Of a stretch of DNA of 41,094 nt, positions 1 to 41,094 are shown in pieces (within the stretch, counting starts at the first letter, position 1; the number at the start of each line of letters is the position of its first letter). The position numbers and the translations under genes were made by a program. The DNA comes from Bacteroidaceae bacterium (lineage in GTDB: Bacteria > Bacteroidota > Bacteroidia > Bacteroidales > Bacteroidaceae), in assembly GCA_017651245.1 (NCBI GenBank), contig JAGCDQ010000058.1:1-41094 (forward strand), in the 5' to 3' direction. The notes beneath the pieces were generated by a model, which made no database searches, was not told the origin of the DNA, and was given only the letters and a program-made list of their open reading frames with translations.

Positions 1-1206
1 AACAACAGCACCCTGCTTGTGGCACTCCGTCAACGCCTTGGGTACAAGAGACCCTGCGTAAAGAATAAGATCAGCCTTTTCTAACATTTTTCTTCCGCGA
101 ACACTCACCAAGTCTGGGTCGCCAGGACCTGCACCCACAATTTCGATGTGACCGACGGAGGAGTTTAGAGTTGAGAGTTTAGAGTTTAGAGCGCGAAGAT
201 GCTGCTTGTCGATGGCAAGGGCTGCTGTCCAGTTCTTACCTTTCACTTTGGGGACGATGAGTTTGCCGTGATTAGAACCGAGGATGGCGGCTGCCTCGCA
301 GACGCTGGGCGTGCCCACATGCTTCTCGACAGTTGTGCTGGGATTGGGCACTTCCACCTGTGCCAGCTCTTCAGCAGTGAAGAACACCACTTCTTCGTCA
401 TATTCCTCCCGCAGTTCCTCCACAAAAGGCTCGTCGGCTTTCACGTCGATGGTGCAGTATTTCTTGGCACAGGGAAGGATGCCGCGATCAGCAAACGCTT
501 GGTCTATTTCGTCGTAAATGCTTTCATAATCATCAGGATGGTGTGCCAGACCAAAGCCAATCGTCCCCACCATCGGAACGAAGTGAAGCACCAGCATATT
601 GTCAGGATAAGGTAGATTGAACGGTGACACGATGATGAGGAGTTTGTACTTCTTTGGGTCGGCCTCTCGGATGTTGTTGATGAGGGTCACATGGTCTGGC
701 AGCGTCTTCTCCAGATAGTCCGTTCCCTCATCTCTCACATCCATCAGCAAGGCAGTGGGTTGAAGATTGACAAAGGCGAAGATGCAGTCATTCATATCCT
801 CAACGTCGCTGGCAATCGGCCAATCGAAACGCTTCTCCAACGTGTCGAGCGCCCACAGACCAGCGTTGTCGCTTTGGGTGGTGATGACTGGATTGGCTCC
901 GAGGATGGTAGCCACTTGGTGTGTCAAGTTATTGGCTCCTCCTACATGACCGGACAGTACGGAAATGACATGCTGCCCCAAACTGTCGATGCAAACGACG
1001 GCAGGGTCGGTGTGCTTGTCTTTGATATATGGAGCGATTGTGCGTACACAAATGCCCATGGCTCCGATGAAGATGAAAGCATCAAAGTCGTTCCACTGAC
1101 CCCCTACATCTGTGCGCTGTATGCTTTTGGCACTCAACTGACGCTGGAGCATGAGTGCGATGTCTTTGCCAGCCTCGTTGATTTGTATGACTGCTATTTG
1201 CTGCAT
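1..1206 (-). CDS. cbiG-cobM: CbiG-CobM/CbiF fusion: cobalt-precorrin-5A hydrolase + precorrin-4 C11-methyltransferase (partial)
   Basis: The frame is open from an ATG at 1206 to the left edge (402 codons seen, 3' end missing). The first ~340 residues look like CbiG, which opens the ring and releases the C20 fragment as acetaldehyde. [13 protein letters not shown] motif, an LSGHVGGAN motif and a C-terminal IGFGLAHH segment are visible. After a low-complexity linker (SKLSTLNS) the protein restarts as a tetrapyrrole methylase ([15 protein letters not shown]), matching CobM/CbiF, which methylates C11. CbiG points to the anaerobic, early-cobalt route. The start overlaps the end of the upstream CbiET gene by 13 bases (1194-1206), so translation is probably coupled. 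The linker is encoded by 7-bp tandem repeats at 161-191. The missing part should hold the rest of the methylase domain. Confidence 0.9.
161..191 (-). repeat. 7-bp tandem repeat inside the CbiG-CobM linker
   Basis: On the plus strand this reads as four heptamers, GAGTTTA, GAGTTGA, GAGTTTA, GAGTTTA, followed by GAG. It encodes the Ser/Leu/Asn/Thr-rich linker between the CbiG and CobM parts. The frame is intact at the present copy number. Because 7 is not a multiple of 3, one unit more or less would put the methyltransferase out of frame. Confidence 0.9.
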
Positions 1207-2381
1207 GTTAGTATCTCAATAGGATGATTGTCGTTTAATATGATTTTGGTCGGTGCATCTTGTTTCAAGCCAAGTTCATGGCAGGCTTCATCCCAAAGTT
1301 GGTGACTATCGGTCAAGACCTTGGGAGCCTTCACGCTATTCATCACGATACATCCGTCGTCGGTCAGGACGATCAGCACCTTTTTAATGATCTCCTTCAG
1401 TTGTCCACCATGACCACCGATGAAGACGGCATCGGGACGAGGTAAAGATGCAACATCGGCTTCCAGGAAGTCGCCGATGTGCACATTGATGCCGGGGGCG
1501 CCGAAACGACGGGCATTCTCATGGATGATGGCCTCGCATTCAGGACGAATCTCGAAAGCTTCAATCTGGAGATGGGGAAATTGCAAGCGCGCTTCGATGG
1601 AAACGCTTCCTGTACAGAAGCCGATGTCCCAAAGCACCTGTCGGTGGGGCAAGTTGAGGGCTTGGAGCGTGAGCAGGCGGATGGGCATCTTGGTGATCAT
1701 CTTCTCCCTGCCGTCGAGGAGGGAAAACGCTGAGTCGGGGATGCCGAACGGTCGTACACGCTGAGTTGTCTTTTGCAGGATGATGCAGTTGGGGTGACTG
1801 TAGGTGGTTTGTTCATCATAGCGGTTCACCCGTTCCAATTCTTCGTTACCCAGATTCTCTCCCACCATCATGAGGTAGTTCGTATAGCCGTATTCCACCA
1901 TTCGCTGATGGATGGCGTGTGGTGTCTTGATTCGATCAGTCAGCACGCCTATCATCGGTTCGCCATTGATCAGCGCCTCGTCAAGTTTCTGCCAGGGACG
2001 ACCTGTAAGCGAAACGACGTGCATGTCGTGGTAGGCTACTGACATACGATGCGCCAGCATTTGCAGGGAGTTGAAGGTGGGGAATATCTGCATCTTCAAA
2101 TCCTTGCATTCACGCTGCAACGTGTTGGCAAAGCCGAAGAACAGGGGATCGCCCGAGGCAAAGATAATGACGTGCTCATGTTGTTGATATTGCTCGAACA
2201 CTTTCTCCAAAGGAACGCTGATGTCTATCCACACAGCTCCGTCGGGTAGCAATGGCGCCATGATCTCATGGTGACGCTTGCCGCCAGAGAACACGCTTCC
2301 ATTCCTGATGATGTCCATCACCTTAGGGGGGAACCATTGTTGTCGGCTGTCGCTGATTCCTATGATGTCACATGTTTTCAT
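1194..2381 (-). CDS. cobL: Precorrin-6B/cobalt-precorrin methylase-decarboxylase CbiET (CobL type)
   Basis: This 395-residue protein is a fused CbiE-CbiT enzyme that methylates C5 and C15 and decarboxylates the acetate on C12 of the corrin precursor. Residues ~1-195 are the CbiE tetrapyrrole methylase, with [10 protein letters not shown] visible. Residues ~205-395 are the CbiT class I SAM methyltransferase, with [14 protein letters not shown] as the SAM-binding loop (usually GAGTGS, here GFCTGS) and FIGGHGG further on. Its ATG overlaps the stop of the upstream CobJ-CbiC gene as ATGA (2378-2381), and its 3' end overlaps the start of CbiG-CobM. All three are therefore translationally coupled. 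The length is normal for CobL. Confidence 0.93.
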
Positions 2382-3778
2382 AAGTCGCGTCCTGGTTTCA
2401 GTTGTGCTGCATCATCGTAGGTGAGGATGGCATTGCACAGGGTGGCGGCAAGATTGCTCCCCCCCTTGCGTCCTTCAACAATGATTTTAGGAATGTCCTT
2501 GAAGGGTTTGACCATGTGCTTCGACTCCTTCACATGGACAAATCCCACGGGAGCGGCGATGATGCCGGTAGGATGTGCTTTCCCCTTGTGGATCAGGTCG
2601 CAAAGTTCCATCAGCGCAGTGGGCGCATTGCCAAAAGCGAAGAGGGCATCGGGATGTTCCTCGACTGCGAGACGGATGCCTGCTTGTGTGCGGGTGATGC
2701 CTTTCTCCGCAGCCATTTCTGCCACACGTGGGTCGGAGAGATAACATTTGGTTTCGATGCCGAGTCGTTGCAGCGCACCTTTTCTGATACCGCTGGTCAC
2801 CATCGTGACATCCGTGATGATGGTTTTGAGTTTCCCCGTCTTTACATGATTATATATACTCTCTACAGCACCAGCATCCATCTTTAGGATGTTCTCCATC
2901 TCGAAGTCGGCGGTGGTGTGAATGGCATGGAGGAGTGCCCATTTGTGGTCGAGCGGATAATCTTGGTGTTTTAATTCCTTCTCAATGGTGCTGAATGATT
3001 CCATCATAATCAACTGTCCCTTCTTTTCTTCGCCTTGAGATTCCTCTCGATAGTAGCCACGTGGGGTAATCATCTTTCCACTCCATTGGTAGGATTGCGA
3101 ATTGCCAATCAGAATCACAGTGAACATATCGACATCCTCGGGATCGAATTCGGCAAGGGTTGTGATGGTCACTTCCTGTTCGGGACGTCCAGCCTGTCGA
3201 ACATATCCGACAGGTGTGTCAGCCGAACGCTCTTGCAGGAAGATTTCTTGCAGACGATAGAGTTGCCAATATCTGCCGTTCGACTTGGGGTTATAGACTG
3301 CCGTCACAAAGTCGCCCATAGCTGCAGCTTTGATTCTCCGTTCGATGACGTCCCAAGGAGTCATCAAATCGCTCAAGGAGATGACGCAGAAGTCATGACC
3401 CACCGGAGCTCCCAGCAATGATGCCGCCTTTTGGAAAGCCGAGATGCCGGGCAGAGCCTCCACCTCCACGTCGCTATGCCGTTCACGTTTCATCTCATAT
3501 ATCAGGGGGGTCATCCCATATATACCAGCATCGCCAGAGGAGATGACCACCACCGTCTTGCCTTCCTCTGCCAGGACAAATGCTTGTTCTGCACGTTCAC
3601 GTTCATGCTTCATGCCCGTGTCGATGCACTCGCACCCCACTTTCAAATAAGGTGTGATGAATTGAAAATAGTATTTGTAACCAACGACCACATCTGCCTC
3701 ACCCACAGCTTTGATGACTGCTGGCGTGATGTCTTCGGGGCTACCAGGCCCGATGCCTGCGACGATAATCTTTTTCAT
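2378..3778 (-). CDS. cobJ-cbiC: CobJ/CbiH-CbiC fusion: precorrin-3B C17-methyltransferase + precorrin-8X methylmutase
   Basis: This is a 466-residue bifunctional corrin enzyme. Residues 1-~245 form a tetrapyrrole methylase of the CobJ/CbiH type, which methylates C17 and contracts the ring (AGIGPGSPEDIT near the start, SSGDAGIYG in the middle, TAVYNPKS further on). Residues ~257-466 match CbiC/CobH, which moves the C11 methyl to C12 to give (hydrogeno)cobyrinate (TDVTMVTSGIRK, AFGNAPTAL, GIIAAPVGFVHVKESK). A short hydrophilic linker (EESQGEEKKG) joins them. The gene ends in an ATGA overlap with cobL and lies 51 bases after the second TonB receptor gene, so it belongs to the riboswitch-led operon. 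Confidence 0.94.
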   Translation of the reverse strand: MKKIIVAGIGPGSPEDITPAVIKAVGEADVVVGYKYYFQFITPYLKVGCECIDTGMKHERERAEQAFVLAEEGKTVVVISSGDAGIYGMTPLIYEMKRERHSDVEVEALPGISAFQKAASLLGAPVGHDFCVISLSDLMTPWDVIERRIKAAAMGDFVTAVYNPKSNGRYWQLYRLQEIFLQERSADTPVGYVRQAGRPEQEVTITTLAEFDPEDVDMFTVILIGNSQSYQWSGKMITPRGYYREESQGEEKKGQLIMMESFSTIEKELKHQDYPLDHKWALLHAIHTTADFEMENILKMDAGAVESIYNHVKTGKLKTIITDVTMVTSGIRKGALQRLGIETKCYLSDPRVAEMAAEKGITRTQAGIRLAVEEHPDALFAFGNAPTALMELCDLIHKGKAHPTGIIAAPVGFVHVKESKHMVKPFKDIPKIIVEGRKGGSNLAATLCNAILTYDDAAQLKPGRDL

Positions 3779-3829
3779 ACGGCGGCAAAGATAGTGATTA
3801 TTTCAATACGCTCCAAACGATTGAAGAGG

Positions 3830-5899
3830 TTATTGCTTGAACTTCACTTTGAGTCCGACCGTGAGCATTCTGCCTGGATGGTAGAGGGCGTACTTGCGTG
3901 CTGAGGAATCAATGCGATGATCCGTTTTGTCGAAGAGATTGTCGATGCCGATACTGGGTTCGAGAAGTGCCCATGTCGTGCAGTCGAACGTGTGCGTTGT
4001 GTTGAGATTCCACACGCCATAACCTGGTGCATTCTCATACGAGCCAGTGTAATAGGTCTTCGATTGCAGTCGGCCGTTCAGATTGACATTGAGGGCATAT
4101 CGTCCCCAAGCGTGATGATAATTGGCGGCAAGAGTTGCCGAATTCCTAATGCTGCGTTCCAGCACACTCCATTCATTCTCACTCTTGGTTCGTGCATAGG
4201 TGTAAGCCCAATTGACAGAGAGATTGAATCCTTGGAACAAATTGGCAGACACATTCACCTGCACCCCCTTTACATCGCCCTTGTCACTGTTTTGATAGAG
4301 GGTGTAGCGCTCCAACTTGGTAGCCTCCTCTGCGGTCATTTCAGGGAATTCTCCTTGCAGCATGGCAAGTGAGGCGTCATCCACATCAATGTTCTGCTTT
4401 ACGACCATATCATTGATACGGTTAATATAGCCTGTGACGCTCACAAGCAGTTTGTCGGTGTGGTATTCTGCATTGAGGGCAAAGTAGTTGCTCTTTTCTG
4501 GCTTCAAGCTCCGATTGCCGAAACTGATCTGCGGCTTACCGCGATTGACGGCATAGTAGTGGTAGTAAAGTTCATCCAAACCTGGTGCTCGGAAACCTGC
4601 CGAGTAGGTGGCGCGGAAATTAAACGCACCAGGAGAATACATCAGTGTTGCCTTGGGCGTGAAGCGGTCGCCAAAGGTCTCGTGATGGGTGTATCGTGCA
4701 CCGACGGTCGCCGTCATATATTGCAGGAACTTCTGCTCATGCTGTCCGTAGAATGCCAACGTATATACTCCTTTGTCGATGCTGCCGGAAGTGGCTTCGA
4801 GTTCGTCCCTGCGCCAATTCGCTCCCAGGATGGTCGTACCTTCCTTGACCAATCCGAGAATGGATTTGAGATCAGCTTCATAGGCATGTTGCTTCTTGGA
4901 GAGAATGAAATCACCCACCTTGTTGGTCTTGGTCTCCACATCGTATTCCTTTCCATAGCGGAATCGGTCGGCAGTGAACGTGGCTTGCAACGAGTTCTTG
5001 GAAGTGAACTTATAGATACCACCAGCATTCCATCGGAAACCCTTGTACTGCATCTCATAGTCCGTGCCGCCCGTGATGTCCGCCCGCGTGTCAGGACGGT
5101 CGGTCATCTTATAAGTATAGTCCAGCCCCGCGTTGAATGCGAGTTTGTCGTTGGGCGCATAAGTGAATTTCTGTCCCACAAGGTTGGAACGATAACCCGT
5201 ATATAGCGGCGCAAGGGTCGGCTGTGTCTCTGTGTCCGAACCCTTCACATATTCCAGCCCGTTGTTCTGGTAACTGTCTGCACGGTCGTGAGTGAACGAC
5301 GTGTAGGAACCAAAGCCATGCGTGAAGACATCCAACGTCACCGCCTCCGTCAACTGCCCCTTGCCAGAGATCCGCGTATCGCTGGTCACGGAGATGAGGT
5401 TCTGCGTAGGTTGGTCGGTGATGATATTGATGACGCCAGCAATGGCATCGCTACCATACAATGAGGAAGCCGCACCGTCCAATACCTCGATGCGTTTCAC
5501 TCGCGCCATGTTGATGCGGTTCAAATCCACATTATTAGATATATCACCCGTCAGCTTCTGTCCGTTAACGAGGATGAGGATATATTTGTTCCCCAGACCA
5601 TTCAGTCTGAGGAAAGTTCCCATCGAATTGGGTGCCATCGACACCTGTGGCATCATACGCGTCAATGCCCCGTCGAAGGTGCTGATGCCCTGCTCATGTA
5701 TCTCTTGAGCCGACAGCACTCGTACGGGAGTGGCAGTGGATTTCAACCGCTGATGATGCCCCGAACCCGTCACGACAACAGGATTGAGGTTATAGGTGCG
5801 CTCCGTCACAGTGGAGTCACGATGCTCCATCTTGTGTACTTGGGCAAAAGCGACGCTCCCGCATGAGAGCGCCGCCAAGAAAAACACTTTTTTTATCAT
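3830..5899 (-). CDS. TonB-dependent outer-membrane receptor (BtuB-like), second of two
   Basis: This is a 689-residue outer-membrane receptor with a cleavable signal peptide (FFLAALSCGSVAFA, cut near AQV). Its plug domain has the VVVTGSG start, RLNGLGNKYILILVNG, and the SLYGSDAIAGVINIIT motif typical of BtuB-like receptors. A 22-strand-type barrel follows, ending in an aromatic-rich strand. The gene sits 25 bases downstream of the CbiK-like lipoprotein gene and just before the corrin enzymes, all under one cobalamin riboswitch. Import of a corrinoid, cobalt chelate or tetrapyrrole is therefore the likely role. The exact ligand cannot be read from the sequence. No SusD or BtuG partner is visible next to it. 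Confidence 0.9.
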   Translation of the reverse strand: MIKKVFFLAALSCGSVAFAQVHKMEHRDSTVTERTYNLNPVVVTGSGHHQRLKSTATPVRVLSAQEIHEQGISTFDGALTRMMPQVSMAPNSMGTFLRLNGLGNKYILILVNGQKLTGDISNNVDLNRINMARVKRIEVLDGAASSLYGSDAIAGVINIITDQPTQNLISVTSDTRISGKGQLTEAVTLDVFTHGFGSYTSFTHDRADSYQNNGLEYVKGSDTETQPTLAPLYTGYRSNLVGQKFTYAPNDKLAFNAGLDYTYKMTDRPDTRADITGGTDYEMQYKGFRWNAGGIYKFTSKNSLQATFTADRFRYGKEYDVETKTNKVGDFILSKKQHAYEADLKSILGLVKEGTTILGANWRRDELEATSGSIDKGVYTLAFYGQHEQKFLQYMTATVGARYTHHETFGDRFTPKATLMYSPGAFNFRATYSAGFRAPGLDELYYHYYAVNRGKPQISFGNRSLKPEKSNYFALNAEYHTDKLLVSVTGYINRINDMVVKQNIDVDDASLAMLQGEFPEMTAEEATKLERYTLYQNSDKGDVKGVQVNVSANLFQGFNLSVNWAYTYARTKSENEWSVLERSIRNSATLAANYHHAWGRYALNVNLNGRLQSKTYYTGSYENAPGYGVWNLNTTHTFDCTTWALLEPSIGIDNLFDKTDHRIDSSARKYALYHPGRMLTVGLKVKFKQ

Positions 5900-5924
5900 T
5901 GATATTTTAATGGGTATTCACGCT

Positions 5925-7094
5925 TTATTCCTCGTCAGGAGCTGTGGTTGGTGTAGAGAGCGCATACTCTGTGCCCAACTTATCGATAGCATCTTGCGTG
6001 TGGTTCATCCAGAGTTGGCGAACAGCAGCACGTTCAGCGAGTGCAGGGATGTAACCATCATCGTCTGTTTCTCCGTTGATATACTTCAGCCAGCATGGCT
6101 CAGCGAAATTGGTCTCATAAGCAGCAGTCTCGATGCCTGCAGCATTGAACATAGAGAACCAGCTTTCCTCATCACCTTCATCTGCCATGTCATTGTGAGC
6201 GTGGTCACCGGCGATAGACATCAATGGGTAGAGCTGCGCCTTGGTTGCTGTGTTGGCTGGATAAGTGACTTCCATGCTGATAGCGCCTACCTCGTAAGTG
6301 ACAGTACGGCCGGCAATATTCTCCAGCACGTCATCCACCAATGTCTGTTCCATGTCAACAGTGCCGACATAGTAGTTCTCGTTGATGGCACGAAGGTACT
6401 GCTCCAGTTGCACATAACGGATATTACCACCATAGTAGTCGTAGCCTTCTGGGTTACCGTGACCCATGAATGCCACAATGCCTTCAGCCACAGCAGCCTG
6501 GATGTCCTCCTCATCGTTGAGCACAGTTGCCAATGCCTCAGCATCGCTCTCCTCAGCCATCAGTGGCGTACCAATCACCACGTTGCGGTCGAGGCTCTTC
6601 AGATACTCAGTGGTGAAGATGCCATTCTTATTGTTCATGAAGTTCTTCACATAAGAGTCACGCACGTTGCGATACTCCTCACCAGGAATCACCTGCAGAG
6701 ACTGCACCACAATCTGCTTGTATTTAGCCTGACCAATGGCGTTGAGCCAGTGCTCTGGGTCGTAGTAGCTCTTGGGATCCTCATTCTCACCAGCGCGAGC
6801 ATTGTTGATGCACTCAATGGAAGAGAAAGAGAGGTAAACATCCCAATCTGGGAAGTTCGTTTTGTAGTCGTCCACCACTGTTGCAAAGGTGTCGTAAGCC
6901 TGTCCCCAAGTGGAACCGAATGCCACAATCAGGATGACCTTGTCATGCTTTTTCTGACTGTTGACCATGTTGGTCACTTCCTGTTGATACTTCTGATAAT
7001 TTGATGAGTTGTCATCATCGTCGCTACAAGCGCTGAAGCTCATAGCCGTCATGAGGGCAACTGCTGCCATCATGAGAAACTTAATTGTCTTCAT
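5925..7094 (-). CDS. cbiK: CbiK-like cobaltochelatase family lipoprotein
   Basis: This 389-residue protein matches the CbiK family of anaerobic cobalt chelatases, which insert Co(II) into sirohydrochlorin. Two family motifs with metal-binding His are visible: FMGHGNPEGYD and IAGDHAHNDMA, followed by DEESW. Unlike cytoplasmic CbiK (about 260 residues), it starts with a lipoprotein signal ending in the lipobox FSAC (Cys23). The run SDDDDN follows, resembling the Bacteroidetes surface-export signal. The protein is therefore probably anchored in the outer membrane, perhaps facing outward. The ATG at 7094 overlaps the end of the upstream receptor gene by 14 bases, and a second receptor follows 25 bases later. 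It could handle metal on an external tetrapyrrole (heme, corrinoid or sirohydrochlorin) rather than serve cytoplasmic synthesis. Confidence 0.85.
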   Translation of the reverse strand: MKTIKFLMMAAVALMTAMSFSACSDDDDNSSNYQKYQQEVTNMVNSQKKHDKVILIVAFGSTWGQAYDTFATVVDDYKTNFPDWDVYLSFSSIECINNARAGENEDPKSYYDPEHWLNAIGQAKYKQIVVQSLQVIPGEEYRNVRDSYVKNFMNNKNGIFTTEYLKSLDRNVVIGTPLMAEESDAEALATVLNDEEDIQAAVAEGIVAFMGHGNPEGYDYYGGNIRYVQLEQYLRAINENYYVGTVDMEQTLVDDVLENIAGRTVTYEVGAISMEVTYPANTATKAQLYPLMSIAGDHAHNDMADEGDEESWFSMFNAAGIETAAYETNFAEPCWLKYINGETDDDGYIPALAERAAVRQLWMNHTQDAIDKLGTEYALSTPTTAPDEE

Positions 7095-9243
7095 TGTCGT
7101 TTTGATTTAAAGAGTTAGACTTATAGTTATTTAAAAGTTTTTTGCCATGATTGAATCGGACGGTGAAAGCGGCATACACAGTGATGCCAGGGGTGGTGGT
7201 GCCGAGGTGCAGACCGTGGTCTGTCTTATCGACATAGTTGAAGAGGTTATCCACGCCCGCTTCAACGTTGAAGTTGAGTGGTCTCTGCTTACCACGCTTG
7301 GCACTGAACGCATAATTGCCCGTCAGTCGCCACACCTGATAGCCCTTGCCGTTGCCGTTGAGTTGATAGTATCGTTTGGTCGATGCGCGTCCATAGACTC
7401 CTGCACCCCATGCATTCTCATTCTTTAAAATATGATTCCAAGTCACATAGCAGTTGCCCTTGTGGTGAGCCATACCGTCGATGACCACATCCTGCAAGAT
7501 GTCATCCTCGCTGTCGTACAACTTGGCATCAGTGTCCAGATAACTGTAACCGAGTCCTGCTGTCCACTCCTTGTTGAAGCGATAACGCAGAGTTACATCT
7601 GCACCGTAAGTCTTGGCTGATTCCAAGTTTTGGTAGCGGCGTGTCTTCAGCGGCAGATACTTGGCGTAGAGGTCGATGGGGGCTTCATTGTTGGGAATGG
7701 TGACCAAAGCAATCATGTCATTCACACGATTATAATATCCTGTGACTGTGGTGGATAAACCACCTTTGTTATACTCAAAGCCCAACGAGAAATAGTTGCT
7801 GGCTTGAGGTTTCAAGTTAGTGTTGCCCAAGAAGAGATAGGTGCCATTCATGTTGCGCACATACTGATAGTAGAGTTCCTTGGGCGTAGGAGTCTTGAAT
7901 CCTTGGCTCCATGTGGCACGGATACGCAAGTCGCCCCACTTGACCATCGTGGACACCTTGGGACTGAGGTGCCAGCCAAACTGCTGATTCTTGTTCAGAC
8001 GTAGTCCTGCTGTCACATTGAACCAATCCACAGGGTCGTACTCGTCTTGTACATAGAGGGCACCCGTATTGTCGGTAGCCTTGCCACCTTCCACACGATT
8101 CGGGGCTTTCAACCAGTCGTAGCGCCATTCCACACCCGAACTCAAACGATGCTGGTAAGGCAGGGTGAACACGCCCTTCAGATGTGCCATTGTGCGTTGC
8201 TGGTCACTCTGCAATTGGTTTTGCCCTGGGTAATAAGGGAAATAGGAGGTGTGTTCACCGTTCACATAGCCATCGGTCAGCGTGACAGCAGTGAATTCAT
8301 AATAGTAAGCATGACGGTTCCAATCCACATCGAGGGTGAGGAGGTCGGTGTCATTCAGTTTCCATTTGCCACCCACAGCAGCCGAGGCGTTGTTGTAGCG
8401 CATGTCGAAGGTTTTGACGTCCACACCTGGGTGTTTGCCGCTGGGACGGTAGATGCGCTTGCGGTAAATGCTGCCATCGGCATAGAGTTCTATGTTCTTG
8501 TTGAGTGTGTAGGTGAGGTGCTCCGATACTTGCCAGTTGGTGTAGCGGTTTACCGTCTTATTGCGCGAGTCAGTGATGACGAATTCCGTCTGATGTGGGT
8601 CTTCCCTCGATGTATTTTGCCATCCGTCGCTGTGTTGCAGCTGAAAGTTTGTATAACTGCTCAGTTTGCCGAAGTTCAGTGCGATGCCGTTGTGTTGGCG
8701 CAGTTCTCCATAGGAACCGCCTCGTGTAGTGTTCTCGAGGAGGAACCCTTCTGTATTGTGCTTCTTCGTGATGATGTTCACCACACCAGCGATGGCATCA
8801 CTTCCATAGAGTGCTGAGGAGGCTCCCTTCACAATTTCAATCCGCTCGATGTTGTGCGGGTCGATGAGTCCGAGGTCGTTCTCACCACCGTTGTCACCAT
8901 GAATGCGCTTGCCGTCAATGAGGATGAGGATATAGTTATTGCCCAGACCGTTCATCTGCATCTGACTGCCCATGTCACCCTCGTTGAAGGCGAAAGAGGC
9001 TGTCAGGCCCGACAGGATGTCTGCCACAGAACCGCCCGAGAAGTTCTTCAGCATTTGCTTGCCAATCACCTCCGTCTGTACGGGCGCATCCTTCAGCAGG
9101 TGCTGAGTGCCAGTACCTGTCACGACCACCTCCTGCAGCGAATCACCCTGCACGATGCCTTGTGCCGACAATGTCTGGGTGAGCCACAGCAGCGCCCATC
9201 CTATCATCCATCTTCTTATATGTCTCTGTTTATGTGTACGCAT
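7081..9243 (-). CDS. TonB-dependent outer-membrane receptor (BtuB-like), first of the operon
   Basis: This is a 720-residue receptor, first gene of the cobalamin operon. I chose the ATG at 9243 because a normal signal peptide follows (basic start MRTHKQRHIRRW, hydrophobic core, cut near LSAQG). Longer frames starting at 9411 or 9261 would translate the riboswitch or its 3' flank. The plug domain shows EVVVTGTG, MNGLGNNYILILIDGKR and SALYGSDAIAGVVNIIT; a beta-barrel follows, ending near GITVYAAFTVRF. The coding region ends in a 14-base overlap with the CbiK-like lipoprotein gene. Because it lies directly behind a cobalamin riboswitch, import of cobalamin or a related corrinoid is likely, with expression shut down when cobalamin is plentiful. 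Confidence 0.92.
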   Translation of the reverse strand: MRTHKQRHIRRWMIGWALLWLTQTLSAQGIVQGDSLQEVVVTGTGTQHLLKDAPVQTEVIGKQMLKNFSGGSVADILSGLTASFAFNEGDMGSQMQMNGLGNNYILILIDGKRIHGDNGGENDLGLIDPHNIERIEIVKGASSALYGSDAIAGVVNIITKKHNTEGFLLENTTRGGSYGELRQHNGIALNFGKLSSYTNFQLQHSDGWQNTSREDPHQTEFVITDSRNKTVNRYTNWQVSEHLTYTLNKNIELYADGSIYRKRIYRPSGKHPGVDVKTFDMRYNNASAAVGGKWKLNDTDLLTLDVDWNRHAYYYEFTAVTLTDGYVNGEHTSYFPYYPGQNQLQSDQQRTMAHLKGVFTLPYQHRLSSGVEWRYDWLKAPNRVEGGKATDNTGALYVQDEYDPVDWFNVTAGLRLNKNQQFGWHLSPKVSTMVKWGDLRIRATWSQGFKTPTPKELYYQYVRNMNGTYLFLGNTNLKPQASNYFSLGFEYNKGGLSTTVTGYYNRVNDMIALVTIPNNEAPIDLYAKYLPLKTRRYQNLESAKTYGADVTLRYRFNKEWTAGLGYSYLDTDAKLYDSEDDILQDVVIDGMAHHKGNCYVTWNHILKNENAWGAGVYGRASTKRYYQLNGNGKGYQVWRLTGNYAFSAKRGKQRPLNFNVEAGVDNLFNYVDKTDHGLHLGTTTPGITVYAAFTVRFNHGKKLLNNYKSNSLNQNDNEDN

Positions 9244-9274
9244 AGTCCTGTGCGTGTACATTGATTCTTTATTG

Positions 9275-9432
9275 GAAAATGGCAGGTCTTCTGGCTTTCC
9301 CCCAGTCTGTTCGCCTTCCCGATTCCTCAGTGGCTTGCGATGAACAGACGTTGACATGTGGGGATTACAGCTGCAGGTACAGCTCCGGATTCGCACCGGA
9401 TTCCCTTGCATCGATATGTTCGATTACCTATT
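9275..9432 (-). promoter_or_regulatory. Cobalamin riboswitch
   Basis: Read on the minus strand, the region carries the conserved cobalamin aptamer parts in order: GGGAATCCGGTGCGAATCC (near 9400-9385), the CTGTACCTGCAGC stem, GCCACTG (9334-9328), GGGAAGGC, and the B12 box GCCAGAAGACCTGCC (9295-9281). A perfect 8-bp stem (9305-9312 with 9342-9349) forms the long arm. The aptamer ends about 30 bases before the ATG at 9243. Binding of cobalamin would be expected to block expression of the receptor-CbiK-receptor-cob operon. Confidence 0.95.
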
Positions 9433-9439
9433 TCGGTGA

Positions 9440-9447
9440 CAAAGGTA
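9440..9447 (-). promoter_or_regulatory. Promoter -7 box of the cobalamin operon
   Basis: TACCTTTG on the minus strand, just upstream of the riboswitch, fits the Bacteroidetes TAnnTTTG -7 box. Transcription would begin near 9433, right at the aptamer. I see no clear TTTG -33 box at the usual distance. Confidence 0.65.
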
Positions 9448-9454
9448 ATAATAA

Positions 9455-9583
9455 AGAATTGAAAAAATGAAGAATTGAAGGATTAAAGTTGTTTTCTCCC
9501 ATATTTTTTTATTCATTCTTTCATTTTTTAGATTCTTTATCGTATTTTTCAATTCTTCAATTTTTCAATTCTTCGATTTTTCC
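9455..9583. repeat. AT-rich 8-bp tandem repeats in the divergent promoter region
   Basis: Units related to GAAGAATT (9456-9485, plus strand) and their complement TCAATTCT/TCAATTTT (about 9549-9581) form two short arrays in opposite orientation between the divergent cobalamin operon and cbiA. The same 8-bp unit returns behind the peroxidase gene at 28236-28262. Confidence 0.7.
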
Positions 9584-9591
9584 TACCTTTG
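9584..9591 (+). promoter_or_regulatory. Promoter -7 box of cbiA
   Basis: TACCTTTG lies only 7 bases before the cbiA ATG at 9599. With the usual start 5-8 bases after the box, the mRNA would have almost no leader. There is no riboswitch on this side. Confidence 0.6.
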
Positions 9592-9598
9592 CATTCCG

Positions 9599-10252
9599 AT
9601 GACACATTCTTTCCTCATATCAGCACCTACGAGCGGCTCAGGCAAGACCACCATTGCCCGAGGGCTGATGGCGTTGCTAGTGACGAAGGGAAAGGTGGTG
9701 CAACCGTTCAAGTGCGGGCCCGACTACATCGACACGAAATTTCACGCAGCTGTGTGTGGTCGCCCCAGCATCAACCTCGACACCTTCATGGCAACGAAGG
9801 CACATGTGAAGGAACTCTTTGACCGTTATGGGGCAGATGCCGACGTGTGCATCGTGGAGGGCATGATGGGCTTGTTTGACGGCTATGACCGTGACAAGGG
9901 TTCATCTGCCGAGATTGCCAGCGTATTAGACATCCCCGTGATGCTGGTGGTCGACGCCAAGTCGGCAGCATACTCCACGGCTGCCTTGTTGTCGGGTTTC
10001 CTCCATTTCCGAGAGGACGTGCACATTGCAGGTGTCATCTTCAACAAGGTGGGTTCTGAACGTCATCGACAAATGCTCCAAGAGGTGTGCGACGACCTGC
10101 AAGTGACGTGTTTCGGATGCTTGCCGAAGCATGCGGAGTTGGAACAGGGTTCACGCTATCTGGGGCTTGACTTTTCAGAGGAAGCGAAAAACGAGACATT
10201 AGTGAAATTACTGGAGGAGAACGTGCAATGGGAAAGACTTTTAAGATTGTGA
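9599..10252 (+). CDS. cbiA: Cobyrinate a,c-diamide synthase, N-terminal ATPase part (split CbiA)
   Basis: This 217-residue protein is the dethiobiotin-synthetase-like ATP-binding half of CbiA/CobB, which amidates carboxylates a and c of cobyrinate. Visible motifs are the P-loop APTSGSGKTT (residues ~8-17), FKCGPDYIDTKFH, the EGMMGLFDG motif and VVDAKSAAYS. Normal CbiA is one chain of roughly 430-460 residues with a C-terminal glutamine amidotransferase. Here the first frame stops at 10252, and the amidotransferase half starts in the next frame at 10228, a 25-base overlap. Together they give 414 residues. The protein lacks its own ammonia source and should need the second protein as a partner. 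Confidence 0.88.
   Translation: MTHSFLISAPTSGSGKTTIARGLMALLVTKGKVVQPFKCGPDYIDTKFHAAVCGRPSINLDTFMATKAHVKELFDRYGADADVCIVEGMMGLFDGYDRDKGSSAEIASVLDIPVMLVVDAKSAAYSTAALLSGFLHFREDVHIAGVIFNKVGSERHRQMLQEVCDDLQVTCFGCLPKHAELEQGSRYLGLDFSEEAKNETLVKLLEENVQWERLLRL
10213..10219 (+). promoter_or_regulatory. Strong ribosome-binding site for the second CbiA half
   Basis: GGAGGAG lies 8 bases before the ATG at 10228, inside the end of the first cbiA frame. Such a site is unusual here, since Bacteroidetes genes rarely use strong Shine-Dalgarno sequences. It supports a true internal restart. Confidence 0.65.
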
Positions 10253-10821
10253 TGGCAAGGAATGCCGAATCGTTCTCTTTCTACTATCAAGAGAACATTG
10301 ACCAATGGGCAAGCGAAGGGAAAAGCATCACGTTCTTTGACCCAGAGAAAGACGTACCCAACCTGACCGACTGCGACCTGCTCTACTTGCCTGGTGGCTA
10401 CCCCGAAAAACATCTGGATGCATTGGTGGCGATGGAACAGACACGGCAGCGCATCCGTGACTATGCCGAACACGGAGGACACATTCTGGCAGAATGTGGT
10501 GGCATGATGTACCTGTGTCAAAGCATTGTGACCGACGATGGTGAATACCCCATGTGTGGCGTCCTGCCATATTGCATTACAGCTCGTAAGGCAGACCGCA
10601 AACTCTCCCTGGGCTATCGCCGTTTCATTCTTGACGGAAAAGAATATCGTGGGCATGAATTCCACTACACCCAGTTCCTAGGCAACGCCCCCCACTCCAT
10701 CGTCCAAGTCTATGACGCCAAAGGCAACCCCGTGCCAACCCCTGTTTTCAAGCACAAGAATGTGTTGGCAAGCTACACGCATCTCATGCAGCATCCTCTC
10801 AACGCCATCACACTGCACTAA
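10228..10821 (+). CDS. cbiA: Cobyrinate a,c-diamide synthase, C-terminal glutamine amidotransferase part (split CbiA)
   Basis: This 197-residue protein is the class I glutamine amidotransferase half of CbiA. It shows the CbiA sequence ARNAESFSFYYQENID, the LPGGYPE motif, the catalytic Cys in LAECGGMMYL and the late GHEFHYTQF motif with the catalytic His. It should release ammonia from glutamine and pass it to the ATPase half encoded just before. The two frames overlap by 25 bases, and a strong GGAGGAG site precedes the ATG, so both chains are probably made and assemble. A frameshift mutation in an ancestral single gene is possible, but I see no classic slippery heptamer at the overlap. Confidence 0.88.
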   Translation: MGKTFKIVMARNAESFSFYYQENIDQWASEGKSITFFDPEKDVPNLTDCDLLYLPGGYPEKHLDALVAMEQTRQRIRDYAEHGGHILAECGGMMYLCQSIVTDDGEYPMCGVLPYCITARKADRKLSLGYRRFILDGKEYRGHEFHYTQFLGNAPHSIVQVYDAKGNPVPTPVFKHKNVLASYTHLMQHPLNAITLH

Positions 10822-10857
10822 CACCTCTCACTCCCCCGAAATCAATGGACACAAGAA

Positions 10858-10884
10858 AGGAGTCGATTTCCACGAACCAACTCC
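10858..10884 (-). terminator. Weak terminator-like hairpin
   Basis: On the minus strand a GGAGTTG/CGACTCC stem is followed by TTTCTTG. The same hairpin sequence, with only a few changes, recurs at 23806-23830. It could end read-through from the restriction-modification operon. Confidence 0.4.
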
Positions 10885-10898
10885 CCTCCCCTACAGCC

Positions 10899-10933
10899 TT
10901 TAACCTATAACCTTTAACCCTTAACCTTTACAG
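10899..10933 (+). repeat. 7-bp tandem repeat (TTTAACC type)
   Basis: Units TTTAACC, TATAACC, TTTAACC, CTTAACC, then the degenerate TTTACAG. The same unit returns at 27516-27557. Confidence 0.85.
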
Positions 10934-10983
10934 CCTTCGACCTCCGACTATCTTTATTTGCCTCGTTTCACCTTCGCTCCACC

Positions 10984-11094
10984 CATACTCTAGCCATACT
11001 CCAACCAGCCTTTTGAGTATGGCTAGAAGCAACCTAGGAGCAACCTAGGAGCAACCTGGGAGCAGCCTGGGAGCAGCTTAGAGTATGGCTAGAG
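10984..11094. repeat. 11-bp tandem repeat framed by a 14-bp inverted repeat
   Basis: Four copies of an 11-bp unit (AGCAACCTAGG, twice exact, then two variants) occupy 11028-11071. They lie between CTCTAGCCATACTC (10988-11001) and its exact inverse GAGTATGGCTAGAG (11081-11094). A further 12-bp copy lies at 11015-11026. No gene is present here. Confidence 0.85.
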
Positions 11095-11121
11095 ATGAAC
11101 AACGAGATGCGTGTTTCGAAA

Positions 11122-11203
11122 CGCTTAAGTAAAACTTTTAAAACACTTAAGTGATTTTTCAGAAATACTTAAGTAAAAAAATGAAAACACTTAAGCGTTT
11201 TTT
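11122..11203. repeat. 22-bp phased array of CTTAAG palindromes
   Basis: CTTAAG occurs at 11124, 11146, 11168 and 11190, exactly 22 bp apart, each in a CACTTAAGT-like context separated by A/T-rich spacers. The outer copies also pair as AACGCTTAAGT with ACTTAAGCGTT, followed by a run of T, so a plus-strand terminator is an alternative reading. Confidence 0.85.
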
Positions 11204-11226
11204 TTAGTCTTTGTAGCAATAGCGTA

Positions 11227-11250
11227 GCGTTATGGTTGCGTTATGGTTGC
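11227..11250. repeat. 11-bp tandem duplication
   Basis: GCGTTATGGTT is present twice in a row (11227-11237, 11238-11248). It is the third array in this gene-free stretch whose period is 11 bp or a multiple of it. Confidence 0.8.
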
Positions 11251-11337
11251 ATCGATCATCTTCAGCCATATTCCCACCCTATTTCGTTTTGCAAATTAAA
11301 TCCTTGTTTTATTCTTTCAAATAAATCATATACAAAT

Positions 11338-14300
11338 TTATTCCATCGGCTTTATCATTGACTCAATGAATTGAATTTCATCATCTGTGAGTTTGTACTT
11401 CTTGTAGAGTTCTTCGTCTGTCCAAGGTTTGGAGAAATCTTGGAGAGGAACAAAATTGAAAACGAGTTTAGATAGATTTATTGCACTTAATGACATCAGA
11501 ACCAAAAAACGAACAAATCGGGTTTTTAAGTATAGTAAGAGATTTTGTGCTTCGGTTTGATTGTCAAAAGAGCCAATAACAAAATAGGAATGGGTACAAA
11601 TCATTTGAGGTGGTGCGATCTGCATAGAAGACGTGAAAACTCTGTATTTCCCTTCTTTGTCAGGCTCTCCGGCATGTTCAGCACTTGTTTTACTCATAAA
11701 AACCTTATATTTATTCAAATACTCATGACCTGAAATAACGTTGTTAAGATTGGTATAAGATAAACCATCGCTAGCAAGTATCTTTATGCTATTCTTTATC
11801 GATGACGTTTGAGAACCTCTGAAATTAGTTGAGAGGCCAAAGGGCATTAGTGGACTGATTATTTCTGTTATTTTTTGCTCTGCGGATGTGTTTATCTTGT
11901 GCAGAATCGGTATTGCCTCATTGTATCTGACTAACACATCAAACTCATTAAGCATTCTCTTTTGTTGAGAAGTTATGCCATTCTTAGTCGTGATGAAATC
12001 ACAATTGCCAATCCTTCCTTCTTCGCGTAGAACATAACAAACGCCACCACCTATACTTATATTGGGGAAGCAATCTTTAGAATTTACAAAATCAACCACC
12101 TTGGAGATTCCTTTGTCATTCATGAAATCAGTTCTAAACTTATTGAGTCCCATACCGCCTGCAAAGAATTTTGAGGGCATTATCAATGAAAGGTACTTTG
12201 GCTTTATCTTCTTTGACACATCAAAGAATAGATTATACAAAGGTATTGCTTGTCCACCTTTATCAGTGGTTTGTAGTTGATACGGTGGATTCCCCACTAT
12301 TGCGTCTATTTTCATATTTTCATTGTTATTGATTTTCCAGAAGTGTTTGCCGTCCTTGAAGGTATTGACAACGGCAGTCGGCTTCTCGGATATGTTTTGA
12401 ATTAAGTCTTTATAATATTGTGCGTTCACTCGTGTAGGTCTGAATCCTGCAAGGGTGCGCTTGGTGATGCTCTTTGCCATCGGGGTCTTGCACACCACCA
12501 AAATGTTTTCCTCGATGGTGGCATCCCAAAGCATCATCGCCATGCTGTGGCTTACGTCGCCATACTTCTCTTGGGTTGCTATCACTCTATTCCTATATAT
12601 ATTATAGGCAACATACAAAGGATAGAGACCGCTCTTGGAATTGATCTCCAGCACGTGGGAATCTGTCTTGAACACATCTTTGGTCACTTGTCCCCTGTCC
12701 ACATAACGAGGCTCATTCAGTATCTGCTTGAACTCCTCATCGTAGAAGCACCAGCCACCCAAGCAGTCGCTCATGTGCATGTTCACCACTCGCCAAGGGG
12801 TCAAGACGGTCTCCTTGTCAGGATTTCGGAAGGTGTTGAAGATGTTTGCCAGTCGCTCAATGCGTTCCTCTATCGTGAACTTGTCGGCAGCCCTTGCCAT
12901 AGCCCTGATGCGCTTGCCTGCCTCACGGAACACGTCTGCCTCATAATATTTCTTGAAGTTCTCAAAATCCTCCTTGGTCACACCCTTTGGCATGAACTCT
13001 TCCCACGACACATCATCCACCAAATTGGTGAAGTTGTCAATGGTCAGTTCCTCTTCCTCATTCTTCAGTTCTGCACCATAGATAAGAAGCGGCATTCTGA
13101 TGCTGATACCACGCAAGATGCTGATGGCTTCTGCCCTTTGTGTCTTCTTCTGCTTCAGTTCATCCAATCGTGCTTTCTCTTCTGGCGTGAGGTCTTTCTT
13201 CTTTTTCTTCTCCAGCCTTTCCTTCTCTGCATATTCCTCTTTGGTGAAACCTTGCTGGTTCACATCGATGTTGCCACTCTTTGCCATCGCCTTGGTGGCA
13301 CCAATCTTTCCTTTCAAGTGCTTGAATGCTTCCAGTTCCACTTCCGTCAGTTTCAGCAGTTCGTCATTATAGAGTGCACCATCCTCAAAACCACATTGCA
13401 CCACCTTCTCAATCTGTGCCCTCTTCAGCTGACCCATCATCGTCTTCACATCGTAGGGTGTCATCTTGCTACCTTCAATGGATATGATGGGACAGAAGTT
13501 CAGGAAGTCGCCCAATGTCTGCCTGTCTCCATCCGTCTGCTTGCCTGCTTTGGTGGACACCTTTGCGGCTTCTGCCAACACTCTCAGCGTCCTGTCAGGG
13601 GCAAAGTCGAAGGCATAACATTGTTCCTTCATGCGTCCATTGTGGCAGTAAGGTGTCTGCACACGGAAAATGGTCTGCATATAGCCAGCAGCCGAAGTGC
13701 TGAACGAGCCTGCCATCATGAACACACCCGTCCAAGGTTTCACACTCACTCCTGTAGTCAACCTGCCACAAGAGAGCGTGATGGTGTATGTTTCATCAGG
13801 GTCTTTTCCTATTGCCTTTTCCACAGCCTTCAATGCCTCAGTCGTTTCTTCTTCTTCATCGCCATCGCCTGCCACATTCACCACCTCGAAAGCACTAAAC
13901 ACGGAATGCTGTTTCAGTTTTGCGCTGAGTGCCTTGGCTGCCTTTACGCCTGGCACCATCCAAAGCGTGTGTCGGAAGATGCGACGGTATTCATCGTTGG
14001 AATATGGATAGAGGCTGTCCTTGTCATCCTTGCACATCAAATCCAAGAACTTTTCCACATCCTTGTCGTGAACAAAGGCACCATCATCTTTCGTGCGGAA
14101 GAACTCACGGAAGTTGAACGCCTTTTCATCTTCCACAAACTCACTCATCAAATTGCCCAAGTCGTAAGTGTATATGTTGATGGCTGGCAACGAAGCATAA
14201 GGATTCGGCTCGTATGGATTATCTGTGTACCAAGCCTGCTTTGCTTTCTGCTCCATCACATAGTCCCAGGTGTAGATTTCCTCTTCGCTGTAATCGTCGA

Positions 14301-15261
14301 ATAGGTTGAAAGGAGTGCCAGAAAGTTGAAGCACTTTGGTGCTGTCTTTCTTCAGTTCTTTCAACACGTTCTGTCCCAACTCTGTTTTCGTGCCCTCATG
14401 TGCCTCATCCACGATGATGAAATCCCAAGGAGTGCTGAAGACGCGGTCATTCTTGTCAAACTTTCCTCCTACAGTCTCAGAGCCTCGCAAATCCTGCATG
14501 GAGGCAAAGTAAATGTATTTCTGACCCTTTGCCACCAGTCTTTCCAACGAAGTGAAATCCTCTCCCTTTGTTCTCGAACCATAGCGATAGTCTTTTCTGT
14601 CATAAAATATCTTGCTGAAATCTTCAAACCAACCAGCATCCACTACAGGACGATGGGTCAGAATCAAGGAGCGTGTGAACTCCTCTTCCTTCACCACTTG
14701 CAAGGCTGAGAGTGTCTTGCCAAATCGCATCTTGGCATTCCAAAGCATTTGATTTCCCTTCTTGAAGCGTGCCCTTGTCTTATCAATAGCCTCGCGTTGT
14801 TCTGGACGGAAGATGACAGGGGTTAATCCGCTCGTGATGTCAGATGCTTGGAGGCTATTCTCTCCATTCTTCACCGCCTTGATGGCTTTCTTCACCGTTT
14901 CAAGGTCACAGCAATACCATTCATCCGCTCCCTTCACACCAGCAAACTCTTTCTTCCTGATGCCACTACGCTCCAGCACTTTATGCACTTGCTTGTCATT
15001 GAAGGTCATGATCATGCCGCTCTGCACAAAGATGCTGATTTCTGTATGTAGCAACTGATAGGCGATGCCTGCCGTCTTGGTGTACTGGCGTATGCGCTTG
15101 TGGGCAGCTTCCTGCAATGCCTCCGTATTGTCGAAGAGGTTGCTGCCGTCATCTTGGTCAAGGGTTGTTTCGCCTATTTTCAAGCAGTCACGATGCCGTT
15201 CGTCGTTGATGGCGAACACATAAATGAGTTTTGATTTCAGGGATGCGGTAAAGGTAGCCAT
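11338..15261 (-). CDS. Restriction-modification polypeptide: GIY-YIG-like domain, superfamily 2 helicase, Eco57I-type N6-adenine methylase
   Basis: This is a 1307-residue multidomain protein. Residues ~10-75 resemble a GIY-YIG-type nuclease (LIYVFAIND, LKIGETT, a following Arg). Residues ~170-560 are a superfamily 2 helicase/translocase with Walker A MRFGKT, the DEAH box IIVDEAHEG, LQLSGTPFN and the late motif QTIFRVQTP. A charged coiled-coil-like stretch follows at ~665-710. The C-terminal third has a SAM-binding-like motif (EINSKSGLYPLY) and the methylase motif IV AIVGNPPYQ at ~990, then a probable target-recognition region. It resembles single-chain restriction enzymes (type IIG/ISP) but with a GIY-YIG-like N terminus. 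It lies 7 bases after a methylase-like partner gene, probably in one operon. The recognition sequence cannot be inferred. Confidence 0.82.
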   Translation of the reverse strand: MATFTASLKSKLIYVFAINDERHRDCLKIGETTLDQDDGSNLFDNTEALQEAAHKRIRQYTKTAGIAYQLLHTEISIFVQSGMIMTFNDKQVHKVLERSGIRKKEFAGVKGADEWYCCDLETVKKAIKAVKNGENSLQASDITSGLTPVIFRPEQREAIDKTRARFKKGNQMLWNAKMRFGKTLSALQVVKEEEFTRSLILTHRPVVDAGWFEDFSKIFYDRKDYRYGSRTKGEDFTSLERLVAKGQKYIYFASMQDLRGSETVGGKFDKNDRVFSTPWDFIIVDEAHEGTKTELGQNVLKELKKDSTKVLQLSGTPFNLFDDYSEEEIYTWDYVMEQKAKQAWYTDNPYEPNPYASLPAINIYTYDLGNLMSEFVEDEKAFNFREFFRTKDDGAFVHDKDVEKFLDLMCKDDKDSLYPYSNDEYRRIFRHTLWMVPGVKAAKALSAKLKQHSVFSAFEVVNVAGDGDEEEETTEALKAVEKAIGKDPDETYTITLSCGRLTTGVSVKPWTGVFMMAGSFSTSAAGYMQTIFRVQTPYCHNGRMKEQCYAFDFAPDRTLRVLAEAAKVSTKAGKQTDGDRQTLGDFLNFCPIISIEGSKMTPYDVKTMMGQLKRAQIEKVVQCGFEDGALYNDELLKLTEVELEAFKHLKGKIGATKAMAKSGNIDVNQQGFTKEEYAEKERLEKKKKKDLTPEEKARLDELKQKKTQRAEAISILRGISIRMPLLIYGAELKNEEEELTIDNFTNLVDDVSWEEFMPKGVTKEDFENFKKYYEADVFREAGKRIRAMARAADKFTIEERIERLANIFNTFRNPDKETVLTPWRVVNMHMSDCLGGWCFYDEEFKQILNEPRYVDRGQVTKDVFKTDSHVLEINSKSGLYPLYVAYNIYRNRVIATQEKYGDVSHSMAMMLWDATIEENILVVCKTPMAKSITKRTLAGFRPTRVNAQYYKDLIQNISEKPTAVVNTFKDGKHFWKINNNENMKIDAIVGNPPYQLQTTDKGGQAIPLYNLFFDVSKKIKPKYLSLIMPSKFFAGGMGLNKFRTDFMNDKGISKVVDFVNSKDCFPNISIGGGVCYVLREEGRIGNCDFITTKNGITSQQKRMLNEFDVLVRYNEAIPILHKINTSAEQKITEIISPLMPFGLSTNFRGSQTSSIKNSIKILASDGLSYTNLNNVISGHEYLNKYKVFMSKTSAEHAGEPDKEGKYRVFTSSMQIAPPQMICTHSYFVIGSFDNQTEAQNLLLYLKTRFVRFLVLMSLSAINLSKLVFNFVPLQDFSKPWTDEELYKKYKLTDDEIQFIESMIKPME

Positions 15262-15268
15262 AGTATTG

Positions 15269-16261
15269 TTATTTCATGAGGTCTATAAATCGGATTTTCT
15301 TCTTGTCATTCGCCCAGTCACGAATCAGGCAGTAGATGCCGTTATGCCGTCGGATGTCTTCTTGCTGGCAGCCAGGACAATGAACAATCTGTTCTTCCTC
15401 GCCAAAGAGGGTTTGGATTTTCTCTTTCACACCATGCCTGCAAGAGTCAGGCACAACGCCCTTCAATCCATCCATCTGCCAGAGATTCCACGAAATGATG
15501 TAAGCGATGTAGTTGATGGATTTCACGAGAGGAGCCTTGCCGAACTTCTCTTGATAGTATTCGATGAAAGTCCAAAGCAAAGCTTCACGAGCCAACAGCA
15601 AATTGTCGCCTTGCCACTCAAAACCATAAGTGTGCATGTAAGCTATTTGTGCCCAATCCAGCCAATCGCCACTTGTCTCTGTATTTTCGCTGACAACTCG
15701 CAGTTTCCTATCCAGCAGACCAATGCGCTCTTGCAGGGGAATGGGTTCGCCCGTCGTGGCATCATATCGGCTGACCAGATAGGGAGCCTCACCACAGGTC
15801 ATTTCCATGCGTGTGGCTCTCACGTAATCCTTCCAAGTCTTTCCTTCTGGGAATTCTATTTTGTTGGGGTTGGGTTGCCAAGTATGGTTGGTCGTGTTTT
15901 CCACATTAAATACATCCTTGTGTCCAAACCATGCTTCATCCACAAGGTTGTTCTGCGCATTGCACACCCAAGAAGGCGTAAACACCTCCGCCATATCCTT
16001 GGCACGATCAGTCTGCTGTTCCTTCGACTTCAGCACACGAGGTCTGATGACCATTCCATTCTCGCCTGTAATCAGTTCAGGCAATATCTGCGAATGGTAA
16101 TCATACGCTGAGCCGAGCGCTTTATAGTCATGCGTCGCCCAGAAGATGTTCCTCCTTGTGGTGTGGTCTCGCAGCAGCGTCTCAAGCACTTCTTGCGAGA
16201 TTTCCCTCAAGTCGTCCTCCCTGATGTCAATACAGGCAGGACCCAGTTCTTTGTTTGGCAT
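15269..16261 (-). CDS. Methyltransferase-like partner of the restriction-modification polypeptide
   Basis: This 330-residue protein is the first gene of the defence operon. It shows an N-terminal methylase-like motif, EVFTPSWVCNAQNN. Around residue ~145 is MTCGEAPYLVSRYD, which looks like a SAM-binding motif. IGLLDRKLRVV follows, where N6-adenine methylases carry the acidic motif II. It has no NPPY motif, so it is either a truncated methylase or a specificity/SAM-binding subunit working with the NPPY-bearing 1307-residue partner. The C terminus carries CPGC plus a later HNGIYC, a possible zinc site. Similar short proteins are often labelled restriction subunit M. The start at 16261 is preceded by a long structured leader and a strong promoter. 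Confidence 0.75.
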   Translation of the reverse strand: MPNKELGPACIDIREDDLREISQEVLETLLRDHTTRRNIFWATHDYKALGSAYDYHSQILPELITGENGMVIRPRVLKSKEQQTDRAKDMAEVFTPSWVCNAQNNLVDEAWFGHKDVFNVENTTNHTWQPNPNKIEFPEGKTWKDYVRATRMEMTCGEAPYLVSRYDATTGEPIPLQERIGLLDRKLRVVSENTETSGDWLDWAQIAYMHTYGFEWQGDNLLLAREALLWTFIEYYQEKFGKAPLVKSINYIAYIISWNLWQMDGLKGVVPDSCRHGVKEKIQTLFGEEEQIVHCPGCQQEDIRRHNGIYCLIRDWANDKKKIRFIDLMK

Positions 16262-16291
16262 TCTTTGCGCTTATAGCTTTAGGACAATAAG

Positions 16292-16478
16292 CACTTATCG
16301 GATTTTCTTGGGCTTTTCTATGACAAGACCTCTACGCACGAAAAAGCGTGTCCGCTCTTATCGAACATAGAGGTCCTGACAAAACCCTGTTAAATGATAA
16401 GTGACGTCCACGCCAAGCGCAGACACTCACAATTACCAGAATTTAACATGTTTAGAAAGTTGTCAGGTTTCTATGTTC
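16292..16478 (-). other. Structured leader with competing inverted repeats upstream of the defence operon
   Basis: Segment A (16461-16478) can pair with B (16363-16381) over 16 bp with one small internal loop, and an inner 8-bp helix (16441-16448 with 16388-16395) supports this. B can instead pair with C (16321-16334) over 13 of 14 positions including one G-U. CACTTATC/GATAAGTG (16292-16299 with 16396-16403) would close around the B-C hairpin. A-B and B-C exclude each other. No T-run follows, so this is not a simple terminator. Confidence 0.6.
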
Positions 16479-16557
16479 TCCGAATAACTGCTAATGTCGT
16501 TATATACTCATATGTCACGCCAGCACCTCCGCTGAGGTATTTGCCAGCGATTAGTTG

Positions 16558-16588
16558 CAAAGGTAGAGAAAACTTTGGGAACCACAAA
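16558..16588 (-). promoter_or_regulatory. Promoter of the defence operon
   Basis: On the minus strand TTTG (16588-16585) and TACCTTTG (16565-16558) are separated by exactly 19 bases, an ideal Bacteroidetes -33/-7 pair. Transcription would start near 16551, leaving a leader of roughly 290 nt before the ATG at 16261. Confidence 0.75.
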
Positions 16589-16618
16589 AACAATCTTCGT
16601 CTTTTTTCAATAACGCAC

Positions 16619-16699
16619 GCTTATTCCTCAGCAGAGGCACCTTATTTCACAATAACCCACGAGTATTGAACAGCAGAGGCGGGTTATTGGGGAATAAGC
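16619..16699. repeat. Nested inverted repeats
   Basis: GCTTATTCCTC (16619-16629) faces GGGGAATAAGC (16689-16699), matching at 10 of 11 positions. Inside it AATAACCC (16651-16658) faces GGGTTATT (16681-16688) perfectly. The segment CAGCAGAGGC is also directly repeated. No coding function is seen. Confidence 0.65.
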
Positions 16700-16736
16700 T
16701 TTTTAGAGAATAAGTAAATAAGACTGGGATATTCTC

Positions 16737-16890
16737 AATCTTCCAGTTATTCCAGATTCCAATTAGTTTTTTTGAGGAGCACACCCCTTATTAACACTTT
16801 ATAATTAATTAATATATAGATAGTTATATATATAAATAGAGATGTTGAGGGTGTCAAAAATTTAATTGGAATAACTGGAATTGGAAGATT
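16737..16890. repeat. Large AT-rich dyad
   Basis: Left arm 16737-16765 and right arm 16863-16890 share three inverted blocks: AATCTTCC/GGAAGATT, AGTTATTCCA/TGGAATAACT and TCCAATTA/TAATTGGA. An inner pair ACACCC/GGGTGT (16781-16786, 16849-16854) is nested within. The centre (about 16788-16848) is almost pure A/T. It may be an origin-like or integration-related site. Otherwise I see nothing coding between 16262 and 17346. Confidence 0.6.
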
Positions 16891-17196
16891 TTGACCATTG
16901 ATATATTATCTAAAAGGCTATAAAACAATAACATACAACATTAGCCATCTTCCACAACCAAGTCTCAATGAGTGAAAAATAGGACAGTTTCCATCAATAA
17001 TCTTCCCTTTAAAGCGTAATAAAGGTACAAAATCCTACACTTTTGATGCTTAACCCTATACTTTCTGCACACAAAGCCTTTCCAAAAAATCAGCATCAAC
17101 ACCTCATTTGGAGGGGTATTTGTACTCAAATGACTCCTCTCAACACAAAAAGTGATGGCTCATTGCGAATAATTGTCCTTTCGAACCAACATTTGC

Positions 17197-17255
17197 ACCC
17201 TCCCCGAGCCTGCAAGTGTTACTACGAGGAGGTTGCAAGTGTACCCTCGGGAGTC
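17197..17255. repeat. Direct repeat TGCAAGTGT within an imperfect hairpin
   Basis: TGCAAGTGT occurs at 17211-17219 and 17234-17242, between CTCCCCGAG and CTCGGGAG arms that can pair with one bulge. It lies about 100 bases after the dehydrogenase stop codon and may act in its 3' end. A perfect palindrome, ACCCTTAAGGGT, lies nearer the gene at about 17300-17311. Confidence 0.45.
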
Positions 17256-17346
17256 CACAAAAAAACCCCCGACGGCAATTTTTAAGGGGCATTTTTTTTA
17301 CCCTTAAGGGTTGCAAAATTTTTCCGCGTGAGGGAAGAAAAGGCGG

Positions 17347-20300
17347 TTATTGTTTGGAGGTCGTACACTCGTTGACGAGATAGACGATACTCATATAAGG
17401 AATACCCGTGTTTGATTCCAAACCAATCTCGCAAGTTCGACTGTTCGAATAGCCCACCTCAATGTGGTTCGCCTCGATTTGTGGACGCAGCTTCCTTAAT
17501 CCGTACTTGTTCAGTTCGGGGAAGGTAAAGCCACGATCACCAGCAAAGCCACAACAACCCACACCCTCAGGCAAGAACACATTCTTCGAGCACAGCTTGG
17601 CAAGGTTGATGAGGTCGTCAGCCACACCCATCTCTCGGGTAGAACACGTGAGGTGCAACGCTATGTGGCGGTCGATAGGATGAAACTCGAGTCGGTCAAC
17701 CAGATACTTCATGATGAACTCAGCGGGTTCGTAGAGCTTCATCTTCTTCATCACCTTCTTCATGCGATGCAGACAAGGGCTCTGAGCACAAAGCACTGGA
17801 TACTTGCCTTCTTCAGAGGCTTTCCACAAGGCGGCTTCCAACTCAGCACTCTTGCGGTCGGCAATATCCAACATGCCCTTCGACTCCCATATCTGTCCAC
17901 AGCACATCCGCTCCATTCCTTCAGGGAAAATCACTTCATAACCCGCCTTTCTGATCAACTCGCAAACCTCGTCAACCAACGGCTTCTGTACAGGCGAATC
18001 CTTCGAGAGTCCCATCGTCTGGTTGATACAGCTGGGGAAGTAAACGACTTTGAATGGATTGTCGGCAGTTGAGGACTGAGAGTTGCGCTCAGGCAGGCTC
18101 TTTTCGATAATCATCTGTGTGAGGTCGGAAGGTTTTGGCTGACGCTTTTTCTTTGGCATCGCCGTCGTCCACAAAGGCAATCCCATCTTATTCATGCCCC
18201 GACAAATGCTGGTCATCAGCGATGAACCAAGGGCGACGTGACCGAGATGAGCCACATCGAGCACAAAACGAAGTCCCGACTTGATGCCAGCCATGTGGTT
18301 GGCAGCAAACTCACCCACCTTATACCCCATAGGATTCTCGTTCATATCCATCTGACGAATCAAGTGAGTGAGTTCACCCGTATTGATTTTCATCGGGCAC
18401 GAAGTTGCGCACAAGCCATCAGTTGCGCAGGTCTGGTCACCATAATACTTGTATTGATACTTGAGCAAAGCCAGTCGTTGGGGGGTCTCACCCGTCTTGG
18501 TCAGATGACGGATTTCACGTTGCACAGCAATACGCATTCTCGATGACAAAGTAAGTCCGCACGACATACAGTTGACCTCACAGAAACCACACTCGATACA
18601 CTTGTTGGCACGCTTCACTTGTTGGATGGTCTCTTTGGCAGTAGAAAGTGATGCATCCATCAGATAATCACCACCATCGGGGACTTTGTTAAAGTCATAG
18701 TCGAGTACAGGAAGTGGCTTCAAACACTTGATAAAGCAGTCGGGATCATCGTTGAAAATGACACCCTGATTCAGCAAGCCATCAGGGTCGAAAATCGCCT
18801 TCAGTTCCTTCATCACCTCATAGGCTTTCTCACCCCATTCGTACTTCACAAACGGTGCCATATTGCGACCCGTTCCATGCTCAGCTTTCAACGAACCATC
18901 GTATTCCTCCACCACCAGTTTCGCCACATCGCGCATCATCTCAGCATAACGAGCCACCTCATGCTCATCGGCAAAACTCTGGTTCAGGATAAAGTGGTAA
19001 TTGCCCTCGAAAGCATGACCATAGATACAAGCATCGTCATATCCGTGATCTGCAATCAACTTCTGCAGTTTGACCGTCGCCTCAGGCAAGGACTCAATAG
19101 GGAATGCGACATCCTCGATCAAGCACGAAGTGCCTACAGGACGCATACCACCCACCGATGGGAAGATGCCCGAACGAATCGCCCAATACTTGCCATAGAC
19201 GGCAGGGTCTTCTGTAAACTCGTCCGGGATATAAAGGCGGAATGCCCCTAAGCACTCCTTGATTTTCTCGATCTTCTCCAACAGTTGCTCGTGGGTGATG
19301 CCCTTCGTCTCCGTCAGGATTGCCGTCAGGTTGTGATAGTCGCCAGGCACCACACCTTCAATCTTACCCGCATCCACATCATTCTGGTATTGCAAGTAAA
19401 CAGGGTCGTCCACAGAACTGAGCGACTTGTAGTCGAGCATTTCAGCACTCTTCACCACGAGGTTCTCTGCACTATATGCCAAATCTTCGTCGCCAGCCTT
19501 CATCTTCTTCATCGCCACCACTGCCTCACAACTCTCCTTCATCGTCATGAAGTAGAGCATTGCCGATGCCTTGAACGGATAATCCTTCAGCGTCCTCATC
19601 GTCACCTCTGAGAGGAATGCCAATGTGCCCTCACTACCCACTATTGAGTGGGCAATGATGTCGAACGGGTCGTCGTAGGCAATCAGTGGACGAAGGTTGA
19701 GTCCTGTCACATTCTTGATGCTGTATTTCTTGGCGATGCGATCAGCCAGTTCCTTGTCGGCACGAACCTTATCGCGCAGTTTCTCTATCTTGGCGATGAA
19801 CTCAGGATGCGACTTCAGGAACGCCTCACGACTCTCCTGAGAGCCTGTATCCAGAAGGGTACCATCCGTGAGAATCATACGGGCAGAAAGCATCATACGG
19901 TCGCTGTTGGCATGCACGCCACAGTTCATGCCCGAAGCATTGTTCGCGACGATACCGCCCACCATTGCACTACCGATAGAGGCTGGATCTGGCGGGAAGA
20001 CACGCCCGAGAGGCTTTAAGATTTGATTGACACGAGCCCCCACAATACCTGGCTGGAGTTTGATTGACAGTTGGGTGTCTTCCACGATGGAATAGTTCTC
20101 CCAATGCTTGCCTGCTACAATCAGCACGCTATCCGTACAGCTCTGACCGCTCAAGGAAGTGCCAGCAGCACGGAATGTAAAGGGCAATTTGTACTTCTGG
20201 CAAAGTTGGACAATCTTGGAGATTTCCTCCTCACCATCGCTACGCACCACCACTTGAGGAATCTGCCGATAGAAACTGGCATCCGTGCCCCACCCCAACC

Positions 20301-20373
20301 GACGAAGTTCGTCTGTGTATATTCGCTCAGACGGCATCACCTGCCTGAGTTCGTTGATAAACTGTTGTATCAT
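17347..20373 (-). CDS. Fused FAD-binding/Fe-S D-lactate dehydrogenase-type oxidoreductase (GlcD-GlcF like)
   Basis: This 1008-residue protein joins a flavin dehydrogenase to an iron-sulfur electron carrier. The N-terminal half is a vanillyl-alcohol-oxidase-type FAD domain (FRAAGTSLSGQ near residue 90, GGIVANNASGMNCG, SEGTLAFLSE) with its oxidase C domain (KAEHGTGRNMAPFV). Two ferredoxin-type clusters follow from ~590 (CIECGFCEVNC, then CATDGLCATSCP). Then come CCG-type cysteine motifs near ~825 (CCGQIWESK) and ~940 (GCCGFAGDRG). It probably oxidises D-lactate or a related 2-hydroxy acid and feeds electrons to the quinone pool. It lies 60 bases after the lactate permease gene, which favours lactate. 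The Ser/Thr/Gln linker RNSQSSTADN is encoded by degenerate 7-bp units at 18067-18087. Confidence 0.88.
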   Translation of the reverse strand: MIQQFINELRQVMPSERIYTDELRRLGWGTDASFYRQIPQVVVRSDGEEEISKIVQLCQKYKLPFTFRAAGTSLSGQSCTDSVLIVAGKHWENYSIVEDTQLSIKLQPGIVGARVNQILKPLGRVFPPDPASIGSAMVGGIVANNASGMNCGVHANSDRMMLSARMILTDGTLLDTGSQESREAFLKSHPEFIAKIEKLRDKVRADKELADRIAKKYSIKNVTGLNLRPLIAYDDPFDIIAHSIVGSEGTLAFLSEVTMRTLKDYPFKASAMLYFMTMKESCEAVVAMKKMKAGDEDLAYSAENLVVKSAEMLDYKSLSSVDDPVYLQYQNDVDAGKIEGVVPGDYHNLTAILTETKGITHEQLLEKIEKIKECLGAFRLYIPDEFTEDPAVYGKYWAIRSGIFPSVGGMRPVGTSCLIEDVAFPIESLPEATVKLQKLIADHGYDDACIYGHAFEGNYHFILNQSFADEHEVARYAEMMRDVAKLVVEEYDGSLKAEHGTGRNMAPFVKYEWGEKAYEVMKELKAIFDPDGLLNQGVIFNDDPDCFIKCLKPLPVLDYDFNKVPDGGDYLMDASLSTAKETIQQVKRANKCIECGFCEVNCMSCGLTLSSRMRIAVQREIRHLTKTGETPQRLALLKYQYKYYGDQTCATDGLCATSCPMKINTGELTHLIRQMDMNENPMGYKVGEFAANHMAGIKSGLRFVLDVAHLGHVALGSSLMTSICRGMNKMGLPLWTTAMPKKKRQPKPSDLTQMIIEKSLPERNSQSSTADNPFKVVYFPSCINQTMGLSKDSPVQKPLVDEVCELIRKAGYEVIFPEGMERMCCGQIWESKGMLDIADRKSAELEAALWKASEEGKYPVLCAQSPCLHRMKKVMKKMKLYEPAEFIMKYLVDRLEFHPIDRHIALHLTCSTREMGVADDLINLAKLCSKNVFLPEGVGCCGFAGDRGFTFPELNKYGLRKLRPQIEANHIEVGYSNSRTCEIGLESNTGIPYMSIVYLVNECTTSKQ
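18067..18087 (-). repeat. Degenerate 7-bp repeat inside the dehydrogenase linker
   Basis: Plus-strand units AGTTGAG, GACTGAG, AGTTGCG. The first is identical to the unit in the giant protein at 33239. It encodes a Ser/Gln/Thr linker between the first Fe-S region and the CCG domains, and the frame is intact. Confidence 0.6.
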
Positions 20374-20433
20374 ATACTTCTAACTTTCAATTTTCTTATC
20401 GTATCTTTAGCACGCTTGGCTTGCCAAGAATTT

Positions 20434-22038
20434 TCAAAATACATGAAGTCCCAAGAACACCATCAAGCCGTTCATCAGTATCCAGAAGATCGCAAACGGG
20501 ATGGTCTTGCGCATGATTTCACCATCCTGACCCTCCATGTTGCAAGCAGCCGTCGCGATGGCAATAGACTGTGGTGACATCAACTTACCACCCTCCGAAC
20601 CCGCACAATTGGCTGCTGCCAACCAGTTGGTCTCGCTACCTGATATACCAAAGAACGTGCCTTGGTTCACCAGACCCAAGTCGTGCGCAGCTGTAGCTTG
20701 CAGTTTTCCAAAGAGGATGTTGGCATTCGTGGCACTACCCGTCACGAAGGTTCCAATCGAACCGATAAGTGGTGCGAAGAATGGGAAGGCAGAACCTGTC
20801 AGCAACACAAGCCCTTTGGCGATGTCGTTCGTCATACCCGTATTGTTCATCAACATGGCCACAGCCACCAGGCAGCAGATTGTCACCACCGTCTTCTGGA
20901 GGTTCAGCGTGGTCTTGCTCAACAGCTTCATCAACTGACCGAAACGCATGCCCTGAATCATACCGCCAATCACAGCTCCGAGGAAAATCATCAAACCTGC
21001 ATTCGACAGCCAGCCGAACTTGAACGTGTTGCCGATGACAGGCAGCTCAAACTGAGTCACCAGCGTCGTGTTCAGCAATTCGTTCACAGGAGGCACAATC
21101 TTGCTCGAAATCAGGATGAAGAAAATAATCAGTCCATACACGCTCCAAGCCTTGAGGGTCTTGGCAAACCCAAATCTCTGATGCTCCACCTGCACCGCAT
21201 CTGCCCCACTCTCTTTCTTGATGAAGAGCTTGTTGTAGATGAGCATCGCAATGATGGCAGCCACACTTCCAAGAATGGCTGGCGTCTCTGGACCAATGAA
21301 ATAAGCACAGAGGAACTGTACGACGATGGAAAAGGCGCCCACGAACAATGCAATACAGATATTCTTCAGAATCTTCTTGCGGTCGGTCATCATCAAGATG
21401 AGGAACGGTGTGATGAAGAACATCAGCGAAAGTTGCACTATAATAAAGGTAGCCACCTCACAAAGTTCTTCAGGTGTAGCCACACCACTGGCAGCCACTT
21501 GATTGGCGAGCGTCGTGGCAGGCAAACCCACGGCTCCGAAGCCCACCGCCACCGTGTTTGCCACCAGACAAATCACAGCCGAGAACATTGGTTTGAATCC
21601 TAATCCGATGAGGATGGCAGCAGGAATCGCCACAGCCGTTCCGAAACCAGCCATTCCTTCGAGCACACCACCAAGCCCCCACGTCAGCAACAGCACCAGC
21701 AATCCCTTGTCAGAGGTCATCTGGATGAACTGCGACTTGATGGTCTCAATCTCCTTCGTCTCACAGAGGATATTGTAACTGAAGATGGCAAAGATAATAA
21801 TCAGGATAATCGGAAAACAAGCCTTGAGCAATCCCTCCAACACCGACCACAGCGTGATGCCATAGAGGGAAACCCCTGCAAACTTCTCAGGAAGGATGTC
21901 CATAGCAGGCACGGCATACAGCGCCAGCAAGACGGTGACCACAAGCGTGACAATGGCACTTTTGTAACCAGAAACTTTGAAGCCCATCATCAGCACGATG
22001 AGCAGCACGATAGGGATCACAGAAATAAGAGCGGTCAT
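20434..22038 (-). CDS. lctP: L-lactate permease family transporter (LctP)
   Basis: This 534-residue integral membrane protein has many hydrophobic segments (roughly 12-14) from the N terminus onward. It is typical of LctP/LldP proton-coupled lactate or glycolate permeases. Family-like signatures are WGLGGVLEGMAGFGTAVAIP, VGFGAVGLPATTLA and, near the C terminus, GSATNANILFGKLQ and EGGKLMSPQSIAIATAA. The length is normal. The next gene in the same direction is a fused FAD/Fe-S dehydrogenase 60 bases away, so the pair probably imports and oxidises lactate. A CTTGGC/GCCAAG inverted repeat (20416-20429) lies between them. I see only a weak -7-like match upstream. Confidence 0.92.
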   Translation of the reverse strand: MTALISVIPIVLLIVLMMGFKVSGYKSAIVTLVVTVLLALYAVPAMDILPEKFAGVSLYGITLWSVLEGLLKACFPIILIIIFAIFSYNILCETKEIETIKSQFIQMTSDKGLLVLLLTWGLGGVLEGMAGFGTAVAIPAAILIGLGFKPMFSAVICLVANTVAVGFGAVGLPATTLANQVAASGVATPEELCEVATFIIVQLSLMFFITPFLILMMTDRKKILKNICIALFVGAFSIVVQFLCAYFIGPETPAILGSVAAIIAMLIYNKLFIKKESGADAVQVEHQRFGFAKTLKAWSVYGLIIFFILISSKIVPPVNELLNTTLVTQFELPVIGNTFKFGWLSNAGLMIFLGAVIGGMIQGMRFGQLMKLLSKTTLNLQKTVVTICCLVAVAMLMNNTGMTNDIAKGLVLLTGSAFPFFAPLIGSIGTFVTGSATNANILFGKLQATAAHDLGLVNQGTFFGISGSETNWLAAANCAGSEGGKLMSPQSIAIATAACNMEGQDGEIMRKTIPFAIFWILMNGLMVFLGLHVF

Positions 22039-22124
22039 AGATTTAGGTATTAGTGGTTATGATTGTTGTTGCAAATTAAAGACTATTTTTCGTATCATCC
22101 AAATAAAACAGTCTTTATTTTCAA

Positions 22125-22165
22125 TTATTCACAAAAAAAAGGAGCCGATTGGCTCCCTTTTTCTA
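22125..22165 (-). terminator. Terminator of amtB
   Basis: GGAGCC (22141-22146) pairs with GGCTCC (22151-22156). On the minus strand the hairpin is followed by eight T, giving a strong rho-independent terminator about 25 bases after the amtB stop. The other strand has a shorter T-run. Confidence 0.9.
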
Positions 22166-22180
22166 TCAATCATAAACCCA

Positions 22181-23569
22181 TCACTTCGACTCCTTCCGTC
22201 GGATGTGTTCCTCGTATTCAGCCAACTCACGTTCGCCCACTTGTGCCAAACCATAGTGTTCGTCGTGCTGGCTGTAATCCAAGCCCACTTTCTCGCTGTA
22301 AACAGAAACACGCATCGGAATGAGCTTGTCAATGAGAGCATAGCCCACCCAACTCATGGCAAACGTATAGACGATGACAATGACGATGGCGAGCAAGTGG
22401 AGAAGGAACACTACGAATCCGTCCCATGTGCCAGCAATCAGTCCTTCCTGAATGAAGATACCCGTAAGCACTGTTCCGAAGATACCGCCCGTTCCGTGAG
22501 TTGGGAACACATCGAGGGCATCATCAATCTTCGAGTGTGAACGCCAATAGACAGCAATGTTACAGATGAGTGTAATCACGAAAGCGATGAAGATGCTCTG
22601 TCCCACCGTCACATAACCAGCCGAAGGAGTGATGGCAACCAGACCCACCACGCATCCTACAGCAGCACCCATCGCAGAAGGTTTGCGACCACGCAGACAG
22701 TCGAAGAAAATCCAAGTCATCATCGCTGTAGCCGCAGCCGTGTTCGTATTTAGGAACGCCTTGATGGCCTGACCGTCAGAATGCAGCGAAGAACCCGCGT
22801 TGAAGCCAAACCAGCCCAGCCACAGCATGGCGGCTCCGAGCAGCACAAATGGGATGTTGGCAGGTTCGCTGTTGTGGGTGTCCGTCTTACGCCTACCCAA
22901 ATAGATGGCTCCAGCGAGGGCTGCCACACCCGAGGAAGCATGCACCACGATACCACCAGCGAAGTCAACCACGCCCCAGCGCATGAATAATCCCTCAGGG
23001 TGCCAGGTCATATGCGCCAGTGGACAATAAATAATGAAGAAGAAGAACATCATGAAGAACATGTAAGCAGAGAAACGCACACGTTCAGCAAACGAGCCTG
23101 TAATCAGCGACGGCGTGATGATGGCGAACTTCATCTGGAACAAAGCGAACAGCGCCAACGGAATGGAAGCACCGCCCAATACATTACCAGCAGGTGTGGT
23201 ATAGATGGCACCACCCACATTGTGGAACATCGGGAAAGTGAGTGGGTTGCCGATAATACCACCGATGTCGTCGCCAAAACACAACGAAAAACCGATGACC
23301 ACCCACAACACAGAGATGAGTCCCATGGCGATGAACGATTGCAGCATGGTGCTGATGACGTTCTTCGCACCCACCATGCCGCCATAGAAAAAGGACAGAC
23401 CTGGTGTCATCATCAATACAAAAATAGTGGCTGTAATCAGCCAAGCCACATCGGCTGCTGAAATTACAGACCAATCACAATCAAAAGTAGGCTCCCCTAC
23501 GAACACTCCTGTCAGGGCGATCAACGTCATTGCCGTCATCAAGATCACCCAACGTTTCTTTACTTTCAT
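22181..23569 (-). CDS. amtB: Ammonium transporter AmtB/Amt
   Basis: This 462-residue membrane channel protein has about 11 transmembrane segments plus an N-terminal signal-like helix. Family motifs are MTPGLSFFYGGMV early, FAGGIVVHASSGVAALAGA in the middle, and HGTGGIFGTVLTG near the second conserved His. The pore His residues of the twin-His pair lie in VHASSG and the HGTGG region. A short charged cytoplasmic tail ends in RRKESK. No GlnK/PII gene sits next to it, which is unusual for amtB. It has its own promoter and terminator, so it is transcribed alone. Confidence 0.96.
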   Translation of the reverse strand: MKVKKRWVILMTAMTLIALTGVFVGEPTFDCDWSVISAADVAWLITATIFVLMMTPGLSFFYGGMVGAKNVISTMLQSFIAMGLISVLWVVIGFSLCFGDDIGGIIGNPLTFPMFHNVGGAIYTTPAGNVLGGASIPLALFALFQMKFAIITPSLITGSFAERVRFSAYMFFMMFFFFIIYCPLAHMTWHPEGLFMRWGVVDFAGGIVVHASSGVAALAGAIYLGRRKTDTHNSEPANIPFVLLGAAMLWLGWFGFNAGSSLHSDGQAIKAFLNTNTAAATAMMTWIFFDCLRGRKPSAMGAAVGCVVGLVAITPSAGYVTVGQSIFIAFVITLICNIAVYWRSHSKIDDALDVFPTHGTGGIFGTVLTGIFIQEGLIAGTWDGFVVFLLHLLAIVIVIVYTFAMSWVGYALIDKLIPMRVSVYSEKVGLDYSQHDEHYGLAQVGERELAEYEEHIRRKESK

Positions 23570-23646
23570 AATGTTACTGCTTGTTTGTCATAATGATTTT
23601 TTGTGTTATTACTTCGTGGCAGATACATTTTTCTCAAACCACGCTA

Positions 23647-23677
23647 CAAAGTTACATCATTTTGAAACAGAATCAAA
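23647..23677 (-). promoter_or_regulatory. Promoter of amtB
   Basis: On the minus strand TTTG (23677-23674) and TAACTTTG (23654-23647) are 19 bases apart, a perfect Bacteroidetes pair. The expected leader is about 70 nt. Confidence 0.7.
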
Positions 23678-23799
23678 GCATAAAATATCAAATTGTATAT
23701 ATTTTAACATTATTTATATGAATTATGAAATATAATACAAATATATAGATTTCAAAAAGAAAGTAAACAGCCAACAAAATAATTCAATTTGACAAAAAA

Positions 23800-23830
23800 A
23801 GAAAAGAGTCGATTCCCATGAACCGACTCC
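23800..23830 (-). terminator. Terminator-like hairpin after the DUF4491 remnant
   Basis: GGAGTCG/CGACTC stem read on the minus strand, followed by TTTTCTTTTTTT. It lies just downstream of the broken DUF4491 copy and probably belonged to it. A relative is at 10858-10884. Confidence 0.6.
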
Positions 23831-23888
23831 ACCTTCTATGCCCCTCCTTGCGAATGGAATGATCATTCACCGAAGATGCGCACGTCTT

Positions 23889-23951
23889 TCGTTATTTACG
23901 TTTGGGATTCTAGAAAGTGCATGCCGCAATAATAATTCCTGTGAAATACAT
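23889..23951 (-). pseudogene. Internally deleted DUF4491 gene remnant
   Basis: On the minus strand an ATG at 23951 begins MYFTGIIIAACTF, identical to the start of the intact DUF4491 gene at 30693. A stop codon follows at once, and then the remains of the C-terminal NPKR coding sequence (23909-23889). About 75 codons of the middle are missing. The flanking leader (ACACAATG and upstream) also resembles that of the intact copy, so this is a duplicated or ancestral gene reduced by one internal deletion. Confidence 0.8.
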
Positions 23952-24133
23952 TGTGTCTGTAACAATTGATGAAAAGCATTTTTTCCCTTTATATAATCAA
24001 AAACGACTACGAAGTTACGAATTAGTGAACGAAAAACAAAATAAATTCCTTCGCTTCACCTTGTTAACAAGAATTTTTGTATCTTTACCGCGCATTTTCG
24101 CAAACCCTAAATCAGAAACATCAATGTTTTTAT

Positions 24134-26383
24134 ATGAAGAAGATATTATTGATCATCATAGGTGTGCTCATGATGGGTGCTGTACATGCCCAAAGTGACA
24201 GCACAACTGTACAAAGGAAGAAAGTAGCTGTCGTGCTGAGTGGTGGCGGTGCGAAAGGTATGGCTCACATCGGTGTGTTGAAGGTGTTGGAACGCGCTGG
24301 CATTCCGATTGACATCATCACGGGCACGTCAATGGGCAGCATCATCGGTGGTCTTTATTCCATCGGTTACAACGCCCAGGCGCTTGACTCGATGGTGAGG
24401 AAGCAGGACTGGAGCTACGTCATCACCGACAAGGAAGACCTGCGCAACCAGAGTCTTTTCGACCGCAAGAAGCAGAACACCTACGTCATCACCACAGGCA
24501 TGACCCTCGGCAAGCGCGACAAGAACGCAGGAGGACTCATCAGGGGTAAGAACCTGGCTGAGTTGTTCCAGCATCTGTGCACCGGTTACACGGATTCGCT
24601 CGATTTCAACCACGACTTGCTCATTCCCTTTGCCTGTGTGGCGACAAACATCATGGACAACAGTGAGGTGGTGTTTCATCATGGTCGATTGCCCCAAGCC
24701 ATGCGTGCCTCAATGGCGATTCCTGCAGCGTTCTCACCGGTCAGGATCGGCGACATGGTGCTGGTGGATGGTGGTTTGAAGAACAACTATCCTGTTGATG
24801 TGGCTCGCGATATGGGAGCGGACATCGTCATTGGCGTGACACTGTCAGGCAAGCCTAAGACGGCAGAAGACATGGGAGGAACGATGAGTATTGTCGGTCA
24901 AATCATCGACATGAACTGTGTGAACAAATATGAGGAGAACAAGGCGATGACCGACTTATATATGAATGTGGACCCACGCAATTTCTCCACCGCCAGCTTC
25001 ACGGCTGCAGCCATTGACTCGCTGGTGCGTTATGGTGAGGAGGAGGCAATGGCACATTGGGACGAGCTGATTGCCTTGAAGAAGCGCATTGGCATTGACG
25101 AGTCGTTCCGCACCACGATTCACCATCCGTTACGTCCACAGGTGATGACGGAGAAGATGCGCGTGAAGGGCTTCACCTTCGAGAACATGACGCTGCCTGC
25201 CGAACGCTTCTTGCGTCAGAAGTTCCACCTGAACAAGTTAGACAGCATCGACACCGAACTGGGGCAAGAACTGACCACCTCAATGCGTGTGGACCTCTTC
25301 TACCAAACCGCTGAATGCAGGTTTGTACCTGAAGGCGACGGCGTGAAGGTCGTCCTCACGGCAGGCAACCGCAAGTCAGTGCAGCTGAATGCCGGCATGC
25401 GTTATGACACGGAGGAATATGCCGCTTTGCAGATGGGTATCGAAATCCCATTCAAGACGGCTGTTCCCATCTTTACAGACATCACCCTCCGTCTGGGTAA
25501 ACGCTTGATGGCACGTGGAGAAATCACGTTCCATCCCAGCAGTTTCACCCGCCCCACCCTCAGCTACACGTTCCGTGACAACAACGTGGATGTGTACGTC
25601 ATGGGTAAAATCGATTATAACATCCGCTACAACCAGTCTCAAGCCGAATTTGTGCCCATCAACTTCAACCTGCGCCACTTCAACCTGCAAGGAGGATTGC
25701 GATGGGACTACCTGTACTACCGCAATAAGCTGGGTTCAGAGACGGCAGAACAGATTTCGCTGAAAAACGAGCACTTCATCAGCTATCGTGCCCGCCTGAG
25801 TTATAACAGCGAAGACGACTGGTACTTCCCCACCCGTGGTGCAAGGTTCAATAGCGAGTATGCCTATGTGACGAACAATTTCACGAAACTCAACGAACGA
25901 GCCGATGACGGTAGCAAACTGGGCAAGAAGACGGGTATGAGTGAAATCAATGCCAACTGGCGCATGTCGTTCGCTCTCAGCAAGCACCTGACGTTCCAAC
26001 CCATGATCTACGGTCGCATGCTCTATGGTTCCTTCTTTCCCATCATCTTTGCCAACACCATCGGCGGCACATGGTTTGGAAGACAGATGGAACAACAACT
26101 GCCTTTTGCTGGCATTGGGAATATGGAATACGCAAGTAACCAGTTCGTAGCCATCCAACTGCAGGCACAGGAGCGAATCGGCAACAACCATTTTTTCCTG
26201 CTCCGTCTGGCTGGCGCACAAAGTTCCGACAAGATGAAGGACCTCTTCGATGACCGTCCCGTGCTGGGCGTTCAGGGAGCCTACTACTACAAAACCATGT
26301 TCGGTCCACTCGGTGGTACTTTGGGCTACAGTAACCACACCAAAAAACTGAACATCTTCATTAATCTCGGATACGAATTCTGA
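24134..26383 (+). CDS. Patatin-like phospholipase with C-terminal outer-membrane beta-barrel
   Basis: This 749-residue protein has a signal peptide (MKKILLIIIGVLMMGAVHA, cut before QSDST). I chose the ATG at 24134 over 24077 because it starts this signal. The patatin domain (~30-310) shows the oxyanion motif LSGGGAKGMAH, the nucleophile Ser66 in GTSMGS and the catalytic Asp in LVDGGLKNNYP (~212). After a short linker the C-terminal half is rich in alternating aromatic strands and ends in GYEF, like the Omp85/BamA-type barrel of PlpD-like proteins. It is likely an outer-membrane lipid hydrolase, displayed or secreted. A DUF4421 outer-membrane gene follows 70 bases later. Confidence 0.92.
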   Translation: MKKILLIIIGVLMMGAVHAQSDSTTVQRKKVAVVLSGGGAKGMAHIGVLKVLERAGIPIDIITGTSMGSIIGGLYSIGYNAQALDSMVRKQDWSYVITDKEDLRNQSLFDRKKQNTYVITTGMTLGKRDKNAGGLIRGKNLAELFQHLCTGYTDSLDFNHDLLIPFACVATNIMDNSEVVFHHGRLPQAMRASMAIPAAFSPVRIGDMVLVDGGLKNNYPVDVARDMGADIVIGVTLSGKPKTAEDMGGTMSIVGQIIDMNCVNKYEENKAMTDLYMNVDPRNFSTASFTAAAIDSLVRYGEEEAMAHWDELIALKKRIGIDESFRTTIHHPLRPQVMTEKMRVKGFTFENMTLPAERFLRQKFHLNKLDSIDTELGQELTTSMRVDLFYQTAECRFVPEGDGVKVVLTAGNRKSVQLNAGMRYDTEEYAALQMGIEIPFKTAVPIFTDITLRLGKRLMARGEITFHPSSFTRPTLSYTFRDNNVDVYVMGKIDYNIRYNQSQAEFVPINFNLRHFNLQGGLRWDYLYYRNKLGSETAEQISLKNEHFISYRARLSYNSEDDWYFPTRGARFNSEYAYVTNNFTKLNERADDGSKLGKKTGMSEINANWRMSFALSKHLTFQPMIYGRMLYGSFFPIIFANTIGGTWFGRQMEQQLPFAGIGNMEYASNQFVAIQLQAQERIGNNHFFLLRLAGAQSSDKMKDLFDDRPVLGVQGAYYYKTMFGPLGGTLGYSNHTKKLNIFINLGYEF

Positions 26384-26453
26384 TCGTACATTACAACGCT
26401 CAAGTTTCCATAACGATAAGATCAATCAATTCAACAACTATAAAAACAGAAAA

Positions 26454-27443
26454 ATGAGAACAACTGGATTTATTGTTTTGGCACTCCTTGCTGCCAATTC
26501 TTTGACAGCCTCTGCACAAAGCAAACGTGAAGTGATGCGCGAACGTGTGGACAGCGTGTTGCGCAAGAACTATGAGAAGGGGTCCTATGACACCCTCTAC
26601 ATGAAACGTCCTGACAGCAAACTGACACTGAAACTGAGGGGCAACCTGTCAGGTTTTTACCAACGTTCCAAGTTCAGCGAGAATGGCGTCCGCTACAACG
26701 CCAAACTTAACACCGACACCCGTGGAACCATCAGTGCAGCTGCCACCTACTATGGAGTGACAGCAGGCTTGGCACTCAATCCCGCCCGTCTGTCTGGCAA
26801 GAACAAAGACATCGAGTTCAACCTCAACGCCTATGGCAACCGCTTCGGCCTGGAAGCCAACTACCAAGAGTCCAAGACACTCTCTGGCGACATCAACTAC
26901 AATGACGGTACTTTCCACGTCTGTAAGGGTGACGTGAAGTTGACACTTATCACCGTCACGGGATACTATGCCTTCAACCATCGACACTTCTCCTATCCCG
27001 CTGCCTTCACGCAGTCCTACATCCAGAAGCGTTCGGCAGGTTCATGGCTCGTAGGCGCCACTTATCAGGGCGGCAGAATCAAGACCACTGACGATGCGCC
27101 CGCTGAGTTGGGCAAGACACGCACTACCATGCATACATTCGCCATCGGCGGTGGCTACGGCTACAATCTCGTGGCAGGCAAATGGCTCTTCCATGCCTCT
27201 GCCCAGCCCACTCTGATTGTCTTCAACGACATCGACATCGAAGAAAACGGAATGAAACGCGACGGCAAGACCCACTTCCCAGAGATGATCACCAACACCC
27301 GCGCTGCCATCGTCTATAACTTCAGCCAGAAATACTTCGCTGGCTCCACCTTCCTCTTCAACACCACCCTCTTGGGCGACAACGATGACTACACGCGTCA
27401 GACCAAATGGCGTGCCCGTGCCTTCTTTGGCATCCGCTTATAG
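26454..27443 (+). CDS. DUF4421 family outer-membrane protein
   Basis: This 329-residue protein has a signal peptide (MRTTGFIVLALLAANSLTASA, cut before QSKRE). The mature part is rich in Tyr/Gly-containing strands and ends in RARAFFGIRL, the pattern of a small outer-membrane barrel. It fits the Bacteroidetes DUF4421 family, whose function is unknown. It lies 70 bases after the patatin gene on the same strand and shares the terminator that follows, so the two are probably cotranscribed. A role in the outer envelope is an inference from signal and strand pattern. Confidence 0.8.
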   Translation: MRTTGFIVLALLAANSLTASAQSKREVMRERVDSVLRKNYEKGSYDTLYMKRPDSKLTLKLRGNLSGFYQRSKFSENGVRYNAKLNTDTRGTISAAATYYGVTAGLALNPARLSGKNKDIEFNLNAYGNRFGLEANYQESKTLSGDINYNDGTFHVCKGDVKLTLITVTGYYAFNHRHFSYPAAFTQSYIQKRSAGSWLVGATYQGGRIKTTDDAPAELGKTRTTMHTFAIGGGYGYNLVAGKWLFHASAQPTLIVFNDIDIEENGMKRDGKTHFPEMITNTRAAIVYNFSQKYFAGSTFLFNTTLLGDNDDYTRQTKWRARAFFGIRL

Positions 27444-27462
27444 ACAAGATCAACATATCAAT

Positions 27463-27503
27463 AAAGAGAGAAGTGCGACCCCATCGTGCTTCTCTCTTTT
27501 TTT
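27463..27503 (+). terminator. Terminator after the DUF4421 gene
   Basis: AGAGAGAAG pairs with CTTCTCTCT, extended by four more pairs (two wobble), with loop ACCCCAT, and is followed by seven to eight T. A strong rho-independent terminator. Confidence 0.92.
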
Positions 27504-27515
27504 AACCGTCACGTC

Positions 27516-27557
27516 TTTAACTTTTAACCTATAAACTATAACCTTTATTCTTTACAA
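27516..27557 (+). repeat. 7-bp tandem repeat (TTTAACC type)
   Basis: Units TTTAACT, TTTAACC, TATAAAC, TATAACC, TTTATTC, TTTACAA. They are the same heptamers as at 10899-10933, again in a gene-free stretch just behind a plus-strand gene. Confidence 0.8.
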
Positions 27558-27568
27558 GACAAAACTAT

Positions 27569-27660
27569 ATCGCGCACGACTTTTTGTTAAACAAACTTAA
27601 ATTTTTGAATAAATCGCTTGCGATATAAAATATTTTCCATACCTTTGCATCGCAAACGAT
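27569..27660 (+). promoter_or_regulatory. gpx promoter with OhrR-like operator sites
   Basis: The -7 box TACCTTTG (27640-27647) is flanked by two ATCGCnnnCGAT-type dyads: ATCGCTTGCGAT (27613-27624), which covers the -33 position, and ATCGCAAACGAT (27649-27660), at the expected transcription start. A weaker copy, ATCGCGCACGAC, is at 27569-27580. The placement is ideal for repression by the OhrR-type regulator encoded two genes later. Confidence 0.65.
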
Positions 27661-27690
27661 AAAAACAACTAACTAATTATTAATCTACTT

Positions 27691-28236
27691 ATGGAAAAGA
27701 TCTATGATTTCAAGGCTCTCACGAGCAAAGGTAAGGAACTGGATTTCGCTCAGTTTGAAGGTAAGGTTTTGCTGATTGTTAACACAGCAAGCAAGTGTGG
27801 TTTCACTCCTCAGTTCGCTGGACTGGAGGAGATGAACCAGAAGTACAAGGACAAGGGTTTGGTCATCATTGGCTTCCCCTGCAACCAGTTCAAGGAGCAG
27901 GATCCTGGCTCTGACGGTCAGATAGAGGAGTTCTGTCAGTTGAACTACGGCGTGACGTTCCAGATCATGAAGAAGACCGACGTGAATGGTCCTGATGCTG
28001 AACCTATCTTTGAATATCTAAAGACACAGGCTCCTACCGAAGATTATAACGGTCTAAAGGCAAAAGCCGCCAAGACACTCTTCAAGGCTATCAGCAAAAG
28101 CGTGGAGAAGGACAGCGACATCAAGTGGAACTTCACCAAGTTCCTCATCTCGAAGGACGGCAAGACCATCAAGCGCTATGCGCCCACTACTGAGCCGAAG
28201 GACTTTGAGAAGGACGTGGAAGCAATGCTTGCTTGA
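27691..28236 (+). CDS. Glutathione peroxidase family thiol peroxidase
   Basis: This 181-residue protein matches the GPx family. The peroxidatic residue is Cys36 in NTASKCGFTPQ (Cys, not selenocysteine). The tetrad partners are Gln70 after FPCNQF and the Trp-Asn of IKWNFTKFL. A resolving-type Cys82 in EEFCQ followed by YGVTF suggests a thioredoxin-dependent enzyme. It should reduce hydrogen peroxide and organic or lipid peroxides in the cytoplasm, as it has no signal peptide. It is the first gene before an OhrR-like regulator, and its promoter carries matching dyads, so induction by organic peroxide is likely. Confidence 0.95.
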   Translation: MEKIYDFKALTSKGKELDFAQFEGKVLLIVNTASKCGFTPQFAGLEEMNQKYKDKGLVIIGFPCNQFKEQDPGSDGQIEEFCQLNYGVTFQIMKKTDVNGPDAEPIFEYLKTQAPTEDYNGLKAKAAKTLFKAISKSVEKDSDIKWNFTKFLISKDGKTIKRYAPTTEPKDFEKDVEAMLA

Positions 28237-28262
28237 AGAATTGAAAAATTGAAGAATTGAAG
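28236..28262 (+). repeat. 8-bp tandem repeat between gpx and the MarR gene
   Basis: Units GAAGAATT, GAAAAATT, GAAGAATT, then GAAG. It fills the whole 28-bp gap between the two genes and is related to the arrays at 9455-9583. Confidence 0.75.
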
Positions 28263-28264
28263 TT

Positions 28265-28705
28265 ATGCACGCAGAGTTACAGCTCGACAATCAAATTTGT
28301 TTCCGCCTTTATACGGCAGCACGACTGATCACACAGGCATACACGCCGTTGCTCAACACACTGGGCATCACCTATCCGCAGTACCTCGTGCTGATGGTGC
28401 TATGGGAAAAGGACAACCAACCTGTGAACGACATTGCCCATCGTCTGATGTTGGAGACGAACACCGTCACTCCCCTGCTTCAACGCATGGAGAAGTTGGG
28501 CATCGTCAACCGCAAAAAAGGTGAGCAGGATAAGCGTCAGCAGATTGTCAGCCTGACACCCAAGGGCAAGAAGTTGGAAGAAGAAGCTTTCGCCCAAATT
28601 CCTGCAGGCATGAATGAACAACTATCAGCCTGTCCGCTGAAACTCGAAGACTATCAGCATCTGGCACAGGATCTTGACGCTATTATTGAGACTTTAAAGA
28701 AATAG
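28265..28705 (+). CDS. ohrR: OhrR-type MarR family peroxide-sensing repressor
   Basis: This 146-residue winged-helix regulator closely follows the OhrR pattern: LDNQICFRLYTAARLI with the redox-sensing Cys12, then TPLLNTLGITYPQYLVLMVLWE with the Tyr residues that contact this Cys, then ETNTVTPLLQRMEKLGIV as recognition helix and KRQQIVSLTPKG as wing. Oxidation of Cys12 by organic hydroperoxide should release DNA. It lies 28 bases after gpx and probably represses that gene and itself through the dyads at 27613 and 27649. The only Ohr-like partner here is a GPx, not Ohr. Confidence 0.88.
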   Translation: MHAELQLDNQICFRLYTAARLITQAYTPLLNTLGITYPQYLVLMVLWEKDNQPVNDIAHRLMLETNTVTPLLQRMEKLGIVNRKKGEQDKRQQIVSLTPKGKKLEEEAFAQIPAGMNEQLSACPLKLEDYQHLAQDLDAIIETLKK

Positions 28706-28733
28706 TTTTCACTTTAGCAATTGTAATCAACAC

Positions 28734-29837
28734 ATGGCAACAAGTGCAACACTTGACCTTGGGACATACATGAGCGACAGCATCCGCTCCATCATGGCGA
28801 AAGCCTATAAGAGCGTGCTGTCCAATTCTCGTGAAGCAAAGTTTGCCTACCGCATGCAGACGCTTTTTCAAAAGTCGGAGAAAAGGCGCAAGAAGATGTT
28901 GGAGCAGGAAGGATTGGAAGTGCCGCCATTTCTCATCAGCAGCATCTCTACTACCTGCAACCTGCATTGCAAAGGATGTTACGCACGCAGCAACGGCATT
29001 GCCGAAGATGAGACTGCCAAGCAAAAGGCAACACTGGCTCCTGAACAATGGAAAAACATCTTCACTGAAGCTGCTGACATGGGCATTAACTTCTCGCTGA
29101 TTGCAGGGGGTGAGCCATTCATGAGGAAAGACATTCTGGAAAAAATCGCAGAGGTGAAAGATATGATTTTCCCCATCTTCACCAACGGAACCCTCATCGG
29201 TCCTTCCTACATCAAGTTTCTGAAGGATCATCTCAATATGGTGCCTATCATCAGCATTGAAGGCACAGACTTGAGGACTGACGAACGTCGAGGTCTGGGT
29301 GTGTATAAGCGTGCCATGCAGTCGATGGAGATGCTGAAGGAAGAAGACCTCTTTTTTGGTGCCAGCATCACGGTGACCACTGAAAACTACCACCTTGTCA
29401 CATCGTCCCAGTTCATTGACACCTTGCGGGGATACGGCTGCAAAATCGTCTTCTATGTTGAATATGTACCAACGGAAGAAGGGACAGAGCACCTGGCATT
29501 CGGCGACAAACACGTGGCAGAAATGGAAACCCTGTTGGAGGAGCTTCGTAACACCTATGCCGACATCATCTTCCTTTCGTTCCCTGGTGATGAGAAAGCG
29601 CTCGGCGGTTGTCTTGCTTCAGGTCGTGGCTTCTTCCACATCAGTCCTGACGGTTCGGCTGAACCCTGTCCGTTCTCGCCTTTCAGTGACAGCAATGTTG
29701 CCACAATGGGCATTCGGAAGGCACTACAATCTCCACTGTTCCGAAAGATTCGTGCAGCCGAGGCGCTGGGCTGGGAACACACTGGCGGTTGCACGCTCTT
29801 CGAACATCGGGAAGAAATTGAGAAAATGATTGTATAA
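28734..29837 (+). CDS. Radical SAM protein with SPASM-like C terminus
   Basis: This 367-residue enzyme has the radical SAM cluster motif CNLHCKGC (Cys75, Cys79, Cys82) and AGGEPFMR as the glycine-rich SAM-contact strand. Further cysteines near the C terminus (LGGC, AEPCPFSP, TGGC) look like a SPASM-type auxiliary cluster. The family includes peptide-modifying and heme-related enzymes, and the substrate is not evident. No small precursor peptide is obvious next to it. The gene starts 28 bases after the OhrR-type regulator, and a flavodoxin-like gene starts 16 bases after it, which could supply electrons. I cannot assign a pathway. Confidence 0.85.
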   Translation: MATSATLDLGTYMSDSIRSIMAKAYKSVLSNSREAKFAYRMQTLFQKSEKRRKKMLEQEGLEVPPFLISSISTTCNLHCKGCYARSNGIAEDETAKQKATLAPEQWKNIFTEAADMGINFSLIAGGEPFMRKDILEKIAEVKDMIFPIFTNGTLIGPSYIKFLKDHLNMVPIISIEGTDLRTDERRGLGVYKRAMQSMEMLKEEDLFFGASITVTTENYHLVTSSQFIDTLRGYGCKIVFYVEYVPTEEGTEHLAFGDKHVAEMETLLEELRNTYADIIFLSFPGDEKALGGCLASGRGFFHISPDGSAEPCPFSPFSDSNVATMGIRKALQSPLFRKIRAAEALGWEHTGGCTLFEHREEIEKMIV

Positions 29838-29853
29838 AATAAAAATCACAATA

Positions 29854-30261
29854 ATGAAAACAGCTATCCGTTATTACAGCAAGTTTGGCCATACTGAAAA
29901 GATGGCAAACATTATCGGCGAACTCACCAAAACACGTCCAGAATTGGCAAGCATTCGCCTGACAGAACCCGTTGATACACTCTACTTAGGCGCAGGTGTG
30001 TTCTTGGGAAAGGTGGACAACAGCATCGTTGAATTCATCAAAACACTTACGCCCGACATGGTGAAGCGTGTCATCTGCTTCGGCTCGAGTGCCATCATCA
30101 AGTCGCCTGTGCCGCAGATGCGTGAGCTGCTTCAGGCAAAGGGCATCACGGTCTCTGAGAAGGAATTTACATGTAGAGGTTCAATGGGACCTATTCACAT
30201 GGGACATCCCAACCAAAAGGATCTCGACGATTTCCGTCAGTTCATTTTGACAACTATCTAA
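29854..30261 (+). CDS. Flavodoxin-like protein
   Basis: This 135-residue protein begins MKTAIRYYSKFGHTEKMA, in which YYSKFGHTEK matches the FMN phosphate-binding loop of flavodoxins. The later hydrophobic strand VDTLYLGAGVFLGK and VKRVICFGSSAI fit the fold. I chose ATG 29854 over an upstream start at 29830 because the fold begins there. It follows the radical SAM gene by 16 bases and may be its electron donor. The whole run from gpx to this gene is in one direction. Confidence 0.82.
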   Translation: MKTAIRYYSKFGHTEKMANIIGELTKTRPELASIRLTEPVDTLYLGAGVFLGKVDNSIVEFIKTLTPDMVKRVICFGSSAIIKSPVPQMRELLQAKGITVSEKEFTCRGSMGPIHMGHPNQKDLDDFRQFILTTI

Positions 30262-30276
30262 CTATCCATATATCGT

Positions 30277-30299
30277 CGCCCATTCGCAGCAAGTGGGCG
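30277..30299. terminator. Hairpin after the flavodoxin gene
   Basis: CGCCCA pairs with TGGGCG around an 11-base loop, 16 bases after the stop codon. There is no clear T-run, so terminator activity is uncertain. Confidence 0.45.
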
Positions 30300-30348
30300 T
30301 CAGCAGAATCGTCTATAATCTTACCTATTTCCCTTGGGAACCATGCTT

Positions 30349-30383
30349 GGAGCGGCATTCGTCTTTCTGATGAATGCCGCTCC
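30349..30383. terminator. Perfect 12-bp hairpin between convergent genes
   Basis: GGAGCGGCATTC (30349-30360) and GAATGCCGCTCC (30372-30383) pair perfectly around an 11-base loop. It lies between the flavodoxin gene and the convergent DUF4491 gene and could stop or protect transcripts from either side, though no T-run follows. Confidence 0.55.
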
Positions 30384-30405
30384 ATTTGCAAAAGTCATGA
30401 CTATA

Positions 30406-30693
30406 TCAGTATGTACGTTTGGGATTCTTTGGGAACCATCCTTTCTCAACTCGTTTCTTCTGTTCAAAGAGTTCGCCGATACCCCAAAGGGCTGAGGCTC
30501 CGAAAACACCCACGATAGCAGAAATGACGGTGTTCTCGATGAACAGCGCAGAGACAATAGATGCCACACCGACCAACAGATAAACGATCCAGGGACGTGT
30601 GCCCCAATAATATTCAGTCTTGATGACAATAGGATGCCAGATTCCGATGGTCAGGAATGTGCATGCCGCAATAATAATTCCAGTGAAATACAT
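30406..30693 (-). CDS. DUF4491 family small membrane protein
   Basis: This 95-residue protein starts MYFTGIIIAACTFLTIG. It has about three hydrophobic segments and a polar tail ending EKGWFPKNPKRTY. It matches DUF4491, a Bacteroidetes membrane family without known function. The ATG at 30693 is preferred over an upstream one at 30816 because the family start is here and a promoter (TAACTTTG, 30736-30729) lies between them. A shrunken second copy is at 23889-23951. Confidence 0.85.
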   Translation of the reverse strand: MYFTGIIIAACTFLTIGIWHPIVIKTEYYWGTRPWIVYLLVGVASIVSALFIENTVISAIVGVFGASALWGIGELFEQKKRVEKGWFPKNPKRTY

Positions 30694-30728
30694 TGTGTTT
30701 GTTATGATTGATACATTTTTTTCTTTTG

Positions 30729-30736
30729 CAAAGTTA
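30729..30736 (-). promoter_or_regulatory. Promoter -7 box of the DUF4491 gene
   Basis: TAACTTTG on the minus strand, 36 bases before the ATG at 30693, with a CTTG -33-like box about 20 bases upstream. The deleted copy has TAACTTCG at a similar site (24017-24010). Confidence 0.6.
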
Positions 30737-30880
30737 GTACAAAACGAGCAAAAAAACAAGGACTTTCTGGTTTTTCCATGCCAAACCTTCATAAAACGTG
30801 GTGTAAAGATTGTCATCAGTCCATAATGATCATTATCTTTACAACAAAAGATTTATCAAGGAACAAAAAAAGAAAAATGC

Positions 30881-30911
30881 TTTGATGTTCCAATAATTCT
30901 TTGTACTTTTG
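30881..30911 (+). promoter_or_regulatory. Promoter of the AraC-type regulator gene
   Basis: TTTG (30881-30884) and TACTTTTG (30904-30911) are 19 bases apart, a perfect Bacteroidetes pair. The ATG follows at 30950. Confidence 0.7.
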
Positions 30912-30949
30912 CCGCCGTTTAATGATACGACTATAATTCTGGGGAATCA

Positions 30950-32080
30950 ATGTTACTCGAACAAACATCTACTGATGTTATCTTATTTCTCATGCTCTAC
31001 GGCGGAGTGGCAGCGGCGGCGCTCATCAGTTGCATCTACCTCTGTCTGCGCAAAAGCAATGCCTTTGCCCCAGACATCACACCGCCTGTGAGGCTGCGCC
31101 ATTGGGCTGCGGCATTCTATGCCGTCGGATTTCTGGGTCATATCTGGTGGTATCTTTTCTACATCTTTTCCGGTGACACCAGTTCTATCAGTTATCTGAT
31201 GGTTATCATACTCGACTGCGTGGGGATGCTCACCACAATCGCCGGCACGCTGTTTGCCATGCTCCAAGACCGCAAGCGACCCATCTGGCCCATCGCCATC
31301 GCCATGATACCTTTCGTCGTACTGGGCATCCTGCACCTCGTCAATCCCTACAGTCATTTCATGGACATCGCAATCGCATACGTCCTTTCACTCTACTTGA
31401 TCTTGACCATATACATGGTGTTTGCCGTCAGGAAATATGAGCGGTGGCTACGCGACAATTATGCCGATTTGGAACACAAGGAGGTATGGCTGAGCCATAC
31501 GCTGATTATCGGGCTTTTGCTGTTAATGATCACCTATGGGTTTGATTCCGGCGACATCATCATCAGCTATCTGGTGCAGCTCATCGGCTTTTTGCTTGCC
31601 GGCATCTTGTTGTGGCGAGTAGAGACACTGCCTCAGTTGGAGGACACGTCAATGGAACCGACATGCAACAAAGCACTTCCTGAGACAGCACAGGAATCAG
31701 AAATCTCGACACAGGCACAGCAGACATTGGGCATTTCCACCAACATTGAACAACTATTGGCCGAGCGCTGTGTGGACAGTCAACTTTACTTGCAGCATGA
31801 CCTCACCCTTCTCCAGTTGGCACAGGCTATCGGCACCAACCGCTACTATCTCAGTCAGTACTTTTCCCGTCAGGGCATCACTTACAACGCATACATCAAC
31901 AACCTCCGCATCAACCACTTCATGAACCTCTATCGCGAGGCAATCGCTGCCCAGCAACCCGTCATTGCCCAGCACCTTGCCAGCGAAAGCGGCTATCGGA
32001 GTTACAGCACTTTCAGCCTTGCTTTCAAGCAGCGCATAGGACAGACCGTCACTGCTTGGATGCGCAATACAGAAAAGTGA
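30950..32080 (+). CDS. Membrane-anchored AraC-type transcriptional regulator
   Basis: In this 376-residue protein residues ~8-230 hold about seven hydrophobic segments (for example VILFLMLYGGVAAAALISCI, then IWPIAIAMIPFVVLGIL). Residues ~265-376 form an AraC-type helix-turn-helix (LTLLQLAQAIGTNRYYLSQY, then YRSYSTFSLAFKQRIGQTVT). Fusions of a 7TM-like sensor to an AraC domain occur in Bacteroidetes. The ligand is not evident. The DNA-binding part would act at the membrane. It stands alone between a convergent DUF4491 side and a terminator, and nearby promoters are candidates for its targets. Confidence 0.85.
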   Translation: MLLEQTSTDVILFLMLYGGVAAAALISCIYLCLRKSNAFAPDITPPVRLRHWAAAFYAVGFLGHIWWYLFYIFSGDTSSISYLMVIILDCVGMLTTIAGTLFAMLQDRKRPIWPIAIAMIPFVVLGILHLVNPYSHFMDIAIAYVLSLYLILTIYMVFAVRKYERWLRDNYADLEHKEVWLSHTLIIGLLLLMITYGFDSGDIIISYLVQLIGFLLAGILLWRVETLPQLEDTSMEPTCNKALPETAQESEISTQAQQTLGISTNIEQLLAERCVDSQLYLQHDLTLLQLAQAIGTNRYYLSQYFSRQGITYNAYINNLRINHFMNLYREAIAAQQPVIAQHLASESGYRSYSTFSLAFKQRIGQTVTAWMRNTEK

Positions 32081-32108
32081 TGAACAGTCAGCGAGATTGG
32101 GTGATAAA

Positions 32109-32147
32109 AAAAGAGGCTCCGAGAAAATCGGAAGCCTCTTCTTTTTT
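32109..32147. terminator. Bidirectional terminator
   Basis: AAGAGGCT-CCGA pairs with TCGG-AAGCCTCTT (32111-32122 with 32128-32140), with A-runs and T-runs on the two sides. It sits between the convergent regulator and lipoprotein genes and can stop transcription from both. Confidence 0.88.
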
Positions 32148-32160
32148 CGTTGAATGGTTT

Positions 32161-32925
32161 TCACATTTTCACTGCATCTGCAAGGGTGTACAAAACTCCA
32201 CTTGCAGCATCATAATACTTCAATGTCGCCGACTCCCCTGCGGTACGGCCATAGAGGATGAGCGGCGTGCTGCCAAACGGTGAGAGCGTTACCGTGCCAC
32301 GACACTCTGTGCCAACGAAAGCACCTACCCTATTGCCCGCAACAGGAGTGATGCCAACCTTTGACAGGACTGTCTCTGCTTCCACCGACTTTACAACGGG
32401 ATATTTGGCAGGACCCAGTGTGAATTCAGGGATGTAATCCTCGTCAATGCCGATGCTCACATCCGAGTCCAAGCTGATGTTGTCAGACAGCGTGAAGATG
32501 TGCTTCAACGTCTTGTTGTAGTATTGCAGTGTCATGTTCACCGTTTCCGAACCCGTCTCGTTGCCCCAAACCTTGAGCAGATACTTGGTGTTGCTCGACT
32601 CGTTGCTGCCCACAATGACGGCAGGACTTTCCAGTCCGCGCAGTTCATCATTGATGAAGAGCGCCATCATATCATCCTCGGAGACGTACGGCTGCAGTTC
32701 CTCTTCAATCTGCACCTTCAGGATGGTCCAGTTCTCGTAGATGGATGAGAAGTCTGGCTCCGTCCAGTCTGGAAGCTCTTGGTCGTTGCTCCAGTCTATC
32801 TGCCACTCGGGTGCTTCACTGACATTGGTGGCAGAGTAGCCAGCATTCGAACTGTCGTCGTCGCTGCTGCAAGCCCCCAGAATGAGGCTTGCCAGCAGAA
32901 CGAGCATTAATTTTGTCTTATTCAT
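32161..32925 (-). CDS. Lipoprotein with two copies of a domain shared with the giant protein
   Basis: This 254-residue protein begins MNKTKLMLVLLASLILGAC, with lipobox LGAC and then SSDDDSSN, suggesting an outer-membrane, possibly surface-exposed lipoprotein. I chose ATG 32925 rather than 32949 for the clean signal. Two repeats are seen: MMALFINDELRGLES followed by a strand-rich stretch, and VGAFVGTECRGTVTL with a like stretch. The same pattern (VGVFDNENVCHG; LVAYANGEECG) is present in the giant protein just upstream in the same direction. The gap to that gene is 34 bases. Joint function at the cell surface is an inference. Its binding target is unknown. Confidence 0.8.
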   Translation of the reverse strand: MNKTKLMLVLLASLILGACSSDDDSSNAGYSATNVSEAPEWQIDWSNDQELPDWTEPDFSSIYENWTILKVQIEEELQPYVSEDDMMALFINDELRGLESPAVIVGSNESSNTKYLLKVWGNETGSETVNMTLQYYNKTLKHIFTLSDNISLDSDVSIGIDEDYIPEFTLGPAKYPVVKSVEAETVLSKVGITPVAGNRVGAFVGTECRGTVTLSPFGSTPLILYGRTAGESATLKYYDAASGVLYTLADAVKM

Positions 32926-32959
32926 AATCTTAAATAGTATTTGTTTCAATCATATTTCT

Positions 32960-33280
32960 TTACTTCACTAACATCTTCTTGCCGTTGAAGATATACACAC
33001 CTGGGGTGGTGGGGCGGCGTTCACCCACCCGGACGCCCGTGAGGGTGTACCAGATACCAGCCTCGTACTTAGCATCAGTGTGTTCGAAGTTGATAGCTGT
33101 AGGCTCGTCAGGAGTGCCGATGACAGCATTCTTCTGGAAAGTCATCACCTCATTGGTGGAAGCGACGATCTCACCATCACGTTCGATGGCGAACCAGATA
33201 GGCTGCTGCGCGTCGCCAGCGATGCTGAGGAAGAAACCAGTTGAGAGTTGAGAGTTCTGCTGTTCCGCATTCTTCGCCAT
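32960..33280 (-). CDS. Out-of-frame C-terminal part of the giant surface protein
   Basis: This frame encodes the natural end of the giant protein. From about 33238 onward it reads GFFLSIAGDAQQPIWFAI, completing the domain that began with LVAYANGEECGTAE in the other frame. It ends in a linker and GVYIFNGKKMLVK, a typical Prevotella surface-protein C terminus that may act as a sorting signal. The ATG at 33280 lies inside the giant gene and is probably not used. The frames differ by one base modulo 3. Removing a single 7-bp unit at 33239-33256 joins them as GTAELSTGFFLSIAGD. Confidence 0.8.
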   Translation of the reverse strand: MAKNAEQQNSQLSTGFFLSIAGDAQQPIWFAIERDGEIVASTNEVMTFQKNAVIGTPDEPTAINFEHTDAKYEAGIWYTLTGVRVGERRPTTPGVYIFNGKKMLVK

Positions 33281-36200
33281 TAGCGTATGCTACCAGCTGA
33301 TCGCCCTCTTCCACTTCGAAGCCCTCAACCACGGCACTCACACTCATGGTGTTGCATGACCTTTCACCTTGAGCCTTGAACCTTGAACCCTGAGACTGTG
33401 ACCAGTCTTCACGGAAGTTGCTGTTCAGGTCGTAGTATGGATAGGTGAACGAAGCTTCCTTCTCGCCCTTGCGGAGCAGCATGTAACCCTCACCAGGCTT
33501 CATGTACTGCAAGCTTCCGCGCCAGCGTCCTACGTTGCCCGACTTGGTGAAGTAAGCAAACTCGGTGTGACTCTTGATCACGTCGCCTTCCTCAGCCTGG
33601 TCGTAGTAGTCGCTCAGGGCTGTTTCTACCGTCAGGTTCGTCATCGGCGTGTAGCCAATGGCGTTCCAGCCTTGCTTCAGCGTGATGGTGCGTGCATCCT
33701 TCTGCTTAATCACGGCGCCACCGATTGGGAAGGTGCAATCCTTCTGAACCTTGACGGCATACGCATTCTTCGGAGAGATGACCACATTCTTCGTCTCGCC
33801 TGATGCCAACCAGTGCTTGTTCTCATAGTTCAGCGTCAGGTTGCTGCTCATGTCGGTCAGGATGTCACCTTCCGTCCAAGGCATGCTGTCGAGCAGCTTG
33901 TTCAGGTCGAACAGGCTCTCGCTCTGTACGTTGAACGATACCCAGTTCCAGCCCTTGTTCAGTTTGAAGTTCTGCACGAAGGCTTCTCCGCCGTTGAAGC
34001 GTACGGGCTGATCGGTGCCCAACATCGCATCTTTTGTGAACATGATGGTCTTTTTCTCCGTGTTAGGAGTCAGCACAATCTCGCGTCCTGTGCTGTATTG
34101 CCACAGGCGGAAGTTCAGCTTGCGACCGCTCGTTTCATTGTCATAGACGGTCAGATACAGACCCGTCTCGCCCGTCTGAGCATCGTGGCTGATGTTCGCA
34201 TAACCGTGGCATACGTTCTCGTTGTCGAACACACCCACGATGTCGCGTGTATCAGTGTCCAGCTCATCATAGAGATAAACCTGACCACTGATGCTCATGG
34301 AGTTCTCCAGTAGTTCGCTGTCTATGTTCTGAGCCCATTCTGGCTGCTCGCCCTCCACCGTCAGGTTGAGGTAGAACGGTTCGATGATACCCTCCTCGTC
34401 GGTCAGATAGATGATTTCGTTGTAGGTACCGATGTTCAGATCCTTGCTGACCGTTGCCGTGACATAATCCATCATCTGCGGTGCGATCACCTCCTCGTAT
34501 TTGTCGAGCGTCATCCACTTCGGGCAGTTCTCAATCGTGTAGGTGTGGCTGGAAGCGCTGTTGTTGTAGAACGGCAGTTCGCATTCCTCACCGCTACCAT
34601 ACTTAATCGTGACGTCCAATTTGTTCACCAGCCACTGCAGACTGCTATTGTTCACATAGTAGCAAGCCGTCTGCGGCGAAGCCATCGTGTTGCCGTTTCT
34701 GTCTTCCACGTCACGCAGCGTCACATAGATGTTGCGGTGGTTGAGTTTGGCAGCAGGCTCGTCAATCTCTACCATGATCTGGTTGCCCTTGCCGATGAAC
34801 GAGAAGTTCAGGTTCGTCACTTCCTCGTTGGGCACCACAGGAGCTGCCATTGTGGCATCGATGTACTGCAGGATTTCGTCAACAGACTTGATGAAGACGT
34901 AGTCACGAGCAGGAATGTTCGTAGGCTCACCGGTCACAGGGTCTTCCTGATAGCGCATATTGCCATCGGGATCTAAGTAGATCTTCTTGCTGTAGGCGTA
35001 TGGCGTCATGATGATCTCGTTAAACTCATTGCGTTCCTGATGGTCGAAGCCCAGATAGGTCAGCAGACCCTTCTCGTCACCGTTAGGACTCTTCGTCGCG
35101 TAGGTGCTGATGAGCGTCTGCGGCAGTGCCTGTGCAAAGAATGCAAGTTCGTCGATGTTACCCTTCAGCGGAGCAGTGCCGTCGTACACATCACCATCGA
35201 TTTCGGCGCGCGTAGCACCGATGAGCGGATAGCCGCCAGTGATGCCGCCGAGGTTTTCTGCCTCGAAGGTCTTCACCAGTTCCTTGTCCATGTAGATGTT
35301 CGCCACGTTGTGAGCGCGGTTCACCGTCATGGCGTAATGGTGCCACTGGTTGTCGCTCCAGTCGCCCGGAACCTGAATAGCAAAGCCGTTCGAACGGTAC
35401 ATCAGTTTCTCAGCTTCGAATCCGATGTTGAACAGGTGCTGGGCACCGCTTTCTTCCTTCTGTCCGCTTCCGTTAGAGATCAGCGTACCGCGACCCTCAG
35501 CGTCGGTCTTGAACCAGAACATCAGGGTGTAGTCTTGCTCAGCGGTGCGGTTCAGGGCATCCTGCGTCAGTTCCAAACCCTTGTCTGCCTTCTCCAAGCG
35601 CAAGGACATACCGTGTGGCATTGCCCACGATGCACCTATCAACTTGGCATTGGCACCCTGGGTGTGGTCGGTGGCATAGTCGCCGGAGCCTTCGTTCATC
35701 GGGTAGTAATCCACGAGATCCTTCTCGTAACCCGTCAGACGGTGCAGGCCGTAGGTGCTGAAGAGTCCTACATCCATGGCGCGATACCACAGGCGAGTCT
35801 CCATCATGCGACCTTCGTAGTATTGGCTCTTGTTGCGGTTGGTTTCGTTGGTGCGTCCGAAGATGAGCGGACCCGTACCATTATACAAACTCTTGAGCTT
35901 GTTGCCCTCACCGATGATCTTGTCATCGCAGTAGAACATCAGTATGCTGTCCTGCTGGTTGATGACGACACCCACCTGACGGAAGGCGCCTGGCTCGATG
36001 GCCTTCGTTGACGTGAAGGTCTGGTCATTGATCACGGCTTGCAGCTTGAAGTCCTTAGTCAGCCACAGTTGCAGCGTGTCACCGTTCGTACCGTGCGAGA
36101 ACAGCGGCATGTCGCGTCCCGTCTCGGCAGGCTTGATCCTCAGGTCGATGGTCAAATCCTTGCCGCTGAAGTTGCGCTTAGCCTCGCACTCCACGCTGGC

Positions 36201-39200
36201 TTTGCCTGTAAACTGCACGCTCACCATCTCAGAGAGGTTGTCGTTGTTCACCTCGCCCTTCACTTCGAAGTTGCTGATGGCAGAGAGGTTGTTGTATTCA
36301 ATGTCTTCAGAGAAGTTGAAGATGATGTCGTCGCCACTGGTCAGCAGACCGTTCTTCGGCTCTGGTGTGCCGAACAATTGCGGACGACGTGTGTCCTTAA
36401 TACCGCTGATAATCTTCGACGGCGTGGTGAGGAATGTTCCACCGTTGCGGCAGAAGAGTACGGCTCGCAAGTCGTAGCTTCGCTCTATCGTCCAGCCCTC
36501 ACCGTAGAACTCAGTGACGATGTTGTCATTCTCAGGAATCATCTTACATACACCGTTGGCATTGGCCATCAGTGCCTCGTCGGCATAGTACGAGCAGAGG
36601 TTCGTCCAAGCATCGTCGCCACGCTGCGTTTCCTTGTACTGGAACTCGATGTGGTCAAAGTTATGCTGGTGACGGTCGAAGTCGCTGATGGTGACAGGGA
36701 TGTACCAGCCGCGCTTCGGGTCTTGCTGGGCACTGGTGTTCAGCACCCACTTGTCGGATGGAACTGAGATGTTCACCGCTCCAGCTTCGCGCAGGAAGTG
36801 TACATCGAACGTGGTGGTGGCGATGGCATGTTCAGCATCGCCAGGCGACATCAGGCCTACGGTCAAGCCCTCGTAGTCGAAGCCCTTACCGGCACGAACC
36901 TCCATTTCCAGCTGGGTGGTCACGCCCGGCACGAGGCTCACGGTCATACCGCCGGTGGTCAGCGTCTGTCCGTTCACACTAATTCTGGCACCATTCGGGT
37001 TCGCCTGGTCGGCAGCAAACAGTTGCATGACGCTCAGACCTAATGTAGCCTCAGGCTTCTCGCTCTCGTTGGCGAGGAATATCGTGAAGCGTGCCGGGTC
37101 ATTGACAGATACACCACTTACGCTATGCTTGTCGAGGCTGATCGTCGGATTGTCAATCTTCAGCGTACGCTCGTCAAGGATAGAACCAGCGTTGTAGAAG
37201 TGTGTTTTGCGCTCGTCCTCCCAAGGATTGGAGGTATAACCGCCACGGGTGCGGAACACGAAGCTGCAAGGTTCACCATGATCAGGAGCGTTGCTCTCTT
37301 TCTTCAGATAGTCCAGCGCGTCATTGTTCAGTTTCTGGAAATTGTAGTTGCTGAACACATCCTCCGGGTCGTACTTGCCTTTGCCATTAGTGGCATCAGC
37401 CATCGGCACACGATAGACGTCCACAGCCAGGCGGCTCGTAGGCGCAGCGGCGATGGTGAAGGATATCGAACGGTTGTACTCGTTGGCAATGCTGTTGGTG
37501 CCGATGGTTGTCGAGCTCAGTACGGGGGTCAGCGACCACCTGAAGTAGGTACCGCTAAATTTGAGGGACGTTTCCTGATTTTTAATTCCACCACCGCTCA
37601 CCGTCGGGTCGAGTTTCTTGAACGATTCCAGATAACCCAAGAGCGCACCTCCAAGGTAGTTGACGACGACAGAGGCTACCGTCGTACCGACACCACTACC
37701 CTTAGCATCGAAGTAGTCGGGCTGTACACCGTAGGGGAAGTACATCGACGTAGCGTTGGAGTAGCTGCTGCTGAACGTCTCGCTATAGTTGATGCCCTGT
37801 GCACCGGCTATATCGAAGCTTTGTACCAGATCGGTGGCATTCAGCTTCTCGCGCTCGTTCTGGGTGATCATCTTTGTCCATGCATAGATAATCTCGCTCT
37901 TCTCAACAATCTCGTCGGGACAGTCGGCCGGCGTCTTGCTGTCGGGCAGCACGATGACATAGTGGGTATATTCGTCGGCCGTCATTTTTTCCGTATTATA
38001 TTCCTTGTTCCTATAACCGAACTTCGGGTCGGAAGGCTCGCGCAGCGAGCGATAGATAGGCTTGCCCGATGCGTTGGCAGCACGCTTGGCTTCCTCCTGC
38101 GTACCTAAGAACATCAGGTCCATAATCTCCTTCGCCTTGGCTGGGATAATCTCTTCGAGTATCTGCTTCTGCGAGTAGATGAACTGCTGCTTGAGTTTCG
38201 GACCGTAGCCTAACGAGATATCGCGTACCAGGTGGTATATGTTGCCGTCTGCATCCGCACCTGCGGCAAGATGTACCAGTGTACCATATTTAGCGTATTG
38301 GGTCACATCGCCAGTCGTGTTGATCTGACCGATACCACCTGCTGCCAGACGCGCTTGATAGGCGCTGTCGGAAATCACGCAGATAGCCGACAACGGTCTC
38401 ACCTGTACGTTCTGCACCATACCGATATAGAGGTCGGCATCGGCACCCACCATCGACGGGTCGCCGCTGGTGCTGACTGCGTTAGAGAGCACCATGGTAT
38501 GCGACCATGCCTTGCTGCCGTTATAGTTGAATACAAGGTCTGTGTATGAGACATCTACCTTCTCGGCAGCATGCGTGACACCGTCGAATTCGCCTTCATA
38601 TGTATCGAGCAGGAATTGAACGTCGCCTTCTGTATAGCCGTTGAACCAGGTGAGCTTGTCGGCCAGCGAGAAGTTGAACATCACACCGCCTGACATCGAC
38701 AGATTCATGGCGTAGCTGTTGTTGAGCGTAGCACCCTTGGCAAGGGTCGTCGAACTGTAGCCTCCCGGCGGGTCGCGCAGGATGTCGAACAGCAGCGGCT
38801 GACCTTCAGTCAGCAGGTCCTTACCCGTGCCGATGGGATACATATTGAGGATGTAGCCATGCAGCGGCGCTGCCTCGAAGTGGGTACCGTCCTGCTCTAC
38901 GCTGAAGGTCACCGTCCTGAGGGCGTTCTCTATACCTACCGGCATGGCAACATGGTCGGCCTGCAGCGTGAAGGTGGCCTGTCCGTTGGCGTCTAAGCTC
39001 AACGTATCCTTCACCACACCGTTCTTAAAGCCATTGTGCATGGTGGCAAGACCACCGCCAACTTTCACATAGTCAATCTTCTCGGATGCCAAGTCATTGT
39101 TGTACGGATAGCGCTCTGCCACCTGCAACTGCATGTAGTACTTGCGTTCCAGACTGAATACGGGGAAGCCGAAGGTATAGGCAGCCTGTCCGTCTGCACC

Positions 39201-41094
39201 CTTATAAGCCAACGGCAACTGCACTTTGTTACCACTCGCTGTGCTGGCGTTATAGTTCTTGTCGCCTAAGTAGTCGAACGAGTCGTAGGTCAGCTGCTTA
39301 TACGTCAGCTCCACGGGGTTGTGGTAGATGCGGTTGTAGATGGCATAGTAGTTTGCCGTAGGATTATATTGGGTCTTGCCATCCACATCCATGAAGCTAC
39401 CCGTGTAGGTAGTGTCCTTCGGAGTGAGGCAGTCGGTCAGGTCGATGACCTCGCTGGCCTGTCCTTCCTGGAACAGGGTGGGATAACCCTGGCAATAAAC
39501 CTGTTGCACCTTCCAGCGTACGGGCGGCAGCAACAGCTCGTACTCACCAGTGGTCTGGTCGGGTGTCACCTCCATGCGCTTGCGTAGGGTTTTCACCTTC
39601 GTCTGGTGACCTTCGCCACGATGCTGATACGTTTCGTCGCGCTCGGTGCGTTCACGGTTCAGGTTATCATAGACCAACCACGACTTGGTGTCGCCCTCCA
39701 AAGCGAGAATCATCTGCAGGTTGTCACCCAGGTTGTTCTTCGACAGGTTGTTGCCCAATGGCAGGTTGCCTTGATCGTTACCGCCTACCACGCGACCTAT
39801 CAGTTTCACCTTCGTAGCATCCTGGAATTGGATACCTGCCACGTCACCGGTGAAATTCTTCGAGTACTTACCGTCGTTCACGAACCAGTGACCGTCCATC
39901 ACCACCTGGATGTTGTTGTTGCCAGGCATCACACGGAACGAGAATTGGCCTTCCTCGTCGGTCTCCACCAGTTTGCCAGTGGCGTTGTGGACCTTCTTGT
40001 TGTTCACAAGGAAGTTGACACCCTTCACAGGAATGGTCGTGCCTTCGTACATCACAACACCTGAGAAGCGCTTGCCGGTTGTGACGGTGAACTCATGTAC
40101 CGTCACGTCGTTGGTCTTGGCATCGAAGGTCACAGCATACTGCGGATTCTCGGCTTGAGCGACTGTGACCTCGTATGTGACGCTCGCTCCTCCCTGATAG
40201 GGCAGCTCGTCGGTTACGTAGTGTCCGCTCTCGTCGGTCGTGACGCTGGTATGCACGCTTCCACCATCGATGTTCACCGTTACGCCAGGAATGCCGGTGC
40301 CGTCGTTGAAGCGCACATAGCCCTCCAGACGACCAGTGTTCTTACATGCACCAGCCATCACATCGGTATAGGAGAAGTGCTCTCCCTCGCAGTCGGCTGT
40401 CGCGCGTACCTTATATTCATATTGCTTCAGCGGCGATACCGTCTTGTCCTCGTAGGTCATCTGGTCGAGTTGGGGTGATACATCCTCCCAAGCATCCTCT
40501 CCCTGACCTACTTCGCGGCGCATCACGACGAAGTAGTCGATGGGGTTGTCATCGCTGTTCCATGTCAGCACGACGCTGCTCTGATGAGTCTCTGCCAGCA
40601 GTTCCATGTCAATCTTACCCGTGCTAGTGTGGTAGAAGTCGGGCAGTGTTGGAGTCGCGATGTAAGGTGGATAGAACCAGTTCGTCGATGTGGTCGTAGG
40701 AACGACAGTATCGCCGTCCTTGGTCCATGTGCCGAGGTTCTCCAGTGCGCCATCCTCCGTGATGGCCGCCGAAGCTGACTGCATCTTGGGAACGGCCTTG
40801 CCGTCAACAACCTCCCAGTAGTCTTTACCCAGTGCCTCTACCATCTCGCTTGCGGTCATCGAGCCGTTGTACCAACGGTTGGTAGAATAGTTGTCGGTCA
40901 TCTTCGGCACCACCTTGCCTTCAATATCAACCTTCCAGTTGCCGGTACCCAACTGGGCAACCAAGTCGCTTGCCGACTTGTCACCTACCTGGTAGGCTTC
41001 CGTCCAGCAGTCATATCCGGTGACACCAATTTCAATGCTGGCGGAACGACGATCTACGGCGTGGTACGTCCAGTTGTTAGAACCGTATTGTCCG
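33177..41094 (-). CDS. Giant multidomain surface protein (partial, out of frame near its C terminus)
   Basis: The frame is open from the right edge, with no start in the window (at least 2,638 codons). Reading from the edge, there are two ~35-residue repeats ending in GKxVPKM (near 40900 and 40790), then an Fn3-like region (~40650-40370). Three carboxypeptidase-regulatory-like domains follow (GRLEGYVRFNDGTG, FSGVVMYEG, LIGRVVGG; ~40335-39700), then a long beta-rich centre. Two LamG-like jelly-roll domains are at ~36150-35770 and ~35620-35040. The end carries VGVFDNENVCHG and two GWN repeats (KGWNWVSFNV, QGWNAIGYTP). The frame then breaks in a 7-bp repeat at 33239-33256 and ends in the shadow residues WFLPQHRW. 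The architecture suggests a secreted adhesin or glycan-binding protein, but no enzyme domain is recognised. Confidence 0.82.
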   Translation of the reverse strand, partial: GQYGSNNWTYHAVDRRSASIEIGVTGYDCWTEAYQVGDKSASDLVAQLGTGNWKVDIEGKVVPKMTDNYSTNRWYNGSMTASEMVEALGKDYWEVVDGKAVPKMQSASAAITEDGALENLGTWTKDGDTVVPTTTSTNWFYPPYIATPTLPDFYHTSTGKIDMELLAETHQSSVVLTWNSDDNPIDYFVVMRREVGQGEDAWEDVSPQLDQMTYEDKTVSPLKQYEYKVRATADCEGEHFSYTDVMAGACKNTGRLEGYVRFNDGTGIPGVTVNIDGGSVHTSVTTDESGHYVTDELPYQGGASVTYEVTVAQAENPQYAVTFDAKTNDVTVHEFTVTTGKRFSGVVMYEGTTIPVKGVNFLVNNKKVHNATGKLVETDEEGQFSFRVMPGNNNIQVVMDGHWFVNDGKYSKNFTGDVAGIQFQDATKVKLIGRVVGGNDQGNLPLGNNLSKNNLGDNLQMILALEGDTKSWLVYDNLNRERTERDETYQHRGEGHQTKVKTLRKRMEVTPDQTTGEYELLLPPVRWKVQQVYCQGYPTLFQEGQASEVIDLTDCLTPKDTTYTGSFMDVDGKTQYNPTANYYAIYNRIYHNPVELTYKQLTYDSFDYLGDKNYNASTASGNKVQLPLAYKGADGQAAYTFGFPVFSLERKYYMQLQVAERYPYNNDLASEKIDYVKVGGGLATMHNGFKNGVVKDTLSLDANGQATFTLQADHVAMPVGIENALRTVTFSVEQDGTHFEAAPLHGYILNMYPIGTGKDLLTEGQPLLFDILRDPPGGYSSTTLAKGATLNNSYAMNLSMSGGVMFNFSLADKLTWFNGYTEGDVQFLLDTYEGEFDGVTHAAEKVDVSYTDLVFNYNGSKAWSHTMVLSNAVSTSGDPSMVGADADLYIGMVQNVQVRPLSAICVISDSAYQARLAAGGIGQINTTGDVTQYAKYGTLVHLAAGADADGNIYHLVRDISLGYGPKLKQQFIYSQKQILEEIIPAKAKEIMDLMFLGTQEEAKRAANASGKPIYRSLREPSDPKFGYRNKEYNTEKMTADEYTHYVIVLPDSKTPADCPDEIVEKSEIIYAWTKMITQNEREKLNATDLVQSFDIAGAQGINYSETFSSSYSNATSMYFPYGVQPDYFDAKGSGVGTTVASVVVNYLGGALLGYLESFKKLDPTVSGGGIKNQETSLKFSGTYFRWSLTPVLSSTTIGTNSIANEYNRSISFTIAAAPTSRLAVDVYRVPMADATNGKGKYDPEDVFSNYNFQKLNNDALDYLKKESNAPDHGEPCSFVFRTRGGYTSNPWEDERKTHFYNAGSILDERTLKIDNPTISLDKHSVSGVSVNDPARFTIFLANESEKPEATLGLSVMQLFAADQANPNGARISVNGQTLTTGGMTVSLVPGVTTQLEMEVRAGKGFDYEGLTVGLMSPGDAEHAIATTTFDVHFLREAGAVNISVPSDKWVLNTSAQQDPKRGWYIPVTISDFDRHQHNFDHIEFQYKETQRGDDAWTNLCSYYADEALMANANGVCKMIPENDNIVTEFYGEGWTIERSYDLRAVLFCRNGGTFLTTPSKIISGIKDTRRPQLFGTPEPKNGLLTSGDDIIFNFSEDIEYNNLSAISNFEVKGEVNNDNLSEMVSVQFTGKASVECEAKRNFSGKDLTIDLRIKPAETGRDMPLFSHGTNGDTLQLWLTKDFKLQAVINDQTFTSTKAIEPGAFRQVGVVINQQDSILMFYCDDKIIGEGNKLKSLYNGTGPLIFGRTNETNRNKSQYYEGRMMETRLWYRAMDVGLFSTYGLHRLTGYEKDLVDYYPMNEGSGDYATDHTQGANAKLIGASWAMPHGMSLRLEKADKGLELTQDALNRTAEQDYTLMFWFKTDAEGRGTLISNGSGQKEESGAQHLFNIGFEAEKLMYRSNGFAIQVPGDWSDNQWHHYAMTVNRAHNVANIYMDKELVKTFEAENLGGITGGYPLIGATRAEIDGDVYDGTAPLKGNIDELAFFAQALPQTLISTYATKSPNGDEKGLLTYLGFDHQERNEFNEIIMTPYAYSKKIYLDPDGNMRYQEDPVTGEPTNIPARDYVFIKSVDEILQYIDATMAAPVVPNEEVTNLNFSFIGKGNQIMVEIDEPAAKLNHRNIYVTLRDVEDRNGNTMASPQTACYYVNNSSLQWLVNKLDVTIKYGSGEECELPFYNNSASSHTYTIENCPKWMTLDKYEEVIAPQMMDYVTATVSKDLNIGTYNEIIYLTDEEGIIEPFYLNLTVEGEQPEWAQNIDSELLENSMSISGQVYLYDELDTDTRDIVGVFDNENVCHGYANISHDAQTGETGLYLTVYDNETSGRKLNFRLWQYSTGREIVLTPNTEKKTIMFTKDAMLGTDQPVRFNGGEAFVQNFKLNKGWNWVSFNVQSESLFDLNKLLDSMPWTEGDILTDMSSNLTLNYENKHWLASGETKNVVISPKNAYAVKVQKDCTFPIGGAVIKQKDARTITLKQGWNAIGYTPMTNLTVETALSDYYDQAEEGDVIKSHTEFAYFTKSGNVGRWRGSLQYMKPGEGYMLLRKGEKEASFTYPYYDLNSNFREDWSQSQGSRFKAQGERSCNTMSVSAVVEGFEVEEGDQLVAYANGEECGTAELSTLNWFLPQHRWRRAAAYLVRHRT
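33239..33256 (-). repeat. 7-bp tandem repeat at the frame break of the giant protein
   Basis: Plus-strand units AGTTGAG, AGTTGAG and AGTT. Reading frames on either side differ by one base, which is exactly the remainder of 7 divided by 3, so the present state has one unit too many or two too few. Confidence 0.9.
33360..33394 (-). repeat. Second 7-bp tandem repeat in the giant protein
   Basis: Plus-strand units CCTTTCA, CCTTGAG, CCTTGAA, CCTTGAA, CCCTGAG. It encodes a linker (SQGSRFKAQGERS) before the last domain. The frame is intact here. The tract is about 100 bases upstream of the frame break. Confidence 0.85.

Follow-up and report, generated by a model that had tools for sequence, protein, structure and literature searches.

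A heptamer array at the frame break of a giant surface-protein gene in a Prevotella-like bacterium, possibly left by recent slippage

Introduction

The closest described counterparts of the locus reported here are the hmw1a/hmw2a contingency loci of Haemophilus influenzae, where tandem 7-bp units are likewise tied to a surface-protein gene and where, in the portion of PMC2651432 that treats them, a change in the length of the heptanucleotide tract alters either the reading frame (hmw1a of PittAA) or the promoter. The same portion gives most of these tracts 6-38 units and also describes one heptanucleotide locus with a single unit in two strains. Heptanucleotide repeats dispersed as short arrays are known as well, namely TAACTGA repeats in Beggiatoaceae, Cyanobacteria and five Bacteroidetes, according to the sections of PMC4679880 on these repeats, and GGGNATC repeats in Xanthomonas and Nostoc, according to those of PMC4692102. 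That units of 7 bp favour polymerase slippage was proposed by Mrazek and colleagues in 2007, as cited in PMC4679880. Regarding protein export, the part of PMC11969387 that deals with the short T9SS signals of Prevotella intermedia reports lengths of 43-55 residues, a PT/GI cleavage context, a GxY motif followed by Ile, and a basic motif.

The window analysed here, a stretch of 41,094 nucleotides that makes up one whole contig of a draft genome (2.83 Mb in 77 contigs, 86% complete), contains a giant surface-protein gene whose reading frame is left within an array of 7-bp units. Unlike the hmw1a/hmw2a tracts, this array has two full units, below the threshold of three units used for 7-bp repeats in the relevant portion of PMC2651432, and similar arrays occur all over the genome. 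It also departs from the TAACTGA and GGGNATC repeats, which the cited sections of PMC4679880 and PMC4692102 place mostly in intergenic regions or describe as depleted in coding sequence, in that many unit types are present here and several of them lie in frame in genes. The explanation favoured below, with a rough probability of 0.55, is a recent and potentially reversible slippage in one of many heptamer arrays, which would leave the sequenced allele of a probable T9SS cargo in the OFF state.

Results

Position of the frame break

The features concerned are the following:

32161 to 32949, minus strand: downstream lipoprotein-like gene; similar ORFs lie 3' of the giant gene in the relatives shown
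32960 to 33097, minus strand: probable short T9SS C-terminal signal, 45 residues plus stop, after PT (AINF...GVYIFNGKKMLVK)
32960 to 33238, minus strand: 3' end of the gene, conserved and lying in the next frame; it encodes the later strands of the last beta domain together with the C-terminal signal
33177 to 33239, minus strand: out-of-frame tail after the array, 20 codons plus stop
33177 to 41093, minus strand: gene of the giant surface protein, visible over 2,638 codons and with its 5' end past the contig; CarboxypepD_reg and Laminin_G_3 domains
33239 to 33256, minus strand: heptamer array, (AGTTGAG)2.6 on the plus strand, reading (CTCTCAA)n on the coding strand; the frame changes here
33366 to 33393, minus strand: second 7-bp array, imperfect (ACCTTGA x4 on the plus strand, 85% matches), in the preceding linker and within the open frame

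The giant gene is represented by a minus-strand ORF at 33177-40964 (2,638 codons) that is open as far as the contig edge, where its 5' end is cut off and the N terminus of the protein left incomplete, and that stops at 33177; CarboxypepD_reg and Laminin_G_3 are the domains scoring above cut-off. No further stop interrupts the visible 2,638 codons, and this part of the gene shows one lesion only. Its frame runs as far as ...GTAELSTLN and then adds 20 unrelated residues before the stop, while an overlapping ORF on the same strand (32960-33280) encodes the conserved end ...GFFLSIAGDAQQPIWF...GVYIFNGKKMLVK, the two ORFs sharing exactly the 104 bp of 33177-33280. When both are compared with the C-terminal profile, the 2,638-codon frame matches positions 1-82 (33243-33500) and the 109-codon frame positions 79-177 (32963-33268), and the change of frame is confined to 18 bp within a frame of 7,917 bp.

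These 18 bp are the AGTTGAG array itself (2.6 copies, 100% identical), a non-triplet tandem repeat within coding sequence whose coding strand is free of stops in every frame. To judge from the sequence, the frame break of the giant gene almost certainly falls in this array. The initial annotation had placed the frame switch in (AGTTGAG)n, and 33239-33256 is indeed the spot where the 2,638-codon frame is left; its frame arithmetic also holds, seven not being a multiple of three and the two frames lying one position apart. A 14-base pattern of the array, with two mismatches allowed, has five matches in the window against 0.49 expected, three of them lying in another array at 161-191. The window carries more tandem arrays, at 161-191, 9454-9582, 10897-10930 and 11023-11075 (7-, 8-, 16- and 11-bp units).

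Conservation of the 3' end

Relatives were found by a contig scan with an upstream-domain alignment and the peptide patterns WNWVSFN and QYMKPGE; since these motifs lie upstream of the array, the scan is without bias for intact frames. It returned 277 relatives, of which the best 80 were kept. These are loci rather than species, some of them sharing a genome and some being near-identical, and they bear the names of Prevotella, Alloprevotella, Prevotellaceae, Bacteroidaceae and Bacteroidales drafts, many with a ruminant source in the title, together with one isolate, Xylanibacter brevis ATCC 19188. The stretch from loop to tail is read in a single frame in 80 of these best 80 of 277, all belonging to other species and having other loops than the window. 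A further alignment set the window beside eleven loci, ten taken from other genomes of the genus and the eleventh from a different contig of its own genome, and 24 related loci were translated. A hypervariable loop lies between AYANGE-type and YLSIAGD-type motifs and is read in a single frame in the loci that cover it; it could be located by pattern in 75 of the best 80 of 277, 12 of which duplicate the sequence of another.

The C-terminal profile (last 177 positions) was run against 45 genomes of the genus, that of the window included. The 56 matches listed above 100 bits comprise the two pieces of the window, 53 full-span matches (from profile position 5 or lower to 173 or higher in one frame) and one covering 2-144, and the only split gene among them is that of the window. 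The genome itself encodes other family members with open frames of 3,931, 3,608 and 2,906 codons. The tail in the other frame can be taken with very high confidence, on these alignments, to be the conserved end of the gene, and the earlier claim that the real end of the domain lies in the next frame (ORF 32960-33280) is borne out by the best 80 of 277 relatives. One locus considered as a second split member, L263 on contig C33 of genome G022, was rejected, being a tail remnant behind unrelated DNA and without a heptamer array; its 95-codon tail ORF precedes a lipoprotein-like start.

In the AlphaFold model of an intact relative (L064; mean pLDDT 63, weak), on which the position of the loop was set by alignment, the loop lies between strands 77-83 and 97-104, so that the break would remove the later strands along with the tail. 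A fold search with this C-terminal model gave no match at E <0.001, the best being 2.0e-3. Assignment of the C-terminal region to DUF5678 was likewise discarded (best E 0.0078, below cut-off), other weak domain matches being weaker still. The last 108 bp of the gene (window 32960-33067) match the tails of other giant proteins, namely L026 at 82%, L027 at 80% and L016 at 79% over 93 bp; the bodies of these three match the query weakly or not at all, which suggests exchange of 3' modules.

A probable T9SS signal

After PT, the tail in the window shows A-I, GVYI and a basic end. It thus resembles the short signals of Prevotella intermedia, as the part of PMC11969387 on these signals describes them, in having PT with one residue and then I after it, in GxYI and in its basic end, and in a length of 45 residues if cleavage falls at the assumed site. 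Among the best 80 of 277 relatives, GxY(I/L) with a basic end is found in 80/80 loci and a loose P..I.F-type pattern in 79/80. With the cleavage site assumed, the signal measures 45 residues in the window and 42 in 59 of 79 homologues, the others having 43-51 save two of 70 and 77. Most homologues therefore fall one residue under the range given in that part of PMC11969387. The tail by itself (about positions 130-177) ends many otherwise different proteins among those listed, with open frames of 61 to 2,070 codons.

SprA (family TIGR04189) is encoded in the genome of the window (2645 bits), as it is in 36 of the 37 genomes searched and in none of 14 control genomes. The tail produced no match to the curated T9SS sorting-domain models tried (NCBIfam and Pfam, E up to 1). 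On balance the tail is very probably a T9SS signal. The earlier suggestion that the C terminus directs secretion or surface attachment thus gains from the features of a sorting signal and from the presence of SprA, and finds no backing in the curated models tried.

Age of the break

Read in its own frame, the tail of the window has a median pN/pS of 0.38 (80 pairs), compared with 0.34 (5-95% 0.24-0.52) for 398 other pairs, and its tail-to-upstream pN ratio is 1.27, compared with a median of 1.02 (5-95% 0.69-1.72). The tail is hence without signs of free drift, which points either to a recent shift or to a tail that is still produced on occasion. The frame break is probably recent, as estimated by a constraint test whose range is broad and which has no power to date a break of very recent origin. 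No further genome of the species turned up.

Heptamer arrays across the genome

In 359 kb of the genome, 26 exact period-7 runs (each with at least 11 matching positions) were counted versus 0.0 in three order-2 Markov simulations, and each of the other periods from 1 to 30 has at most 9 runs in the same 359 kb. Per 100 kb there are 7.2 such runs in this genome, 2.8 across the 80 homologous loci and 1.1 in other-family stretches, the latter taken from 20 of 24 listed genomes and differing in G+C (0.49 vs. 0.40). A larger sample of 649,750 bp of the genome holds 40 exact arrays, ten of which could be classified by scoring the coding frame on both flanks, the other 30 not being classifiable. Six of the ten (in five genes) lie in an open frame, three are in phase with stops and one changes the frame, this last being the array of the window. 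By a mechanical rule, ORFs of 150 codons or more enclose 16 of the 40, a count that takes in an ORF at window 174-191 that is probably spurious and some arrays possibly preceding the true start; the array of the window falls outside the 16, since its frame closes too shortly downstream. The orientation is stop-free in 15 of these 16, which is not independent evidence, since a long ORF could not contain an array with stops. Two in-gene cases were dropped: one beside a PrmA-like gene (L032:14213-14234), where the array probably lies before the true start codon, and one beside a LuxR-like gene (L045:19009-19026), where it may precede the true start. Heptamer arrays that start at, or extend over, the stop codon of mechanically called ORFs occur at L035:1322-1341, L035:4564-4593 and L050:16912-16936. 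With the search words used, no report of heptamer arrays in Prevotella was found in the library covered.

In-frame arrays were found in the genes for the GcvP P-subunit, an RluA-like pseudouridine synthase, a PriA-like protein (provisionally so named from its translation), an HD-domain protein and others. Heptamer arrays are thus present in housekeeping genes too, and one array by itself is no sign of a switch. Repeated DNA in frame in protein-coding genes is also a property of the Rickettsia palindromic elements, which resemble the present arrays in this respect and differ from them in being palindromic and longer, those here being tandem heptamers. Relative to solved structures, six extra residues stand at the array in GcvP (1wyt) and fourteen in the pseudouridine synthase (2i82).

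Among relatives of the genus, the offset in loop length from this genome is a multiple of 3 in 12/12 cases for GcvP, 29/29 for the RluA-like and 23/23 for the PriA-like gene, as is a requirement of any working gene. GcvP loops, whether or not they contain an array, match the length in this genome or fall 3 bp short of it, the PriA-like linker measures 113 bp in 14 of 24 sequences, and both have the same length in this genome and in G026, the nearest relative found; given these steady lengths, arrays there seem to replace the loop and not to lengthen it. The only clear length step in the three genes is that of the RluA-like loop, which is 21 bp, or three units, longer here than in G026. In the PriA-like linker the unit varies by species (CTCTCAA in this genome, CTCAAAC and CTGTCAA in two relatives; L178:7769-7804, L240 and L242), as if the loop had been replaced or homogenised at constant length. 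In the GcvP loop (L037:10865-10884), the CTCTCAA array of G001 (L188) is as long as the array-free loops next to it in the alignment, again as if by replacement. GC-rich, partly palindromic in-frame stretches are seen as well, at sites where other species have heptamer arrays (the loop of L117 and L068; L261, the PriA-like linker of G013).

Arrays in the same loop of other species

A different heptamer array, in frame, occupies the homologous loop in five of the best 80 of 277 loci:

L064: AAGCGTG
L069: AAGAGTG
L082 and L098 (near-identical): TCAATTG
L121: TCAATTA

The segment from PGEGY to the stop contains 11 period-7 runs (9 or more matches) in 43,662 bp, compared with 2 in 348,327 bp of upstream sequence within these ORFs; the p of 2e-9 for this excess treats the 11 arrays as independent, four of them being in L121 and two in L134, and L082/L098 being near-identical. 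The 3' part of the gene is a favoured site for heptamer arrays, which are in frame in the relatives.

Discussion

Slippage as favoured here would act in a Prevotellaceae-like lineage whose tandem 7-bp arrays form and vary at numerous places, intergenic as well as in the loops and linkers of genes. As seven is not a multiple of three, each unit gained or lost inside a gene alters the exit frame, and selection would mostly leave frame-keeping array lengths in genes. The array of the window, which sits in the loop joining two strands of the last beta domain, would be caught at a frame-breaking length; translation would exit it in the wrong frame and stop 20 codons on, and the product would lack the C-terminal signal, probably for T9SS surface export, as well as the later part of that domain. 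Such a step would be reversible in principle. With only two full units, slippage should be slow, which counts against this account.

The contig might also misrepresent the cells, its array length being a minority among them or absent altogether. A draft genome in 77 contigs and 86% complete, a gene that runs off the contig end and the finding that no gene but that of the window is split among the 56 matches listed above 100 bits all agree with such a consensus or assembly artefact, which nonetheless appears rather unlikely, no other stop occurring across 2,638 codons and an array of 18 bp being far under the usual short-read length. Permanent decay, that is, a young pseudogene whose 3' end is to be lost further, has a parallel in the G022 family member cut to a 95-codon tail ORF behind unrelated DNA, an instance of loss in the family; it is very improbable for the window, where the visible part has one lesion and the tail is without loss of constraint. 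The 104-bp overlap of the two ORFs could be read as room for translational recoding or transcript slippage to join the frames, a possibility that is hardly credible in view of the join, where no slippery heptamer or long homopolymer is seen by eye, and of the aligned and translated relatives, which are without such a join.

The initial annotation had raised phase variation by slippage of the repeat, with an assembly error or a plain mutation as the alternative, and the array at the break and the conserved tail are consistent with that. A selected switch, by which slippage of the array would make cells of one population alternate between a surface-displayed and a truncated form of the giant T9SS cargo, would fit a surface-type gene with a non-triplet repeat, a stop-free array and a conserved tail in the other frame, the more so as its loss may be tolerable in a genome with other family members that are open and full-length; a precedent is offered by H. 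influenzae PittAA, whose hmw1a ORF contains a 14-unit heptanucleotide tract linked to a frameshift, according to the relevant portion of PMC2651432. Against it stand the two full units found here, when repeated H. influenzae tracts have 6-38 in that portion of PMC2651432, the single frame of all of the best 80 of 277 loci, the five with another heptamer array included, and the occurrence of heptamers in non-surface genes, and selection for switching is on the whole unlikely. A broader proposal would have heptamer arrays form a genome-wide diversity-generating layer, in which species-favoured units that are stop-free on the coding strand are copied or homogenised into the same loops and vary those of enzymes and T9SS cargo, a minority of steps turning cargo OFF; we regard this as decidedly unlikely.

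If the array does toggle, the giant surface protein of a Prevotella-like bacterium would be switched through loss of its export tag, a mode of switching for which few if any T9SS cargo proteins are known to us. Even without toggling, frame-cycling heptamer arrays are present inside both housekeeping and surface genes of this lineage, and they make the origin of loop variation testable by comparison of strains. In the one near-identical pair with comparable arrays (L082/L098) the array length is equal, and for period-7 arrays outside the gene in the near-identical pairs L070/L075 and L128/L129 the flanks do not align. Within the gene, the loci L128 and L129, 97% identical, have loops that differ by 54 bp of 9-bp units, in frame.
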